DNA from: Phycisphaerae bacterium
GTDB taxonomy: Bacteria > Planctomycetota > Phycisphaerae > UBA1845 > UTPLA1
Reading direction: 5' to 3'
DNA length: 64,000 bases
Assembly: GCA_019636475.1 (NCBI GenBank)
Contig: JAHBXN010000015.1
Location: 1 to 64,000 of the forward strand
Shown here: positions 1-64,000 of the stretch, one piece after another
Numbering within the stretch: the first letter of the stretch is position 1
Layout: each line of letters begins with the position of its first letter
Program-made: the position numbers and the translations under genes
The notes under the pieces: generated by a model
What the model saw: the letters and a program-made list of their open reading frames with translations, nothing else
The model's database searches: none
Told to the model about the DNA's origin: nothing

Positions 1-4
1 CGAC

Positions 5-22
5 GGGCGCCGCGAGGCGCCC
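5..22. repeat. short GC-rich hairpin
   Basis: Two perfect 7-base arms (GGGCGCC and GGCGCCC) surround a GCGA loop. No T-run follows, so this is not a clear intrinsic terminator. It may be a hairpin at the 3' end of a gene lying before the window. Confidence 0.4.
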
Positions 23-118
23 TCCTACCCGATTGTTCATCGCGGATGTCACGTTCCAGGGATTCACGATTGATCGATTTGCTTTGGCAAAATATCCGGG
101 CGGCGACCTGGGACCTCG

Positions 119-149
<31 letters not shown>

Positions 150-235
150 TGCGAACATGTGATTGTCCAATCTCTCCGAGTGTCCTCCCCAGCCCGATCT
201 TTGGCAGATGGCTCGGCCGCCTTTATCATGCCCTC

Positions 236-1072
236 ATGTCATTTGAACTCGGTTACAACACCAACGGCTTTGCGACGCATCGACTCGAAGATGCCATCAA
301 CGTGCTTTCAGAGCTTGGCTACGAATCGGTCGCCATCACCCTCGATTACCATGCTTTGAACCCCTATTCTCCCGACATAAATCAGCAGACCCAGGTCATC
401 AGGCAGTTGTTGCAATCGCGGAACATGTGCTGCGTCATCGAAACCGGGTCGCGCTTCCTGCTCGACCCCTTCCGTAAGCATTGGCCGACGCTGATCACTG
501 CCAATGAAGAGAATCGCAACCGGCGGCTGGATTTTCTTTACCGCGCGATCGAGATCGCCGCGGAGCTGGATGCCGAGGCGGTGAGTTTCTGGTCCGGTGC
601 GGCCGACCCTCTTTTGTCGGTTGAGGATTCATGGAACCTGCTCGTTGACGGATGTGACGCGTTGCTCGCCAGAGCGGTTCAGCAGGACGTGTATCTCGCG
701 TTTGAGCCGGAGCCCGGTATGTTCGTCGAGCGCATGGACCAGTTCGCCCGCCTCGCGGACGAGTTAAACCATCCGCGCTTCGGACTCACACTCGACGTAG
801 GACATCTGCACTGCCTCAGCGACGGACTGCCCGCCAACCGAATCAGGGAGTTCGCTAACAGGCTGTTTAACGTCCACATCGAGGATATGCGCGTCGGCCG
901 ACACGAACACCTGCCGTTCGGCGAAGGCGAAATTCTCTTTGAACCGATCTTCACGGCCCTTCGTGAAACAAATTACGTCGGCACCATCAATGTCGAGCTC
1001 AGCCGCCACAGCCATGACGCCGTTGAGACGGCTCGATCCGCATTTGAGTTTCTCTCCAGATTGAATCGTTAG
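236..1072 (+). CDS. sugar phosphate isomerase/epimerase-like TIM-barrel protein
   Basis: A 278-residue protein of the xylose-isomerase-like TIM-barrel superfamily (AP endonuclease 2 fold). Visible family signs are the N-terminal ELGYNTNGF strand, EPEPGMF near the middle, the LTLDVGHLHCL segment that carries a metal-ligand His/Asp, NVHIEDM and a late INVELSRHSHD with Glu and His. The fold normally isomerises or epimerises sugars using a divalent metal. The substrate cannot be read from sequence. The start at 236 has only a weak ribosome site. The next gene encodes an alkaline-phosphatase-like enzyme in the same direction. An isomerase next to a type I phosphodiesterase recalls eboE-eboF of Ebo clusters, but this protein is short for EboE and the other ebo genes are not visible. 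Confidence 0.75.
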   Translation: MSFELGYNTNGFATHRLEDAINVLSELGYESVAITLDYHALNPYSPDINQQTQVIRQLLQSRNMCCVIETGSRFLLDPFRKHWPTLITANEENRNRRLDFLYRAIEIAAELDAEAVSFWSGAADPLLSVEDSWNLLVDGCDALLARAVQQDVYLAFEPEPGMFVERMDQFARLADELNHPRFGLTLDVGHLHCLSDGLPANRIREFANRLFNVHIEDMRVGRHEHLPFGEGEILFEPIFTALRETNYVGTINVELSRHSHDAVETARSAFEFLSRLNR

Positions 1073-1161
1073 CGTGAATATCCCGCGTTATCCGTGGTCG
1101 ATCGCCGGTGCGGCGACCTCACCGGACTTACGCAACATCTGACTTACACCGGTTTTGCCCT

Positions 1162-2478
1162 ATGCCCACTCCATCGCTCATTCTCATCTCGATGCCTGGT
1201 CTGCGGCCGCGCGATCTCCAACACATGCCGCGACTCCGGCGAATGGCCGAAACCGGCGACTGCCGCGATTTTATTCCGTCTTTTCCGTGCGTGACTTCGC
1301 CCATTCAGGCAGCCATGGCAACGGGCAACCCCGCCTCATCGCACGGCATCATTGGCAACGGATTCTACCATCGCGAGAGGGACGCCGTTGAACTCTGGGT
1401 GGGCCGTAATGGGCTGGTTCAGGGCGGGCAAATCTGGGATGTTCTCGCGAGCAGAGGTGTCACTTCGGCGGCATGGCATCTCCAGAACATCAAGGACGCC
1501 GCGGCCACTTTCATCGTGACGCCGGAGCCCCGGCACCACGAGGACGGCCGCACCGAACTCTGGTGTTACTCCAAGCCCGATCATCTCTATGAGGACCTGC
1601 TGAGAGATCTCGGCCATTTCCCGCTGATGAATTACTGGGGACCGATGACGAGCATCAAATCATCGGAGTGGATCGTCAACGCGTCGCTCTGGTTAATTCA
1701 ACGCGAGCGGCCGCAATTCAATGCCATCTACTTTCCCCATCTGGACTACGCGGCACAAAAATTCGGACCCGACCATCCCGCGGCTGCGGCGGCATGCCGC
1801 GAGGCCGACGAGCAAATCGGCCGGCTCGTCGATGGCCTCTCGGCGATCGGCCTGTCTGACGCGGCCTTTCTCGTTGTCGGTGAGTATGCCATTACCGATG
1901 TGTCGCGTGTCATCTATCCGAACCGCCTGCTTCGGGACGCGGGCATGGTCAAGGTGAATTCCCGTCCGGATGGCGAATACCTGGTCACGAGCGAAAGCCT
2001 CGCCTTTGCAGTCGTCGATCACCAGTTCGCGCATGTGTATGTGAAGGACCCCACCGACATCGATGCGGCCGCTGGCATTTTTGAGGGCATGGACGGCATT
2101 GCCCAGGTGCTCGTCGGCGCGGAGCGCGCAACGGTCGGCGTCAATCATCCTCGTAGCGGCGAAGTGGTTTTGATCTGCGAGCCCGACACATGGCTTGCCT
2201 ATTACTGGTGGTTCGACTGCGATTTCGCCCCTCCTTTCGCCCGAACCGTCGATATCCACGCCAAACCCGGTTATGACCCGGTCGAATTGTTCATTGACAT
2301 GCCCGCCCGCCAGACTCCGCTCGATGCGACACGGGTCATGGGCAGCCACGGCGCGCCCGCCGAGTCGCCGGAACAGTTCGGAGCGATCGTCGCGTCCTTC
2401 GCAGCCATGCTGCCGCTGGAAGGTCCCGTGCGAGATACCGACATACGCAGTATGATTGATCAGGCATTTCTCGGTTAG
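1162..2478 (+). CDS. alkaline phosphatase family protein (type I phosphodiesterase/nucleotide pyrophosphatase)
   Basis: A 438-residue enzyme when started at ATG 1162; an in-frame start at 1108 adds 18 unconvincing residues. The N-terminus (LILISMPGLRP) is the first metal-binding strand of the superfamily, although the usual Asp is not obvious. The segment FPCVTSPIQAAMATGNPASSHGII matches the NPP pattern in which a Thr or Ser nucleophile precedes TG-x-P-x-x-HGI; it is quoted here only to show the motif around residues 45-68. Later segments YFPHLDYA and GEYAITDV supply likely His/Asp metal ligands. The family hydrolyses phosphodiesters or phosphomonoesters. It follows the TIM-barrel gene after about 90 bases, so the two are probably co-transcribed. 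The substrate is unknown. Confidence 0.75.
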   Translation: MPTPSLILISMPGLRPRDLQHMPRLRRMAETGDCRDFIPSFPCVTSPIQAAMATGNPASSHGIIGNGFYHRERDAVELWVGRNGLVQGGQIWDVLASRGVTSAAWHLQNIKDAAATFIVTPEPRHHEDGRTELWCYSKPDHLYEDLLRDLGHFPLMNYWGPMTSIKSSEWIVNASLWLIQRERPQFNAIYFPHLDYAAQKFGPDHPAAAAACREADEQIGRLVDGLSAIGLSDAAFLVVGEYAITDVSRVIYPNRLLRDAGMVKVNSRPDGEYLVTSESLAFAVVDHQFAHVYVKDPTDIDAAAGIFEGMDGIAQVLVGAERATVGVNHPRSGEVVLICEPDTWLAYYWWFDCDFAPPFARTVDIHAKPGYDPVELFIDMPARQTPLDATRVMGSHGAPAESPEQFGAIVASFAAMLPLEGPVRDTDIRSMIDQAFLG

Positions 2479-2621
2479 TTCGGCCGCGTGAACCTGAAAT
2501 AAATAGCGGTTTCCTCATCCATCCGCTCGCGGACTGGAGTCTTTCATTGGTGCAAGGACGAACTCCGCCTACAATATCTTCTGTGCGCGACATTGCAGGC
2601 CCGCTGGATGCGGAGGTTTGA

Positions 2622-3347
2622 ATGAACGGAACGGACATCGAAGTACGCGATCTAAAGAAGGTTTACTACAAGGATCGCATGGAAATTCCGGTCTTGGATG
2701 GACTTAACCTGACGATCGGCGCCGGCGAGTTCGTGGCGCTGATGGGTCCGAGCGGTTCCGGCAAATCAACACTCCTGCATCTGGTCGGCGGGTTGGATAC
2801 CGTCACCGGCGGGAGTGTCCGCGTCGGTGCATCGCACCTGGAGAACATGAGCGAACGTGAAAGAACCGCTTGGCGCAGCCGGCACATCGGATTCATCTTT
2901 CAGATGTATCACCTGGTCCCCGTTCTGACGGCCGCGCAGAATGTCGAATTACCGCTGCTGCTTTTCAAGATGCCGTCGCACGAACGCAAGGAGCGTGTAG
3001 CCACCGCGCTCTCGATTGTCGGCTTGGGCGACCGTATGGATCACCGGCCGAACCAGCTTTCCGGTGGTCAGGAGCAGCGCGTCGCAATCGCGCGGGCGAT
3101 CGTGACGGACCCCGATGCCATACTGGCGGATGAGCCCACCGGCGATCTGGATGCCAAAACATCGGAAGAGATTCTCGAACTTCTGAACCTCCTGAACATT
3201 GAGTTCAACAAGACGATTCTGATGGTCACGCACGACCCGCGTGCTGCCGGGCATGCAAGCCGGACCGTCCATCTGGAAAAAGGCGTTTTGGAGCGCGAAG
3301 AGTTTAACACCAATCGCCCGCATATCCGTTCAACGACTGCGGTCTAG
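2622..3347 (+). CDS. ABC exporter ATP-binding protein (MacB/LolD type)
   Basis: A 241-residue ATPase with Walker A GPSGSGKST at residues 42-50, a Q-loop (FIFQMYHLVP), the signature LSGGQEQR, Walker B ILADEP followed by TGDLD, and the H-loop VTHD. The TGDLD D-loop and length are typical of the LolD/MacB/FtsE group that drives FtsX-type permeases. It heads a same-strand run of one ATPase, four FtsX-like permeases and an HlyD-type adaptor with short gaps, so it very probably powers all of them as a mechanotransmission-type transporter in the inner membrane. The cargo could be lipoprotein, lipid, peptide or small molecule; nothing in the sequence decides. Confidence 0.93.
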   Translation: MNGTDIEVRDLKKVYYKDRMEIPVLDGLNLTIGAGEFVALMGPSGSGKSTLLHLVGGLDTVTGGSVRVGASHLENMSERERTAWRSRHIGFIFQMYHLVPVLTAAQNVELPLLLFKMPSHERKERVATALSIVGLGDRMDHRPNQLSGGQEQRVAIARAIVTDPDAILADEPTGDLDAKTSEEILELLNLLNIEFNKTILMVTHDPRAAGHASRTVHLEKGVLEREEFNTNRPHIRSTTAV

Positions 3348-3419
3348 TCTTTTTCCGAACCAGCATGACACAAGCACAGGCAATCCGCCGACCTTGGGCA
3401 ATTCGCCGGGACTGAAGGC

Positions 3420-4589
3420 ATGACTCTGACATACGTCCTGATGCAGAATCTACGCCGCAATCCGTTGCGAATCGGATTGACTGCCGTCGCGTTCGCCCTG
3501 CCGATGGCGATATTTGTCGCAGCCATCTCTCTTGTCGTGGCGATGGCGCAGGCCGCGGCCAGCATGGAGAAAGAGCTGCGTCTTGGCGTCCATCACAAGA
3601 CCTCGCTTGTGAATGCTTTGCCGGAGGGCATGCGACGAAAAATCGAGGCGCTCGATCCTGACCGCCGACGATTGACCGCCGTCTGTGGCATGCGATGGTT
3701 CGGCGGCCGTGTGCCGAATACTCAGAACACGTTGACGAGTCTTGCGGCCGACGCGGACACCTTTCCGATCGTCTATTCAGACACGCACATGCAGCCCGCT
3801 GAAATTGACGAATGGAATCGAAACCGTCAGGCATGTGTGGTGGGCATGAGTCCCGCCGAGCAGTACGGCTGGAAAGTGGGAGATCGAATCACGCTTGAAA
3901 GCACGATACCACCCTACACGCAGCTTGAATTCAAAATTGTGAAGGTGCTTCAGAACAAGGAACGTGCCAATTTCTTTTGGTTCCGCCGCGATTTTCTGGT
4001 CGAATCCTGGAAGGCGCTCAACTACGACGATCCCCGGTGCAATATCTTCTGGGTCAAATGCAAATCGGCAGACGACATGCACTCCCTTCAAAAGGAGATC
4101 GATGCCCTCTTTGCCAACACGCCCGATGAAACCAAAAGCGAAGACGAAAACACCTTCGGCGCGAACTTTATCCAGGCCGCCGGAAACATCCCCGGACTCA
4201 TGCAGGTCATGTCCATTGTCGTGGTCGTCGTCATTGCGATGGTTGCCGGCAATACGATGATGATGAGCTTCCGCGAGCGAACACGGGAGTTGGCCGTCTT
4301 CAAGGCGATCGGATTCCAATCCGGCCGGGTGTTCCGAATTGTGCTGGCCGAGAGCGTATTGCTCGCAGTCGGCGGCTCGCTGGTCGGAATTCTGCCCGTG
4401 ACGCTCTATTTACTCTGGTATCCGATCAAGTTGCGGCAGGCTGGACCTGTCGGAATTCTGGAAGTGTCCTGGATCGCGGTGATCGGCTCGATGGTGATCG
4501 CCCTGCTTGTCGGCCTGCTTGCGGGCTTCTGGCCCGCCTTTCAGGCACTACGGCTTCGAACAACGGATGCCCTGCGCCGCGTTGCATGA
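3420..4589 (+). CDS. FtsX-like ABC permease, copy A
   Basis: A 389-residue permease with the MacB/FtsX layout: one N-terminal membrane helix (about residues 18-45), a periplasmic domain of roughly 220 residues, then three helices near residues 262-282, 315-340 and 350-380. The conserved ERTRELAVFKAIGF stretch after the second helix is the coupling-helix region of FtsX permeases. It is clearly homologous to the permease at 5863: both carry RNPLR at the start, then LPEG, KIE-LDP and GW-VGDRI in the same order. It is therefore one member of a duplicated pair. Confidence 0.9.
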   Translation: MTLTYVLMQNLRRNPLRIGLTAVAFALPMAIFVAAISLVVAMAQAAASMEKELRLGVHHKTSLVNALPEGMRRKIEALDPDRRRLTAVCGMRWFGGRVPNTQNTLTSLAADADTFPIVYSDTHMQPAEIDEWNRNRQACVVGMSPAEQYGWKVGDRITLESTIPPYTQLEFKIVKVLQNKERANFFWFRRDFLVESWKALNYDDPRCNIFWVKCKSADDMHSLQKEIDALFANTPDETKSEDENTFGANFIQAAGNIPGLMQVMSIVVVVVIAMVAGNTMMMSFRERTRELAVFKAIGFQSGRVFRIVLAESVLLAVGGSLVGILPVTLYLLWYPIKLRQAGPVGILEVSWIAVIGSMVIALLVGLLAGFWPAFQALRLRTTDALRRVA

Positions 4590-4625
4590 TCCCGGGGCGA
4601 GCCCAGAGCGTGAAGGAAATTACGA

Positions 4626-5810
4626 ATGGCCCTGCCGGTCAATTACCATTGGAGAAACCTGTTTGTCCGAAAGGCGACGACCGTTCTCACCATCCTGGTC
4701 ATCGCGGCGGTCGTCGGCGTCTTCACATGGATGCTCGGATTCCGATCCGCCGTGCAAGGCTCGCTCGATGTCGCTGGTGACCCGCAAAAAATCATCGTCC
4801 TGAAGAAGGGCGCGACGGCAGAGAGCAACAGCGCCATCACGATCGAGGATTTCAACAAACTGACGCAACTCTCCGCTGCCGAACGTCAATCCGCGACGGG
4901 CCAGGTCCTTCTCAGCCCGGAGATGATCGTTCAGGTGAACCTGCCTCGACTGCGCGACGGCGGCGCGACATTTGCCAACGTCGCCGTACGCGGCGTGACG
5001 GAAGATGCCTTCGCGGTCCATCCCAATGTTCGGCCATTGGGACCGCGATTCTCCACCGCCGAGCGCGAGGTTATCGTCGGACTGGCGGCGTCCAGGCTTT
5101 TTGGAGGTCTGAAGATTGGTGACGTCGTCAACCTCGGTTACGGCGGCGATCGCGGTTACAAAGTCGTCGGATATTTCTCGGCCGACGGCGGACCGATGGA
5201 GAGCGAGATCTGGGGATACCTGCCTTCTCTGATGAATGCCTACAATCGTACGATGTACTCGTCAGTGTCCCTGCGGCTCGCGACAGGCGCCGATGCAGAT
5301 TCCGTAATCGCGACGATTGACGGTCCGTCGATTCAACTGGCGGGCAAGACCGAAAAGGACTACTGGGCGGAACAGACGACGCTCATGCAGTTTTACCTGT
5401 CGGTTGTCGGGGCGCTGGTAGGCGTCATGTCCATGGCAGCCGTCTTTGCCATCGCAAACACGATGTACTCCGTCGTGGCCGGTCGCACGCGGGAAATCGC
5501 GATGCTTCGAACGATCGGTTTCGCAGGACGACAGATTTTGACCGGCCTTGTCCTGGAATCCGTCATGATTGCAATCCTGGGCGGCGTGCTCGGCTGCCTC
5601 GGGTGTGCCGCCTGGCTGCAATTTGCCGGTAATACGAAGGATATGTTCGGAGCGACCACCTTCTCCTCGCTCGCATTTGAAATACATCTCACGCCGCTCA
5701 TCGCGATCGGCGCAATGACGATGGTCACCGTCCTGGGCGTTCTCGGGGCGTTAATGCCCGGTTTACGAGCCGCCCGAATTGAGGTTCTTACCGCACTCCG
5801 AGAAGTTTGA
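4626..5810 (+). CDS. FtsX-like ABC permease, copy B
   Basis: A 394-residue FtsX/MacB-type permease that begins LPVNYHWRNLFVRK. It has an N-terminal helix, a periplasmic domain, and three C-terminal helices with the coupling motif AGRTREIAMLRTIGF. It differs in sequence from the preceding permease but closely matches the one at 7039, which starts LPVTYNWRNLFVRK and shares LKxGATAES, VAVRGV and AGGxxESEIW. A and B are probably the two halves of a heterodimeric permease, as LolC and LolE are. The gap from permease A is 36 bases. Confidence 0.9.
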   Translation: MALPVNYHWRNLFVRKATTVLTILVIAAVVGVFTWMLGFRSAVQGSLDVAGDPQKIIVLKKGATAESNSAITIEDFNKLTQLSAAERQSATGQVLLSPEMIVQVNLPRLRDGGATFANVAVRGVTEDAFAVHPNVRPLGPRFSTAEREVIVGLAASRLFGGLKIGDVVNLGYGGDRGYKVVGYFSADGGPMESEIWGYLPSLMNAYNRTMYSSVSLRLATGADADSVIATIDGPSIQLAGKTEKDYWAEQTTLMQFYLSVVGALVGVMSMAAVFAIANTMYSVVAGRTREIAMLRTIGFAGRQILTGLVLESVMIAILGGVLGCLGCAAWLQFAGNTKDMFGATTFSSLAFEIHLTPLIAIGAMTMVTVLGVLGALMPGLRAARIEVLTALREV

Positions 5811-5862
5811 TTCCTTCAGTGGCAAGTGCCCGCTTCGGCACCCAAAATCCCATAGAGTGACA

Positions 5863-7035
5863 GTGAATCTTCGAATCATCTACCTCTATCGCAATCTTGC
5901 CCGAAACCCCCTTCGGACGGTTTTGACCTGCTTTGCGGTCGCACTCCCCATCGTCATCTACGTCATGTCGATGTCGGTTGTGGATGGAATCGGCCGTTTC
6001 CTTGACAACTCCACCCGGCAGCTTCGGCTGGCGGTCACTCAGAAAACCTCAATTGTGAATCCTCTGCCGGAGGGCTATCGAGCCAAGATCGAATCGCTCG
6101 ATCCATCGAAGACGCGCATCACAGCGGCTTGCGGCCTGAGATACATTGGCGGTCAACGAAAAAACGATCCGACGCCGCTTTCGACGCTCGCCGTCGATCA
6201 TGACGCGTTCGTCGCCGCTTTTCCCGAGCACAATCTGACACCCGAGGAAATCGAAGCATGGTACAAGGACAAACAGGCCATCATGATCGGGCGCGGAACG
6301 GCTGGCGACATGGGTTGGAAGGTCGGAGACCGCATTGTCATGCTGCCGTCGATTCCGCCATATCGCGAAATCGAGTTCAACGTCGTTTCGACGCTTCAAA
6401 ATGCGACGGACATCGTAACCAACTGGTGTCGTCGAGATTACTTCGAGGAAATAGCCAAGCAGGAGGGCGCGTTTCCTGGACAGGTCACCTTCTTTTTCGT
6501 GAAGTGTGCAACGCAGGCCGATCTGGACTTCTATCGTCAGGAAATCGACCGCCTGTTCGCCGGGTCGCCGGACGAAACCAAGACCCAGGACGAAAAAACC
6601 TTCATGAACGAGTTCATCACTCAGCAGTTCGATTTACCGACCAACCTTTCTCTGCTGTCCGCGCTGACGGTGTTTGTCGCGGTCATGGCGGCAGCGAACA
6701 CCATGAGCATGAACTTCCGCGACCGCATCAATGAGATGGCAACGTTGAAATCGCTGGGCTTCGGTGGCGGATTTGCATTTGCCTTGATCCAGACCGAGAG
6801 CCTGTTGCTCTGCGGGCTGGGCGGCCTGATCGGTACAGCCGGCCCTTTCCTGGCTTTTCGTTATACCGCGCTGAAAAACTGGTCTGTGCCCCTGATTCAA
6901 TCACTTGAAGTCCGCAATTCCACCTGCATGAAGGGAATGGCGATTGCGCTGATCATCGGCGTCGTTGCCGCGATGTGGCCGGGCTGGCTCGCATTTCGAA
7001 TGAAGGTGGTGTCGTCACTTCGCGATCTGGGATGA
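5863..7035 (+). CDS. FtsX-like ABC permease, copy A'
   Basis: A permease of 390 residues when started at GTG 5863. An in-frame ATG at 5779 lies inside the preceding gene and would add a polar tail, so the GTG is preferred. It has the FtsX layout with four membrane segments and the coupling motif RDRINEMATLKSLGF. It is the paralogue of the gene at 3420, sharing RNPLR, KTSIVNPLPEG, GWKVGDRI and the segment before the second helix (SPDETKTQDEKTF here, TPDETKSEDENTF there). It sits 52 bases after permease B and 3 bases before permease B'. Confidence 0.88.
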   Translation: MNLRIIYLYRNLARNPLRTVLTCFAVALPIVIYVMSMSVVDGIGRFLDNSTRQLRLAVTQKTSIVNPLPEGYRAKIESLDPSKTRITAACGLRYIGGQRKNDPTPLSTLAVDHDAFVAAFPEHNLTPEEIEAWYKDKQAIMIGRGTAGDMGWKVGDRIVMLPSIPPYREIEFNVVSTLQNATDIVTNWCRRDYFEEIAKQEGAFPGQVTFFFVKCATQADLDFYRQEIDRLFAGSPDETKTQDEKTFMNEFITQQFDLPTNLSLLSALTVFVAVMAAANTMSMNFRDRINEMATLKSLGFGGGFAFALIQTESLLLCGLGGLIGTAGPFLAFRYTALKNWSVPLIQSLEVRNSTCMKGMAIALIIGVVAAMWPGWLAFRMKVVSSLRDLG

Positions 7036-7038
7036 CCC

Positions 7039-8208
7039 ATGGTCCTGCCTGTCACATACAACTGGCGGAATCTCTTCGTGCGAAAGCTGAGCACCTTGCT
7101 CACGTTTGCCGTCGTCACCATCGTCGTCGGCGTCCTTGCAATCCTTCTTTCATTTGCCGAAGGCATCAAGGCTTCCCTGCGGGCCAGCGGTTCGAGCCGG
7201 AACATCCTGGTGTTGAAGACCGGCGCGACGGCCGAAAGCACGAGCATGATCAGTCCGGACGAGTCGAGCAGGCTTCTCCAGGTTCCGGGCATCGCCCGCG
7301 ATCAGAGCGGCGCGCCGTTGATCAGCCGAGAGTTGTGCGTGCAGACTTCCATTCCGCGCCGCAACAGCGGGAACATGGCCAATGTGGCGGTACGCGGTGT
7401 CGAGCCGATCGCAAAACAGGTGCACGAGGAAATCCGGCTGACCCGGGGTCGGTGGTTTAATGAGAGCTCCCCGGAAATCATCGTCGGCAAAGCTGCGGCA
7501 GATCGATATGCCAACCTGGAAATAGGGGGAACGATCGAGCTCGGCCGAACATCGAGCACCAACTACACGATCGTCGGAATCTTCGAAGCCGCTGGCGGAG
7601 CGCTCGAAAGCGAGATTTGGGCGTCGCGAACCATGCTCGCTAACGCGTATGGGCGCTCATTTGTTTCGAGCGTTCTGCTGCACATGCAGGACGGCGCCGA
7701 CATCCAGGCAGCAATTGATTACATCCGAGGACCCGCCGTTCGGCTCACGTCCAAAACTGAAACCGACTACTATGGCGACCTCTCCTCCAAATCGCTGGAA
7801 ATCGTGACGCTGACGACCATCCTGATCACTCTGATGGCCGCAGGCGCAGTATTTGCCGTCGCAAACACGATGTACGCCGCGGTCGACGGCCGCCGCCGTG
7901 AAATTGCCATGCTTCGCACCATCGGCTTTACAAAGGCCGCAATACTCACCTCATTTGTCATCGAATCGCTGATGATTTGTCTCGTGGCATGCACATTTGG
8001 ACTGCTCGCGGCTTCATTTATCAGCGGATCACGTCAGGATTTCTTATCGGACACCACCTGGACGGTCCTTGCCTATGAACTCCGGATCACGCCGACGATT
8101 GTCGTGTCCGCCTTATCTGTATCGATGCTCGTTGGAATCATCGGAGCCATCGCTCCGGCCGCGAAGGCGTCCAGAATCAGCATACTCGAGGCCCTGCGTA
8201 AAGCCTGA
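7039..8208 (+). CDS. FtsX-like ABC permease, copy B'
   Basis: A 389-residue FtsX-type permease with an N-terminal helix, a large extracytoplasmic domain and three C-terminal helices; the coupling motif is GRRREIAMLRTIGF. It is the close paralogue of the gene at 4626. Only 3 bases separate its start from the end of A', which suggests translational coupling and paired assembly. The order A-B-A'-B' is best explained by tandem duplication of a two-gene unit, while the ATPase and adaptor remain single. Confidence 0.9.
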   Translation: MVLPVTYNWRNLFVRKLSTLLTFAVVTIVVGVLAILLSFAEGIKASLRASGSSRNILVLKTGATAESTSMISPDESSRLLQVPGIARDQSGAPLISRELCVQTSIPRRNSGNMANVAVRGVEPIAKQVHEEIRLTRGRWFNESSPEIIVGKAAADRYANLEIGGTIELGRTSSTNYTIVGIFEAAGGALESEIWASRTMLANAYGRSFVSSVLLHMQDGADIQAAIDYIRGPAVRLTSKTETDYYGDLSSKSLEIVTLTTILITLMAAGAVFAVANTMYAAVDGRRREIAMLRTIGFTKAAILTSFVIESLMICLVACTFGLLAASFISGSRQDFLSDTTWTVLAYELRITPTIVVSALSVSMLVGIIGAIAPAAKASRISILEALRKA

Positions 8209-8234
8209 TTTCCCGCTACAATCGTAACAGACCT

Positions 8235-9476
8235 ATGTCGACTCAACCGGATATCCGCGCGCAGATTCGATCGCTCACCATCCCCAAGGAGCAACGACCT
8301 GCCGCGGGCAAACCCGAGCAGGCAGCGAAGACTCGATCATTCACCTGGCTCTACGTCATGCTTGCGGTCGCGGCTGCGGCTTTCGTGGTCTACCGCTATG
8401 TTCCGGTCGAGTTTGCGTCTTCGATCTTCTCCGGGTCTTCGACAGCCGCGTCTCCCGTTACATTCGTGACTGTCACAGAACGAGCGGCGGACGAGCCGAT
8501 ACCCGTCCACACTGCGTCGGGAAAAATCGTGTCCGACCGCAAGGTCAGCGTGACGACGAAGGTCTCCGGACAGATCACTGAACTTCTGTTCGAACAGGGC
8601 GACAAAATCGTCAAAGGGCAGGTGCTTGCTCGGATTGAGCGCGTGCTGCCGAAGGCCCGCCGCGATGAGGCGGCTGCAGCGCTGCAAAAATCGATGGCTG
8701 CTCTCGAGTTTCAGAAAGTCAACTTCGAGCGAGTGAAGAAGCTTCACGACAGCGAAAACGCGCCGGACATCGAGTTCGCCGAGGCTGTTCGCGCTCTCGA
8801 CGAAGCCCAGGCACAGGTTAAACAGGACCAGGCGACTCTGGAATATGCCGAAAAAGTTTTGCGGGATTGCGAAGTCGTTGCCCCGATCAGCGGCGTGATT
8901 CTTGAGAGGAATGTCGAAGTCGGTGATTTCGTGGCGGCCGAGGGCGGCATCGGGGCGAACGCCAACGCGCAGTTCGGCACGATCGCGGATATGTCCGTTC
9001 TCCGGGTCGAAGTCGATATCAGCGAACTCGACATCTCGCGGATCAGCCGAAACATGCGATGCCGCATCACACCGGACGCCTACAAGAATCGCCGCTTCGA
9101 CGGCTATGTTATGTGGATCGATCCGGGCGCGAATTACTCCAAGGCGACGGTTCAGGTCAAGGTGCGAATTGAGAATCCCGACGATTCGCTGCGTGTCGAA
9201 GGCGTGGCACAGGTTGTGTTTTACTCTGATGAAACAAACTCCGGCGGCAGCGGCACGGGAAGAATCTGGATTCCGTCCACAGCCTGCGCGAGTTCCAATG
9301 ACGGCAAATCCGGACGCGTCTTTGTCTTGATCGATGGACATCTGAAAGCCACGGCCGTGACACTCGGCGCATCGGCCCCAGGCCAGGTCGAGATCCTGAG
9401 CGGATTGGCGGCCGGGCAAAACATCGCGGCCTCAGACGTCGAGAAACTCAGCGACGGGCAGCGAATCAAAAATTAG
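8235..9476 (+). CDS. HlyD/MacA-type periplasmic adaptor subunit
   Basis: A 413-residue membrane fusion protein. One membrane helix near residues 37-53 anchors a periplasmic body. The order is typical: a biotinyl-lipoyl half (KVSGQITELLFEQGDKIVKG), a coiled-coil hairpin of about 85 residues rich in Ala, Glu and Lys, the second lipoyl half (APISGVILERNVEVGDFV), then beta-barrel and membrane-proximal domains. Such adaptors bridge an inner-membrane ABC permease to an outer-membrane channel. Its position directly after the four permeases (26-base gap) makes it their partner. No TolC-like gene is present in the window. Confidence 0.9.
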   Translation: MSTQPDIRAQIRSLTIPKEQRPAAGKPEQAAKTRSFTWLYVMLAVAAAAFVVYRYVPVEFASSIFSGSSTAASPVTFVTVTERAADEPIPVHTASGKIVSDRKVSVTTKVSGQITELLFEQGDKIVKGQVLARIERVLPKARRDEAAAALQKSMAALEFQKVNFERVKKLHDSENAPDIEFAEAVRALDEAQAQVKQDQATLEYAEKVLRDCEVVAPISGVILERNVEVGDFVAAEGGIGANANAQFGTIADMSVLRVEVDISELDISRISRNMRCRITPDAYKNRRFDGYVMWIDPGANYSKATVQVKVRIENPDDSLRVEGVAQVVFYSDETNSGGSGTGRIWIPSTACASSNDGKSGRVFVLIDGHLKATAVTLGASAPGQVEILSGLAAGQNIAASDVEKLSDGQRIKN

Positions 9477-9627
9477 CCCGGCTTACCCCCGCCGCCGGCA
9501 TCCAGCGAGTTGAAAACCACCGGGTCGCCGACTGTCACGGGCGGTCCGCGGAAAAACATCAAAGCACGAGGAAAGTCGAAGTGCCCGGGAGCGCACACTC
9601 CGCGCATTAACCCTGTGGAAAATGAAA

Positions 9628-9657
9628 CCGCCCATCTTCCGGCAGGAAGACAGGCGG
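9628..9657. terminator. hairpin between convergent genes
   Basis: Two 13-base arms (CCGCCCATCTTCC and GGAAGACAGGCGG) pair except at two positions around a GGCA loop. It lies between the convergent adaptor gene and tpx, where a bidirectional terminator is expected, but no strong T-run follows on either strand. Nothing else is recognisable in 9477-9790. Confidence 0.4.
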
Positions 9658-9790
9658 GTCTGATTAAAGTCACTTGAACCGGCTCGCGTCGAATTGCCGC
9701 CCACGCGCCTTGCGGGAGCAGCGGACAGCAGATGCCGGAAGCCGGCCCGCTTCGGATTCTCGCAGGCATACCATCGGCCTGCAAAGAGAA

Positions 9791-10303
9791 TCAGCCGGCG
9801 ACCTCCTTGGCAACCTTCAGCACGGCCTCATAGTTCGGATGCTCGGCGACCTCTTTCACGTACTCAGCATACTTGATCTTGTCATCCGAGCCGACAACAA
9901 AAGCTGCTCGGCAGTTGATGCGATGTTCGGGAATCAACGTGCCGTACTTCCTTCCGAAGTCCGCGTGCTTGGCATCGCTCAGGACCTTGAATTTCGTTGT
10001 ATCGATGCCTTCGGCGCCGCAGAATCGAGCCATCGCCACGGGCAGGTCGAAGCTGATCGTATAGAATTCAACATTCGGAAGGTGTGCGATTTCCTTGTAA
10101 AAGCGACGGGTCTGTTCGGCACAGACCGGCGTATCGAGCGACGGCACCACGCTGTAAATCCGAGTCTTGCCTTTGCCCTCTGAGAGCTTCCAATCGGTCA
10201 CCAGATTGCTGCGAACGACGGCATCGGGCGCGATATCGCCGACTTTCAGTTCCGGACCTTCGAGTGACAGTGGGTTGCCTTTGAGCGTACAGGTTCTGCT
10301 CAT
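9791..10303 (-). CDS. tpx: thiol peroxidase (atypical 2-Cys peroxiredoxin Tpx)
   Basis: A 170-residue periplasmic or cytoplasmic peroxiredoxin that reduces H2O2 and alkyl hydroperoxides. The peroxidatic Cys61 lies in PSLDTPVC with TRRF following, and the resolving Cys95 lies in ARFCGAEG; both match the numbering known for E. coli Tpx. The start at 10303 is supported by a GGAG site a few bases upstream; the frame stays open for 27 more codons that have no similarity. Thioredoxin normally recycles this enzyme, and a thioredoxin gene lies divergently about 250 bases away, so the two may serve the same pathway. Confidence 0.95.
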   Translation of the reverse strand: MSRTCTLKGNPLSLEGPELKVGDIAPDAVVRSNLVTDWKLSEGKGKTRIYSVVPSLDTPVCAEQTRRFYKEIAHLPNVEFYTISFDLPVAMARFCGAEGIDTTKFKVLSDAKHADFGRKYGTLIPEHRINCRAAFVVGSDDKIKYAEYVKEVAEHPNYEAVLKVAKEVAG

Positions 10304-10551
10304 GTTCCGTTCTCCGTTCTGCTGATCAGGTGTTGGATTCTTCGTACGGATCTCGCGATGTAACGCGGGGAATCGTAGTTGCATCAGAAGAGATGGTCAA
10401 TGGTTTCGATGCGCCGAACGCCGCGATCGGCCTTCAGGGTGCTGCGTTTTGACTTGCGGGCGTCGGATTACTAGAATCCCGCCCGAAACATGCGAATTCA
10501 CGCAGGCGATGGCGCCTGCCGGAGTCTGACAGAATAGCAGGAGTTACTGCC

Positions 10552-10881
10552 ATGGCCGGCCAGAATACGCTTACATTCAGCGACAGCAATTTTGAGCAGG
10601 AAGTTCTCCAATCCTCAACGCCGGTCCTTGTGGATTTCTGGGCCGAGTGGTGCATGCCCTGCCGGGCGCTGGGACCCGTCATCGACGAGATCGCCAATGA
10701 CTACGCCGGAAAGGTGAAAGTCGGCAAGCTGGACACCGACAGCAATCAGGAAACATCCGCTAAATTCGGAATACAGAGCATACCCACCGTACTGGTCTTC
10801 AGGAATGGTGAAATCGTCAAGCGATTCAGCGGACTTCGCCCCAAGAAAGACCTCGCTGCCGCGCTCGATGCAATCATCTGA
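10552..10881 (+). CDS. trxA: thioredoxin
   Basis: A 109-residue thioredoxin covering the whole family length. The active site is W33-C-M-P-C37 rather than the usual WCGPC. FWAEWC, DTDSNQETSAKFGI and the cis-Pro segment SIPTVLVF are all present. It reduces protein disulfides using thioredoxin reductase and is the natural electron donor for the divergent Tpx. The Met between the catalytic cysteines may shift the redox potential; that is inference. An AGGAG-type site lies about 10 bases before the ATG. Confidence 0.95.
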   Translation: MAGQNTLTFSDSNFEQEVLQSSTPVLVDFWAEWCMPCRALGPVIDEIANDYAGKVKVGKLDTDSNQETSAKFGIQSIPTVLVFRNGEIVKRFSGLRPKKDLAAALDAII

Positions 10882-10938
10882 TACCGTAGCGCCAACCACC
10901 TGCAACAGGTTGAGAAATCTCACGTGAAGACTGAGAGG

Positions 10939-11970
10939 CTATTCCAGTCCCGCGTGATAGCGCGTTCCGAGTTGAATGATCCGGGTCAGGAGTGACTCAT
11001 AATCGACACCGGCCATCAGCGCCGATTCCGCGAATTCCTCATCAATCGCGATCTGCGGATTAGGATTTGACTCGATGACATACACCCGCCCGTCCGCGGT
11101 CATGCGCAGATCGATTCGCGCATAGCCGCTCTGGTTCAGCACGCGATAGGCTCGCTTGCATAGATGGATGATCCGCTTTACGTCGGACTCCGTGAGATTC
11201 TCAGCCGCCCCCGTCTTCAGGCCGATTCGCTGCTGATAATTCGTGTCCCATTTGATCTTGCTGGTCGCGATATTGGCGGCTCCGTCCGGCAATTTCTCGA
11301 AGATCATCTCCCAGATGGGAAACGCCTCGATTCGCTGATTTCCCAGTAGCGCCACGTACAGCTCTCGTCCCTCAACATACTCTTCAATGATGGCGTCATT
11401 GGAGAGTTCATGATGAATGAAAGCGATCCGCTCGTTGAGCTTCTCGTCGTCATGCACGACCGACGCCTGCGCAATTCCCACCGAGCCGTGAGCCGTCGCG
11501 GATTTGACGATCAGCGGAAACTGCATTCGCGCAGGCCGCCTTGTCTTCTTCAGGTACGGAACCACGTAAAAGTCCGGCACGAGGATGCGATGATGCCTCA
11601 GAATCTTCCGTTGCAGCGCCTTGCTCGTGGCAAACAGAAGGCCGCGAGGATTGCAACCCGTATACGGCTGGCGGATTAATTCGAGATAGCCCAGCACATA
11701 GGGCACGTAAAAGTCCAGCCCGCGAAATTCCTCGAGCAGATTGAAAACGACATGTGGTTTACGGATGCTGATCGCCTCGCGGATGACATTCAGCTCGCTC
11801 GCGACTACCAAAGGCTCCGCATCGTGCCCCAGGCGTTTCAGCGCCTGCAGGACATGGTACTCCGTCTTGCAGGACATCATCTCCTGCTCGCTCAGGCCCG
11901 CGTCGCTCTTCGGCGGAACGCAGCCGGCCTGCATCATGACCGAAATGCGGAGCTTCTTGGGCATACACAA
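10939..11970 (-). CDS. ATP-grasp ligase related to D-alanine--D-alanine ligase
   Basis: A 343-residue ATP-grasp protein. An N-terminal pre-ATP-grasp domain ends near HVVFNLLEEF. The central domain has FPLIVKSATAHGSVGI (nucleotide-binding loop) and IIEEYVEGRELYVALLGN. The C-terminal metal site is YARIDLRMTADGRVYVIESNPNP, with Asp, Glu and Asn ligands. It resembles Ddl, but the N-terminal Glu-His motif of true Ddl is not seen, so the substrate may be another peptide or amino acid. The gene follows the metallopeptidase gene by 24 bases on the same strand, which suggests a shared role in forming and cutting a peptide bond. Confidence 0.78.
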   Translation of the reverse strand: MCMPKKLRISVMMQAGCVPPKSDAGLSEQEMMSCKTEYHVLQALKRLGHDAEPLVVASELNVIREAISIRKPHVVFNLLEEFRGLDFYVPYVLGYLELIRQPYTGCNPRGLLFATSKALQRKILRHHRILVPDFYVVPYLKKTRRPARMQFPLIVKSATAHGSVGIAQASVVHDDEKLNERIAFIHHELSNDAIIEEYVEGRELYVALLGNQRIEAFPIWEMIFEKLPDGAANIATSKIKWDTNYQQRIGLKTGAAENLTESDVKRIIHLCKRAYRVLNQSGYARIDLRMTADGRVYVIESNPNPQIAIDEEFAESALMAGVDYESLLTRIIQLGTRYHAGLE

Positions 11971-11993
11971 ACGACTGGAAACCGCGATCGCGC

Positions 11994-13076
11994 CTACAGC
12001 ATCATGCGATGCCGTCCGTCATGTATGTAATTCATCGTCTTAACCGTCAGCAAAACCGTAGCTTCAATCTCCGTGTGAGGTTGCGTGCGTGTGAGTCGAA
12101 GATTCAGCTTGCGACATCGATCTATCATCTGCTTCAGAACCTGATCAATCGTGTATTGATAGGCATCTGTCCATCGCGCCACAATGCGTCGTGTCTGGCG
12201 GCGCATCCGCTGCAGGAAACGCGCAGCCGACTCATTTGAGGCGTACTCCGGCGAATCTGAAAACAGCTTTCGCAGGTCACGATCGAAGAAATCCGGCAAA
12301 TCAGTGCCATAGCGGCGGCGCTTCGCATCGTAATGAGCCTGCAATGTGAGTGTCAGCTTCTCCACTGGTTCGGTTCGTCTTCGAGACCGAACCGTCGGTG
12401 GCTGTCCGGCCAGTTCCTTCATCAAGGCATCGACATATCGCAGCTTCTTCAGCGCCGGCCAGTTGCAGTATTTGCGCTCCCAGTCCATTCCCGGCGTCAA
12501 CCACACGGCGAACGTCTCCGCAAAATCCTCCGCCGGATGGCTCTGGGCGTACCAGTCCTCGATATGAAATACATAGCGGCGGCTGTGCGGCTTCGGCTGG
12601 TAGAACTCGGGATAGCTCTTCGACCACGAGCCGAAAACCTTGCGATAATCCCGACGCTTATGAAGCCGATACCCGTTATCGATCGCGTGGCCGACCTCAT
12701 GCCGGATGATCTTCAGGCACGACTCGGCTGATTCCCCTTCGGCCAGCAACATGATCTTGCGTTCCAGTTCCGTCAGTCGCGGATGCGCCAGATAAAACGG
12801 TACCGCGATGCCCGGAACGCCATCAGGGGTGAACCATTCCGTTGATAGCCAGAAATGCGGCCGGAACTTCAGCCCCCGGCTCCGGAGTTCCGTGAGCACC
12901 TGCCTGATATGCCCCTCCACCGGAGTCCCACTCAGTGAAAGCCCCAGATCGCAGAGCCGCATCGCCATCAGCGACTCGTCGGCGAACTCAGCCCACGAAT
13001 TCTGCGCTGCCGGTTGGTTCTCTTCGATCGGATCGGGCATCAATACGCCACCCAAAATGGGATCATCGCTCCTCAC
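11994..13076 (-). CDS. putative zinc metallopeptidase (Peptidase_Mx-like)
   Basis: A 360-residue protein with a clear zinc site: HEVGH (His126, Glu127, His130) followed about 55 residues later by HPAEDFAETFAVW, which supplies the third ligand Glu as in gluzincins. The layout fits the 'putative zinc-binding metallopeptidase' family. There is no signal peptide, so it is probably cytoplasmic. The C-terminal 130 residues are basic and probably helical. It is transcribed ahead of the ATP-grasp ligase gene. An alternative start is ATG 13040. Confidence 0.75.
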   Translation of the reverse strand: MRSDDPILGGVLMPDPIEENQPAAQNSWAEFADESLMAMRLCDLGLSLSGTPVEGHIRQVLTELRSRGLKFRPHFWLSTEWFTPDGVPGIAVPFYLAHPRLTELERKIMLLAEGESAESCLKIIRHEVGHAIDNGYRLHKRRDYRKVFGSWSKSYPEFYQPKPHSRRYVFHIEDWYAQSHPAEDFAETFAVWLTPGMDWERKYCNWPALKKLRYVDALMKELAGQPPTVRSRRRTEPVEKLTLTLQAHYDAKRRRYGTDLPDFFDRDLRKLFSDSPEYASNESAARFLQRMRRQTRRIVARWTDAYQYTIDQVLKQMIDRCRKLNLRLTRTQPHTEIEATVLLTVKTMNYIHDGRHRMML

Positions 13077-13216
13077 TCATCGATGCTAACGAATTGTGCC
13101 GTATTCGTCACCTTGAGCGGGCGGACGAGATACCACCCCTATCGCCTCCCCCACTGTCGCCCGGACCGTGCTTTCATTAGAATCGGACCCAATACAATCG
13201 GAGGAGATGTCTGCCC

Positions 13217-14470
13217 ATGGCCACCATGCCCCAATTCGCCCCCACCCGCCTCGAACGCGAGGATGTCGGCGGAGACCTGTGGACCCTCAACTTCGGTCCT
13301 CAGCACCCGGCGACCCACACGACCCTGCGCCTCGTGCTCGAGCTCGACGGCGAATCGGTCGTCGCCTGCACGCCGCACATCGGCTATTTGCACAGCGGTT
13401 TTGAGAAGCTGGGCGAGCATCTCGACTACAACCAGTACGTCGTCGTGACCGATCGTATGAACTACATCAGCCCCATGGCCAACAACATCGCATGGCACAC
13501 TGCCTGCGAAAAACTCTTCGGCATCGAACTCACACCGCGATGCAAGGTCCTACGCACCATCATCGCAGAGCTGGCGCGACTCCAGGATCACCTGCTCTGC
13601 CTCGGAACGGCCGGGCTCGACCTTGGCGCGTTCACCAGCTTCCTCTACACGTTCAACGAGCGTGAATACATCTACGACCTGTTTGAGGAAATCTGCGGCG
13701 CGCGATTCACGACGAGCTATACGCGCGTCGGCGGCCTGATGCAGGACATTCCCGATGAGTGGCCTGACCATGTGAACGCCTTTCTCAAGCGTCTGCCCAA
13801 CGCCATCAACGATTTCGAATCGCTTCTCACACGCAACCGGATCTTCGTCGAACGCACCAAAGGGATCGGCGTCATTACCCGGGAGCAGGCGATCGCATGG
13901 AGTTGGACCGGCCCCTTGGCGCGAAGCGCCGGCGTCCAGCGCGATCTGCGAAAAGACGAACCCTACCTCTGCTACGCCGACAACTGGGACGGCAAAGGCT
14001 CCAGCGGCGTCGAGTTCAAGGTACCGATCGCAACCGGTGGCGACGTCTACGCTCGCTATCTCGTCCGACTTGAGGAGATGCAGCAATCACTGCACATCCT
14101 CAGACAGTTGATTGATAACATTCCGAGCGGGCCGGTCAATGTCCTCCCCGATGTGAAATCAACACTGCCGGACAAACGCGAGGTATATTTCTCCATCGAA
14201 GGACTCATCCACCATTTCGAAAAGATCATGTGGAACCGGGGATTCGAGCCGCCCGTCGGCGAGGCCTACGGTGCCAACGAGACCGCAAACGGCGAGCTCG
14301 GATTCTATCTCGTCTCTGACGGTGGCAACCGCCCCTATCGCGCCCGTTGCAGACCCCCGAGCTACATTAACTACTCCGTGTTCGAACACCTCGTCATCGG
14401 CCATTCGATAAGCGATGTCGTCGCGGTCCTGGGCAGCCTGAACATCATTGCAGCAGAGCTTGATCGGTGA
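13217..14470 (+). CDS. nuoD: NADH-quinone oxidoreductase subunit D
   Basis: A 417-residue complex I subunit, the 49-kDa homologue in the peripheral arm that helps form the quinone site. Visible signatures are NFGPQHPATHTTLRLVLELDGE, the quinone-site segment HIGYLHSGFEKLGE, TDRMNYISPM and the C-terminal acidic and Arg-rich stretch before ISDVVAVLGS. A GGAGGAG site lies about 10 bases before the ATG. It stands alone here: nuoA, nuoB and nuoC lie 27 kb away on the other strand, and no nuoE-N follow. Complex I genes are therefore dispersed in this genome. Confidence 0.95.
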   Translation: MATMPQFAPTRLEREDVGGDLWTLNFGPQHPATHTTLRLVLELDGESVVACTPHIGYLHSGFEKLGEHLDYNQYVVVTDRMNYISPMANNIAWHTACEKLFGIELTPRCKVLRTIIAELARLQDHLLCLGTAGLDLGAFTSFLYTFNEREYIYDLFEEICGARFTTSYTRVGGLMQDIPDEWPDHVNAFLKRLPNAINDFESLLTRNRIFVERTKGIGVITREQAIAWSWTGPLARSAGVQRDLRKDEPYLCYADNWDGKGSSGVEFKVPIATGGDVYARYLVRLEEMQQSLHILRQLIDNIPSGPVNVLPDVKSTLPDKREVYFSIEGLIHHFEKIMWNRGFEPPVGEAYGANETANGELGFYLVSDGGNRPYRARCRPPSYINYSVFEHLVIGHSISDVVAVLGSLNIIAAELDR

Positions 14471-14620
14471 TCTTCGGACCCGCGCTCTACGAATGTCAGA
14501 CATCTCTCCCGGGTGATCCGGCCTGACGACGCAAACGTCATCTGATCAAATTCGCCCGAGTCGCCGCTACGTGCCGGGCTTCGATTGCCTATCGAATGCA
14601 GAACACGAAATGATCTCCCA

Positions 14621-16261
14621 ATGACCCTCCTGCTCCGCAATCTGACGCTCAGCCTCGACGATGACGATTCGATGTTGCGCGACCGCGCAGCCCGCCGGCT
14701 CCGCATCGCGCCCGATGCCATCCGGGAATTCGTCATCGTTCGACGTTCCATCGACGCGCGCCGGAAGGATCGCATTCAATTCGTTTACAACGTGGAACTG
14801 GCGCTCGCCGGCGGCCCGAGAGACGAATCCCGCGTCCTGAAGCGACTTCACCGCACCGATGTCGCCCCCGTGCATACCGCGATTCCGCGACCACTTCAGC
14901 ACGGTCGAGATCCGATTGCGGACCGTCCGATCGTCGTTGGCTTCGGACCGGCCGGCATGTTCGCCGCCTTATGGCTCGCCCGCCACGGCTACCGCCCGAT
15001 CGTCATCGATCGCGGCCAGCCCGTGAAGACGCGACACCGCGACATCCTCCAGCGATTCTATCGCCTTCATGAGTTCGATCCCGAAAGCAACCTTCTCTAC
15101 GGCGAAGGAGGAGCTGGAGCCTACAGCGACGGGAAGCTCTACACGCGCGTCAACGATCCTCACATGCGCGACATCCTTCAGGTGTTTGTCGATCACGGCG
15201 CGCCGCACGACATACTGGTCGACAGCCGTCCCCATCTTGGCAGCGATCGCATCCCCACGTTGTGCGCCCGCATTCGCGCCACCATCATCGCACACGGCGG
15301 CGAGGTCCGATTCGGAACCCGTCTCGACCGGATCGAAATCGTCGACGGAGCAATCAAGTCGATCCGATTGTCCTGCACGACGCCCGGCGCCAGTCCACCC
15401 GAAACCCTAAGGCCCGGTGCGCTGCTTCTGGGCCTGGGACATTCCGCCCGCGACACCATCCGGATGCTCGTCGCGTGCGGCGTACAGGTCGTCGCCAAGC
15501 CGTTTCAATTGGGAGTTCGGGTCGAGCATCCTCAGTCACTCGTGAATCGGTGGCAGTACGGCCCGTCATGCGGTCATCACAGACTACCCCCGGCTGAATA
15601 CCATCTCGTTGCCAAGGGTGCTGCCGCCGAGTTGGGCGACGTGTACAGTTTCTGCATGTGCCCCGGCGGTCTCATATTGCCCACCAATGAGAGTCCCGGG
15701 CTGATCGCAACCAATGGCGCAAGCGGCGTGCGTCGAAATCAGCCCTTCGCGAACAGCGGAATCGTAATGACCGTACCAATCCAGGCCATTCAAAATGACC
15801 CAATTCGAGGGTTGGAGTTCGTCGAACACTGGGAGCGCACGGCGTTTGAACTGACTGGGCGCTCATATCGGGTACCGTGCCAGCGGGCAGCCGACTTTGT
15901 AGCCGGGCGAAAATCCGAGGGCCGGCCGCCGGAAACCAGCTATCCACTTGGCGGCGCATGGACTTCAATGAACGAGATTTTGCCGAACGATGTCGTGCAG
16001 TCCGTTCGACGCGCGCTGGCCGACCTCGACGCACGATTGCCCGGCTTCGCCGGCGATGAGGGACTCGTCACCGGTCCCGAATCCAGGGCCAGCGCCCCGG
16101 TCCGAATCCCACGCAACCCGGACACCCGCGAAAGCGTCTCCACTCAGGGACTGTTTCCCATCGGAGAAGGCGCGGGCTATGCCGGCGGCATCATGTCTGC
16201 CGCGGCCGACGGCGTGGCGACAGCCGAAACTCTGATCCGACGATTTGCACCGCCGATATAA
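14621..16261 (+). CDS. FAD-dependent dehydrogenase (COG2509-like)
   Basis: A 546-residue flavoprotein. The first ~95 residues form a small domain starting LLLRNLTLSLDDD that is typical of this family. Next is the FAD-binding Rossmann motif VVGFGPAGMFAALWLARHG, followed by LLYGEGGAGAYSDGKLYTR, a near-invariant segment of these uncharacterised dehydrogenases. A C-terminal FAD segment GEGAGYAGGIMSAAADG closes the fold. The reaction is unknown; related proteins are annotated only as NAD(P)/FAD-dependent oxidoreductases. The start at 14621 is preferred over 14585 because the family begins near this point. Confidence 0.85.
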   Translation: MTLLLRNLTLSLDDDDSMLRDRAARRLRIAPDAIREFVIVRRSIDARRKDRIQFVYNVELALAGGPRDESRVLKRLHRTDVAPVHTAIPRPLQHGRDPIADRPIVVGFGPAGMFAALWLARHGYRPIVIDRGQPVKTRHRDILQRFYRLHEFDPESNLLYGEGGAGAYSDGKLYTRVNDPHMRDILQVFVDHGAPHDILVDSRPHLGSDRIPTLCARIRATIIAHGGEVRFGTRLDRIEIVDGAIKSIRLSCTTPGASPPETLRPGALLLGLGHSARDTIRMLVACGVQVVAKPFQLGVRVEHPQSLVNRWQYGPSCGHHRLPPAEYHLVAKGAAAELGDVYSFCMCPGGLILPTNESPGLIATNGASGVRRNQPFANSGIVMTVPIQAIQNDPIRGLEFVEHWERTAFELTGRSYRVPCQRAADFVAGRKSEGRPPETSYPLGGAWTSMNEILPNDVVQSVRRALADLDARLPGFAGDEGLVTGPESRASAPVRIPRNPDTRESVSTQGLFPIGEGAGYAGGIMSAAADGVATAETLIRRFAPPI

Positions 16262-16385
16262 CGACAAGCCGCCAACGAATTTCTTGAATGCTCCGCGCCT
16301 TCGCATCGACCGGCGAATCTCGGTCTGCTACAACGGGCCGGGGCGAGTCACGAGAACCGATCGGGCGGTAATCGGAGTTCAAAAA

Positions 16386-17390
16386 ATGGGATCAGAATCA
16401 ACAACATTCGTTGCCCGCAACGCCACGATCGAAGACGCCCGAATGCGAGCGGATTCGGTCCTGCGCGACTGGCGCGGCCGTGGAAAAATCGCCGTCTTCG
16501 CTGCCGGTGCCCACACGGCCAAGATTCTGCCGATCCTCGAAGCATATGCCGATCGCATCGCGGGCATGATAGACGATTCGCCGCTTCAATGGGGGCGTCG
16601 TGTCGGGCCTTGGAACGTTGAGCCCGCATCAAAAGTAATTGACGGCTCGGTATCGGGAATCCTCATCTCTTCGGATGCGCAACAGGAAGCGCTGGCCGCT
16701 CGTGCCCGCGCTGAATTCGGCCGCGACTGCGCGATCCTAACGCTCTACCCGCCGAAAGACGCGGATCCCGGCGCGCCGCATCTTCCGTTTACCGGAGAAC
16801 GTGTCACCGCAGAGGCACTGGAACAGGTCGAGATCGGCCATCGGGTCCGATACTATTGGGCCTTGCAGCATCTGGGACGCGACGAAAAAGTCCTCGACGC
16901 CGCCTGCGGCAACGGCTACGGTTCGAAAATCCTGGCGGACGGTGGGTGTCACGTCCTGGCAATCGATATCGCGGAAGATGCGATTGCGTTCGCTCGCCAC
17001 TACTACGGGCACGAGCGAATCGACCATATCTGTGCATCCATCGACGACGCCGCCACAAGTGACCTCGTTGCAGGACACGGACCATTCGACAGCGTGATCT
17101 CATTTGAAACCATCGAGCATCTGCACGATCCGAGCCGTTTTCTGCATGCAGTGTTCAGTGCCTTGAAACCCGGCGGTTGTCTGTATTGCTCGACACCCAA
17201 TGGAGATCACATTCCCGTCGAGGATTCAAAATTTCACGTGAAACACCACACATGGCGTGAAATGCGCGCGCTCCTGAATTCCATCGGATTCATTGCTTTC
17301 GAATGGTTCGGCCAGGAAGGATTGCAGATTCTGCGTGGTCGCGCAACGGAGCGGCAGCGTTATTGCCTCTATCACGCGCGCAAGCCTTGA
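16386..17390 (+). CDS. SAM-dependent methyltransferase with N-terminal Rossmann-like domain
   Basis: A 334-residue protein. Residues ~15-120 (GRGKIAVFAAGAHTAKILP, then a strand and turn at MIDDSP) look like the small nucleotide-binding domain found in front of sugar acyltransferases and some C-methyltransferases. Residues ~150-300 are a class I methyltransferase: VLDAACGNGYGSKIL is motif I, VLAIDIA motif II, and SFETIEHLHDPSRFL with LKPGGCLYCSTPN complete the fold. The combination suggests a sugar- or surface-glycan-modifying enzyme; the substrate is inference. The open frame extends upstream to 16245, overlapping the previous gene, but ATG 16386 gives a compact start. Confidence 0.78.
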   Translation: MGSESTTFVARNATIEDARMRADSVLRDWRGRGKIAVFAAGAHTAKILPILEAYADRIAGMIDDSPLQWGRRVGPWNVEPASKVIDGSVSGILISSDAQQEALAARARAEFGRDCAILTLYPPKDADPGAPHLPFTGERVTAEALEQVEIGHRVRYYWALQHLGRDEKVLDAACGNGYGSKILADGGCHVLAIDIAEDAIAFARHYYGHERIDHICASIDDAATSDLVAGHGPFDSVISFETIEHLHDPSRFLHAVFSALKPGGCLYCSTPNGDHIPVEDSKFHVKHHTWREMRALLNSIGFIAFEWFGQEGLQILRGRATERQRYCLYHARKP

Positions 17391-17399
17391 GCGGCTCCA

Positions 17400-18137
17400 C
17401 TAGTCGACATGCGCGAGCAGTTCCCGCGTCAGCGGATGGGTGGATGTCTCAAAAACCTGGCGCGGCGGCCCGGACTCGACGATCTCGCCTTGGACGAAAA
17501 CGTGTACGCTGTGTGCTGTCTTGTTGACAAAGCCCATTGCGTGGCTCACGACCAGCATCGTCTGCCCTTCATTCGCAAGATCAGCAATGACCGAAAGAAC
17601 CTCAGCCGTCATCTTCGGATCGAGCGCGCTGGTGGGCTCGTCGAAGAGAATGACCTCCGGTTCATTCGCAAGGGTCCGCGCGATCGCCACGCGCTGCTGC
17701 TGCCCACCGGAAAGAGTTCCCGGTCGCCGATCCAGAAAGTCCGACAACCCGACACGATCCAACAGTTTCTCCGCGCGCGCCGCCGCCTCCTCGCGAGCCA
17801 TGCCAAGCACATGTAACGGGCCCGTCATGACGTTTTGCAGTACGGTCATGTGCGGAAACAGGTTAAATTGCTGAAACACCATGCCGACGCGGCGACGAAG
17901 CCGAAGCATCCCTTTGCTCGATGCGGGATGCCGTCCGGAAGGCACGCCTGCATCGGCGACGTGAATCGTCCCGGCATCAAAGGACTCCAGTCCGTTCAGG
18001 CATCTCAGTAGCGTGCTCTTTCCGCTGCCCGATGCACCGATCAGTGCCGCCACCTCGCCGCGCTCCACACGCATTGATACGCCGCGAAGTATTTCACGTG
18101 TGCCGAAACGCTTGAATAATCGTTCTATCTGTATCAA
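17400..18137 (-). CDS. polar amino acid ABC transporter ATP-binding protein
   Basis: A 245-residue importer ATPase of the GlnQ/HisP group. Walker A is GASGSGKST (about residues 33-41), the Q-loop region is VFQQFNLFPHMTV, the signature is LSGGQQQR, Walker B VILFDEPTSALDP, and the H-loop VVSHA. It follows the fused binding-protein/permease gene by 45 bases on the same strand, so the two form a complete uptake system for a polar amino acid. Confidence 0.93.
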   Translation of the reverse strand: MIQIERLFKRFGTREILRGVSMRVERGEVAALIGASGSGKSTLLRCLNGLESFDAGTIHVADAGVPSGRHPASSKGMLRLRRRVGMVFQQFNLFPHMTVLQNVMTGPLHVLGMAREEAAARAEKLLDRVGLSDFLDRRPGTLSGGQQQRVAIARTLANEPEVILFDEPTSALDPKMTAEVLSVIADLANEGQTMLVVSHAMGFVNKTAHSVHVFVQGEIVESGPPRQVFETSTHPLTRELLAHVD

Positions 18138-18182
18138 GTTCAGAATGCCTCACGACCGTGCCGGAATCCGGGCGATTTGCGA

Positions 18183-19739
18183 TCAGTGGTGGACCTCGCC
18201 CGCCATCACTCGCTCCAGGCGCCGTGCCACGAGTGACAGTGGATAGCTCATCAGCAGGTAAAGTAACGCCGTCATCACCGCGAGTTCGATCCGTGCGCCC
18301 GTGCTGTTTGAGAGGATATTGTACTGCTTTGTCAGTTCAACGACCGCAATCGCTGAGCAGATCGAGGTATCCTTGAAGAGTGCGATGAAATCATTGGTTA
18401 CCGGGGGCAGGGAAATCCGAAGCGCTTGCGGGACAATCACGATCCGCAGCGCCTGCGTGCGAGTCATACCCAGCGCCAGCGATGCCTCCATCTGTCCGCG
18501 CGGAATCGCCTGCAAGCCGGCGCGATAAATTTCCGCTTCATACGCCGAGTAATTAATTCCCAAACCAATAACGGCCGCCGTCACGCGATCGAGCCCGCCG
18601 ATTCCGATAGTTCGGAGCAATTCAGGCAACAGGAAGTAGATTACCAGCAGTTGCAGCATGACGGGGGTTCCACGCAGAATCTCGACGTAGAAACTCAATC
18701 CGACGCCAAGCATCTTCGGCCCATACAACCGGCCAAGCGCGACGAGCAGGCCAAGAATGACCGCGATCGGCATGGCCAGGAATGAGAGCTTCAAAGTCGT
18801 CCACGCCGCTTCGATCAGCACCGGAGAATAGGTGACGAACGCGCGCCAGCCCCGGACGCTTTCAATGCCAGCCGATTCGGGCCGGGCGTCCAGCAGCCCG
18901 TCCTGTGTTCCATTCCAGAGACCGTACTTCTCATAGACCCGCCGCAATCGACCGTCACGAAATGCCGACTCGATGGCACGGTCAATCGCTTCAATCAACC
19001 GTGTCTCCCCCATTCGGGCAAACATCACGTAATATCCGCGACCGACCGGATCACCGACGAATCGCAGGTCGCGTCCCTGCGGCAGAGTTCGATAGAAGAC
19101 TGCAATCGGCAGATCCTGGACCGTCGCGTCGTCGACGCCGGAGGCGGTTTGCAGCATCGCGTTGGTATTGCCGTCATACTCGACGAGCGTCACGCGATCG
19201 CCGAACCGACCGCGCACATACGTCGCTGCGGCGGTGCCCTGCATCACACCGATCTTCAGCGCCTCTCCCGGCCGCCCGACTAGGTCGTCCCATGACTGGA
19301 TGCGCGCGTCGCGCTTCGACGCCAGCAGTTGAAGTTCGTAGATGTAGTAAGGCCGGCTGGCGAGCATCTGGCCGGCTCGCTGCGGAGTCCATTCGTAGCC
19401 ATTCAGGATGATGTCGATCTCGCCGCTATCGAGAAAGTTTGGCAGCGTGTTCCAGTCAGCCTGATGAAACTCGGCGCGGACGCCCAGTTCCTCGGCGATG
19501 ATTTCAGACAACTCCACTTCGAAACCGATCATCCGGCGCGGATCGTCCGGATCGGGATAAACGTAAGGACCGCCGCCCTCCTCATCGCCACCCCAGATCA
19601 GTTTTCCTCGAGCGCGAACATCATCCAGCGCATCAGCGCGGGCGTTTCCCGCCCCGAGGATCAAGACCAGAATCCCCGCCGCCAATGCCACGATCGCGGA
19701 ACCGGGAAAGAGGTGCGCCACATGGCCGACGGGATGCAC
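18183..19739 (-). CDS. amino acid ABC transporter: substrate-binding domain fused to permease
   Basis: About 518 residues from GTG 19739. A membrane or signal segment (PGSAIVALAAGILVLIL) ends near GNARADA. It is followed by a family-3 solute-binding domain (DVRARGKLIWGGDEE, GFEVELSEIIAEELG) of ~230 residues, then a HisM/GlnP-type permease domain with five helices and the EAA-like loop EASLALGMTRTQALRIVIVPQAL. Such fusions tether the receptor to the channel. The frame stays open to 20003, but that part runs through the upstream gene's end and its terminator, so translation must begin inside it; GTG 19739 is the best guess, not proven. No Met start is available nearby. Confidence 0.88.
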   Translation of the reverse strand: MHPVGHVAHLFPGSAIVALAAGILVLILGAGNARADALDDVRARGKLIWGGDEEGGGPYVYPDPDDPRRMIGFEVELSEIIAEELGVRAEFHQADWNTLPNFLDSGEIDIILNGYEWTPQRAGQMLASRPYYIYELQLLASKRDARIQSWDDLVGRPGEALKIGVMQGTAAATYVRGRFGDRVTLVEYDGNTNAMLQTASGVDDATVQDLPIAVFYRTLPQGRDLRFVGDPVGRGYYVMFARMGETRLIEAIDRAIESAFRDGRLRRVYEKYGLWNGTQDGLLDARPESAGIESVRGWRAFVTYSPVLIEAAWTTLKLSFLAMPIAVILGLLVALGRLYGPKMLGVGLSFYVEILRGTPVMLQLLVIYFLLPELLRTIGIGGLDRVTAAVIGLGINYSAYEAEIYRAGLQAIPRGQMEASLALGMTRTQALRIVIVPQALRISLPPVTNDFIALFKDTSICSAIAVVELTKQYNILSNSTGARIELAVMTALLYLLMSYPLSLVARRLERVMAGEVHH

Positions 19740-19863
19740 GGATCGCCGCGCCACATACCCGCCGGGCCGATGAAATCGGCATACTGCAATTTCCGAGAAT
19801 AGACCTCGCAACGACGATTGCACTCCTTTGCCCTGATACGATAGCAATCGCCGGCGCGATCTC

Positions 19864-19899
19864 AATAAAAAAGCCGGCGAATCTCGATTCACCGGCTTT
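19864..19899 (-). terminator. intrinsic terminator after the NHL-repeat gene
   Basis: On the minus strand the arms AAAGCCGG and CCGGCTTT enclose an inner GAATC/GATTC pair and are followed by a T-rich run. It lies 20 bases after the NHL-repeat stop codon. It also shows that the downstream transporter gene needs its own promoter. Confidence 0.9.
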
Positions 19900-19920
19900 G
19901 AAAGCGTAATGCCGTAATGA

Positions 19921-21396
19921 TCAACGCGCTGCCGCGTGGGACGACCGCGACGACCTGCCGCATCGACGTCGTGTGGACCGCCGAACAGCAGCGAGTCCGG
20001 CAAACATCATCGGAGCAAACATCATCGCGCCGTCTCCGCAGACGCCGCACAGCGGCGCCTCCGCGCCGGGACCGTCGTTGTTGTCGTTTGCATTGTTGTT
20101 TGCGTTGCCATTTCCATTGCCATTGCCGTTATCGTTGTCGTTATTGTTGTTGTTGTTGTTGTTGTTGTTTCCGTTGTCATTTGATTCGGCGATCTCGTAG
20201 CGAAGCACCCGATTGTTCAGCCGATCACCGGCATAGAGATTGCCATCGGCATCGGTCGCCACGCCACCAACGTCCTGCAGACTGTTCGCGCTGACGCCGC
20301 CCTTGTTGGCCAGCTTGGTCGTGAAATCACCGTCCTGACCGAGCACCCGATCGGCCACGCTGTTCGTTTCGGGCGTTTCGAACTCCAGTATCCGATTGTT
20401 GATGGCGTCCGCGACGTACAGATTCCCGGTCACAGGATCGATTGCGACATAGACCGGCCCGTTCATGCTGGAAGCCGACACGTCCGGATCGTTTGCATTC
20501 CCTCCGCTGAAATCCGCCTGGCCATAGACGCGCGTCGCGTTCATATTGTCCGTGAGCGGCGGCTCAAACCGCAGCACGCGGTTGTTACCCTCATCGGCGA
20601 CATAAACATTGCCGTCCGAATCCACGCCGACCCCGATCGGATTATTAAGTGTATTGGCGCCCGGAACCGGATTGTTGTCGTCCTGGTTTCTTTGAGCCTT
20701 AGTCAAATCGACTTGCCCGAGCACCGTATCCGCCTGTTCATCCGTATTGACCGGATCAAGATACACGACCACCCGGTGCAGGAAACGATCGGCAAGATAA
20801 AGATTGCCCTGCGCGTCCAGTGCGATGCCGTCCGGGTTTCCCATGTTGAATGCGTTGGCGTTCATGGCATTTGCCTGGTCGTTCTTTGTGAAATCCCCGT
20901 TCTGGCCGAAGACCTGAACGGCTTGCATGCCGTTTGTGATGGGCGGATCGTAACGCAGCACGCGCTTGTTGCCGGAATCGGCGACATAGACGCGGCCGTC
21001 CGCGTCCACTGCGACGCTTCGCGGGTCGAAAAGGGTTGTCGCGTCAGGCGCATTGTTGCCCCGATTGCTATCCACATCGGTAAAAGTCGCCTGTCCCAGA
21101 ACGATGTCCGCATTGTCGCCACTTGCGAAACCGGCGGCGCTGGGCCAACTCAACACCCGATTGTTCCCGGAGTCAGCGACCCACAATCGACCGGACGAAT
21201 CGACAAACAGCCCACGATTTCCGTTGAGACTTCCGGCGCCTGCGCCGCCCTGGTTGATCCCGTTGGTGCTGAAGTCACTCTGGCCGATGACTGCATCCGC
21301 TGTGGCATCTTCCGGCGCAGCCCATACGGGGCTTGCCGCCGCTCCGATTGCAAGCAGGGCAATCAGACGGATGATTCGATTTCGCATCACTTTCAT
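19921..21396 (-). CDS. secreted NHL-repeat protein with Asn-rich linker and Cys/Arg C-terminal tail
   Basis: A 491-residue protein. A signal peptide (MRNRIIRLIALLAIGAAAS, cut near VWAAPE) precedes six NHL-type beta-propeller blades, each with a V/LxVADxxNNRVL core. A ~35-residue linker is almost pure Asn, Asp and Gly. The tail holds CGVCG, a short hydrophobic segment (MMFAPMMFAGLAAV) and an Arg-rich end, which is the layout of a C-terminal sorting signal. The start at 21396 has a GGAGAGAG site. NHL propellers bind proteins or ligands; no enzymatic residue is evident. The long plus-strand frame across it is a shadow. Confidence 0.85.
   Translation of the reverse strand: MKVMRNRIIRLIALLAIGAAASPVWAAPEDATADAVIGQSDFSTNGINQGGAGAGSLNGNRGLFVDSSGRLWVADSGNNRVLSWPSAAGFASGDNADIVLGQATFTDVDSNRGNNAPDATTLFDPRSVAVDADGRVYVADSGNKRVLRYDPPITNGMQAVQVFGQNGDFTKNDQANAMNANAFNMGNPDGIALDAQGNLYLADRFLHRVVVYLDPVNTDEQADTVLGQVDLTKAQRNQDDNNPVPGANTLNNPIGVGVDSDGNVYVADEGNNRVLRFEPPLTDNMNATRVYGQADFSGGNANDPDVSASSMNGPVYVAIDPVTGNLYVADAINNRILEFETPETNSVADRVLGQDGDFTTKLANKGGVSANSLQDVGGVATDADGNLYAGDRLNNRVLRYEIAESNDNGNNNNNNNNNNDNDNGNGNGNGNANNNANDNNDGPGAEAPLCGVCGDGAMMFAPMMFAGLAAVRRSTRRRCGRSSRSSHAAAR
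20144..20170. repeat. GTT/AAC trinucleotide repeat
   Basis: About nine consecutive GTT units on the plus strand encode the run of ten Asn residues in the NHL protein's linker. The tract can gain or lose units without changing frame, so linker length may vary between strains. Confidence 0.85.
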
Positions 21397-21727
21397 CGTT
21401 TGCTCTCTCCAAAGATTCTCTCGCAGCCCAAGTTGGATGGGATTGCGCCTCACATCAGATAACGAAAAATCCAACAAACGACCTTCTCCTGTAGTCTTGC
21501 TCAGTGTTTCTCAACGGCTCACAACCAAGGACCGGGCAGTTGGGACAGCAACTGCCGCGCCGGGGCGCTCCGAATTCCCAAAACACGTGTTTCATCAGGA
21601 AATGCACGACCAGCCGACCGCCGGAGATCGAAATGTGGTAAAGAGCGGGGGATTTTACCCAATTGGGGAATTTCGCAATCGGGGGTTACACCCACCCACC
21701 AGCAACCGATTCAGTGACTGGCGCTGG

Positions 21728-22204
21728 TTAAGATCCGGCGGGACGCGCTTTGGAGACCAGCGGCTCGATGCATACCGCATCGCCCTGTGCGGCACATTTT
21801 CCAGCTGCTGATCGTTGTTGCAGGAGATTGATAATCGCGTTGGCCCCCCGCCGAACCGCCACGGCTTTCAGGGCGTTGGTCGCGTCGGTCGGCGTTCGAT
21901 AGCCCTCGACGAATACCGCTTCGACCTGACGAACGATTTCGTAGCCGGCGACCGACGCCGTCGAGCTGGTCGCGATAATCCCACCCGCCATCAGCCGATC
22001 TGATTCCATTTCCTCGTCGCTGTGGCCCCCATAGTTCTGGAGCTTCGGATGAAGTGTCACCGGCTTGCCGCGACGTCGAACGGCGCGGACGAGTCGGCCG
22101 ACGAATCTGGTCAATCGCTGTAGCACGAGCAAAGCCGCGAGGGCGGCAACAATGAGAATCAGCAGCGGCTTGTTGTTCTGGAGCCAATCCAAGAGGGCTT
22201 GCAT
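21728..22204 (-). CDS. membrane-anchored YbjQ/heavy-metal-binding-like protein
   Basis: A 158-residue protein with one N-terminal membrane helix (LLILIVAALAALLVL), a basic linker, then a domain with SVAGYEIVRQVEAVFVEGYRT and AVAVRRGANAIINL. This pattern resembles the YbjQ/UPF0145 fold, in which a repeated hydrophobic core oligomerises; the call is tentative. There is no Shine-Dalgarno site before ATG 22204, and a TAGAAT -10-like box lies only 9-14 bases upstream, so the message may be nearly leaderless. The frame extends to a TTG at 22273. Confidence 0.6.
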   Translation of the reverse strand: MQALLDWLQNNKPLLILIVAALAALLVLQRLTRFVGRLVRAVRRRGKPVTLHPKLQNYGGHSDEEMESDRLMAGGIIATSSTASVAGYEIVRQVEAVFVEGYRTPTDATNALKAVAVRRGANAIINLLQQRSAAGKCAAQGDAVCIEPLVSKARPAGS

Positions 22205-22374
22205 GGTCTGGTATTCTAACGTCCGGCCTTTTTTCTCAAATGCCGCGTCCGCAAATCCGCGCTCGCGTGGCAATAAGGTCGCGCGCCACGGCCCATGAGT
22301 GCGTCAGCTTGCAGAAACGCGGATTACCGGATCGCGGCGAGTTGATTTTTCCCGTCCCAGCCACCTAAAGAATG

Positions 22375-22639
22375 TCATGGATTAGAGGGCGGCGGGTATT
22401 GCGACGCCGGAGATTGAGATTCGGAAAACCAGCCAACCTGCGTACCGGGGGAACGCGCTAACGATGTGTCGGAGCTGCGGGTTCGGATCCGCAAGAAAGC
22501 ATTCGCCTCTCTAAAACCTGCCCCCTGTCAGGCTGGTCCCCCTGACCAGCCTGTTCATGCCCCGCAGCGATCGAGGCCCTCTCGATTGCGCCATCGTGAC
22601 GTCGCGTCGAATCACTCATACTCGGCGCGACGTTTTTTT
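22375..22639 (+). ncRNA. candidate structured noncoding RNA
   Basis: This gene-free stretch contains, in order, hairpins TGCGG/CCGCA (22476-22493), CAGGCTGGTC/GACCAGCCTG with a 5-base loop (22529-22553), ATCGAG/CTCGAT (22570-22586), and then an intrinsic terminator with seven T. No plus-strand gene lies within 4.8 kb upstream, so the terminator must end a transcript that starts here. A weak promoter (TTGATT at 22342, 18-base gap, TAAAGA) would start it near 22375. Signatures of SRP RNA, RNase P RNA and tmRNA were looked for and not found. The 5' end is a guess. Confidence 0.4.
22600..22639 (+). terminator. intrinsic terminator of the candidate RNA
   Basis: An 11-base stem (CGTCGCGTCGA with TCGGCGCGACG, one T-G pair) closes an 11-base loop and is followed by seven T at 22633-22639. 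Confidence 0.85.
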
Positions 22640-22721
22640 GTCCATTCAATCTACCAGATGATCGCGAATGAGGCCGATTCGGCTTTCCCCGGGGTCGGAC
22701 CTTTCTCATTCCGAATCGCTC

Positions 22722-22750
22722 TTGCCAGAACGGATTCGGTGGTCTTTAAT
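22722..22750 (+). promoter_or_regulatory. sigma-70 type promoter of tRNA-Glu
   Basis: TTGCCA (5 of 6 to consensus) and TTTAAT (5 of 6) are separated by 17 bases. Transcription would start near 22757, giving a 5' leader of about 47 bases before the tRNA. Confidence 0.7.
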
Positions 22751-22803
22751 ACCCGTCCCCCTTAAGTCATCCGAGGCGGATGAATCGCCCCGGACGCACC
22801 CAG

Positions 22804-22876
22804 GCCCCCATCGTCTAGAGGCCTAGGACACCGGCTTTTCATGTCGGCGACAGGGGTTCGAATCCCCTTGGGGGTG
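22804..22876 (+). tRNA. tRNA-Glu (anticodon TTC)
   Basis: A complete cloverleaf. The acceptor stem GCCCCCA pairs with TGGGGGT (first pair G-T), the D-arm is TCTAGAGGCCTAGGA, the anticodon stem CCGGC/GTCGG holds loop TTTTCAT with TTC at its centre, and the T-arm is AGGGG-TTCGAAT-CCCCT. The discriminator is G and the CCA end is not encoded. It has its own promoter and terminator, so it is a single-gene unit. Confidence 0.97.
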
Positions 22877-22879
22877 CTT

Positions 22880-23254
22880 TCAGACGAGCCCTTCAGGCCC
22901 CACGGCTTGGAGGGTTTTTTTGTTTTTTGGCGACGACCCGACCGGCGCCGCCTCGCCCTCGTCCTTTGCGAACCAGGTCGATCGCTCATCGCCCCGTCTG
23001 TCGGTCGTTTCGCCGGCTCCCGGCTGATTCACACGGCGACAGACTTCCCCGGCGTCGTATGACTCTTTCACAGATCGCCAGAGGCGGCGATTCATCACGA
23101 GGAAGACTGCCATTGCAACGGCACTCGGAAGCACGATCGGCGGTACCGGGCCCGCATAGGTTTTCATGGCGAAGATTACCGTCGCGGCAGCGACCGCACT
23201 GAACAATAGTCCGGCCATTGAGTGCTTCAAGCCAATCTTCGTCTGAGCCCTCAT
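22880..23254 (-). CDS. small two-helix membrane protein
   Basis: A 124-residue protein of unknown function. Two hydrophobic segments (MAGLLFSAVAAATVIFAM and VLPSAVAMAVFLVM) are followed by a hydrophilic, charged tail. The start at 23254 is supported by an AGGGGGAA site. The last codons run through the stem of the tRNA-Glu terminator on the opposite strand, so the convergent ends overlap. No family was recognised. Confidence 0.6.
   Translation of the reverse strand: MRAQTKIGLKHSMAGLLFSAVAAATVIFAMKTYAGPVPPIVLPSAVAMAVFLVMNRRLWRSVKESYDAGEVCRRVNQPGAGETTDRRGDERSTWFAKDEGEAAPVGSSPKNKKTLQAVGPEGLV
22889..22921 (+). terminator. intrinsic terminator of tRNA-Glu
   Basis: The arms CCCTTCA and TGGAGGG (one T-G pair) enclose a 12-base loop and are followed by seven T. 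It overlaps the end of the convergent small membrane-protein gene. Confidence 0.88.
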
Positions 23255-23645
23255 GCAGTTCCCCCTGAAAGGCCACCGGCCGGACGCGGCGTCTCTCAAC
23301 ACCTATCGGCCAAAGCGAGCCGGGAATATCGTTCCAGCCTGCCGGCCGCGGTTGCAGTCCGTCTGTTCAAACATACAAAACGCGCGCGTCCAATCGCGAT
23401 GGGAGTTGTTATCAGCCGTCCTCCGGTGGGTCCGAGTAGTTTTTTTCTGGACAGGCCTACGGCACCCGATACCATGCCGAACAGTGTCGGGTACTCAATT
23501 TTGGTGCGGGTCCATTGCAGGCCGTCTCGCAATTCACTGGCCGCATAGACGGCGTCAGCGATCAGGCCCGGACTGCCGGACAACGGTTGACGAGCCTATC
23601 GCGGGCAATGACGGGCTGAGATTTCATTTCAGGAGAGAGTAAGGC
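23255..23645. other. 391-base stretch with no supported gene
   Basis: Open frames on both strands here lack ribosome sites and any recognisable domain. A short T-run at about 23441-23447 on the plus strand has no convincing hairpin before it. An AGGAGAGAG site just before 23646 belongs to the next gene. Confidence 0.5.
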
Positions 23646-24242
23646 ATGGATATGAATTGCGGGTATCAACGCGCATCGAGCCGATTCGAAAGGGGTCTCT
23701 TTTTCGGGCTTCCGGTGTTTACAGTCGTTGCATTGGCGCTGCTTTCGATCGGGGCTTCGGCGGGTCCGGATAAGCCAGGCAAGCGGTCCATCGAGATTGA
23801 TGCGGTGTTTTCTCCCGGGGGCGGCTGTGAGGAGCGCATCGCCGAGGAACTGGCATCGGCGGAACAAACAATCCGAATTCAAGCGTACTTCTTCACGTCA
23901 AAGCCGATCACGAACGCCGTGGTGAAAGCCAAAAAACGCGGTGTGGACGTCTGCGTGATACTCGACAAGTCTCAGGAGAAAATGACGTACGGCAGCTGGC
24001 GAATCCTCCGGCGCGAAGGCGTTCCCGTCCACTTTGACGCCAAACATGCGACAGCGAACAACAAGGTCATCCTGATCGACGACCGCACTGTCATCACCGG
24101 CTCATACAACTTCACGAAATCGGCCGAGGAGAAGAACGCCGAGAACATCGTGATTATCAGAAACGCGGACGATGTGTTCGAGAAGTTCCTGAAGAACTTC
24201 GACGAGCATCTGAAACACTCCAGGAAATACAGCGGATCCTGA
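23646..24242 (+). CDS. secreted phospholipase D-like (Nuc-type) protein with altered HKD motif
   Basis: A 198-residue protein with a signal or anchor segment (VFTVVALALLSIGASAG, residues 25-40) and one PLD domain of the size of the Nuc endonuclease/mitoCardiolipin hydrolase group, which acts as a dimer. IRIQAYFFTSKPITNAVVKAKKRGV, VCVILDKSQ and ITGSYNFTKSAEEKNAENIVII all match the family. The catalytic HxKxxxxD reads N138-N-K140-V-I-L-I-D145: Asn replaces the nucleophilic His. Another His (134) is four residues upstream. The protein may be inactive as a hydrolase or may bind substrate only. Confidence 0.88.
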   Translation: MDMNCGYQRASSRFERGLFFGLPVFTVVALALLSIGASAGPDKPGKRSIEIDAVFSPGGGCEERIAEELASAEQTIRIQAYFFTSKPITNAVVKAKKRGVDVCVILDKSQEKMTYGSWRILRREGVPVHFDAKHATANNKVILIDDRTVITGSYNFTKSAEEKNAENIVIIRNADDVFEKFLKNFDEHLKHSRKYSGS

Positions 24243-24243
24243 C

Positions 24244-24267
24244 CACAAAGGACCATTTTCCCTTGTG
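24244..24267. repeat. weak hairpin between convergent genes
   Basis: CACAAAGG and CCCTTGTG pair at seven of eight positions around an 8-base loop, between the PLD-like and VanZ genes. No T-run follows, so a terminator role is only possible. Confidence 0.3.
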
Positions 24268-24320
24268 ACTTCGAGCGACCGCCGTCAACACGCGGTGCAC
24301 GTCGAGAGGTGGGCGGATTC

Positions 24321-24833
24321 TCAAAGGCGAATCGTCAATGTCATGGAGGTCGCCTTGTCAGGGCTTTCGATTCGCATGGGACTGGCTGCCAGGCGCCGAA
24401 TGATCGCGGCGAGTATCTGCGTCAGAATGTTCACGAGGGTCGCGCCGACCAGCGCGCCAAACATGTTTGTGCAGATGTCGATCGCACTCGGGTAGCGGCC
24501 GGGAATAAAGACCTGAGCCCATTCGATTCCGAAACTCAGAATTCCCGCGGCTGCAATGGCGGCGGTGGTCGCCCAGGCCCGTCGAACCCACGTCGCGGCT
24601 GTCGCCCAGAAAATTACGCCGGCCGGCACAAACATCATGACGTTGCCGATTACATCGCGAGCGCAAGTCGGCTCAAAACTGATAAAGCGAATCCCGTCGA
24701 TAAACGACACCTTCGGCGGCGTCCGGTCAAAGGGCATCGGCATTAACGTGCCGAAGCAGATGCCGGCAATGGCCAGCACGCAGAAGATCATCGTCCATTG
24801 CCGGATCAATCTGGTATGCGATCGGCTCAACAT
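24321..24833 (-). CDS. VanZ family membrane protein
   Basis: A 170-residue protein with four or five hydrophobic segments and the VanZ core: an early LMPMPFD, then DVIGNVMMFVPAGVIFW, FGIEWAQVFIPGRYPSAIDICTNMFGALVGA. The conserved Asn-x-x-x-Phe-x-Pro and E-x-x-Q patterns are present. VanZ of Tn1546 gives low-level teicoplanin resistance, but most chromosomal family members have no known role. It is a single gene, convergent with the PLD-like gene. Confidence 0.85.
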   Translation of the reverse strand: MLSRSHTRLIRQWTMIFCVLAIAGICFGTLMPMPFDRTPPKVSFIDGIRFISFEPTCARDVIGNVMMFVPAGVIFWATAATWVRRAWATTAAIAAAGILSFGIEWAQVFIPGRYPSAIDICTNMFGALVGATLVNILTQILAAIIRRLAASPMRIESPDKATSMTLTIRL

Positions 24834-25159
24834 CGTTCACCCCCGCATCACGCTCGGACAGACTCCTGCTGAACAACGAGGCAATCCGCGCTCCTCTCAA
24901 ATCCGCGTTGCCACCGGACGACCGGTAAACGTCCATGGGGCCTCGCGACCTGCACACAAACGCCGTAAATACGTCACTGCGATTCGGGTATTGACCAGAC
25001 GGGATGTGACAGCGCGGTGACTTTCGGCATCATTCGTATATCTTCGCTGAACGGGTCGCGGCGGCACCGCGTCGGATAATTGTTCATTCCCGCGGGTGGT
25101 CAGAGCGGCTTGCGGCCTCGGTTCCGGAGTGGGTGCGCATCCGCTACCATTTCGTCGCA
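24834..25159. other. 326-base intergenic stretch
   Basis: This lies between the divergent VanZ and RNase HI genes and should hold both promoters. No box pair strong enough to name was found, and no gene is supported. Confidence 0.4.
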
Positions 25160-25606
25160 ATGAAACAGGTCATTATTTATACAGACGGGGCATGTCACGG
25201 AAATCCCGGCCCGGGCGGCTGGGCGGCCATTCTGGTGCATGGCACGGCGCGACGTGAAATCTCCGGGGCCGAGCCGGCGACCACCAACAACCGCATGGAA
25301 ATCCGTGCCGCGATCGAAGCGCTCCGTGCACTCAGGGAACCCTGCGCCGTCGTGCTCTATACCGATTCTGAGTACGTGTGCAAGGCGATGAGCGAGTGGC
25401 TGCCGAAGTGGAAAGCCAAAGGCTGGCGCCGCGGCAGAGAGCCGCTGAAGAATGTGGACCTGTGGCAACAGCTGGACGAAGCGGCCTCGCGTCATCAAGT
25501 GAAGTGGATGTGGGTGCGCGGTCACGCCGGCCATCCCGAGAACGAACGGTGCGATCAACTGGCCAACGAAGCCACTGCGGCTCTGCGCGACCGCAGTTCA
25601 ATCTGA
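25160..25606 (+). CDS. rnhA: ribonuclease HI
   Basis: A 148-residue enzyme that cuts the RNA strand of RNA-DNA hybrids. The catalytic carboxylates are visible: Asp9 in [16 protein letters not shown], Glu47 in NNRMEIRAA, Asp69 in LYTDSEYV, and the final Asp in RCDQLANEA. The basic handle KWKAKGWRR and the [11 protein letters not shown] loop are also present. The length matches the family. ATG 25160 is the family start; nine extra upstream codons are probably not translated. Confidence 0.96.
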
Positions 25607-25670
25607 CGTGACGGGACGTCGCTCCTAACAGCGTGTTGAGTTGCCGATCGAGTTGAGAGGACGATTCATC

Positions 25671-26540
25671 GTGCATTGCGTGCTCTTCAGTCTCTTTCGT
25701 GCGATCTGGCGGATGTTTCGGATGCTGCTGCCGCGCTCGTGGCGAAGAGCTATCGAGTCCTCCACGTTTGCCGGCGGCGTACGTACCACGCTTGGACAAA
25801 CGAAACAGGAATCTGAGCTGGCGTATTGGCGCAGCCAGCATCGGCAAGGCGGCGGCGTACTGCGCCGTGATGACTACTATCGATCGCTGACGCTCCAAAT
25901 CGCGGATTGGCAGGATGCGATTCACGTCACAGGCCGCGTTGTCGTTGATATTGGCTGCGGGCCGCGAGGATCGCTGTGCTGGATGAAGCAGGCGCGGCTT
26001 CGCATCGGCGTTGATCCGCTCGCCGATGCCTACCGCGAGTTGGGAATAAGCGATCAGCCGATGACTTATCTCGGCGCGGCCGCAGAGCGCCTGCCGCTTG
26101 GCGACGAGACGGTGGATATCGTACTGACGGTAAATGCACTGGACCATGTGGATAATGTGGATCAGGCATGTGCGGAAATTCGCCGGATCCTCAAGCCCGG
26201 CGGCCTATTTATCGGGTCGATTAACCTGCGCGAAGTGCCGACAGCCACTGAGCCAAGTATCGTGACGCGCGAGCAGGTTGAATCCAACCTGATTGGCGGC
26301 TGGCGTATCGAGCGACTGCGTGTCTTCCCGGAATGTGATGTGCCCGGCGACGCTTATCGCTATGCCCGACAAGCCCCCCCGCCGGGTTACCGTGCTGAAA
26401 TGATGGTACTTTGGTGTCTTGCAAGGAAACCGGAATACGGTCCGCTTGCGGAGCAGTCAGCGACCTCCGGGGCTGCGAATCACGCAGAACTCGGCCGCTG
26501 CGATAACGATGCCCATCAGCGTCAGAACGACGATCAGTAG
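25671..26540 (+). CDS. SAM-dependent methyltransferase
   Basis: About 289 residues from GTG 25671, which has a GAGAGG site; a TTG at 25641 is also in frame. The SAM fold reads VVDIGCGPRGSLCWM (motif I), IGVDPLA (motif II), VDIVLTVNALDHVDNV and ILKPGGLFIGSIN. An N-terminal arginine-rich amphipathic stretch (RAIWRMFRMLLPRSWRR) suggests membrane or RNA contact. The substrate is unknown. Its last ~84 bases overlap the convergent DUF4405-like gene. Confidence 0.82.
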   Translation: MHCVLFSLFRAIWRMFRMLLPRSWRRAIESSTFAGGVRTTLGQTKQESELAYWRSQHRQGGGVLRRDDYYRSLTLQIADWQDAIHVTGRVVVDIGCGPRGSLCWMKQARLRIGVDPLADAYRELGISDQPMTYLGAAAERLPLGDETVDIVLTVNALDHVDNVDQACAEIRRILKPGGLFIGSINLREVPTATEPSIVTREQVESNLIGGWRIERLRVFPECDVPGDAYRYARQAPPPGYRAEMMVLWCLARKPEYGPLAEQSATSGAANHAELGRCDNDAHQRQNDDQ

Positions 26541-27059
26541 AGCCACTCCCCAGAGCGTCCGAGTTGATTCCGTCAGGGCGACGCGACGACCGAGGGCTTT
26601 GGAGAGTCTGCTCGTCACGAAACCGCATACCCAGTTCCAATGCAGGATGAGGTGAATCAGGACAAGAACGGCAAAGACGGCGATCGTGCCGCTGAGGATC
26701 TTGATCCAGCCGGTGTATGTCAGACCCCACAGGGTCGTGTCGGCGGCGGAGGCGGGTTCCGGTAGAATGAATTGAACGATCGCCGCAGCAATGAGCACTA
26801 CCATGAAAGCGATCAGCATGACCCCATCCAAAATGAAGTTGATCGCGCTGGAAGAAAGTTTCCGCCCGGGGCGGCCTGCTTCACGGGTCGGCTCGCGCGA
26901 ATCCGAAGGCGTGGCGGATTTCGGAATTTCGCCGCTGTTCGTGAGTTGAGACACGCCTGCTAACATCAAATCGGCCGGCACCTTTGACGCAACGGTCGTT
27001 TGAGACTTTACGCATATCGGCGGATTCGACTCCAACGGCGTGATTGTGAAAATGGGCAT
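26457..27059 (-). CDS. DUF4405-like membrane protein
   Basis: About 200 residues from ATG 27059. The first ~75 residues are polar and disordered. Then come four hydrophobic segments: FILDGVMLIAFMVVLIAAAIVQFIL, a central IKILSGTIAVFAVLVLIHLILHWNWV and a last one near the C-terminus. The N-F-x-L-D-G opening, the LIHLILHWNW segment and a His in it are typical of DUF4405 proteins, which are possible haem-binding membrane proteins. The role is unknown. The 3' end overlaps the convergent methyltransferase gene. Confidence 0.65.
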   Translation of the reverse strand: MPIFTITPLESNPPICVKSQTTVASKVPADLMLAGVSQLTNSGEIPKSATPSDSREPTREAGRPGRKLSSSAINFILDGVMLIAFMVVLIAAAIVQFILPEPASAADTTLWGLTYTGWIKILSGTIAVFAVLVLIHLILHWNWVCGFVTSRLSKALGRRVALTESTRTLWGVALLIVVLTLMGIVIAAAEFCVIRSPGGR

Positions 27060-27107
27060 GATTTCAAAGTTCCTCGTTCGGCGGATGCCGTCGCCGGGGA
27101 TGGGCAC

Positions 27108-27502
27108 CGCTCTTTTTCAGAGTGCGATTTCGCATTTCGCGTTCCTGCCCTTAATTGGACGTCTGGTCGGTCTTTCATCTGTGAATCGACACTCCGCGAT
27201 GGAGGTCAACGCGAGGGCTGTGGAATTTCCCGCGACCATGGGTGGCAAATCGCGCAAGGCATGTGACACTGCATCCGCTGTAGTGGATCCGGCTGCGGCA
27301 TAGAAATTGCTGTTGGCTGCCCCGCGGAATTGCTTGGCAGCCAATTTCCGCATTGTACACGCTTCATGCTTCAGCTGTCCGGAGTCGTCTCGAATGAAAA
27401 TCGCGGCGTCTGACTGAATTTTCGGTTGATTCCTGGACGGAAGCGATTATTTTTTCCGCAGCATTTCGTCAATCGGAGAATCAGATCGGCCTTCGCAATG
27501 CG
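27108..27502. other. 395-base stretch with no supported gene
   Basis: This lies between divergent genes and presumably holds promoters for the DUF4405-like gene and the cbb3 operon. Short open frames are present but lack ribosome sites and similarity. No FNR-like TTGAT-N4-ATCAA box was seen. Confidence 0.4.
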
Positions 27503-28144
27503 ATGGTAATTGCCAAGATGGACAACGACGCAACCCGCATCAAACTGCAAGAGCTAGATGAACTGAAGTCCCGGATTGCTGCGCTCGAATCGGAAGTTAC
27601 CTATTCCGGCCGTCGCGACGCCTGGGTACCCAAGCAGTATTACACGACCTACCACCTTCTGGCCGGTATGGTGCTCGGGTTGATCGCGGCGGCAGCGAGC
27701 CTGCTCTACAACGCAATCGGCGCGACTTTGCTTGGGAAAAACACACTTGAGATCATTCGGGTCTATCTCACGTTTCCGATGGGTGAAAAGGCGCTCTCGT
27801 ACGATTCGGTGGAAAACGGATTCGCGCTTGCGGCGGGCTGCTGCCTGTATCTGGCCACGGGGGTGATCGGCGGAATTCCGTTTCATCTGATACTGACGCG
27901 ATACTTCAGCAACGCAAAATTCGGCAGACGGTTTCTGGTCGCAACGCTGCTCGGCGTGGGTGTCTGGATCGTCAACTACTACGGCATCCTGATCTGGTTG
28001 CAGCCGATGCTGATCGGCGGAAACTGGATCGTGGAGAAGGTGCCCGTCTTCGTCGCGTTGACCACGCATCTGGTATTCGGCTGGACGATGATGCTGGTGG
28101 GGCATTGGGGCGCATTTATTCCGCCGGCCCCGGAGAAGGAGTGA
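27503..28144 (+). CDS. membrane protein at the head of the cbb3 oxidase operon
   Basis: A 213-residue protein of unknown family (or 208 residues from ATG 27518). A short N-terminal coiled-coil-like stretch (KLQELDELKSRIAALESEV) precedes four hydrophobic segments: LLAGMVLGLIAAAASLLYNAIG, GFALAAGCCLYLATGVIGGIPF, FLVATLLGVGVWIVNYYGILIW and VALTTHLVFGWTMMLVG. The last carries His residues. It ends 8 bases before the dihaem lipoprotein gene and the oxidase genes follow, so a role in the oxidase complex or its assembly is likely by context. Confidence 0.7.
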   Translation: MVIAKMDNDATRIKLQELDELKSRIAALESEVTYSGRRDAWVPKQYYTTYHLLAGMVLGLIAAAASLLYNAIGATLLGKNTLEIIRVYLTFPMGEKALSYDSVENGFALAAGCCLYLATGVIGGIPFHLILTRYFSNAKFGRRFLVATLLGVGVWIVNYYGILIWLQPMLIGGNWIVEKVPVFVALTTHLVFGWTMMLVGHWGAFIPPAPEKE

Positions 28145-28152
28145 ATCTGGTG

Positions 28153-29190
28153 ATGTATCGGCGTTGGATCTGTGTCGGCGCGACATGCCTCGTCATGGCC
28201 GCTGCGTGGAGCGGTTGCGGCACGTCCGAAGACGACGGCGAATACGCAAGACCGCAAGACACCGGCCAAGCGCGCTCACACCACATCACACTCGTTGAAC
28301 AGGGCCGACTGGCTTACGCGACTTATTGCCTCGGCTGCCACGGAGAAAAAGGTGACGGCAACGGCGAATCGGCCAAATTCTTCAGCCCACGTCCTCGCAA
28401 TTTCACGCTGGGCGAGTTCAAGTTCAGCTCGACGCGATCCGGCGAATTGCCAACTGACGATGACTTGCGTCGCACCATTCGCAACGGCCTGCGAGGCAGT
28501 GCGATGCCACCGTTCGATCGGCTGCAGGAAACCACGATCGATGCATTGATCGCCTACCTGAAGACGTTTTCTCCCAAGTGGAGCGAGAACGCACCAGCGA
28601 AGTCGATCCCCTTCGTGAATGATCCGTACTTCGGCGAGGAGGACCTTTCCCCGGCCATTGCTCGCGGCGAGTTGATCTATCATGGCTATGCGACATGCTG
28701 GACGTGTCATCCATCGTACGTCAGCGGCGAGAAGATCAACGAGTATCGGCGAGCGATCAACGCGCAACCTTACGATGCATTCCGCGAGAACATGGATGAC
28801 TCCGTCGGAAAGGAAAATACGCAGGGGGAACTCATTTATCCGCCCGATTTCCGACGGGACTTCGTTCGATCCGGCATGAGTGTAAAGGACATCTATCGTT
28901 CGATCGCGGCAGGTATCACCGGGACGGCGATGCCGACCTGGGTCGATTCAATGGAACTGCCCAGTCCGAAGGCCGGCGAGCCGCCACTGGTTGAGCCGCC
29001 TGATCTCTGGGCAGTTGCCTACTACGTTCATGATCTGATAAAGCGCCGTCCTGCGAAACTTCAAAGCGGAGAGTTCGTCATTCGAGGGCGGAAGCGTGCG
29101 ATTTATCTGCATGGCGAACCGCCGAAAACCACTGCCGCCCCGGCGAAGGAAGAGGACACTCAGACGGAGCCGACGGACTTCGGTTTCTAG
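28153..29190 (+). CDS. dihaem c-type cytochrome lipoprotein
   Basis: A 345-residue lipoprotein. The signal ends in a lipobox around AWSGC. Two haem c sites are CLGCH (near residue 55) and CWTCH (near residue 175), each with a downstream Met ligand in GSAMPPF and GTAMPTW. The two domains are cytochrome c class I modules. It directly precedes ccoN and no CcoP gene is seen, so this protein may carry electrons to CcoO in place of CcoP; that is inference. The tail is rich in Pro, Ala and Glu. Confidence 0.85.
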   Translation: MYRRWICVGATCLVMAAAWSGCGTSEDDGEYARPQDTGQARSHHITLVEQGRLAYATYCLGCHGEKGDGNGESAKFFSPRPRNFTLGEFKFSSTRSGELPTDDDLRRTIRNGLRGSAMPPFDRLQETTIDALIAYLKTFSPKWSENAPAKSIPFVNDPYFGEEDLSPAIARGELIYHGYATCWTCHPSYVSGEKINEYRRAINAQPYDAFRENMDDSVGKENTQGELIYPPDFRRDFVRSGMSVKDIYRSIAAGITGTAMPTWVDSMELPSPKAGEPPLVEPPDLWAVAYYVHDLIKRRPAKLQSGEFVIRGRKRAIYLHGEPPKTTAAPAKEEDTQTEPTDFGF

Positions 29191-29268
29191 GCATCGGCAG
29201 AAGCACAAAGCCGCGTTGACCGAATTGAGTTGAAGCCGTCGCGGTCAATCGAATCCAGGGAAGTGATA

Positions 29269-30729
29269 ATGGCAACAGCGAGTGGCGGAGCGGGAAGAGC
29301 AGGCGCAGTCTCATTCCCGAGCGATACATCCAATCTGGTAAACCAGAAGCTTGTCCTGTATTTCATGTTTGCCTCTCTGGCGTACGTGATCGTGGCGATG
29401 CTGGCGGGACTGCTGTTCTCACTCCAGCTACTGAACCTGAATCCGTTTGCCGGAGTCGAGTTCTGGTCGCCCGGCCGATGGCGGCTGATTCACACGCAGG
29501 GTGTTGCCTACGGATTCATTGCGAACGCGTTTCTTGGAGCGCTGCACTGGGCCGTGCCGCGCTTGACGCTGCGTCCGGTTCTCAGCGAAAAGCTATCATG
29601 GTTCATCTTCATCGCGTGGCAGTGCATTGTTGTCGCCACGGTTGCCGGGCTTCTGCTTGGCGAAGCACAGGCGCTTGAATGGGGCGAAACGCCGGTCTGG
29701 ATTGACCCTGTCGCCCAACTTGGATTGATCCTTGTCGCGATCAATTTTCTCACGCCGATTTTCCAGACAAAAGGTCCAATGTACGTCACACTGTGGTACC
29801 TGATCGCGGCGTTCGTATGGACGCCGCTTGTTTACGGCATGGGAAATTTCATTCCGGAGTATGTCATCGGCGGTTCGGCCGCCGGCGCGATCGGCGGCTT
29901 GTTTATCCATGATCTTGTGGGACTGTTTGTCACGCCGATCGGCTGGGGGTTGATGTATTATTTTGTTCCAATCATCCTGAAAAAGCCTGTATGGAGTCAT
30001 GGTTTGTCGCTCGTGGGCTTCTGGGGCCTCGCGTTCTTCTATCCGCTGAACGGCATCCATCATTTCCTCTACAGCCCGATTCCGATGTTCCTCCAATACG
30101 GCGCGGTCATTTCGACCATCGCTGTCGAGTTGGTCGTCACCACGGTGATCATCAATTTCTTTGCGACCATCCTCGGTCGGGGCGACGCCCTTAGAACGTC
30201 GCTGCCGATTCGCTGGTTTTATATTGGCATGGTGTTCTACTTCACGACCTGCCTACAGTGTTCGTTTCAGGTCACGCTCACTTTTCAGAAGATCATTCAT
30301 TTCACGGACTGGGTTGTCGGACATGCCCACCTCGTCATGTTTGGTGTCTTCGGCTTCTGGATATTCGGCATGATGACTTATCTTCTGCCGCGAGTGATGG
30401 GCGCATCCGGCTGGTACCGTCCCCGCTGGAATCACTGGCATTTCTGGCTCAGCGGAATCGGTATGCTGATCATGTTTGTGGACCTGACCATTGCCGGCCT
30501 CATTCAGGGATTTTCCTGGCGCGATCTCGCTCCATGGGAGGACTCGATCATCGCATCGCGGCCGTTCTGGTTGCTGCGAACGATCACTGGCACCGCGATC
30601 ATCGCGGGGCAGTTTTTCTTTCTTGCGAACACCTGGATGACATGGCGGCACATGCGGGGAGCGCTGCCGTCCCCCAGACCGACGCCGCCGACGGAGACGC
30701 CCGGCCGAACAGAGCCGGTGTTGAGCTAG
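29269..30729 (+). CDS. ccoN: cbb3-type cytochrome c oxidase subunit I
   Basis: A 486-residue catalytic subunit with about 12 membrane helices. Haem and copper ligands are visible: His in RLIHTQGVAYGF, His in FIHDLVGLF (CuB), the pair in NGIHHFLYSP (CuB), and the two in VVGHAHLVMFG (haem b3 and low-spin haem b). The cross-linked Tyr of cbb3 enzymes sits six residues before the HH pair, in FFYPLNGIHH, as expected. It reduces O2 to water with high affinity. ATG 29269 has a GGGAAG site; the frame opens at 29230. Confidence 0.93.
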   Translation: MATASGGAGRAGAVSFPSDTSNLVNQKLVLYFMFASLAYVIVAMLAGLLFSLQLLNLNPFAGVEFWSPGRWRLIHTQGVAYGFIANAFLGALHWAVPRLTLRPVLSEKLSWFIFIAWQCIVVATVAGLLLGEAQALEWGETPVWIDPVAQLGLILVAINFLTPIFQTKGPMYVTLWYLIAAFVWTPLVYGMGNFIPEYVIGGSAAGAIGGLFIHDLVGLFVTPIGWGLMYYFVPIILKKPVWSHGLSLVGFWGLAFFYPLNGIHHFLYSPIPMFLQYGAVISTIAVELVVTTVIINFFATILGRGDALRTSLPIRWFYIGMVFYFTTCLQCSFQVTLTFQKIIHFTDWVVGHAHLVMFGVFGFWIFGMMTYLLPRVMGASGWYRPRWNHWHFWLSGIGMLIMFVDLTIAGLIQGFSWRDLAPWEDSIIASRPFWLLRTITGTAIIAGQFFFLANTWMTWRHMRGALPSPRPTPPTETPGRTEPVLS

Positions 30730-30825
30730 CAAATCGCGGATGGGTCGAATGGACGTCGCGTTGGATGCCAGTCGCGAACTGAAAAAACAGAGAACTGAGA
30801 AGCAGCAACTGGAAATCAGGATCCC

Positions 30826-31518
30826 ATGTTCGAATCGAAATCAGGTGTATTTCTTGTAGCCGGTCTGGGGTTCTTCATCCTGGCCTTCGCAGTGATGGGG
30901 CTGGTGCCGATCGTGATCTATCACGACGAACCGGAGCTGTCCGTCAAGGAGTTGGCGGAGCAAGGCATCATTCACGAATTCGTCGAACTGGCCGAGAAGT
31001 TCCCCGATCAGTTCAAGGAGCATTTCGGCGAGGTAACCACCGACAGCTTCGCCGCTGCGCTGAAGCGGGGCCACAAGATTTACATTGGCGAGGCCTGCTG
31101 GCACTGCCACAGCCAGCAGATTCGTCCTGTTTCGAATGAAGACATCCGGTGGGGACCGCGTTCGTACGCCGCTGAGTACCAGAATGTGCTGCAGCGTCCA
31201 GTGTTGTTCGGCACGCGCCGTGTCGGTCCTGACCTGATTCGCGAGGGCGCTCGAAAGAGCAATGATTGGCACATCGCGCACTTCTATAAGCCGCGGAGCG
31301 TGGCGCCGGTATCAGTGATGCCGGAATATCCGTGGTTCTTCGACAAGTACGGTTATCCAAATCGTGATGGAATGGCAATCATCACCTACATACAATGGCT
31401 TGGGAGCTGGCATCAGGACTATCCGTACTGGCGCGGAGAAGGTCCCGGCGGCGGATCGACCATGCCCGCGGCCTCCGCCGAGAAAACGGCTTCCGCAGTC
31501 GCAGAGGGAGTTGAATAA
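30826..31518 (+). CDS. ccoO: cbb3-type cytochrome c oxidase subunit II
   Basis: A 230-residue membrane-anchored monohaem cytochrome. One N-terminal helix (FLVAGLGFFILAFAVMGLVPIVIY) precedes an acidic linker, then the haem site CWHCH in GEACWHCHSQQIRP, typical of CcoO, with RRVGPDLIREG and SVMPEYPWFF supplying the Met ligand. It passes electrons to CcoN. It lies 96 bases after ccoN and its stop overlaps the next start by one base (TAATG). Confidence 0.93.
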   Translation: MFESKSGVFLVAGLGFFILAFAVMGLVPIVIYHDEPELSVKELAEQGIIHEFVELAEKFPDQFKEHFGEVTTDSFAAALKRGHKIYIGEACWHCHSQQIRPVSNEDIRWGPRSYAAEYQNVLQRPVLFGTRRVGPDLIREGARKSNDWHIAHFYKPRSVAPVSVMPEYPWFFDKYGYPNRDGMAIITYIQWLGSWHQDYPYWRGEGPGGGSTMPAASAEKTASAVAEGVE

Positions 31519-31829
31519 TGAATCGCCTGGCAGAATCCCGCTCCAAGCGCATCGCCCTGTTGACGATGGCGATTGTGATTCTCGTACCCGGCGCGTATGG
31601 ATTCGGCGAAAAGCTCGTCCAGTTCATCCGGACCCTGAACACCGAGCAAGGTGCGGGTTTCACGCTGATCCCTATCTCGAACTATTTTCTGGTGGCGGCC
31701 GGCATGGCCTGCATGTTGATCTGGGCGATCGCCCACGGCATGTTTCGGGATATTGAGGCGCCGAAATACGACATGCTGGAGCGAGAAGAGGAACTGGATC
31801 GCCGCGACGGCATCCGCTGGAGCAAGTGA
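31518..31829 (+). CDS. small membrane protein in the cbb3 operon
   Basis: A 103-residue protein with two hydrophobic segments (IALLTMAIVILVPGAYGF and FLVAAGMACMLIWAIAHGMF) and a charged C-terminal tail. The start overlaps the ccoO stop by one base, so translation is coupled. It is longer than CcoQ and has no CcoQ signature. Position suggests an accessory or assembly subunit of the oxidase. Confidence 0.75.
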   Translation: MNRLAESRSKRIALLTMAIVILVPGAYGFGEKLVQFIRTLNTEQGAGFTLIPISNYFLVAAGMACMLIWAIAHGMFRDIEAPKYDMLEREEELDRRDGIRWSK

Positions 31830-31832
31830 AAA

Positions 31833-32006
31833 ATGATCCCCGATACCGCCGACGGCTCGACGCCGCAGGACGAAGGCCGCTTCCACACGTATACGACTCA
31901 CCGAATCCCCTGGTTCGTCCGCGCGATATGGATCGGCTTCTGGATCGGCGCGATCTGGTACGTTATTCGCTATGCGATTCCGATGGCGAAGACATTCTAT
32001 GAATAA
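31833..32006 (+). CDS. 57-residue single-helix membrane protein, last gene of the cbb3 operon
   Basis: A short gene starting 3 bases after the previous stop. The product begins MIPDTADGSTPQDEG, has a basic turn (HRIPWFVR) and one helix (AIWIGFWIGAIWYVIRYAIP), then MAKTFYE. The size and single helix resemble small cbb3 subunits such as CcoQ or CcoH, but no specific family match can be claimed. Tight spacing on the same strand makes it very probably real. Confidence 0.72.
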   Translation: MIPDTADGSTPQDEGRFHTYTTHRIPWFVRAIWIGFWIGAIWYVIRYAIPMAKTFYE

Positions 32007-32039
32007 GGGTCTGTCGAGAGGTTCCGGAGGCAGTTGACT

Positions 32040-32666
32040 TCACCATGGCAGGTCGCCGACAACCCCGCCCAGATCATACTTCTTCGACTCCACAATCGCC
32101 GGCGAGTAAACGTGTAGCGTCACGAGATTGACACCCTCCGCTTCACGATTGGCGACCAGATGCAGATCATCCTCATCGACCTGGGTGATTCTGCCTGGCG
32201 TGAGTCGGCCAACCTTGTTCACGACGAGCTTTCCGTCGTCTCGTTGCTGAAATTGGACTTCCGTCGCGGCCCCCTGCACCACGCGGACGGCACAATTCGA
32301 TCCACCGTGATCGTGTATCGGGCTCTGCTGGCCGCTTTTCCAGCAAAGCACCAGCACCTCATAATTCGATCCGACTCGGACGCGATTTCGCAGGTAATGA
32401 TCCTCACTGAAGGATATCGCTTCGCCGAGATCCTGCGTCGTCACCTCCAGCCGATTCAGTAAGGGCTGTAGTACCTCGGCCGGCACGCGCTCGGCCTCGG
32501 AGAAGGAATCGAGTCGATCAATCAATTCAGACAACGAGAGCGAGCCAACCCCGTCCAGCAGGTCCTGCAACGCCGGCCTCTGTGCGTCCTGATTCACAGT
32601 TTCCTCGTTTCGAGGCAAGAAGGAGAAATGCGACTCTCGGGTGTAAGAGGCCGGGTAGGTTGACAT
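32040..32666 (-). CDS. cysteine dioxygenase family protein
   Basis: A 208-residue cupin that likely oxidises cysteine to cysteine sulfinate. The iron ligands are His118 and His120 in SPIHDHGGSNC and His169 in DDLHLVANREA. Cys125 falls at the position of the Cys of the Cys-Tyr cofactor in mammalian enzymes, and Tyr187 in LHVYSP matches its Tyr partner; His185 matches the second-sphere His. Many bacterial homologues lack that Cys. An N-terminal helical region of ~90 residues precedes the barrel. It is divergent from the sigma-54 activator with only 47 bases between them, so that regulator may control it. Confidence 0.85.
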   Translation of the reverse strand: MSTYPASYTRESHFSFLPRNEETVNQDAQRPALQDLLDGVGSLSLSELIDRLDSFSEAERVPAEVLQPLLNRLEVTTQDLGEAISFSEDHYLRNRVRVGSNYEVLVLCWKSGQQSPIHDHGGSNCAVRVVQGAATEVQFQQRDDGKLVVNKVGRLTPGRITQVDEDDLHLVANREAEGVNLVTLHVYSPAIVESKKYDLGGVVGDLPW

Positions 32667-32713
32667 AGGGTGTCCGAACTCTCCAACTGGGTTGAAACCG
32701 GCACTGCAATGAC

Positions 32714-34078
32714 ATGCGCGAAGACGGGTCCGAGTTCCTGTTGGCTGTCCGCCGTGTTGTAGAATCCGGAGATGTCAGCACGGCCGCCGTCCCGCTTTCG
32801 ATCAAATCAGGATATCCAGCGATCCTTGTGCTTTCGTCCGACAGTCGTCGGATAGATCGTGCCGTGGTTGCCACACTTGCGGAGGCGCTTTCCGCTCCTT
32901 TTTCGGCACTACTGGAAAACGACCGTCGTCTTCGGGAACTTGAGTCGCTTCGCGAGGCGGCCGAGGCGGATCGGCGCACGCTACTGAGTCGCCTTGGTCG
33001 TCGCGAAATCGGAGACCATGTCATTGGAGCCGATACCGGGCTGGCCAATGTCCTAAGCCGGGTGGATATCGTCGCCGGCAGCGATGTGCCCGTACTCATA
33101 CTCGGCGAAACCGGCACGGGGAAAGAACTTGTCTCTCGCGCAATCCACACGCGATCCCCTCGACACGCGGGCCCTTTCATCCGCGTCAATTGCGGCGCGA
33201 TTCCTCATGAATTGATCGACTCTCAACTCTTCGGGCACGAACGCGGAAGCTTCACCGGGGCCGTGGACACTCATCGTGGCTGGTTTGAGAGAGCCGATCA
33301 CGGGACGCTGTTCCTTGACGAAATCGGAGAACTGCCACCGGCAGCACAGGTTCGTCTGCTTCGCGTCATGCAGGACGGCCTTGTCGAGCGAGTCGGGGGG
33401 CGCAAGACGATCGCCGTGGATGTTCGCGTGGTGGCTGCAACTCATCGTGATCTGCACGCGATGGTAAAAGCGGGACAGTTTCGTGAGGATCTGTGGTATC
33501 GAATCGCGGTTTTTCCGATTCATATTCCGCCGCTGCGCGAACGTCGCGAAGACATCGCGTCGCTTGCTTGTCACTTCGCTGAACGCGCCGCGACGCGATT
33601 TGGCCTCGCGCTTGTGATGCCGTCGCCGGAAGACATCCGACAATTGATGCGTTATGCGTGGCCGGGCAATGTACGAGAGCTGGGTACAGTCATCGACCGA
33701 GCCGCCCTGCTGGGCAACGGGAAACGGCTCGAAATCGCACTGTCGCTAGGCGGTCACACATCCAGCGAGCCGATTCAATCGTCACTTCCCAGCGAGGAAG
33801 CGATCGCCCCAAACGCATCGCCGATAAGTCACGAGGCCATGGCCGAATTTACACCGGCCGTGAATCCAGACGCTACCAGCAACGAGCCCGTCTCAGCCAT
33901 CGAGCCGCTTAACGATGCCATCCGCCACCACATTGAATCGGCGCTCGAGAAGACGCTTGGGCGCGTCGAAGGCCCGTTCGGCGCCGCCCGGCTGCTTCGG
34001 ATCAACCCGCGAACTCTTCGATCGAAAATGAGGAAGCTGAAGATCGACTGGCGAACGTTTCGGCAGTCGGAGGCTTGA
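32714..34078 (+). CDS. sigma-54-dependent transcriptional activator
   Basis: A 454-residue bacterial enhancer-binding protein. The N-terminal ~90 residues look like the end of a GAF-type sensor. The AAA+ core has Walker A GETGTGKE, the loop GSFTGA (Ser for Ala in the sigma-54-contacting GAFTGA), Walker [12 protein letters not shown] and the arginine-finger region [10 protein letters not shown] variable linker of about 60 residues leads to a Fis-type helix-turn-helix ([25 protein letters not shown]). It may regulate the divergent cysteine dioxygenase. No -24/-12 promoter was recognised between the two genes. Confidence 0.9.
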
Positions 34079-34115
34079 GGCCGGGCCGGCCTGCGAGGTT
34101 TGTGACTGTGGGAAG

Positions 34116-34508
34116 CTATATGTCCGCAGCATGCTTGCGAAGCACCGGCAATGGAACGCACGCCAGGGCGGCCTCGTTGGTCGCTCCGAGCACGGCATTC
34201 GGCGCGACTCCAGCCTGTTGTGCTTCAACCCACCTTAATGCGCAGATGCACCATCGATCGCCTGGTTTCAATCCCGGGAAACCCTGCTCGGGTCTGGGCG
34301 TGGATAAGTCATTCCCGCGCGCCTTGCTGAATTCGAGAAACTCGGCCGTCATGACGGCGCAGACTGCATGCAGACCGAGATCTTCGGGCCCGGTCTCGCA
34401 ACACCCGGTTCGATAGAAACCGGTGCGGGGCGCCATCGAACACGACTCCAGCGGTCCTCCGAGGACGTTGCGCTGCGGCGCATCGGATTCGTCATTTCTC
34501 CGGATCAT
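34116..34508 (-). CDS. DUF2237 family protein
   Basis: A 130-residue protein matching the highly conserved DUF2237 pattern: RNVLGGPLESC, TGFYRTGCCETGPEDLG, HAVCAVMTAEFLEFS, GNDLSTPRPEQGFPGLKPGD, RWCICALRW and AGVAP. The cysteines and the GDRWC stretch suggest a metal or redox site, but the family function is unknown. ATG 34508 overlaps the stop of the upstream acetyltransferase as ATGA, so the two are translationally coupled. A longer open frame extends to 34721, but that part lies inside the acetyltransferase gene. Confidence 0.88.
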   Translation of the reverse strand: MIRRNDESDAPQRNVLGGPLESCSMAPRTGFYRTGCCETGPEDLGLHAVCAVMTAEFLEFSKARGNDLSTPRPEQGFPGLKPGDRWCICALRWVEAQQAGVAPNAVLGATNEAALACVPLPVLRKHAADI

Positions 34509-35149
34509 CGGCTGCCTCGGTTTCTGCGTCTTGTCGCGCGCGGCGCGAAATCTGGCAACGACCTCTCCACGGGATATTTCGCTTCGAATTCCGCAGCCAA
34601 CATGCCATAAATCAAATGATCGACGTAGCGCCCTCGGACGAAGCCATGCTGCCGCTGCCGCCCTTCCAGCGTGAAGCCAATTTTCTCGTACGAACGAATC
34701 GCTGCCGTGTTGAAGTCCCATACGCCGAGCTGAATGCGATTCATATTCAACGTGCGAAAGAGATAGTGAAGCAGCAGTACGGTGGCTTCGCTACCAAGAC
34801 CCTGATTGCGCGACTTTGAATCACCCACGGTAATGCCGAACTCGGCGGTGCGGTCCTTCCATCGGATGCCGCGGAATCCGGTGACACCGATCGGACGATC
34901 ACCGATTTTCAGGACGATTGCGAAGGCGAAACTCGTCTCGTCCGTGCCGTTTGTCTCAATGAACCGCTGCTCAAACGCCTGCGTAATCGGCCAGTAGCGT
35001 TCCAGATTCTCGCGGGTGTTCTCCGGCGCGAACCATTGCCGCAGCAATCGCTCGTCGGACATTTCCAGAGGCCGCAGATAGATGCGCCGACCTTCGAGAA
35101 ATAGAATTGGAGGCAACTTTTCGTTCGGCATGATCTCCGGTCCACCCAT
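34505..35149 (-). CDS. GNAT acetyltransferase (RimJ/RimL-like)
   Basis: A 214-residue acetyltransferase of the group that acetylates N-termini of ribosomal proteins or small amines. The opening IYLRPLEMSDERLL is the typical first strand; PIGVTGFRGI and RNQGLGSEATVLLLHYLF give the acetyl-CoA loop (Q-x-x-G-x-G/A); NTAAIRSYEKIGFTLEGR is the conserved final motif. A second start is possible at 35131. Its last four bases overlap the DUF2237 gene. Confidence 0.85.
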   Translation of the reverse strand: MGGPEIMPNEKLPPILFLEGRRIYLRPLEMSDERLLRQWFAPENTRENLERYWPITQAFEQRFIETNGTDETSFAFAIVLKIGDRPIGVTGFRGIRWKDRTAEFGITVGDSKSRNQGLGSEATVLLLHYLFRTLNMNRIQLGVWDFNTAAIRSYEKIGFTLEGRQRQHGFVRGRYVDHLIYGMLAAEFEAKYPVERSLPDFAPRATRRRNRGSR

Positions 35150-35373
35150 CCGCGTCCATCGGCATCACACCGTCGGTGGTTCAGTGCGCATGATATTGGG
35201 TCGGGCGGTGAAACGGAAGGGAAGTCCGGCCGCAAATGGATCTGGCGGAGCCGGGACGCATCAACTTAGAGAGCTTCCGAGACGTGCGTTCACTCCGAGA
35301 GACAGGATTACGCGGTACGGGCCGACTGAGAATATGGGCCTTGGCGACATTATCGCCAGATTCTGCAAGAAAC

Positions 35374-38274
35374 TTATTCACTCGCGTCGCGAGCTTCCGG
35401 TGCCAGTTCGGATTGCGCGGGCACCGTCATGCCGTCCTGGCGAATCCTATAGGCTGACTCACGAAGAACCTGTGCTGCACGCTCGATCTCGGCAAGCTGA
35501 TTCTCAATCGATCCAAGATCCACGTCCGTCGAGCCGGTGTAAGTTGATTCACTCCGTTGTGCAAGCGATGCTCGAAGCGTTTCCATCCTCGCCTTCAACA
35601 AACCCGCCATCGCGGTATATTCGGCCGCCCGCCTTTCGAGGATGTCAGGTGTATCGGCATTCTTCAACTGATCGGCTCGTGGCCAATCCGCTCCCGCGGC
35701 GGCCATCAGACGATACGCGTGCTCCATCGCCTTCGCCTCATTCCTCCGCGAACGGGCTTCGCGTTCAACAATCGCCGCGGACTCCGCGAGCCTGTACGCA
35801 TCGACAGCGGGACTTGCGTTGATCCAACTGGCCTGATGATTGATCGAACCGAATCCGGCAATCGGTGCGGTCGTACCAAACAGGCTCTCGCTGGACAGAT
35901 CGCCCGCGCCAAGCGGAGCTTTCGTCGGATGAATCATCTCGACGAAGTCGGCGATAATTCGCTGGGTCATTTCATTTCCGTGGATTCGAAGATCGTTGCC
36001 ATGTACCTCCGCGAGTACCGGCACGTCCGAGCGAGACATCAGCGCTTTCATCGCTTCCAACTTGGAATCGGGCAACTGGTAGCTTTCGATGCGATCTTCC
36101 GCGCTTGCAGTAATCAGTTCGACAAACGCGGCGAAGGCCCGATGCTGTGCGGCGGTACCGTTGAGTGTAATTCCATTCGGCGATTCAACCACGCAGGGAG
36201 GCACATCCGACAGAGCCATCAGATTCCAAAGCGCTTCGCGACGGCCTGCTGGAATAGCATAATCGCGGCCATACACCGGAGTCTCGATGACCACTGCCGG
36301 AATTGCCGGCTCGCTCGGGGCCACTGGAGCAATGCCTGCAATGGCGGGACTCCTCACGCGGCCATGAATGGTTGACGCGAGACCTGGCAGGATCTCAGCG
36401 GCGTGAGCACTCGACGACGAGGCCCCTCTCGCATTGAGCAATTCGGACAGCCGCTTCAGTTCCATGTCCAACCGAGCGATTTGCGCGGCCAGTTCGACAT
36501 AACTGTCATCCGCCGCTGAAGAGGGTGCAGACTTCGCAGCCGGTGTGGTTAACGATGGAGGCGCGAAAGTCAACGGTGCAGGCGTCGACGGTTCCGACAG
36601 GCTGGACGGCCGGGTTTCATGGACTGGCTTGGCGACGCGTTCGGCACCGTGAGACAGATGCGAACGATCAGGCGACACGAGCCAGCCAATCGCCAGGATG
36701 CCGGCGGCAGCCACGAATTGAATGCGGGACCGATTCGGGGATACGCGTTGAGTCATCACCATGGTCAGTCTCCTTGCGAATCGTCGGGTGCGCCCCGACG
36801 TCATTCCGATCGCGCCAACCGGGGCAGGCGCGACGGGCGGATTGATGAATTGTTTCGTCTGAATCAGTGCTTCCGCATAAGCGCGGCGTCCACCCGGCTG
36901 GAGCCATGTTACCCATGCGTCGCAACAGTATTCCGCCTCCTCCTGAAGGCGACCCCGAATCCACCACACCAGAGGATGCCACCAGTAAACGGCGCCGATC
37001 CACGATTCGAACCGACAGATCCAGTGATCGTGGCGCCGGAGGTGCGCCAATTCATGACAAAGTACGGCTCGCCGGGCGGCCTGATCCAGCTCACGCCACA
37101 GCTGGATGGGCAGAATCAAAGTCGCCGGCCCGTCAAACCAGACCATTGGAGAGACGCGGTCTTCAACGACGATCGTTCGCGGAACGCGTGTCAATCCAAC
37201 GGCACGGGCCGCCTGCTCAACACCCCTGCGCACATCGGCCGGCGCTTCGACACCGCGTTCAACAATTCGCCGGAACGCACGGCCGCGACGCACACGAAGC
37301 ATCAACACGACAGACATGCCGGTGATCCATATCGGCAACGGAATTGCCGGAAGGCGAGTGACCGACTCCCATGCCTTCGCCACAGGCCTGATCCAATTGC
37401 GAATTTCCGGTGCGAATACGAACTCGCCATAGCGGGCCAGGCCGGAGATCATGTCAACGAACCAAGATTCACGTCGGAGACCTTCCGGGACGTCTGAAGT
37501 TCGCATCAGCGGCGCCAATTCCTGAGAGCCCGGATGGCCCTGGAAAATTCGGCGAGCCTCGATGCGAGTCAGTCCGACCGGGGCGGACCATGCGGCGACT
37601 TGAAAATCCGGCTGAACGGGCTCAGTCGATTGACAAGCATCCGCCGATGCCACAAGTTCGGCATCACAGATCGAAGGCGACCGCCAATGATCCTCAGCCG
37701 GTTCGCAATCCGCCGGTTCGGGCATTGGACGGTCGACACCCTCGGCGGAACCGCCGGACCGCGTCATTCGTTCATAATCTTCTCTGGTCGAGTAATCGAG
37801 GGTTGTGGTTGTAAAGGGGCGAACTGTTCCGAGCACGATGATGGAAGGATCGGGTCGCGAAGTGACGGATTCGATCTGCGGCAGGTCGGACTCGCTGACG
37901 CCGGAGACAAGGCGTTCATCGGTACCTCGGGATCGCGGCAGTTCGATCGAGTCGCCTGTTCGGGTATCGCAAACACGTTTCGAGGCATCTGCGAACGATC
38001 CCGAATTGCTGTCCACCTTTTCAAAAAGGACTGGAGGCAAGGCGCTTCCAACCACCAGCCACAGAAGCAAGGCCAACCACAACGTATGTCGCGTTGTCGG
38101 ACTTACCGTGCTGCGTCGCGCGACCAGTGCAACGAGCGCCGCAAGCGGAATCAGTACGAGTCCGTTTTGCCAGAGCGAGGTCGACCAGTTCGAAACAGCC
38201 AACGCGATCGCTACGACGGCGATCGGCAGAATTCGGAACACTCCGGCCCAAGGTGCCTTGGCGATGCGAGTCAT
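35374..38274 (-). CDS. BlaR1/MecR1-type M56 membrane metallopeptidase without a penicillin sensor
   Basis: A 966-residue protein. Three hydrophobic segments lie in the first ~85 residues, followed by a ~220-residue polar insert, another helix near 312-326 and the M56 zinc domain with HELAH (His407-Glu408-His411) and WWHPLVWWIRGRLQEEAEYCCD, whose Glu is the third ligand. A last helix (FVAAAGILAIGWLVSP) near 520 leads to a ~430-residue C-terminal part. That part holds coiled-coil and GDxxL-like repeat segments, but no SxxK-type penicillin-binding domain. It is co-transcribed with the BlaI-type repressor (2-base gap), so it probably cleaves it on an envelope signal. Confidence 0.85.
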   Translation of the reverse strand: MTRIAKAPWAGVFRILPIAVVAIALAVSNWSTSLWQNGLVLIPLAALVALVARRSTVSPTTRHTLWLALLLWLVVGSALPPVLFEKVDSNSGSFADASKRVCDTRTGDSIELPRSRGTDERLVSGVSESDLPQIESVTSRPDPSIIVLGTVRPFTTTTLDYSTREDYERMTRSGGSAEGVDRPMPEPADCEPAEDHWRSPSICDAELVASADACQSTEPVQPDFQVAAWSAPVGLTRIEARRIFQGHPGSQELAPLMRTSDVPEGLRRESWFVDMISGLARYGEFVFAPEIRNWIRPVAKAWESVTRLPAIPLPIWITGMSVVLMLRVRRGRAFRRIVERGVEAPADVRRGVEQAARAVGLTRVPRTIVVEDRVSPMVWFDGPATLILPIQLWRELDQAARRAVLCHELAHLRRHDHWICRFESWIGAVYWWHPLVWWIRGRLQEEAEYCCDAWVTWLQPGGRRAYAEALIQTKQFINPPVAPAPVGAIGMTSGRTRRFARRLTMVMTQRVSPNRSRIQFVAAAGILAIGWLVSPDRSHLSHGAERVAKPVHETRPSSLSEPSTPAPLTFAPPSLTTPAAKSAPSSAADDSYVELAAQIARLDMELKRLSELLNARGASSSSAHAAEILPGLASTIHGRVRSPAIAGIAPVAPSEPAIPAVVIETPVYGRDYAIPAGRREALWNLMALSDVPPCVVESPNGITLNGTAAQHRAFAAFVELITASAEDRIESYQLPDSKLEAMKALMSRSDVPVLAEVHGNDLRIHGNEMTQRIIADFVEMIHPTKAPLGAGDLSSESLFGTTAPIAGFGSINHQASWINASPAVDAYRLAESAAIVEREARSRRNEAKAMEHAYRLMAAAGADWPRADQLKNADTPDILERRAAEYTAMAGLLKARMETLRASLAQRSESTYTGSTDVDLGSIENQLAEIERAAQVLRESAYRIRQDGMTVPAQSELAPEARDASE

Positions 38275-38276
38275 CG

Positions 38277-38690
38277 TCAGCCCTCCGATTCGGTGCTATC
38301 CGGTTTGCCTTTGCGATCAAGGCGATCGACCAATTCGCGCAATTGATCAATCTCGTTCGCGGAAAATCGCTGCGTCTTAATCAGCTGCAAGACCAATTCG
38401 CCCGCTGCGCCGTCGTACAACTGCTCAACAAGACTCTTGAGTCGGCTGCGCCGAATTCGATCGCGCGTGAGCGCCGGACGATATATATATGCCATGCCTG
38501 ATTTGTCACTGGTAACAACGGATTTCTGTTCCAGTCGCGTCAGGAATGTCAGCACGGTTGTGTACGCGATCCTGCGGCCCGAACGGTGCAGATGGGCGTG
38601 CACCTGTCTCACAGTGGAAGGTCCTTCATCCCACAGGACGCTGAGTACCTCCAACTCGGACGCGCTGAGATCAACGGGTTTTTCAGGCAC
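38277..38690 (-). CDS. BlaI/MecI/CopY-family repressor
   Basis: A 137-residue winged-helix repressor. LSASELEVLSVLWDEGPSTVRQVHAHL, YTTVLTFLTRLEQKSVV and YIYRPALTRD are the family DNA-binding core; the C-terminal helices mediate dimerisation and carry the usual site cut by BlaR1-type proteases. It is the first gene of a two-gene unit with the M56 peptidase. Two ACTACA-type dyads overlap its own promoter, so it should repress itself. Confidence 0.92.
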   Translation of the reverse strand: MPEKPVDLSASELEVLSVLWDEGPSTVRQVHAHLHRSGRRIAYTTVLTFLTRLEQKSVVTSDKSGMAYIYRPALTRDRIRRSRLKSLVEQLYDGAAGELVLQLIKTQRFSANEIDQLRELVDRLDRKGKPDSTESEG

Positions 38691-38706
38691 TTAATCTCTC
38701 CAACCA

Positions 38707-38720
38707 ACTACAGCTGTCGT
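38707..38720. promoter_or_regulatory. candidate BlaI-type operator 1
   Basis: ACTACAGCTGTCGT is a near-perfect 14-base dyad whose half-site ACTACA matches the BlaI/MecI consensus. It lies just downstream of the predicted -10 box of the repressor gene. Confidence 0.6.
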
Positions 38721-38721
38721 A

Positions 38722-38750
38722 ATGCTACTACATTAGTCGGAGGATTTCAA
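38722..38750 (-). promoter_or_regulatory. promoter of the BlaI/BlaR1-type operon
   Basis: On the minus strand TTGAAA (38750-38745) and TAGCAT (38727-38722) are separated by exactly 17 bases. Both candidate operators overlap or flank the -10 box. Confidence 0.6.
38727..38737. promoter_or_regulatory. candidate BlaI-type operator 2
   Basis: ACTACATTAGT contains the ACTACA half-site with a 4-base dyad (ACTA/TAGT). It sits in the spacer between the -35 and -10 boxes, and is weaker than operator 1. Confidence 0.45.
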
Positions 38751-38921
38751 GTGTTTCCCCCAGGAAATTATGAAATCCGCGCGAGGAATCATCGCGGGGC
38801 CGATGGGCTTGGCAGGAATTCCGTGAAATTCATTCGGGAGAGCGAAAGCGCCGGCAGCGTATTACGTTGCCGCACCCGGCGGCAGACCGGCGCGGTCCCG
38901 GCCAGGTCTGATCGTGCGAGA

Positions 38922-39407
38922 TCAACCTGACGAGGATTCACTGACTGTCGCGATGATGGCATCGAGCGCATCCTGAAGCGCCGGATCATCCTGCGAACCG
39001 GACACCGTGATGAAAAGGATGTTACCGCTCGAAAGGACCGTGCCGGCGACATAGCTCACTCCGACGCCATCAATCGTCACTTTCTTGCGATCGAATTCGA
39101 AACCCTGGCTGTTGGTGACGTTGCCGAGGTTCTCGCTGGCAACGCCCTCCTGAACCTCGCCATTCTGAGGCGAATTGACCTGCACAGACGCGAATCGCTG
39201 CGTGGCGCTATCTCGATAGCCGACGTTTGCCAACGACGTTGGATTGGCTACAACGCTGGAACATGTAAACGGCGCGGGAACCGTGAGCGAGAAGCCGAAG
39301 AGGCTGCCGTCAAGATCATTCGAGCAGAGGAGGGAGACGCCCTCACCTGTGCAGCCGCCGAGAGTCAGTACGGACAAACAGATCGCAAGACCGTAGTAAC
39401 GAATCAT
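38922..39407 (-). CDS. hypothetical lipoprotein
   Basis: A 161-residue protein with a lipoprotein signal (YYGLAICLSVLTLGGC; lipobox LGGC at residues 16-19). The mature part has no recognised domain; it contains FGFSLTVPAPFTC, and a strand-rich region ending VLSSGNILFITVSGS. The layout resembles small PsbP- or DUF1795-like lipoproteins, but I cannot assign it. It is a single gene. Confidence 0.7.
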   Translation of the reverse strand: MIRYYGLAICLSVLTLGGCTGEGVSLLCSNDLDGSLFGFSLTVPAPFTCSSVVANPTSLANVGYRDSATQRFASVQVNSPQNGEVQEGVASENLGNVTNSQGFEFDRKKVTIDGVGVSYVAGTVLSSGNILFITVSGSQDDPALQDALDAIIATVSESSSG

Positions 39408-39431
39408 AGAAGCTCCTAATCAGTCCGGGCG

Positions 39432-39448
39432 AGGCGACAGCGTCGCCT
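39432..39448. repeat. perfect hairpin upstream of the lipoprotein gene
   Basis: AGGCGAC and GTCGCCT surround a 3-base loop AGC. It lies between the STAS gene and the lipoprotein gene, both on the minus strand. No T-run follows. Confidence 0.4.
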
Positions 39449-39570
39449 AAGTCTGTGATGGGATTCCTTGAAAATGCCGTGACCTGGAATTCGCAGGACC
39501 CTGCGGGGGGGGCAGAACGTTAATTGTATGATCCCCGCGAATCGTGACCTTTCCCCCCCATTGCGGACGC

Positions 39571-39936
39571 CTAGGTCACATGGACGCCGAAATGGGCGAG
39601 CGCTTCCTTGTCGGTGGGAAAGAATTTGAAAATCTTATCGAGGTTGGTGATGGTGAAAAGTTTCATCAATTCCTTGCGCAATGAGCACATCACCATTTGG
39701 CCGTTGATCGCCTTGGCCTTCTTGCTGAGATTGAGCAGCACGCCAAGTGTATGAGACGCAAGAAACTGGACGTTCGTGAAATCGAGGATCAGCTTCTGCT
39801 TGTTCTGCTTGTCGGTCAACTCGTACAATTCCTGGCCAATCTGATCGATGACGCGCATTTCGAGAATCGAGGAATCCTGAAATGTGACCACGGTCACATC
39901 GGCATAGCTCTGGATGACCAATCTGGCGTTCGCCAT
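39571..39936 (-). CDS. STAS-domain anti-sigma factor antagonist
   Basis: A 121-residue SpoIIAA/RsbV-like protein from ATG 39936. The core reads ILDFTNVQFLASHTLGVLLNLSKKAKA, where the Ser in LAS is at the position phosphorylated by anti-sigma kinases; the preceding Asp of the usual DSTGLG is Ala here. The end, LFTITNLDKIFKFFPTDKEALAHF, is a typical STAS C-terminus. No partner kinase is adjacent. The PP2C-type protein at 53917 is the sort of phosphatase that could act on it, though this is only inference. Confidence 0.85.
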   Translation of the reverse strand: MANARLVIQSYADVTVVTFQDSSILEMRVIDQIGQELYELTDKQNKQKLILDFTNVQFLASHTLGVLLNLSKKAKAINGQMVMCSLRKELMKLFTITNLDKIFKFFPTDKEALAHFGVHVT

Positions 39937-40046
39937 TCGCGAAACCCTTTCGTACCAAACTGAATTGTTCCGTCGGGCGTTTACCCCGCAACGTCGGCGG
40001 GCTATCCTAATCCAATCGGTCGAATGAGGCGACGCCCTGCATCCGC

Positions 40047-40796
40047 ATGAATACGACAAAGATCATTGCAATCGAGACATCGGGTCGCTGTGGTTCCGTC
40101 GCGCTTGCTGAGGGGCCAACGCTGCTGGAGGAAGCCTTGTTCGCGGCCGACCAGGAGCACGCGCGAGATCTGCTGCCGATTATTGATCGACTTACGCGAA
40201 ACCAGGGATGGCACCCAGACCATATCAACCATTGCTATGTATCGATTGGGCCAGGCAGTTTCACAGGCCTGCGCGTGGCTGTCACGTTCGCACGACATTT
40301 GGCGATGACAACCGGCGCCAAGATTTGCGATGTTCCGACGTTGGATGTCGTCGCCCGCAACGGTCTCGACCTGAAGCCCGTCCCGAACCAACTGGCGGTG
40401 GTACTGGATGCGAAGCGCCGACAGGTATTTGGCGCCATCTACGAACTCGAAGGCGACGGCTACCGACGAGCGATCGGGCCGCTCCTGATCGAGCCGGCCG
40501 CCCTGCTGGCCACGGTGACGCGCGAACTTGTCGTAGTCGGCGAGGGCGTGCCCTATCATGAAGCGGCACTCCGAGCAGGTGGTGTGATCATCGGCGAATC
40601 GGCCGCGTGGCGTCCGCGGGCGGCGCAGGTCCATCGTCTGGGCTGGAACGCCGCTCAACGAGGCCAGTTCACGGCTTCCAACGAACTTGTGCCGATGTAT
40701 GTTCGTCGGCCCGAAGCGGAAGAAATCTGGGAAAAGCGAACTGGAGCCGGGCAGTCGGTCGCGGAATCCGCGACAAAGCCGATCATACGAAGCTGA
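40047..40796 (+). CDS. tsaB: tRNA threonylcarbamoyladenosine biosynthesis protein TsaB
   Basis: A 249-residue ASKHA-fold protein that partners TsaD and TsaE to make t6A37 in ANN-decoding tRNAs. IIAIETSGRCGSVAL is the first phosphate-like loop, and YVSIGPGSFTGLRVAVTFARHLA is the family's most conserved segment. VPTLDVVA and LDAKRRQVFGAIYEL also match. It is divergent from the STAS gene and its 3' end overlaps the convergent small lipoprotein gene by 14 bases. Confidence 0.94.
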   Translation: MNTTKIIAIETSGRCGSVALAEGPTLLEEALFAADQEHARDLLPIIDRLTRNQGWHPDHINHCYVSIGPGSFTGLRVAVTFARHLAMTTGAKICDVPTLDVVARNGLDLKPVPNQLAVVLDAKRRQVFGAIYELEGDGYRRAIGPLLIEPAALLATVTRELVVVGEGVPYHEAALRAGGVIIGESAAWRPRAAQVHRLGWNAAQRGQFTASNELVPMYVRRPEAEEIWEKRTGAGQSVAESATKPIIRS

Positions 40797-40983
40797 GAAG
40801 CAAATCGCGAATCAGAGTATTAATCGGAAGTGTGATGGACGAGAAGGCCCATCGCAGGCCGAAAAGCCCCAGTTCCTCACGACAGGCGGACACCTGCATG
40901 GCCGAGCCAACCGTGAGTACCGCCATCGCTATCCATTTGCGGCGATAAAGTCTTGCCATACGGTTTTTGAGAATCGGCGCCAT
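40783..40983 (-). CDS. 66-residue predicted lipoprotein
   Basis: A small protein starting at ATG 40983 with a GGAG site 9 bases upstream. A basic N-terminus (KNRMARLYRRKW) and hydrophobic stretch (IAMAVLTVGSAMQ) lead to the lipobox VSAC at residues 31-34; the mature peptide of about 33 residues ends SSITLPINTLIRDLLLSFV, an amphipathic helix. The function is unknown. It lies directly after nuoC on the same strand and overlaps the end of tsaB. Confidence 0.6.
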   Translation of the reverse strand: MAPILKNRMARLYRRKWIAMAVLTVGSAMQVSACREELGLFGLRWAFSSITLPINTLIRDLLLSFV

Positions 40984-41039
40984 CTGAATTACTCTCCGGC
41001 GAATCGCGGTGCATACAGCGCGACCGCGAATTTCGCGTC

Positions 41040-41573
41040 TCATGCGCTGTCGCGTGTGACGACTTCGTAATTTTCCCGTTCGCCCCGGCCTCGTAAGGGG
41101 TAGTCCTTGCGCAGGGGGTTTGCCTCAAATCCGTCCCACGTGAGAATTCGGCGCAAGTCGGGATGCCCTTCGAAGACAATTCCGAACATGTCATAGACTT
41201 CCCGTTCCATCCAATTCGCGCCAGGCCAGATCGGAGTCACCGACGGCAACGCCAGGGCGGGTTCGTTGAGAAAGACCTTGATCCAGAGTCGGTGTCCGTG
41301 CGTAATCGATAAGATCGAGTAGTTCACGCCAAATCGATCAACCGCGCCGGGGAAATTCAGATAGTCCACACAGGTCAGGTCGATCAGTTGTTCGAAGCGG
41401 CACGCGGAGTCATCATGAAGCCAGGTCATGATCTCCACCAGGTCCGACGGCACCACGCGCAGATAGAACTGATCCCCCGGCCCGCTGGCCCGCATCATCA
41501 GCGGAGCGGCCTCGTAGTTGCGGCCGGGGAATTTTGCGTTCAACGCACTGGCAATGTCGGCTGCACTCGCCAT
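41040..41573 (-). CDS. nuoC: NADH-quinone oxidoreductase subunit C
   Basis: A 177-residue 30-kDa subunit of complex I. The conserved motif NWMEREVYDMFGIVFEGHPDLRRIL is complete, followed by NPLRKDYPLRG. It sits 5 bases after nuoB in a compact nuoA-B-C order. Confidence 0.95.
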   Translation of the reverse strand: MASAADIASALNAKFPGRNYEAAPLMMRASGPGDQFYLRVVPSDLVEIMTWLHDDSACRFEQLIDLTCVDYLNFPGAVDRFGVNYSILSITHGHRLWIKVFLNEPALALPSVTPIWPGANWMEREVYDMFGIVFEGHPDLRRILTWDGFEANPLRKDYPLRGRGERENYEVVTRDSA

Positions 41574-41578
41574 CGTCC

Positions 41579-42169
41579 TTAACCCTTCGACACCGACTGA
41601 ACATTCAATTGATATGTCGGCTCCACCACCATGCGCAGGCCGCGGCCACGCGACGCGCTATCCCTAATTCCGTCCTTTTCGATTTTTCGCTGGATCGCCA
41701 TGACTCCCTCGATCAGCGTCTCGGGTCTCGGCGGACAACCCGGTACATACACATCGACCGGCAGGAACTGATCGACACCCTGAACGACCGCGTAGGTATC
41801 GAACACGCCGCCCGTGGAAGCGCAGGCACCCATCGAAATCACCCATTTGGGCTCGGTGATCTGTTTGTAGATGCGCTGGAGCACCGGCATCATCTTGATT
41901 GCGACGCGCCCGGCGCAGATGAGCAGATCACTCTGACGCGGACTGAAGCGCATCACCTCTGCGCCGAAACGGGCCAGATCGTAACGGCTGGAAGCCGTGG
42001 CCATCAGTTCGATCCCGCAGCACGCCGTCGCGAACGGCAGCGGCCAGACAGAGTTTTTTCGTGACCAGTTGATGCCGTTCTTTCGGAAGAAGTCCACCAG
42101 GTCGGACAGTCGCGTGGTGAGCGTGTCGCCCCCGGTCATGTTGTGCGGATCAGTCTGATGCTTCTGCAT
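41579..42169 (-). CDS. nuoB: NADH-quinone oxidoreductase subunit B
   Basis: A 196-residue PSST homologue that binds iron-sulfur cluster N2. The four ligands are Cys50 and Cys51 ([11 protein letters not shown]), Cys116 (SMGACAS) and Cys145 (VPGCPPRPE). It carries electrons to quinone at the interface with NuoD. Gap to nuoA is about 41 bases. Confidence 0.96.
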
Positions 42170-42210
42170 AGGATCAATCCTCGCGAACTAGCGAGCGGGC
42201 TGCGGCGCGA

Positions 42211-42666
42211 TTATTGATAGTCAAGGATGCCCTTGCCCCATTCATAGAGCAGCCCCAAGACGAGGTACGCCGCGAAGATCATCATTACCCAGAACAGCAT
42301 CGGCAGGCTGGCTGCGACGGCCGGGTCGGTTGAACCCTGCGCATCCAGAAACGCCATGGCCCAGGGGTACATGAAGATCAATTCCACGTCAAAAATCAGG
42401 AACATCATCGCGACAAGGTAAAACTTCACATTGAACCGCCGCCGGGCGTCACCGATGGCGGGCATGCCGGATTCATATGAGGAGTCCTTCTCAGAGCCGA
42501 CGCGCTTTTCCTTGGGCACGAAATGGGTCAGCAGAAGTATGATCACGCCGACCGCTGACACGCCAAGCAGCAGGATGCCGATCGGTCCGTACCCCAAGTC
42601 GCTCGCTGCTAAGACTGGTTCGAGTGCTTCAGTGGCCATCGCCGGAATCCATTTTATCAGTAACAT
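42211..42666 (-). CDS. nuoA: NADH-quinone oxidoreductase subunit A
   Basis: About 151 residues with three membrane helices. The second loop has KDSSYESGMPAIGDARRRFNVKFYLVAMMFLIFDVELIFMYPWA, the diagnostic NuoA region (E-S-G-x-P and FDVE-x-x-F), described here from residues ~62-105. ATG 42666 is used; ATG 42639 is also possible. It starts about 20 bases after the greA stop, so greA and nuoABC may be one operon. Confidence 0.94.
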   Translation of the reverse strand: MLLIKWIPAMATEALEPVLAASDLGYGPIGILLLGVSAVGVIILLLTHFVPKEKRVGSEKDSSYESGMPAIGDARRRFNVKFYLVAMMFLIFDVELIFMYPWAMAFLDAQGSTDPAVAASLPMLFWVMMIFAAYLVLGLLYEWGKGILDYQ

Positions 42667-42687
42667 CAACCGCGGACGTTCAGGGCA

Positions 42688-44898
42688 TTAGTCCGCGGCG
42701 ACCGTGATTTCCGTGATTTCATACTCCGCTTCCGACTTTCCATCAAACGAAAGGCGCACTTTGTCTCCGAGCCGTTGCCCGAGAATCTGCCGTGCAATCG
42801 GGGTCTGATAGGAATACATCCTCCGGTTCATGTCGCCATCGCCAACGCCCATGATCATGAGCGAAATGGAGTCGGAACCGGAGAGACTTCTCAGCACCAC
42901 GCGCTGCCCGATACTGACGTGATCGGTCGGCACCTTGGCCGGATCGATGAGCTTCGCCTTCGCAAGCTCGGCATTGATTTTTGCGACCCGAGCGCGAAGC
43001 AGATCGCGCTCTTCGAGGGCGTACTTATACTCCGAGTTTTCGCTCAAATCGCCACGAGAAGCGGCTTCGCCGATTGCCTTCGCGTTTTCCCGCATTTTGA
43101 CATTGACGATCTCGTCCAATTCGGCTTCCTTGGCGCGAAGACCATCCGAACTGAAGTAAAGTGAGGATTCGTCATCCCATGCCGGCACCTCGACCTTGAC
43201 GTAGAGCTTCGGAAATGCATCGCTCAGCATGGAGGTCATCTCGGCCTGCACGCTGGGGCCGAGGCCCTCCGCTCGCTCAATTTGACGCCGGAAAGCCTGA
43301 GCCATCGAGAGGTCCATGAGTTTCAGACACTCGCGGAAACGACCGTAGTTTTTTGCGCCGATTCCGCTTCGCACCTTGGCTCTCATTTCATTGACGGTCT
43401 GTCCGGCCGCCTTGCCCTCCGAATGCCGGGCCGGTCCGACGATCGTCAGAATGATCCCGAACAATTCCAGGGCCGGCGGAATTGGGAGCGGCAGGTTCAC
43501 GGCAGGCCCCTTCCAGATCCACATAACGGCGTCGGTATGGCGACCAGGATCAGACAAGGCTCGCTCGACGATGTTCACCAGCAATTCGCCGCGACCGGCC
43601 TTCTCAACTCTCTTCGCAAGCGTGTCGCATTGACCCGCTGGAGCATACAGAATCATTTCGGCGAAAAACTCCGGCCACTTTTCGGGGAATGCCTGTTCCA
43701 CAACAGTCGCTGCCAACCCCCAAAGCCGAGCATCCGGAATCGCGGCGATGTCGGATACCGGCGCCTCCGACGTTCGAATCATTTCGATCGCCGTACCGTG
43801 CGCTGTGGTGGATATCGGCAAGCCGTCGGACGCGAGGCGTTCGATCACGAGGGCCGTCGCGAAGGCATTTTCATGATCGTGGTGGCGACGGAAGCGGTCG
43901 ATACGATCCGTGAGCGACTTCTGTACGCGATTGAGGAAATCGGCGTCCGGCTCTCGCTGGTGCGATTTCGAATCGCGGAGGTATGCCTCAAGTATCTCGA
44001 GCCATTGTCGCGGCTGATCGGCCGAGGAAAAAAGCGACCATGCCTCCTGTTCCGGTGACTGACCGACCGGGTCGTAGATGAGGAACATCGGCGAACGACC
44101 CTCAATTCGCAGATTAGGCGACTTCTTGAGAGCATTTCGCAGCTTGTTCCACCAATCTGTCCATTTATTCGACGGAAGGTACCGCGGGACAAGCAGCAAT
44201 TTGATCTGGTCGCGATCGATCTGATTGCGGTGACAGCGGCATATTCCGATCGCGAGCTTGACCGGGTCTTTCTCAAGCAGTTCCGCAACACGGCTGGGGT
44301 TCAACTGTTGCAGGACAACGAAGTCGTTCTCGTCAGCGGGGTCAAAATCGTTCACCAATTCGGGCAGTGGTAAAGTGCGTTTACCCCGCGAGGTCCGGAG
44401 CGTGAACTCTTCAGCCTCAAAATCCGCCTCGACGATCTGCGCGGCCTCTTCTTCTGCTCGATGGCGGAGGTATGCGCCTTCGGCCAACCGCAGGCCCACG
44501 TCAAGATACCGCAGTGCACGGCGTACCGACTTCCCAGCCTGAAGGCCGGATTTCTCCACCCATCGTTCCAGATCGGGGTGCTCGCTATGGGTCTGCTTAT
44601 AAAGCGAAAGAATCTCGCTGCGGAGTTGCTCCCCATCCGGCAAACGTAGCAAGAGTCCGCGACCCAGTTGGAGTGCGTCCCGCGCGGAGTACTTCTCCTT
44701 CATCGTGGACAGCCAAGCCCAGCCCATCGATTCGGCCAATTTGCCCTGGCCCGCTTCGACGGCCGCGTCAATGACGCCAAGCAATTCGTCGGGCTCCGTC
44801 ACCGGCTCGGCAATGACCGATAACCATTCGGATTCGACCTCAGGCCAGCGTTTTGCGTTTGCGTGTGATTTGAGCTCGTCGTATCCCATCAGCTTCAC
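42688..44898 (-). CDS. greA: transcript cleavage factor GreA with long N-terminal extension
   Basis: A 736-residue protein. The last ~150 residues are a full Gre factor: a coiled-coil with the acidic tip GDLSENSEY (Asp617 and Glu620, the residues that hold the catalytic Mg2+ in RNA polymerase) and a C-terminal FKBP-like domain ending near the stop. The preceding ~580 residues are helical, rich in Trp and Leu, with no catalytic motif, and resemble TPR/HEAT-like scaffolds. Chlamydial GreA proteins are similarly long (about 715 residues), a known PVC feature. It probably rescues backtracked polymerase; the extension's role is unknown. Confidence 0.88.
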   Translation of the reverse strand: MKLMGYDELKSHANAKRWPEVESEWLSVIAEPVTEPDELLGVIDAAVEAGQGKLAESMGWAWLSTMKEKYSARDALQLGRGLLLRLPDGEQLRSEILSLYKQTHSEHPDLERWVEKSGLQAGKSVRRALRYLDVGLRLAEGAYLRHRAEEEAAQIVEADFEAEEFTLRTSRGKRTLPLPELVNDFDPADENDFVVLQQLNPSRVAELLEKDPVKLAIGICRCHRNQIDRDQIKLLLVPRYLPSNKWTDWWNKLRNALKKSPNLRIEGRSPMFLIYDPVGQSPEQEAWSLFSSADQPRQWLEILEAYLRDSKSHQREPDADFLNRVQKSLTDRIDRFRRHHDHENAFATALVIERLASDGLPISTTAHGTAIEMIRTSEAPVSDIAAIPDARLWGLAATVVEQAFPEKWPEFFAEMILYAPAGQCDTLAKRVEKAGRGELLVNIVERALSDPGRHTDAVMWIWKGPAVNLPLPIPPALELFGIILTIVGPARHSEGKAAGQTVNEMRAKVRSGIGAKNYGRFRECLKLMDLSMAQAFRRQIERAEGLGPSVQAEMTSMLSDAFPKLYVKVEVPAWDDESSLYFSSDGLRAKEAELDEIVNVKMRENAKAIGEAASRGDLSENSEYKYALEERDLLRARVAKINAELAKAKLIDPAKVPTDHVSIGQRVVLRSLSGSDSISLMIMGVGDGDMNRRMYSYQTPIARQILGQRLGDKVRLSFDGKSEAEYEITEITVAAD

Positions 44899-45061
44899 CC
44901 TGACACCTCGCTAAAACGCAAGATTGTCGCAGAGATCGGCCGACTTGTCGAGACGCACCGCTCCAGGGAGCGCCAAGGGGCGTGCACCACGCATCGAACG
45001 TAACGATCGATCGATCAGACCAGAAAGGTCTTGAACCGACGAGTGGGAGAACGGCGATTCT

Positions 45062-45811
45062 CTATGGCTTGCCCGCAATGCCGGCCGCCACCTGATCCCT
45101 CATCGCCAGATAGGTCCGGTGCTTTTCCTTGGTCGGATCAATGCGAACGATCTCATCGAGAAATTTGTTCGCCTTGGTGTAATCCTTCTGGTCAATCGCT
45201 GCGCGCGCGTCGTCCATGAGCTTCTTCACCCGCTCTTCCCGAGGGGTCACCTTGCCCATGTCCTCACTGACGTAGCCTGTGATGTACTTGACGATCGCGA
45301 CGCTGCCGTAGGTCGCTCCGCCGAGAATGCCGACGATAATGAGATACTTCACGAAGGAATTGCTGAAGAAGCTTCCGGCCGCGTCCGCCGCTTTGGTTGC
45401 CACGGTGGGCTTCGATTTAACTCCTTTCTCAAGGAGTTCGTCCTTCTTTTTCTTCTTTTCGAGATCGGCCGGCGCTGCTTTGCCGGCAAGTTGATCATAG
45501 CTAGCGATCAGCTTCTGCTGTTCCTGCTTGTAGGCGGCCTCTGCCTCCGCAGTCATTTGCTTTTGCTTCTGGGCAGCCTCATATTTCAGCAGGGCCGCTT
45601 CGGCATCGATTTTCCCTTTGTCAGCCCCAGCCGACTTCGAGGCCGATTGGCTAACTCCGGAACTTGCGGTAACAGCGGACACCGACGTGTCTCCCGCAGC
45701 ACCCGGAATCCGAATAACGGTCTTGCATTCAGGGCAGCGCACCTTCTTACCAGCCATCTCGTCTTTGGCTTTGAACTTCTTGCCGCATTTACAGCTTACA
45801 ACAACTGACAT
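45062..45811 (-). CDS. zinc-ribbon membrane protein
   Basis: A 249-residue protein. The N-terminus is a four-Cys zinc ribbon (CKCGKKFKAKDEMAGKKVRCPECKTVI, residues 7-33). A long charged, Ala/Lys/Gln-rich region, probably coiled coil, leads to one membrane helix (YLIIVGILGGATYGSVAIV) and a C-terminal TPR-like pair (ARAAIDQKDYTKANKFLDEIVRIDP). Such ribbon-plus-helix proteins are frequent in planctomycetes and have no known role. It lies 164 bases upstream of greA on the same strand. Confidence 0.75.
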   Translation of the reverse strand: MSVVVSCKCGKKFKAKDEMAGKKVRCPECKTVIRIPGAAGDTSVSAVTASSGVSQSASKSAGADKGKIDAEAALLKYEAAQKQKQMTAEAEAAYKQEQQKLIASYDQLAGKAAPADLEKKKKKDELLEKGVKSKPTVATKAADAAGSFFSNSFVKYLIIVGILGGATYGSVAIVKYITGYVSEDMGKVTPREERVKKLMDDARAAIDQKDYTKANKFLDEIVRIDPTKEKHRTYLAMRDQVAAGIAGKP

Positions 45812-46174
45812 CTTATGCACTCCGGTGCGGGAAGATCATACCGAGGCTGAACAGGTGTTCGGCGTGCAGTGCCCTGGCGGGTGGTTCCCTGAGATTATTC
45901 CGCTGGATCGACCTGATTGCAAGGCTGAGTCCGGCAACGAGTTGCGGCTGTAGGACTCCCTCCTGGTTCGGAAACTGGCTTTCAGGATCGCGGGTGACAA
46001 TCTCGGGCGTCGGGAAGCATATCGGCCGTTGAGGTTTAGAGGCCGATGGGCGGAATGGCGACCGCGATCCCCCGTTCCAGCCTAGATGAAAAATGGTTAA
46101 TATGCTCGGTTTCCGTCCGTCAGGTCAGGCGGATTTCAGCGCTGAAGATCGGCGCGGCTCTGGGAGGCGTAAAC
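45812..46174. other. 363-base intergenic stretch
   Basis: This lies between the divergent zinc-ribbon and amidohydrolase genes. The frame of the amidohydrolase is open back to 46046, but the signal peptide and ribosome site place its start at 46175. No promoter pair was strong enough to name. Confidence 0.4.
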
Positions 46175-47494
46175 GTGCGGGTACTTCTTTGTCCCCTTAT
46201 CGGGGCACTGTGTGCGGCAGTTACCGTTCAGGCGCAGGAGCGTCCGCGTGCCTTCGTCGGCGCTCGCCTTATTCCCGTCTCTCAGCCTGAAATTGAGAGC
46301 GGCACGCTTATCATTCAGCGCGGGAAGATTCTTGCGATCGGCCCGAAGGACCAAATCGAGCTGCCGGAACGAACTGAGGTCATAGACGCATCCGACAAGG
46401 TCATCATGCCTGGTCTGGTCTGCACGCACAGCCACGTCGGCGGCGGCTGGGGCGGCGACTCCAGTTCACCCATTCAGCCCGACTGCCGAATTCTGGATTC
46501 GATCAACGTACGGGATTCAGGATTGCTTAAGGCTCGTGCCGGCGGACTGACAACGCTCAACGTCATGCCAGGCTCAGGGCACCTGCTGAGCGGACAGACC
46601 ATTTACATTAAGCTGAAGGATGCTCGTACGATTGAGGATTTGGCAATCCGCGACGAATCCGGTGCGATCCTCGGCGGCATGAAGATGGCAAACGGCACCA
46701 ATTCTCGTGGAAACGCACCGTTTCCGGGAACAAGGGCCAAGGCCGCCGCGCTCGTTCGTTCGCAATTTGTTAAGGCACAGGCCTATCGCGACAAACTCAA
46801 GCGGGCCGAAACGGAACCGGACCAGGCTCCTGAACGCGATCTGGCGATGGAAGGACTCGTGGACGTGCTCGAGGGGCGTCGCATCGTACATTTCCACACA
46901 CATCGCCACGACGACATCCTGACCGCGATTCGACTTTCGCAGGAATTCGGATTCAAGGTCGTGCTGCATCACCTGAGTGAAGGCGACATCGTTGCAGATG
47001 AAATCGCGAAGGCCGGTGTGCCGTGTTCGATCATTCTCGTCGACAGTCCGGGTGGGAAGCTCGAAGCGATGAATCTTAACTTCTCGACCGGCGCCGCACT
47101 TGAAAAAGCCGGCGTGCTGACCGCGTTTCACACCGACGATCCAATCACTGATTCGAGGCTGTTTCTTCGAATGGCGGCCCTCGGCGTACGGGGAGGCATG
47201 TCTCGACAAAAGGCGATCGAGGCGCTGACGCTCGCTCCAGCCAGAATGATCGGACTGGACGCGCGAACTGGTTCACTCGACGCCGGCAAGGACGCGGACT
47301 TCATCGTACTCACGGGTGATCCGCTCAGTGTGTATTCCAAGGTGCTGCTCACCTATGTCGAAGGCCGAAAAGTATTTGACCGCAGCAATCCCAAAGACCG
47401 CCTGTTCGCGGTGGGCGGGTACGGCGCTGGCACAGATCACATCATGATTATGTGCTGCGGCGAAGATGACCATACTCATGGAGACGGACAATGA
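46175..47494 (+). CDS. secreted amidohydrolase (imidazolonepropionase-like)
   Basis: About 439 residues from GTG 46175, which has a GGGAGG site 8 bases upstream. A signal peptide (VLLCPLIGALCAAVTVQAQ) is followed by the composite beta-sandwich and TIM barrel of the amidohydrolase superfamily. Metal ligands are intact: HSH (His85, His87) in MPGLVCTHSH, further His in HFHTHRHDD and VLHHLSE, and Asp in FHTDDPITD. The C-terminal LDAGKDADFIVLTGDPL is typical. It overlaps the next amidohydrolase gene as ATGA, so the two are made together. Confidence 0.85.
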   Translation: MRVLLCPLIGALCAAVTVQAQERPRAFVGARLIPVSQPEIESGTLIIQRGKILAIGPKDQIELPERTEVIDASDKVIMPGLVCTHSHVGGGWGGDSSSPIQPDCRILDSINVRDSGLLKARAGGLTTLNVMPGSGHLLSGQTIYIKLKDARTIEDLAIRDESGAILGGMKMANGTNSRGNAPFPGTRAKAAALVRSQFVKAQAYRDKLKRAETEPDQAPERDLAMEGLVDVLEGRRIVHFHTHRHDDILTAIRLSQEFGFKVVLHHLSEGDIVADEIAKAGVPCSIILVDSPGGKLEAMNLNFSTGAALEKAGVLTAFHTDDPITDSRLFLRMAALGVRGGMSRQKAIEALTLAPARMIGLDARTGSLDAGKDADFIVLTGDPLSVYSKVLLTYVEGRKVFDRSNPKDRLFAVGGYGAGTDHIMIMCCGEDDHTHGDGQ

Positions 47495-48885
47495 CGCCTG
47501 TTCGTGCCGCTTGGCTGGCATCCGCTGCGGCAATTTTGTTTTCAGCGATGGCCGCTGGACCCGCTAGGGCCGCCGAGCTGATCGCCATCCGCGGCAAGAC
47601 CGTTTACACGATGGCCGGCGCGCCGATCGCTGACGGCATCGTGTTGATTCGTGACGGCAAAATCGAGCGTGTCGGACCGGCGGCGGAACTGGCTGTGCCC
47701 GAAGGGTACCGCGTCATGGATGCTGCGGTTGTGACACCAGGTTTGATCGACGCTCACAGTGTCGTTGGGCTTACCGGCTATCTGAATCAGCGGCAGGATC
47801 AGGAACAACTCGACCGTTCCGAGGCCATTCAACCTGAACTGCGCGCGCTGGATGCGTACGATCCGCAGGAGCGACTCGTCGAGTGGCTGCGCGGATTTGG
47901 CATTACCACCCTGCATACGGGTCATGCACCCGGCGAAATCATCAGTGGACAGACGATGATCGTCAAAACCGCGGGCCGAACGGTCGATGAGGCCGTTATG
48001 GTGCCGACCGCGATGGTCGCGGCGACGCTCGGCGATTGGACCGTGCATGGTGATGGCAAGGCGCCCGGCACTCGCTCCAAGGCAGTCGCCATGCTTCGAG
48101 GCCAGCTCATCAAAGCGCAGGCTTATGTCAAGAAACAAGACTCAGCCACAAGCCAACCCGCCACCGTATCAGACGTCGACGGCCCTGCAGAAAGCACGCC
48201 GACTTCCGTCACAGATGTTGCCGGTGCCGCGACGACCCAACCGGAGCCTCCCCCAACTTCGTCTCCGGCCGACGAGGGAGCGAAAGTAGAGAATTCAAAG
48301 AAACCGAAAGAGCCACCGGAGCGCGACCTTCGAATGGAGACGCTCGCGCGAGTGCTTCGCGGTGAGATTCCAATGCTGGTCACCGTGCATCGCGCGGCCG
48401 ACATCATCACGACACTTCGGCTCGCTCGCGAGTTCAATATCCGCGTCGTGCTCGATGGGGCATGCGAAGCTTATCTGGTGAAATCTGAAATCAAGGCCGC
48501 CGGCGTGCCGGTGATCTTACACCCGACGATGATGCGCAGCGGCAAGGGCCTCACGGAAAACGCCAGCATGGAGACCGCCTCGATCCTGAAGATCGAAGGC
48601 ATTCGATTCGCATTACAGAGTGGTATGGAGTCGTACGTTCCGAAGACACGCGTCGTGCTGTTTGAGGCTGGCATTGCTGCGGCAAACGGACTGCTGTTCG
48701 AAGATGCCCTGGCTGCGATTACGATCGATGCCGCCAGAATTCTCGGTGTGGACAATCGAATTGGGTCACTGGAAACCGGCAAGGATGCGGATATCGCGCT
48801 TTATGATGGTGATCCATTCGAATACACGTCACATTGCGTGGGCGTCATCATTAATGGCAAGGTCGTCAGTGAAACCGCGCAATAA
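47491..48885 (+). CDS. secreted amidohydrolase homologue lacking metal ligands
   Basis: A 464-residue protein with a signal peptide (ASAAAILFSAMAAGPARA) and the full amidohydrolase fold: VTPGLIDAH near residue 85 and LETGKDADIALYDGDPF at the end. The metal site is largely gone. The HxH motif reads H89-S-V91; the region that has HHLSE in the partner reads VVLDGACEAY; and the catalytic Asp segment reads ALQSGMESY. A Pro/Thr/Ser-rich insert of ~70 residues (about 205-275) is also unlike the partner. It may be a non-catalytic subunit of a pair. Confidence 0.82.
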   Translation: MTPVRAAWLASAAAILFSAMAAGPARAAELIAIRGKTVYTMAGAPIADGIVLIRDGKIERVGPAAELAVPEGYRVMDAAVVTPGLIDAHSVVGLTGYLNQRQDQEQLDRSEAIQPELRALDAYDPQERLVEWLRGFGITTLHTGHAPGEIISGQTMIVKTAGRTVDEAVMVPTAMVAATLGDWTVHGDGKAPGTRSKAVAMLRGQLIKAQAYVKKQDSATSQPATVSDVDGPAESTPTSVTDVAGAATTQPEPPPTSSPADEGAKVENSKKPKEPPERDLRMETLARVLRGEIPMLVTVHRAADIITTLRLAREFNIRVVLDGACEAYLVKSEIKAAGVPVILHPTMMRSGKGLTENASMETASILKIEGIRFALQSGMESYVPKTRVVLFEAGIAAANGLLFEDALAAITIDAARILGVDNRIGSLETGKDADIALYDGDPFEYTSHCVGVIINGKVVSETAQ

Positions 48886-48949
48886 GCGGGCAGCCCGATC
48901 CCGGGGGCGCCAGAGCATCGCGTGCCTATCGTTGCAAATGCACATGACC

Positions 48950-48973
48950 GCGCGGCGAACATGTTCGCCGCGC
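48950..48973. repeat. 24-bp perfect palindrome
   Basis: GCGCGGCGAACA followed directly by TGTTCGCCGCGC, with no spacer. It lies in the 261-base gap between the amidohydrolase pair and the CocE-type hydrolase. It could be an operator or, as RNA, a stem; no T-run follows. Confidence 0.85.
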
Positions 48974-49146
48974 CGATCCGATTCCCGCACATGTTAAATC
49001 AGATTCCCTTGATGCGCACCGTATATCCCGACTCTCGATCCGACCTCCAGATGGCCAACATCAACAAGAGAACTTGTGCGCGGCCCCCCTTGCCCGCGCG
49101 CGGACGCGGCTTCCGAAGTCTTCGCGGCCTCGACCTTAGGCTCGCG

Positions 49147-51150
49147 ATGAGGAGATGCGTGCATCAGTCGCTTGCCTGTCTGCCAACACTTCTTGTTGCA
49201 CTGACCTGCCTCACTTTCGGAGCCGGCTGCGCTTCGAGTGGTGCGGAGCGCACCATTCAGACTGGTGAACCGGATGCGGCCACGGGGATCACCTCCGCGG
49301 AAGCAGACGACACCGAATACTTCAAAACGCATTACGAAAAAAAAGAATTTCGCCTGCCCGTGCGTGATGGCGTCGAGCTTTTTACTCAGGTCTATTCTCC
49401 GCGGGATACATCCAAGTCCTACCCGATCCTGATGATTCGAACGCCCTACAGTTGCAATCCCTACGGCGAATCGGAATACAGCCCGCGAATTGCACCGCAT
49501 ATGGATTATGTGCGAGAAGGGTACATTTTTGTTCGACAGGACGTTCGAGGCTGCTTCATGTCCGGCGGCGATTTCGTCGACATGCGACCCCATGTAGAAG
49601 AAAAGAAATCCCCAACCGACGTCGACGAGAGTTCAGACACATACGACACCATTGATTGGCTTGTTTCGAACATCCCAAACAACAATGGCCGCGTTGGAAT
49701 CTGGGGGATCAGCTATCCCGGATTCTATGCTGCCGCCGGCATGATTGACGCCCATCCGGCCCTCAAGGCCGTGAGCCCGCAAGCCCCGATTGCGGACTGG
49801 TATTTCGATGACTTTCATCATCACGGCGCGTTCTTTCTACCGCATGCTTTTGGCTTTATGTCGTCGTTCTGCAAACCGCGAAAAGGATTAACGACGCAGT
49901 GGCAGGACGGCATCGACTACGGAACACCCGACGGGTATCAGTTTTTTCTGGATCTGGGCCCTCTCAAGAATGCGAATGAACACTATTTTCATGATGAGCT
50001 GCCCTGCTGGAACGATATTATCACCCACCCCGACTACGACCAATACTGGCAAAGCCGGAATATCCTGCCGCACCTGAAGAATGTCGCACCGGCTGTTTTG
50101 ATCGTTGGGGGCTGGTTTGATGCGGAAGACCTCTACGGGCCGCTTAAGATCTATCGAACGGTCAAGCGTGAGAATCCGGGCGTAGTCAATTCGATCGTCA
50201 TGGGGCCCTGGCCGCATGGCGGTTGGTCGCGAACGGAGGGCAACCAGCTTGGCAACATTCACTTTGGCGGCGATCACTCGGAATTTTATCGTCGCGAGAT
50301 CGAACTGCCCTTCTTTCGACATCACCTGAAGCAGGTGCCGGATCCGAAGCTGCCCGAAGCGTTTGTTTTTGAAACCGGCGCCAACATCTGGCGCCGCTTC
50401 GACGCGTGGCCGCCCGCACATGTGCAGACTGCGGTGTTATATGCCGCCCCGGACGGATCATTGGCATGGCACGCGCCGGAAACCAAGCTGGACGACCGCA
50501 CGATGCCATCCGACCGGGAAACCGCGGCCCCCCTGTTTGATGAGTTTGTCAGTGATCCCGCCAAACCCGTGCCCTTCAGCGAAGAGATTACAACGCGAAT
50601 GACGCGATCCTACATGACGGATGACCAGCGGTTTGCGGCTCGCCGCCCCGATGTCCTGGTTTATCAAACCGATCTGCTCGAAGACGCAGTCACGATTGCC
50701 GGACCGATCCTGGCGGACCTCTGGGTTTCGACTTCGGGAACGGATTCGGACTGGGTTGTGAAGCTGATCGACGTATTCCCACCCGATGCCGAGGACACGC
50801 CGGTGAATTCGCGTACGCGGCCGATGGGCGGATATCAGATGATGGTTCGCAGCGAAGTGATTCGCGGACGCTATCGCAACAACCTGTCGACACCGGAGCC
50901 ATTCACACCAGACGAGCCGACGAATATCCGCCTTGAGCTCCTTGACATCCTGCATACGTTTGAGCCCGGCCATCGTATCATGATCCAGATTCAGTGCACT
51001 TGGTTTCCACTGATCGACCGCAATCCCCAGAAATTCGTCGAGAACATCTACATGGCGGATGAAACGGACTTCATCAAAGCGACGCAGCGGGTGTATCGCT
51101 CGACAGAATTTCCGACCCGATTCGAATTCGGACTGCTGCCATCCGAGTAG
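49147..51150 (+). CDS. CocE/NonD family hydrolase, lipoprotein
   Basis: A 667-residue protein from ATG 49147, which gives a clean lipoprotein signal with lipobox around FGAGC; the frame opens at 48922. The alpha/beta-hydrolase part has the nucleophile elbow GISYPG, preceded by DTIDWLVSN and GRVGIWG. VGGWFDAEDLYG and GPWPHGGWSR supply the Asp and His of the triad. The C-terminal ~230 residues form the jelly-roll domain of X-Pro dipeptidyl-peptidase-like enzymes. The family hydrolyses acyl esters or peptides such as glutaryl-7-ACA or cocaine; the native substrate is unknown. Confidence 0.88.
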   Translation: MRRCVHQSLACLPTLLVALTCLTFGAGCASSGAERTIQTGEPDAATGITSAEADDTEYFKTHYEKKEFRLPVRDGVELFTQVYSPRDTSKSYPILMIRTPYSCNPYGESEYSPRIAPHMDYVREGYIFVRQDVRGCFMSGGDFVDMRPHVEEKKSPTDVDESSDTYDTIDWLVSNIPNNNGRVGIWGISYPGFYAAAGMIDAHPALKAVSPQAPIADWYFDDFHHHGAFFLPHAFGFMSSFCKPRKGLTTQWQDGIDYGTPDGYQFFLDLGPLKNANEHYFHDELPCWNDIITHPDYDQYWQSRNILPHLKNVAPAVLIVGGWFDAEDLYGPLKIYRTVKRENPGVVNSIVMGPWPHGGWSRTEGNQLGNIHFGGDHSEFYRREIELPFFRHHLKQVPDPKLPEAFVFETGANIWRRFDAWPPAHVQTAVLYAAPDGSLAWHAPETKLDDRTMPSDRETAAPLFDEFVSDPAKPVPFSEEITTRMTRSYMTDDQRFAARRPDVLVYQTDLLEDAVTIAGPILADLWVSTSGTDSDWVVKLIDVFPPDAEDTPVNSRTRPMGGYQMMVRSEVIRGRYRNNLSTPEPFTPDEPTNIRLELLDILHTFEPGHRIMIQIQCTWFPLIDRNPQKFVENIYMADETDFIKATQRVYRSTEFPTRFEFGLLPSE

Positions 51151-51178
51151 GCGGACGTTCACGAAAGTTTGAGACGCA

Positions 51179-52162
51179 ATGCCGCAAATTGATGTCCACC
51201 ACTTGACGAAGACCTTCTCTGTGCCTGAGCGCGAGGGCGGCTTCAGCGCTTCGGTCCGCAGCATTTTCCGGCGGCGCTACAAAGAAGTTCGCGCGGTCAA
51301 CGATATTTCGTTTTCGATCGAAGCCGGCGAGATTGTCGGATTTCTCGGCCCGAACGGCGCTGGGAAGACCACGACGCTGAAGATGCTATCCGGTCTGCTC
51401 CACCCAACCAGCGGCGACGCTCGCGTGCTGGATCACACGCCGTGGAAACGTGAGAGCAGCTACCTGCAAAAGATCAGCATGCTCATGGGACAGCGTTCCC
51501 AGTTGCACTGGGACCTCCCCGCGATCGATTCGTTCCTGGTGCATGCTTCGATCTATGGTCTGCCGAAAGAGCAATACCAGAGATCGCTTGACGAGTTGCT
51601 CGAACTGCTCGAGCTGCGTGATGTAATCAAGAAGCAGGTGCGGTCCCTGTCACTCGGCGAACGCATGAAATGCGAGATCTGCGTGTCGCTGCTGCATCGG
51701 CCGTCAGTGCTGTTTCTCGATGAACCGACCATTGGCGTCGATATCGCCATGCAGGCCCGCATTCGTGAGTTCATACACCACTATAATCGCGAGCATGGCG
51801 CAACGATCATCCTGACGAGCCATTACATGGCCGATGTCGCCGCCCTCTGCAAACGGATCATCGTCATCGATCATGGCAGGATTCTCTTCGACGGATCGCT
51901 GTCCGACCTGTCGCGAAAACTTGCACCCTTCAAGGTTATCAAGATTGACCTCGATCGTGACTTTGACGGATACGATCTTGCGACTCTGGGTGAAGTGCTG
52001 ACCCAGGAACCGCGCAAGCTCGCTCTGCGCGTGCACAAAAGCGCGGCGGCAGCCGTCACCGCAAAGCTGCTGACCGATTTGGCGGTTCAGGATCTGACGA
52101 TTGAAGACCCGCCGATCGAGGATGTCATCTCGCGCGTGTTCAAGGGAGCATCCACCTCATGA
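51179..52162 (+). CDS. ABC-2 type transporter ATP-binding protein
   Basis: A 327-residue ATPase. Walker A GPNGAGKTT is at residues 57-65, the signature reads LSLGERMK (Gly-Gly of LSGGQ altered, as in this COG4586 subgroup), Walker B SVLFLDEPTIGVD and H-loop LTSHYM. The C-terminal ~95 residues are an extra domain. It starts 28 bases after the CocE-type gene and overlaps the first permease gene by 4 bases. Confidence 0.92.
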   Translation: MPQIDVHHLTKTFSVPEREGGFSASVRSIFRRRYKEVRAVNDISFSIEAGEIVGFLGPNGAGKTTTLKMLSGLLHPTSGDARVLDHTPWKRESSYLQKISMLMGQRSQLHWDLPAIDSFLVHASIYGLPKEQYQRSLDELLELLELRDVIKKQVRSLSLGERMKCEICVSLLHRPSVLFLDEPTIGVDIAMQARIREFIHHYNREHGATIILTSHYMADVAALCKRIIVIDHGRILFDGSLSDLSRKLAPFKVIKIDLDRDFDGYDLATLGEVLTQEPRKLALRVHKSAAAAVTAKLLTDLAVQDLTIEDPPIEDVISRVFKGASTS

Positions 52163-52968
52163 AAGCCTCGATGCGCGCATTGGGAGCGCACCTTCGGGCG
52201 CACCTGGCGGTGATGATGCACTACCGAGGCGAAGTGCTGCTCTGGAGCATCTGGGGCATCGTCAATCCGGCCGTGTTATACGCCATGTGGTCGGCTGCGG
52301 CAGGCGGCAGCGCAAGTCATGAAATTGCCGGTTACGACCGCGGTGGTCTGGCGGCTTACTTCCTGATCATGATGATTGTCGGCCACCTGACCGGCGCGTG
52401 GGACGTCTACCAGATGGGCTTTTTTGTCCGCACCGGCGCCCTGTCGCCGATGCTGCTTCAACCTGCGTTGCCGATGTGGCGATCCGTCGCGGAAAACCTG
52501 GCGTACAAGGTTGTCACGCTGATGTTCACGATTCCGGTCTGGATCATCTTCGCGTGGGTCGTTACTCCTCACTTCCAGCCGACCGCGTGGAGCATATTGC
52601 TCGGTGTCATCGCATTGACGCTCGGTGCGATTCTCGCCTTTGTCCTCTGCTATGTTGTTTCCCTGTTTGCGTTCTGGGCACCGAAGATTGACGCACTTGG
52701 CGAAGTGTACTTCGGACTGTGCATGTTCCTTGGCGGTCGGTTCGCACCGGTCGAGGCGCTGCCCAAGCCGATCGAGAGCCTTGCTCGAATCATGCCGTTC
52801 AAATGGATGTATGAATTTCCGACCGAGCTCTTCATCGGCGGGCGATTGACGCCGACGGACGCATGCATCGGATTGTTGATTCAATGCGGCTGGATCGCGG
52901 TCTCAATTGCCGCATTCCGGATTACCTGGGCAGCGGGCCTCAAGCGCTATACGGCGGTGAGCGGATAG
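52159..52968 (+). CDS. ABC-2 type permease 1 (COG4587-like)
   Basis: A 269-residue inner-membrane protein with six predicted helices and no signal peptide, matching the ABC-2 family. The pattern GGLAAYFLIMMIVGHLTGAWDVYQM, and ALPKPIESLARIMPFKWMYEFP near the fifth loop, is typical of this permease group. The ATGA overlap with the ATPase gene and the 3-base gap to the next permease show a three-gene export operon. Confidence 0.88.
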   Translation: MKASMRALGAHLRAHLAVMMHYRGEVLLWSIWGIVNPAVLYAMWSAAAGGSASHEIAGYDRGGLAAYFLIMMIVGHLTGAWDVYQMGFFVRTGALSPMLLQPALPMWRSVAENLAYKVVTLMFTIPVWIIFAWVVTPHFQPTAWSILLGVIALTLGAILAFVLCYVVSLFAFWAPKIDALGEVYFGLCMFLGGRFAPVEALPKPIESLARIMPFKWMYEFPTELFIGGRLTPTDACIGLLIQCGWIAVSIAAFRITWAAGLKRYTAVSG

Positions 52969-52971
52969 ACC

Positions 52972-53772
52972 ATGACGCGAGCATTCTCACTGGTCTGGCT
53001 GTTTGTGCGCGTCAGCGTTCAGAATTTTGCCGCATACCGTTTTGAGTTTTATTCGCGGCTTCTGGTCTCAATCGGCCATCTCTGTGCCGAGCTCCTGACT
53101 GTCTGGACGGTTTTTTCCAACACCGGCGAACTTCGCGGTTGGAAGACGGATCATATGCTGGTTCTGGTCGGTGTGTTTCGAATCGTCGCAGGGGGCATTC
53201 GCATGTTCATCGTACCGAACATGCGCCGGGTCATGGAGGATATTCGCAACGGAACGCTGGACTTTGTTCTGCTTAAGCCGCTCGATGCCCAGTTTCACGT
53301 CAGCGTTCGGGAATTTGTCTTCTGGCGGATCACGGACGTTGTCTTGGGCGGATCCGTCGCGGCCGTCGGGTGTTATCGACTGCTCGGCGCCATTCCGTTG
53401 GATAAGCTCGCCCTCTTTGTCCTGATGATGGCGGCCTCATTCGCGATCGTTTATGCGATATGGCTCGCACTGGCTGGCGTGTGCTTCTGGCTCGTGCGGC
53501 TCGAGAATATCGAGATGATCTTCTGGAACGTGTTTGAGGCCGGCCGCTATCCCGTACAGATCTATCCCGCCTGGCTGCGCTGGGGGCTGACCTATCTCAT
53601 TCCGCTGGCTTTCATTACGACTTTCCCGGCCGCCAGCCTGCTCGGAGATTCGGCCACCGGGATCACGACGACCGTGCCGATTGTGGCCGCAGTCCTTGCG
53701 CTCGCGGCGTTTGCCGGCGCTTCGTGGCTTTTTCGCGCCGGATTGAAGCGGTACGCCGGCGCCTCGGCCTGA
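52972..53772 (+). CDS. ABC-2 type permease 2 (COG3694-like)
   Basis: A 266-residue permease with six predicted helices, paired with permease 1 as a likely heterodimer. The central ETLDFVLLKPLDAQF-like stretch (NGTLDFVLLKPLDAQFHVS) and the late YPVQIYPAWLRWGLTYLIPLAFITTFPA are the family's conserved segments. What it exports is unknown. Confidence 0.88.
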   Translation: MTRAFSLVWLFVRVSVQNFAAYRFEFYSRLLVSIGHLCAELLTVWTVFSNTGELRGWKTDHMLVLVGVFRIVAGGIRMFIVPNMRRVMEDIRNGTLDFVLLKPLDAQFHVSVREFVFWRITDVVLGGSVAAVGCYRLLGAIPLDKLALFVLMMAASFAIVYAIWLALAGVCFWLVRLENIEMIFWNVFEAGRYPVQIYPAWLRWGLTYLIPLAFITTFPAASLLGDSATGITTTVPIVAAVLALAAFAGASWLFRAGLKRYAGASA

Positions 53773-53789
53773 TTTCGTCACAAATTTGA

Positions 53790-53818
53790 TTGCCCGCATT
53801 CCGACCACGACGTATTAT
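53790..53818 (+). promoter_or_regulatory. candidate promoter of the FHA-GAF-PP2C gene
   Basis: TTGCCC and TATTAT are separated by 17 bases. The leader would be about 92 bases and contains a hairpin with arms ACCGGG and CCCGGT at 53822-53842. Confidence 0.5.
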
Positions 53819-53916
53819 TTTACCGGGTCGCCGGTGCCCGGTCGCCATGTCTTTGCCCGCGGGAGCCGTGACGTCCGCACATCATGGCATCGCACGAGAA
53901 GTAGGAGGTCGTCACG

Positions 53917-55524
53917 ATGCGACTGATGATTCTCGAGAACCAGCGGTTGCGCAACAGTCTGAAAATGGAGGGATCGGGCCTCATCACGATCGGCTCTGAC
54001 TCGCGGTGTCATGTCCACCTGCCCGACCCGCGCCTCGGCAAGCACCAAGCTAATATCCTTCAGGACGACGCCGGTGAATGGTGGCTCGAAGTGCTCGAGC
54101 ATTCCGTCCCGACCTGCCTTAATCGCGCTGTGCAAAAAAACAAAGCCAGGCTGCGACACGCGGACGAGATTGAATGCGGCGAGTTCTCCATCAAGTTCTA
54201 TCTTGATCCGGACCGCAGCCGCGAAGAGCTTCATCACGATCGGATCATGGCGATCGCAAAGAGTCACGCTGAGAGCCTCCCGCTCAACTCGATCATACTG
54301 AAGGACGAAGTGGATCTCTCACTGACGCGCGACCAGTTGGAAAGGGTTGCCCGCCTCACGCTGGCTCTGAATGATGCCGCCCACGCCGGTGAGTCGCTGC
54401 CGCTGGTGCTGGCCAGCGCGATTGACATGTTCGCCGCCCGCCGGGCCTGGATCGCCATTCGATGCGCGGAGAAGGGCACGTTTGATTGGGCGCTCGGCCA
54501 GTCGCAGAACGGAACGCCAATCGAGCGCCCCCGATTCAGCGAGATAACCGAACCTCGCTGCATCAAGTTCGCTCATCATATCTGCACGCCTCAAGCACCG
54601 GATCCGATTGTCGGCGCCGCCATGGCTGTACCGATCGTCGGCACGAAATTCACCCTCGGAATGTTGTACCTCGAAGTCGATCCGGCTGATCCGATCTACG
54701 ACGAAAAATCGCTGATCGCACTGAAGGCCTTCGCCTGCGCCGCAGCCATTCCCCTCGAGGCGGTTCTGAATCGAATGACATCGAGTCGCAGGTCGGCTGC
54801 CGCGACTGAACTGACGGTCGCTCGTGCAACGCAGGATGCCCTCACTCCCAAGGCCCTTCCACAGTGGGATGAGATGCAAGTCGCCGCTTATCGTCGAATC
54901 GGCGAACAGAACTGCACGGACCTCTACGATGTCATCCAGCTTCGCGATAAAACCGCGGCACTCCTTCTCGCGCGTGTGCATTGGCCGCTGCATCTCGTGC
55001 CCTGTAAATTCGGCGAGATTCGAGCGGCTTTCCGGTCGGCCGTGCTTTATGGCGAAGCACCGCATCTCTTTGCGCGAGCGCTGAATTGGATGCTGGACGA
55101 CGGCAATGTCAAGACGCGAGTCGATCTGGCGGTCGCACGCGTATGGCCCGGCAGCGGCAAAGTCCACCTCTGCGTCGCCGGCTCTCATGTGATTGCCGGC
55201 CGAGTCCAATCTGACGGAACTGCGGAGCGAATCGCAACCGGCCAGACGCCGGGCGTTGGACAGGCCCGTGGCACCCCGTTCGAAGTGGTGCCGCTCCTGC
55301 TCGGCGAAGGTGACTCGTTCGTCCTCGCAACGGATGGCGTCGAATCCGCCCGCAACGCGTCGGGACAGGCGTTCGGCATCGACGCGCTGTGCGATATTGT
55401 CTGCGACGGGTTGGGAGACACACCGAGCCACGTACTCAAGGAACTGGCGACTGATCTGGATGAGTTTCTTGTCGGTGGCGAGAGCCCGGAAGACACGACA
55501 GTCCTGCTGCTGCGTCGTGGCTGA
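53917..55524 (+). CDS. FHA-GAF-PP2C (SpoIIE-like) signalling phosphatase
   Basis: A 535-residue cytoplasmic protein with an AGGAGG site 8 bases before the start. Residues ~20-95 form an FHA domain (LITIGSDSRCHVHLPDP... with LGKHQANIL), which binds phosphothreonine. Residues ~145-285 form a GAF domain. The C-terminal ~250 residues are a PP2C-type serine phosphatase (TDLYDVIQL, VAGSHVIAG, FVLATDGVESA, DDTTVLLLRR-like end). The first metal Asp region is CTDLYD rather than GGDYYD. It probably couples a kinase signal to anti-sigma or STAS regulation. Confidence 0.88.
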   Translation: MRLMILENQRLRNSLKMEGSGLITIGSDSRCHVHLPDPRLGKHQANILQDDAGEWWLEVLEHSVPTCLNRAVQKNKARLRHADEIECGEFSIKFYLDPDRSREELHHDRIMAIAKSHAESLPLNSIILKDEVDLSLTRDQLERVARLTLALNDAAHAGESLPLVLASAIDMFAARRAWIAIRCAEKGTFDWALGQSQNGTPIERPRFSEITEPRCIKFAHHICTPQAPDPIVGAAMAVPIVGTKFTLGMLYLEVDPADPIYDEKSLIALKAFACAAAIPLEAVLNRMTSSRRSAAATELTVARATQDALTPKALPQWDEMQVAAYRRIGEQNCTDLYDVIQLRDKTAALLLARVHWPLHLVPCKFGEIRAAFRSAVLYGEAPHLFARALNWMLDDGNVKTRVDLAVARVWPGSGKVHLCVAGSHVIAGRVQSDGTAERIATGQTPGVGQARGTPFEVVPLLLGEGDSFVLATDGVESARNASGQAFGIDALCDIVCDGLGDTPSHVLKELATDLDEFLVGGESPEDTTVLLLRRG

Positions 55525-55549
55525 TTAATTCGCCGGCGACCCTGCCCAT

Positions 55550-57022
55550 CTATCGAGACTTGCCCGATTCTGCTTCGGACGCCTGCTGCTTTGTTGAGAG
55601 GACGGTCGGCAGCCGTTGCTTGAGCTTCTCGAATATCGCAGCCAGTTCCTGTTCTTCTCGGCTCATTTCCGGCGCGGAGTTCGACGCATTGGATGACTTG
55701 AGCTCCTCTGCGGGCGCAGCCTTCTGTCCTTGTCCGCTGTCCGATTCACTCTGCTTCCGCATTCTCTCGACAATCGGAGCGGCCGACTTCCGGCAGTCCT
55801 TTAGAATAGCCCAGGCGGCATTGACCTGCTCATCTCGCAGACCGGGCGTCAGTGGGCTTGTACTTCGACTGAGCGGCAGCGGTGTATGTCGGATGATCCA
55901 GCGGCGAACGTACGCTTCCCACAAGTCCGGCTGATGTTCCACGCCATCCAGTCCGTAAGACTTGTCACTGAAATTCCACCATGCCGGATATCGCGTGTCG
56001 CGGTTGAAGCCGTTTCGCTGCCAGAACGCCTGAAGCAATTCGTTATCGTACTGATCCTGAATCTGTTGCCACTGATCTTCCTCGACATGCCCCCCTCCAC
56101 CAATGTATCGAGCCCGCTGGTAACGAAGCCCTTCGTCGTAACGAAAGTGCGAGGTAATCATTACACCCGGCGGGACCTCCCAAAGATCCGGATCCAGCCG
56201 CTTCGGATGCTCCGGACGATCAAATTCCGCGTGCTCGATCACATATTGATTACTCCCGCCAATGACAGGAAACACTGACTCGGAAGACTTGATCCACCAG
56301 CGGCCGTCAAATTTCTCGTGTGTATTCAAGGTGCGAGCGACGTGTTCCCGCTTGCCATTCTCGTCAACCATGTATTCGTTTATTTCCAGAATCGCGTAGT
56401 CCTTTTCCGGATCAATGGTATATATCGAAATCGATCGCCGAAGGTCGGATTCGTCATGGCCGCGAATTTCTTGCTTTAGAACGTGGATATTCTCTTCAAT
56501 CGTTTCCGTCCACTTGGTTGGATATGGATTCGATTGAAATCGACGAAGCATGTCCATCGGTGAACTCATGCGCTGATCCGCACCATACAGGCCGATGCAT
56601 CGCGGGTCGGTAAGCGTTTCTGAAATCACGACACTCAGTCCATCAACATGAAACAGTAACATTCCGTTACTGCCCTCGCAGCGGCTCCAGACTTCCTTTG
56701 TCGCCCGATTCCAGATCGTCAATTGGTCGGCGCATGCGTCTTTTACGCCGATCATCTTTCGACCGGTTTGGGCATCCTGAACTCGAATGCCGTCTTCATC
56801 GCCCTTATTGCGCCAGTACAGATCATCGCCGCTGATTCGAACGTCAAATCGCATGGATCGCCCGGCAATGCCCGGGTGATAGTCCTTCCGGTGGTATGAG
56901 ATAAGAGCCGTGCGCGGCTTCATTCTCGCTTCGAATGCACGAATAAAGGTCTCGGGGATTCGGGAATCGTCGGAATCTCCGATCGACAACACGGCCAGCA
57001 TGGCGGTCGCAAGCATCAACAT
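55550..57022 (-). CDS. hypothetical secreted protein
   Basis: A 490-residue protein with a short signal peptide (MLMLATAMLAVLSIG) and an AAAGGAG-type ribosome site. The mature part is rich in Trp, Tyr and Asp and contains repeated beta-strand-like segments such as YHPGIAGRSMRFDVRISGDDLYWRN. Near residue 400 a helical unit (GLRDEQVNAAWAILKDCRKSAAPIVERMR) resembles a repeat common in planctomycete secreted proteins. The end is low-complexity Ser/Ala/Glu. No family was recognised. Confidence 0.72.
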   Translation of the reverse strand: MLMLATAMLAVLSIGDSDDSRIPETFIRAFEARMKPRTALISYHRKDYHPGIAGRSMRFDVRISGDDLYWRNKGDEDGIRVQDAQTGRKMIGVKDACADQLTIWNRATKEVWSRCEGSNGMLLFHVDGLSVVISETLTDPRCIGLYGADQRMSSPMDMLRRFQSNPYPTKWTETIEENIHVLKQEIRGHDESDLRRSISIYTIDPEKDYAILEINEYMVDENGKREHVARTLNTHEKFDGRWWIKSSESVFPVIGGSNQYVIEHAEFDRPEHPKRLDPDLWEVPPGVMITSHFRYDEGLRYQRARYIGGGGHVEEDQWQQIQDQYDNELLQAFWQRNGFNRDTRYPAWWNFSDKSYGLDGVEHQPDLWEAYVRRWIIRHTPLPLSRSTSPLTPGLRDEQVNAAWAILKDCRKSAAPIVERMRKQSESDSGQGQKAAPAEELKSSNASNSAPEMSREEQELAAIFEKLKQRLPTVLSTKQQASEAESGKSR

Positions 57023-57164
57023 GGAACTACTCCTTTAAGCCGCCTAAATGGAGCAAGCTCAGTATGCAGGATTGTAGAAAACGCATGATTTCGACTCGAA
57101 CGCAAAGATCCGTGTCACGAATGACTCGGTGTACAATTGGGTCGACGGCCCGACACGTTTGTAG

Positions 57165-57662
57165 TCAGACCTGATCCAGGCAGCACGGTTGGTGACAATT
57201 AACATAATAGTCACCCCAGAAGCTGATCTTGATCCTTGGCAAACATTGGATTTGTTCGGAAAATGGGTTGCATCGCGCTTCCAGATTCTCGTTTAGACAG
57301 AAAAGCACAGCTCGACAGAGGATGTACTGTCTGGAATAGCAGACCCCGCACGGAATCTCGATGCACTGACCTTCCGGCCGCGGGAGACCCGTATCCTCGA
57401 AGACAAGTTCCTCGTGCGCAATCTGCTGAATCCAGACCCCGGTGCAGGTCGAGTTCGTTTCACACTGACACGGACCGATCGCAATCAGGTATTCGTGATT
57501 ACAGTCAGATTCGTCGTAATTCCACACACAGACAAAGTCCCCCTCGCCCCAGCACCATTGCGGCGGACAAGAGGCTCTTGCGGCGCTGCCGCCCCGGCCT
57601 GGTTCAAGCCCCACGAATAAGAGCAAGCAAGAGAGAGAAAGGGTAACGTGTGTGGCGTGCAA
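57165..57662 (-). CDS. cysteine-rich secreted protein with out-of-frame best start
   Basis: The open frame begins at a TTG (57662) with no ribosome site. The product has a hydrophobic signal-like segment (LSLSCLLLFVGLEP) and a mature part with 17 Cys in about 135 residues, probably a disulfide-bonded extracellular protein. A strong GGAGGAG site with a correctly spaced ATG lies at 57678, but its frame differs by one base and stops after 24 codons. Adding one GA/CT unit to the (GA)4 tract at 57631-57638 would join the basic start MIRRSVARHTR to this signal sequence. It may therefore be frameshifted or phase-variable. Confidence 0.6.
   Translation of the reverse strand: MHATHVTLSLSCLLLFVGLEPGRGGSAARASCPPQWCWGEGDFVCVWNYDESDCNHEYLIAIGPCQCETNSTCTGVWIQQIAHEELVFEDTGLPRPEGQCIEIPCGVCYSRQYILCRAVLFCLNENLEARCNPFSEQIQCLPRIKISFWGDYYVNCHQPCCLDQV
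57631..57638. repeat. (GA)4 dinucleotide tract in the signal-peptide region
   Basis: Four GA units on the plus strand. A change of one unit switches the frame that links the upstream ATG to the Cys-rich gene. Confidence 0.6.
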
Positions 57663-57884
57663 CTGATCGTCTAATCATGAGGTCTCCTCCGTCAAGAATG
57701 GACTTCATGCGCCCGACTTTTGAATGCTAATGGGAAGGCATCCTGGGCGTCAACAAAAAAACAAGAATTTCTGGCCGCTGTTCAAGGCCGTGCGTTCGCG
57801 ACCGGCAGATCGATACGGACGAATACGCAGGGATGACGAAGTGCAGTGCCACGCTCAATTCACTCGCATATCGCCCTGGAAATA

Positions 57885-60110
57885 TCAGCTTGTATGCGGC
57901 AATTCTCCGCCGAGAATCTGGCTGCCATAAAGACTCTTATACAATTCGCATCGCTGGACCAGTTCCTCATGCGTGCCGCTGTCGACAATCCGACCCTTGT
58001 CCATGACCACAATGCGGTCGGCCTGCAGAATGGTGGAGAATCGATGGGCGATGATCAGTGCCGTACGGTTTTCGAGAAACTTCTCCACTGCATCATGGAT
58101 CTTCTTCTCGCTCTCTGCGTCGATCTGACTGGTGGCCTCGTCAAAAATGAAGATCGGCGCGTTTCGCAGAATGGCGCGCGCAATCGCGATGCGCTGCTTC
58201 TGTCCACCGGAAAGCTGAGCACCGTGCTCGCCGACAAACGTGTCGTAACCCTGCGGCTTCTCGCGAATGAACTCGTCAGCGTAGGCCGCCTTCGCGGCCG
58301 CGGTGATACGCTCCAGACCGCCGCAGTCCGGATAGTTTCGATCCGGATGCCGATTGCGAAGCACCAGCGCCCTGAGCAATCTGTCATCTCCGTAAGCGAT
58401 GTTGTTCGCAATCGTGTCCGCGAAGACCACGCTGTCCTGCGTGATGAGGCTCATTTGCCTGCGAAGCGACCGCAGGGAAAACTCTCGCACGTCGCGTCCG
58501 TCGAACAGGAGTTGTCCTTCGTTCGGGTCAAAGAATCGCATGAGCAGCGAAAGCAACGTCGTTTTGCCCGAGCCGTTCGGTCCCACAAACGCTACCCGCT
58601 CACCGCGCTGAATCACGAGCGAGATGTCATCCAGCGCGGGGGTTTCGGCGCTTGGATACTGGAAGCGGACATTGCGAAACTCTATCTTATCCGCCAGCGG
58701 CGGCAACGACGGCCGCGTGTGGTCGTCCGGCACCTGAACCGGAAAATCGATGACTTCATACACACGTTCCAATGCCGCATTGGCCCGCTGCATACGATTG
58801 TAGAAGGACGCCATCTTTCGGACGGGATCAAACATGCCCGCCATGCACGCCGCCAGCGTCGCAAACTTCGAAAACGTCATCTCGCGCATGAACATCAGGT
58901 GTGCGAAGTAGAATATCGCGATTGTTGCAACGATTCGCCCGACGCCCTCGAACATCGGACTGGCCAGCGCTTCAGTTCGCTCGATCCGGAGCTGCTGCTT
59001 CAGGATTTCGCGATCCACTGCGTGGAGGTGCTGTCGCTCGTACAGTTCCATCGCGTAGCCTTTGACAACTCGGACCCCGCCAAGCGATCCGCTCAATGCT
59101 CCCAGCATCCGCCCGTAACTGCCAAGCAGCTGCTTGTTAGCGCGTCGAATCTTCTTGCCGAATCGACGGATGAATATGCCGGCGATGGGCGCACCGATTA
59201 TGGCAATCAGCGTAATGCGCCAGTCGATAATCAGCGCCGCCAGGATGACAAACCCGGCCTTCAGCGGTTCACGAAGCGACTTGGCAAAAACGAACACAAG
59301 ACCGCGGTAGATCTCCTGACTATCCTGAACAAAACGCGTCATCAGATCGCTGATGCCGTGCTGGGCGAAATGCGCGAGAGGAAGCCTCAGGACGCGATCA
59401 TACATGATCTTGCGGAGGCGCATCACAACGAGGCCGGCGACATAGGCGATCAGATACTCGCCCCAGAATCGGCAGAAGCCGCCCATAGCGCTGACAACGA
59501 GTACCGCGACGGTGAGTATGATAAGTATGCGCCACTGTGCATCGCGCGTGTCACCAGCCGGCAGCCAGTCCGCAACGATGCGGGCGGAGCGGTTCGTCCA
59601 ACTCGCGTCGGCCATCCGCACACTGACAACAATCGGCGTGGCGCTCTGATTTTCCGGCTGAAACGTAAGTTGAGCTGTCGCGTCATCCGGCGCGTTGGCA
59701 AGCTGTTTGAAGATTGCATCCGACACGACGGCATCATTCGCTCTAATCAGGCGATCGCCGATGTGGACCTGTTTGTGAAGTTCGGAATCCTTCGGCGCGC
59801 GACGGACGATGATGCGGCGTTCGGTCTCGGAGACCTTCTCTTCCGCCAGCTCGATCGAGAGACGATCCTCGACGACGCTCTGATTGATCCAATTCGGAAT
59901 GGACTGCTCTTCACCAATCACCTTGATAAGCGGCAGCAGAGCCAGAATGCTGATCGAGTAAGTCGCAGCGACGAAAATGATGCAGCAGACGGCAAGCCCG
60001 AGATAGCTCTTCCACGGCCGTGCGTACTGAAGAATTCGAAGAAACTGAATCGGGGAGGCGCCTTGCTTAGGCAAATCTCCTCGAGAAAGGGAAGGCCCCA
60101 ACATGCCCAT
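57885..60110 (-). CDS. MsbA-like ABC lipid exporter with PDZ-like periplasmic loop
   Basis: A 741-residue half-transporter (transmembrane domain fused to ATPase) with the MsbA layout and six helices. The first loop, residues ~61-192, is far longer than usual; residues ~110-165 (HIGDRLIRANDAVVSDAIFKQL... then a strand pair) look like a PDZ domain. The ATPase has Walker A GPNGSGKTT, signature LSGGQKQR, Walker B IFIFDEAT and H-loop IIAHR. About 20 extra residues lie between the Q-loop and the signature. It lies 1.2-2.2 kb from an LpxL-type acyltransferase, so lipid A or related lipid is a likely cargo. Confidence 0.88.
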   Translation of the reverse strand: MGMLGPSLSRGDLPKQGASPIQFLRILQYARPWKSYLGLAVCCIIFVAATYSISILALLPLIKVIGEEQSIPNWINQSVVEDRLSIELAEEKVSETERRIIVRRAPKDSELHKQVHIGDRLIRANDAVVSDAIFKQLANAPDDATAQLTFQPENQSATPIVVSVRMADASWTNRSARIVADWLPAGDTRDAQWRILIILTVAVLVVSAMGGFCRFWGEYLIAYVAGLVVMRLRKIMYDRVLRLPLAHFAQHGISDLMTRFVQDSQEIYRGLVFVFAKSLREPLKAGFVILAALIIDWRITLIAIIGAPIAGIFIRRFGKKIRRANKQLLGSYGRMLGALSGSLGGVRVVKGYAMELYERQHLHAVDREILKQQLRIERTEALASPMFEGVGRIVATIAIFYFAHLMFMREMTFSKFATLAACMAGMFDPVRKMASFYNRMQRANAALERVYEVIDFPVQVPDDHTRPSLPPLADKIEFRNVRFQYPSAETPALDDISLVIQRGERVAFVGPNGSGKTTLLSLLMRFFDPNEGQLLFDGRDVREFSLRSLRRQMSLITQDSVVFADTIANNIAYGDDRLLRALVLRNRHPDRNYPDCGGLERITAAAKAAYADEFIREKPQGYDTFVGEHGAQLSGGQKQRIAIARAILRNAPIFIFDEATSQIDAESEKKIHDAVEKFLENRTALIIAHRFSTILQADRIVVMDKGRIVDSGTHEELVQRCELYKSLYGSQILGGELPHTS

Positions 60111-60224
60111 CAGCGACGAACTCCTCGCACCGATCGCGGACGACGGGCGAGGAACCTCGCGCCGGACCGCCGATCAAAGCGAAGAAGTGTAAGGGCAAAT
60201 GGCGGCCGACGAAATGACCGTCCT

Positions 60225-60371
60225 TCAAAGCGTGCTGAAGTACTCGCCGATTCGAGCCAGCGGCCCTAGAACGACGAGGATGAAGGGACCGAAGAAGACT
60301 TCCAGAATAAAGCCGACAAACTGCGAGCCCGTGGCAAACAGGCCGTTAATAACTGTCATCGGATCAAACAT
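60225..60371 (-). CDS. 48-residue single-helix membrane protein
   Basis: A short gene with a GGGGAG site 7 bases before ATG 60371. The product opens MFDPMTVINGLFATGSQF, has a hydrophobic helix (VGFILEVFFGPFILVVLG) and ends ARIGEYFSTL. It lies 114 bases upstream of the MsbA-like gene on the same strand, so it may belong to that transporter. No family match can be claimed. Confidence 0.55.
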   Translation of the reverse strand: MFDPMTVINGLFATGSQFVGFILEVFFGPFILVVLGPLARIGEYFSTL

Positions 60372-60541
60372 GACTCGCTCCCCAAATCATAAGATCGGTG
60401 CGGCGTGAAGCCCTCGTGCGTACACCCCGTCTTCTGAAATCGGCAAAGCGGGGCCCGGGCATGAACTGCCTCCCTCGCAGCCTGCGGACCTGGCCCCACC
60501 CATCCATCATAAACCTCACGGCATCGCCGCCATCAGGTCCG

Positions 60542-61147
60542 CTACTCGATCATGAGGAACTCTTTCATGTGGCGATCATATAGGTCCTGCGCGGTTGGAT
60601 CGTACATCTGAAGCCTGAGTTCGTTGATGACTTTCGTGCCCTGCCCGACCCATTCTTTCCAGCACATCTGGCAGACCGTGTCAAAAATGACCTGGCCCAG
60701 TGCGCCCTTGAACGGCACTTTCGGGAGTTGCGGCCCCGGCCCGCCACAACGACGACAAGAGAAGGTGCCGCCGGCGACCGACGTCGGGCTTGCGGAACTC
60801 TCGATCTTCTCCCCGACCACCGGAACCGATGCGCCCAGCTCCTTCAGCAGCAGCTCCATCGCCTTCATCGGCATCACATCACCACGCCGATGCGCAATGC
60901 GATAGCCGTTGGTCGCGGTCTGGATGGCCAGGTCAGGGTGGCCCGTGAGTTTCTGTGTGATCGCAAGCATCTCATATGCTTTTGAATTCTGGCTGTTGAT
61001 GGCGAGGACACGCTGAAAGCACGGCCCGGCCTCTGAATGAAGTTTCGCGTCGTGATACGCGGTGCCCAGCGCAAACTGCCCCAGTTCATCATTGGGATCC
61101 CGCTCGACGACCTTTTCCAGTTGCTCAATTCGACTTGTATCCGCCAT
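60542..61147 (-). CDS. TPR protein fused to a YggX-like iron-trafficking domain
   Basis: A 201-residue protein. Residues 1-110 form TPR-like helices (DELGQFALGTAYHDAKLHSEAGPCFQRVL and following). Residues 129-201 match the YggX/Iron_traffic fold: a Cys-containing start, then PFKGALGQVIFDTVC, WKEWVGQGTKVINELRLQMYDP and a last helix DRHMKEFL. Unlike YggX, which has one conserved Cys, it carries two CxxC pairs (131/134 and 159/162) that could bind a metal. YggX protects iron-sulfur proteins from oxidants. No published example of this fusion is known to me. Confidence 0.8.
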   Translation of the reverse strand: MADTSRIEQLEKVVERDPNDELGQFALGTAYHDAKLHSEAGPCFQRVLAINSQNSKAYEMLAITQKLTGHPDLAIQTATNGYRIAHRRGDVMPMKAMELLLKELGASVPVVGEKIESSASPTSVAGGTFSCRRCGGPGPQLPKVPFKGALGQVIFDTVCQMCWKEWVGQGTKVINELRLQMYDPTAQDLYDRHMKEFLMIE

Positions 61148-61275
61148 GATTTCCTGCCCTCAATTGTGCGGTGCCCGCGGCGAGCATCGCCGGACCAGTC
61201 AGACATTGTCAGCCGCTTGTCTTTCATCCGCCATCTTAGGCGTGCCAACCTTCACCCGCACGCCGGTTGTCGAAG

Positions 61276-62286
61276 CTAAGACTCGTCCTTCGGCCGGGAT
61301 TTCCATCGCCGATGGATCCAGAGGTACTGCCCCGGCGCTTCGCGTACCATGTCCTCGATCCCCTTCGTGTATTCCCGCGTGATCCACATCAGCGGATCGT
61401 CCTGCACAGCCCACTCTTCCGGGCGAATGATCCGCTGCACGCATATCTCATAGCGAAACCCTCGTCCGACGCGGCGCGCGCATCCGACAATGATCGGCAC
61501 GCTGTATTCCATCGCCAACAAGGCGATCGATTTGTAAGTGGACGCCTTGCGTCCAAAAAAATCAACGAACACGCCCTTTTTGCCCGCGTTCTGATCCGCA
61601 ATGAAACACAGCGCACCACCCGAATCGAGCACATCGGGGGCGGAACGGGTCGCGCCCTTTTTGTACAGGAGTGTCAGGCCGCTGGCTTCACGACGATCCA
61701 GTAGATAACGATTGATGTACTCATTATCCAGCGGGCGCATGACGGCAACGATGTCGAAACCGAGGATCGCGAGGACATATCCGAGCACTTCCCAGTTGCC
61801 GTAGTGACCGGTCAACATGATGCAGCCGCGCTTCTGAAGCAGAATTCGAAGAGCATCCTCAAGATTCCGAAGCTCCACATGACGGGACCAGGTCCAGACT
61901 GTCAGTTGCCGCGGAGTTCGAAGCACTTCGACAGCCAGCATGGCCAGATGCTGCATGCTGGACAGCGCGATCTCCGAAATCTGTTCGGACGCCATTTCAG
62001 GAAAGGATGTGCGAATGTGTTCCTCGGCGCGGCGACGGTGTTCGCGAAAGCGCACGAGGATCCGATTGCCGGCATTCGATAGCGAGACCAGCCATCGCAT
62101 CGAGCGATTTCGTGCCAACCAGTCGGGGATACGGCTTTCGGGAATCGCATACGGAAGATGAAACCATATCCGACCCAGCCCACGCATCATCCGCAACGAG
62201 GTCTCCATCGGCATCGCACCGATCACGATGGATACAAACCTGAGGACGAGATAAGTCGAGTAGTCGCCGAGCTTCTTTCTGTTCAT
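61276..62286 (-). CDS. lipid A biosynthesis acyltransferase (LpxL/HtrB family)
   Basis: A 336-residue membrane acyltransferase that adds a secondary acyl chain to a lipid A precursor. The catalytic motif is H161-Y-G-N-W-E166 (HxxxxE), preceded by ILLQKRGCIMLTG. The glycine-rich FIADQNAGKKGVFVDFFG and the late GQYLWIHRRWK are standard for the family. ATG 62286 is chosen because the longer frame to 62421 runs through an intrinsic terminator. Together with the MsbA-like gene it shows an LPS-type outer membrane. Confidence 0.92.
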   Translation of the reverse strand: MNRKKLGDYSTYLVLRFVSIVIGAMPMETSLRMMRGLGRIWFHLPYAIPESRIPDWLARNRSMRWLVSLSNAGNRILVRFREHRRRAEEHIRTSFPEMASEQISEIALSSMQHLAMLAVEVLRTPRQLTVWTWSRHVELRNLEDALRILLQKRGCIMLTGHYGNWEVLGYVLAILGFDIVAVMRPLDNEYINRYLLDRREASGLTLLYKKGATRSAPDVLDSGGALCFIADQNAGKKGVFVDFFGRKASTYKSIALLAMEYSVPIIVGCARRVGRGFRYEICVQRIIRPEEWAVQDDPLMWITREYTKGIEDMVREAPGQYLWIHRRWKSRPKDES

Positions 62287-62377
62287 CCGGGCCCATTCTA
62301 CGGATGAACGGGGACGGCGAAACCGGGCCGCTGAGTATCGGTCGTAGGCCGTCGCAATTGGGCCGACTGGGGTCTGT

Positions 62378-62415
62378 AAAAAAAACGGGAGGCCGGGTGG
62401 CGGTCCCGACCTCCC
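62378..62415 (-). terminator. intrinsic terminator of an unidentified minus-strand transcript
   Basis: On the minus strand the stem GGGAGG(T)CGGG/CCCG(G)CCTCCC closes a 7-base loop and is followed by a run of eight T. No gene is recognised upstream of it up to the mreC start. Confidence 0.9.
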
Positions 62416-62827
62416 AAGCAACCAAACGGAACGGTCATGGAAGAAGATGCCGACGTCCGAGCGTCAGTCATGAACCACTTTCAAACTAAGATTCGCGCAA
62501 CCATTTGGCAAATAGGTATTTAGAGTCTTCGCATCTAGCCCAGACCACCCATTTACACCAGTTTCCCTAATCCGGCGAATCCAGAAGCCTGGATGATGCG
62601 TGGGCTGGGACGGATATTGAGTCGTCCTTTGAACCAGTCGGTCGACCCCACCCCACTCAAATCGACTAACGCGCGGCGACCGGACTCGCAGACCGCACCC
62701 TATCGAGCAAACCGAGTGCGTCCGATCGAATCGGGCCGGAATGTTTGATCCACGCACAGTTGAACGCGCGCCGGTTTTTGCGCGGCGTCCCTCGTTCGAC
62801 AGACTGGCATCGGCAACACCAATGAAA
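62416..62827 (-). other. unassigned transcribed stretch upstream of the terminator
   Basis: A minus-strand open frame (62464-62859, 131 codons) crosses this region but its product is Arg-rich and resembles nothing known. The terminator at its end implies a transcript of about 400-450 bases. It could be a small protein gene or a noncoding RNA; RNase P RNA, tmRNA and SRP RNA signatures were not found. Confidence 0.35.
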
Positions 62828-62844
62828 GCGCGTATCATACGCGC
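62828..62844. promoter_or_regulatory. 17-bp palindrome abutting the mreC start codon
   Basis: GCGCGTAT-C-ATACGCGC ends at the base before the mreC ATG. Its centre contains TATCAT, a good -10 box that would place the transcription start at the ATG itself; TCGGCA 17 bases upstream is a weak -35. No Shine-Dalgarno site is present. The same centre reads TATGAT on the minus strand, so it may also serve the divergent transcript. Confidence 0.55.
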
Positions 62845-63816
62845 ATGCGTTTGAGTCAATACAAGCCATCGAAAAAAACTGTTTTCTGGTTGCTACTTGG
62901 ACTGTCGACCCTCAGTCTCATATTGCCTCCGCGAGCCACCGACGGCGCGCGACACGGCACTCAATTACTCGTTCCATTGCAGGATGTGGTCTATTTCCTG
63001 ACCTACCAGGGCGCTCGATCGATACGACGTGTCAGCGAGCCGGATCGAGAACTTCGCGAATATGTCGTGGCGCTGGAGAATCAAGTCGCATCCCAGGCCG
63101 GCCAGATTCTGCAACTCGAGGCGGAAAACGATGAACTCTCAGCACTTCGGACCAAGCGATTTCCGGATGCCCTGCATGCGAACGTCGTTGGACGTGACAT
63201 CGTCGAATGGCGTGACTCGCTCCTTCTTGAGCGAGGGGCGAACTCGAGCGTGAGTCCGCAGGATTGGGTGGCGTCGCGATTCTTCGTGAATCGCGGCACC
63301 GAAAATCGGGTCGACGCCGGCTGCGCGGTGATTTCCCGGGAGATCCTGCTCGGCCGTGTGGAGCAGGTCAGTCCATTTATGTCACGGGTCTGCCTTTTTA
63401 CAGATGTCGGCAGCGCGCCTTTGCGAGTACAGGTCGGCGGATTCGAAGCCGATCGATTTGTCGCCGTGGAATATCCGTGCAGCGTCAGCGGGCGCGGGCA
63501 TGGCGAAATGGTAATCCGAAACGTGGACTATCGTTTCATCGATCGGGAAGCCGGACTGCCTGAATCGTCAGATTCCAGCGAAGCGCCGATTCGTCCCGAT
63601 CGCACACGTGGCATTCGAGTGGGCGACCTCGTTTACAGCGCTCCCGGACAATTGGGACTCCCGGTGCCGATGATCGTCGGGCGTGTCAAGGAAATCGTCG
63701 AGGACCCGTCGCGCCGATTGGTAGCGGATGTGGTCGTCGAGCCGCCGATCAAAGTGGACGACATTCGCACCGTGAGTATCATCCCCCTCATCCGGATGGA
63801 TGTCGCAATGGATTGA
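62845..63816 (+). CDS. mreC: rod shape-determining protein MreC
   Basis: A 323-residue bitopic protein that links MreB to cell-wall synthases. An N-terminal helix (VFWLLLGLSTLSLILPP) is followed by a coiled coil (REYVVALENQVASQAGQILQLEAENDEL) and the two beta-barrel domains: ANVVGRDI, SPQDWVA, ISREILLGRVEQVSPFMSRVCLFTD and the late RVGDLVYSA...VPMIVGRVKEI. An insertion of ~25 residues (ESSDSSEAPIRPDRT region) lies in the second barrel. Confidence 0.92.
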   Translation: MRLSQYKPSKKTVFWLLLGLSTLSLILPPRATDGARHGTQLLVPLQDVVYFLTYQGARSIRRVSEPDRELREYVVALENQVASQAGQILQLEAENDELSALRTKRFPDALHANVVGRDIVEWRDSLLLERGANSSVSPQDWVASRFFVNRGTENRVDAGCAVISREILLGRVEQVSPFMSRVCLFTDVGSAPLRVQVGGFEADRFVAVEYPCSVSGRGHGEMVIRNVDYRFIDREAGLPESSDSSEAPIRPDRTRGIRVGDLVYSAPGQLGLPVPMIVGRVKEIVEDPSRRLVADVVVEPPIKVDDIRTVSIIPLIRMDVAMD

Positions 63817-63895
63817 TGAGAAAGGCTGAAGGTCGCGCGCCACACGCCAAACCCTTCGCGGGTGGGTGGTTCGAACCCCCATCGCAGCGTCACAA

Positions 63896-64000
63896 ATGCC
63901 ACGGATTATCATGGATCAGGATTTCGAGTCGATAGAGAATGCAGCATTCGGCGATGAAGACGGCGAAAGACGCCCGCGCCGCCCGAAACTGGACATCCTC
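63896..64000 (+). CDS. 5' end of an unidentified gene (runs off the window)
   Basis: An open frame from ATG 63896 (or ATG 63911) continues to the last base. The visible start, MDQDFESIENAAFGDEDGE followed by a basic RRPRRPK, is an acidic then basic tail typical of a membrane or DNA-binding protein's N-terminus. Position after mreC would fit mreD or a penicillin-binding protein, but nothing proves it. Confidence 0.4.
   Translation, partial: MPRIIMDQDFESIENAAFGDEDGERRPRRPKLDIL

Follow-up and report, generated by a model that had tools for sequence, protein, structure and literature searches.

We describe here a conserved structured RNA gene in the genome of a Phycisphaerae bacterium (Planctomycetota). 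It was found in a contig stretch of 64,000 nucleotides, referred to as the window throughout (JAHBXN010000015.1, positions 1 to 64,000). Comparison of related genomes leaves hardly any doubt that the gene is real. It probably encodes a stand-alone small RNA, here of about 260 nt (about 22378-22639), of which a 3' core of about 120-130 nt is conserved. This core would consist, in order, of a run of C bases (C-run), hairpin 1, a linker of sequence TGCCCCGC, hairpin 2 and an intrinsic terminator. Positions 22375-22639 fall into the gap between a minus-strand gene and a tRNA-Glu gene, and the predicted parts of the RNA and its neighbours are as follows.

21728-22273, minus strand: divergent neighbour gene, 181 aa, with a hydrophobic segment near the start (read by eye)
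22342-22371, plus strand: candidate promoter, TTGATT, 18-base spacer, TAAAGA, a one-base variant of the motif in relatives
22378-22520, plus strand: putative 5' domain, poorly conserved in sequence and length in the alignments, start inferred
22521-22525, plus strand: C-rich segment 1, CCCCC; of these, the four C at 22522-22525 are shared by all 12 members
22529-22553, plus strand: hairpin 1, 10 bp, loop CCCCT, double-sided change in 8 of 10 modelled pairs
22558-22565, plus strand: C-rich segment 2, linker TGCCCCGC, identical in all 12 members
22567-22589, plus strand: hairpin 2, 9 bp, loop GCCCT, double-sided change in 4 of 9 modelled pairs
22599-22639, plus strand: intrinsic terminator, 12-bp stem, 11-base loop and T tract, double-sided change in 9 of 13 modelled pairs
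22804-22877, plus strand: tRNA-Glu (TTC), often found beside the RNA and preceded by a promoter-like block of its own

An earlier note on this DNA had proposed four tandem hairpins between 22375 and 22639. The last three (22529-22639) are conserved, but the sequence of 22375-22520 is not. The perfect 10-base stem described there is that of hairpin 1, in which 22529-22538 pairs with 22544-22553 at all ten positions. Likewise, the proposed intrinsic terminator is borne out by a 12-bp stem (22599-22610 with 22622-22633) that runs into TTTTTTT, the T tract extending to 22639. A terminator scan missed it, presumably because its loop of 11 bases exceeds the scan maximum of 8. The start predicted from the promoter variant, about 22378, lies close to the left boundary drawn in the earlier note (22375). 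Its statement that no plus-strand gene lies shortly upstream is also correct, since the last convincing one ends at 17390, about 5 kb away, on the assumption that plus-strand open reading frames opposite minus-strand genes are spurious. The two longest open reading frames in the gap (22466-22765 on the plus strand and 22458-22709 on the minus strand) have no Pfam match. Fold stability of the window sequence is only modestly unusual (z-score -2.46; 3 of 200 shuffles are as stable), and the fold of the minus strand is unremarkable (z-score -0.67). The decisive evidence for the RNA is comparative.

When 114 genomes of the order were searched by DNA similarity with the RNA as query, none of the matches was a convincing relative (best non-self E 0.0012). 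They were short and scattered, a number of them around 22462-22490, a stretch that is not conserved in the true homologues. It was the neighbour protein that led to relatives: it is present in 10 of the 17 genomes of the taxonomic family (own genome included), in several of them just beside tRNA-Glu. Nine syntenic or protein-only regions were fetched, and a motif search showed the RNA in five of them (G005, G014, G016, G008 and G007); a sixth, G010, was recovered later by a model, and G003, G004 and G006 had none. The window and the five synteny-derived loci were combined in a covariance model (R1), which was run over the 114 genomes of the order. R1 recovered six unseen homologues (G012, G010, G013, G002, G001 and G015) at 76.6-93.2 bits (E 1.1e-15 to 7.6e-20), and the next match below these reached 27.6 bits. 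Three of the six (G012, G001 and G015) adjoin a tRNA-Glu gene, and as this tRNA was not used in finding them, the adjacency is independent support for orthology. With a second model built from all 12 sequences (R2), one strong copy is found in each of 12 of the 17 family genomes (98.4-120.9 bits), covering 7 of 12 genera; a tally of 13 genomes and 8 genera would include a weak match in G011. G016 holds a second, weak match (L134, 29.9 bits). Neither DNA similarity search nor Rfam detects this RNA, whereas synteny followed by a covariance model does. The 12 homologues are not independent observations, because members of one genus are related and three come from genus g6, three from g2 and two from g3.

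Strong copies are lacking in five of the 17 family genomes (G003, G004, G006, G009 and G011). In G006 both neighbours are kept with only about 150 bases between them, hence the RNA is absent from its place there. Outside the family the best scores were 28.9 bits among 397 genomes of the class and 29.2 bits among 392 genomes of the phylum; these large searches use stricter filters, so that divergent members could be missed. None of the weak matches from beyond the family, which reach 29.2 bits at most, was accepted as a member. In the eight weak-match loci that were read, seven from outside the family plus L134, the C-run, the linker and the terminator never occur together. One of them, L118 (about 1500-1560; G256, same class, another family, 28.9 bits), has a hairpin, ATATGCCCCGC and a hairpin in register, without C-run and without terminator. 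This partial match may be a distant relative or due to chance. L121 carries an isolated linker-like string. A pattern scan of named genomes returned 22 loci, four of which are real according to the model (L153, L159, L163 and L170), all from Planctomycetota, planctomycete or Phycisphaerae. The remaining 18, one of them from Planctomycetaceae (L158), were rejected by the model (best 17.0 bits). Since the linker was used to locate the first loci and also weighs in the models, the searches may have passed over members in which it is altered. A repeat element was considered and rejected, the other 17 matches in the own genome being only 15-30 bases long.

Alignment of the relatives for compensatory changes had been suggested as a check in the earlier note, and it gives a clear result. 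The alignment of 12 sequences (A2) was fitted to the R1 model and therefore leans towards it. Pairing holds in 93.4% of its cells, and double-sided change that preserves pairing is seen at 21 of 32 pairs, a compensation that none of 500 shuffles equals. The covariation score is 0.488 versus 0.226 in shuffles (0 of 500). Taking five measures together, no shuffle out of 500 reaches four of them and a single one reaches the fifth. When partners were slid by 1-3 columns, pairing fell to 33-44%. RNAalifold predicts 29 pairs on A2, 19 of them with double-sided change. An alignment of six sequences made by MAFFT without structure (A1) has double-sided change in 16 of 32 pairs, again reached by none of 500 shuffles, and its number of pair types is reached by 7 of 500; the A1 structure was derived from A1 itself. 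With homologues in 12 of the 17 family genomes, the window's own included, with covarying stems and with a conserved terminator, the structured RNA with its own terminator put forward in the earlier note is well supported.

This compensation also bears on whether the stretch might be a coding sequence and not an RNA. A small open reading frame can be read from ATG/TTG CCC CGC, and similar MPRxxRxPxRSR peptides appear in several members. However, stems that covary by compensation speak against it, in 11 of 12 members the frame stays open through and beyond the terminator tract, a one-base difference changes the frame in G005, G014 and G016, and visual inspection of the 18 bases upstream shows no ribosome-binding site. 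We consider a coding origin hardly credible.

Sequence evidence also suggests that the RNA has a promoter of its own as well as the intrinsic terminator; the terminator is conserved, and a promoter motif is present in 11 of the 12 members, with a variant in the window. The motif, TTGA[ACT]TC followed after 16-17 bases by TA, occurs within 200 bases upstream. In dinucleotide shuffles it is met on average in 0.022 of 12 sequences, with a maximum of 1 over 1000 trials, and the count at four other offsets is 0. The test is post hoc, because the motif was first noticed in these same sequences. The window lacks the exact motif, and its candidate (22342-22371) is one base off. In G015 a different site scores higher against assumed consensus hexamers. 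The RNA would be transcribed from its own promoter. A cis-acting element, either an attenuator or leader of the tRNA-Glu gene or the 3' region of an upstream transcript, would account for the tRNA-Glu that follows the RNA, with the same orientation, in 7 of the 12 loci (G016 counted from a partial match at a contig end). Nevertheless, a terminator precedes the tRNA, G012 has the tRNA gene on the other strand, none was found in the G007, G010, G013 and G002 loci, and the promoter-like block of the tRNA itself is kept in G006, where no RNA copy was found. A cis role is thus very improbable.

Conservation within the RNA is uneven. Mean pairwise identity reaches 1.00 for the linker and 0.89 for the region of the C-run; the stems of hairpin 2 and of the terminator follow with 0.74 and 0.64, hairpin 1 with 0.58 and the 5' flank with 0.28. 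Among 68 unpaired columns 13 are invariant, namely the CCCC of the C-run, the TGCCCCGC of the linker and one T of the terminator tail. Unpaired invariance that gathers in two blocks looks like a pairing or binding site. Conservation extends beyond the C-rich segments, since 18 of the 64 paired columns are likewise invariant. The perfect conservation of the linker partly reflects how members were found, given that it helped to locate the first loci. A CCC in the loop of hairpin 2 is found in 10 of 12 members and is absent in G005 and G014.

We think it somewhat probable, judging from sequence and analogy, that the RNA is an Hfq-independent trans-acting sRNA that works by C-rich antisense pairing. 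The C-rich segments would pair in trans with G-rich (GGGG or GCGGGG) ribosome-binding or start regions and so repress translation of several mRNAs without the help of Hfq, and the hairpins would serve as rigid spacers. Hfq was found in 0 of the 17 family genomes, compared to 5 of 14 named control genomes. The sRNA sX13 is reported to repress mRNAs with GGGG motifs through CCCC loops, for which Hfq is not needed (PMC3771888). With no Hfq found and with the precedent of sX13, repression by C-rich antisense pairing is the most likely way of working. The conserved motifs CCCC and TGCCCCGC, both present in 12 of 12 members, lie outside the stems, but their predicted accessibility varies, in calculations that rest on transcript starts inferred from promoter motifs. 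In folds of the whole transcript the C-run is often paired, with a mean unpaired probability of 0.53, falling to 0.02 in the window and 0.00 in G015. In folds of the core alone it is open, with a mean of 0.85, a value of 0.93 in the window and 0.31 in G016. The linker is open at 0.45-0.56 on average, compared to 0.31 for other C bases. For the member in the window, the predicted fold in which the 5' part covers the C-run is a point against a simply accessible site, unless it hints at a switch. It could be accounted for by masking through the 5' domain, by processing of the RNA or by an error in the predicted start.

Two further explanations start from the same features. A regulated version of the sRNA, in which the variable 5' domain pairs with the C-run at rest and lets go of it upon a signal or processing, would be in line with full-length folds that bury the C-run in G000 (the window's genome), G012, G001 and G015 (0.02, 0.27, 0.11 and 0.00 unpaired), where the core alone leaves it open (0.93, 0.97, 0.78 and 0.99). 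The C-run is, however, open in the full-length folds of G008, G007 and G013 (0.95-0.97), the 5' domain is not conserved in sequence, and the folds use inferred transcript starts, and we regard such gating as rather unlikely. Similarly doubtful is the wider proposal that a lineage-specific family of gated C-rich sRNAs, with this RNA as its founding member, might exist in Planctomycetota that lack a detectable Hfq and control a regulon of mRNAs with GCGGGG-type start regions; here a fast-evolving 5' domain would mask the C-run, and its release would expose two fixed C-rich pairing sites. Somewhat less remote, but still unlikely, is that the C-rich segments bind a protein (KH, cold-shock or a similar single-strand binder) which the RNA would titrate or scaffold. 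Their invariance in sequence would fit, and the fixed 8-base linker, flanked by two rigid hairpins, might just as well be recognized by a protein, but the C-rich segments of the comparable sRNA sX13 act by base pairing (PMC3771888).

Like sX13 of Xanthomonadaceae, the RNA described here has three stem-loops and C-rich motifs, and Hfq-independence, shown for sX13, has its counterpart in the lack of a detected Hfq. In contrast to sX13, where the motifs lie in loops, the invariant C motifs are found in unpaired linkers, although the hairpin loops of the window read CCCCT and GCCCT, and the phylum is a different one. In a search of 22200-22920 against Rfam with lax thresholds sX13 was the best non-tRNA match (20.7 bits, E 0.14). 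Membership in that family (RF02232) was rejected, its gathering score being 50. The earlier note had recognized no common RNA family, and in agreement with this only tRNA passes the Rfam threshold in the window. A search of the 12 loci, spanning 36 kb, gave no Rfam family at E <= 1 that would cover the RNA in its orientation, nor is sX13 listed; a 20-bit match would not reach this E-value limit at that search size. On the opposite strand, L088 has a sub-threshold match to narK (28 bits, E 0.16). Neither tmRNA nor RNase P nor SRP gave a match at E <= 10. 6S RNA (RF00013) was rejected as well, with no match here at E <= 10; it is shaped as a long rod with a central bubble, and three tandem hairpins are found instead. 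A separate 6S match just above the cut-off is present in the genome of the window (L205, G000:C3:352155-352348, 46.8 bits). Altogether 15 of the 17 family genomes have 6S matches at 39-50 bits, and since only 5 are over the cut-off, the Rfam 6S model fits this clade poorly. In Firmicutes, sRNAs of the RsaE/RoxS and LhrC types use C-rich motifs to pair with ribosome-binding regions. The likeness to these is in the C-rich motifs, a relationship in sequence or structure having been judged by the Rfam scans alone. The 6C RNA of Actinomycetales is likewise a small RNA with two conserved C-rich runs (PMC4046766), placed there in two stem-loops of about six C each; its Rfam family gave no match here at E <= 10. 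Rhodopirellula-1 is a candidate structured RNA motif from the same phylum, listed for Planctomycetes and Proteobacteria with no Rfam number in its table row (PMC2864571), so that Rfam scans do not exclude it. Among the papers listed by searches for Planctomycetota sRNAs, we met neither the RNA nor a dedicated Planctomycetota study. As far as these searches reach, and leaving Rhodopirellula-1 aside, the conserved RNA family appears to be new and its functional kind a known one.

Few regulatory small RNAs are on record for this branch of the bacteria; a review from 2022 counts 8 distinct sRNAs for the PVC group versus 345 for Proteobacteria (PMC9029176). A candidate family in genomes without detectable Hfq offers a handle on how sRNA regulation might work without this chaperone, and it suggests that C-rich antisense sRNAs may have arisen more than once, in distant phyla.

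The surroundings of the gene deserve a few remarks. The divergent neighbour gene lies beside the RNA in 7 of 12 carriers. Its 181-aa product has no Pfam or NCBIfam match, and no match to the protein was obtained at E <= 0.001 in carriers G012, G013, G002, G001 and G015. A tRNA-Glu gene is close by in 8 of 12 carriers, G016 again counted from the partial match. In 6 of the 12 loci, the window not among them, a cobalamin riboswitch is located upstream of the RNA and points away from it, which may be plain synteny.

L089 276-470, L091 460-654, L092 329-519, L093 24-241 and L096 925-1113, all minus strand: cobalamin riboswitch
L097 2062-2251, plus strand: cobalamin riboswitch

On the minus strand of the window, 19921-21477 encodes an NHL-repeat protein that has, towards the C-terminus, a long low-complexity stretch rich in Asn, Asp and Gly. 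A 13-base motif, TCCCYCTTAAGTC, is located at 22756-22768, 3' of the promoter-like block and 5' of tRNA-Glu. It has 8 exact matches (L173-L180) in 7 of the 17 family genomes, and a reversed control pattern matched once. All 8 matches are directly upstream of tRNA-Glu genes (4 TTC and 4 CTC), and the motif resembles a conserved leader in the precursor of tRNA-Glu.
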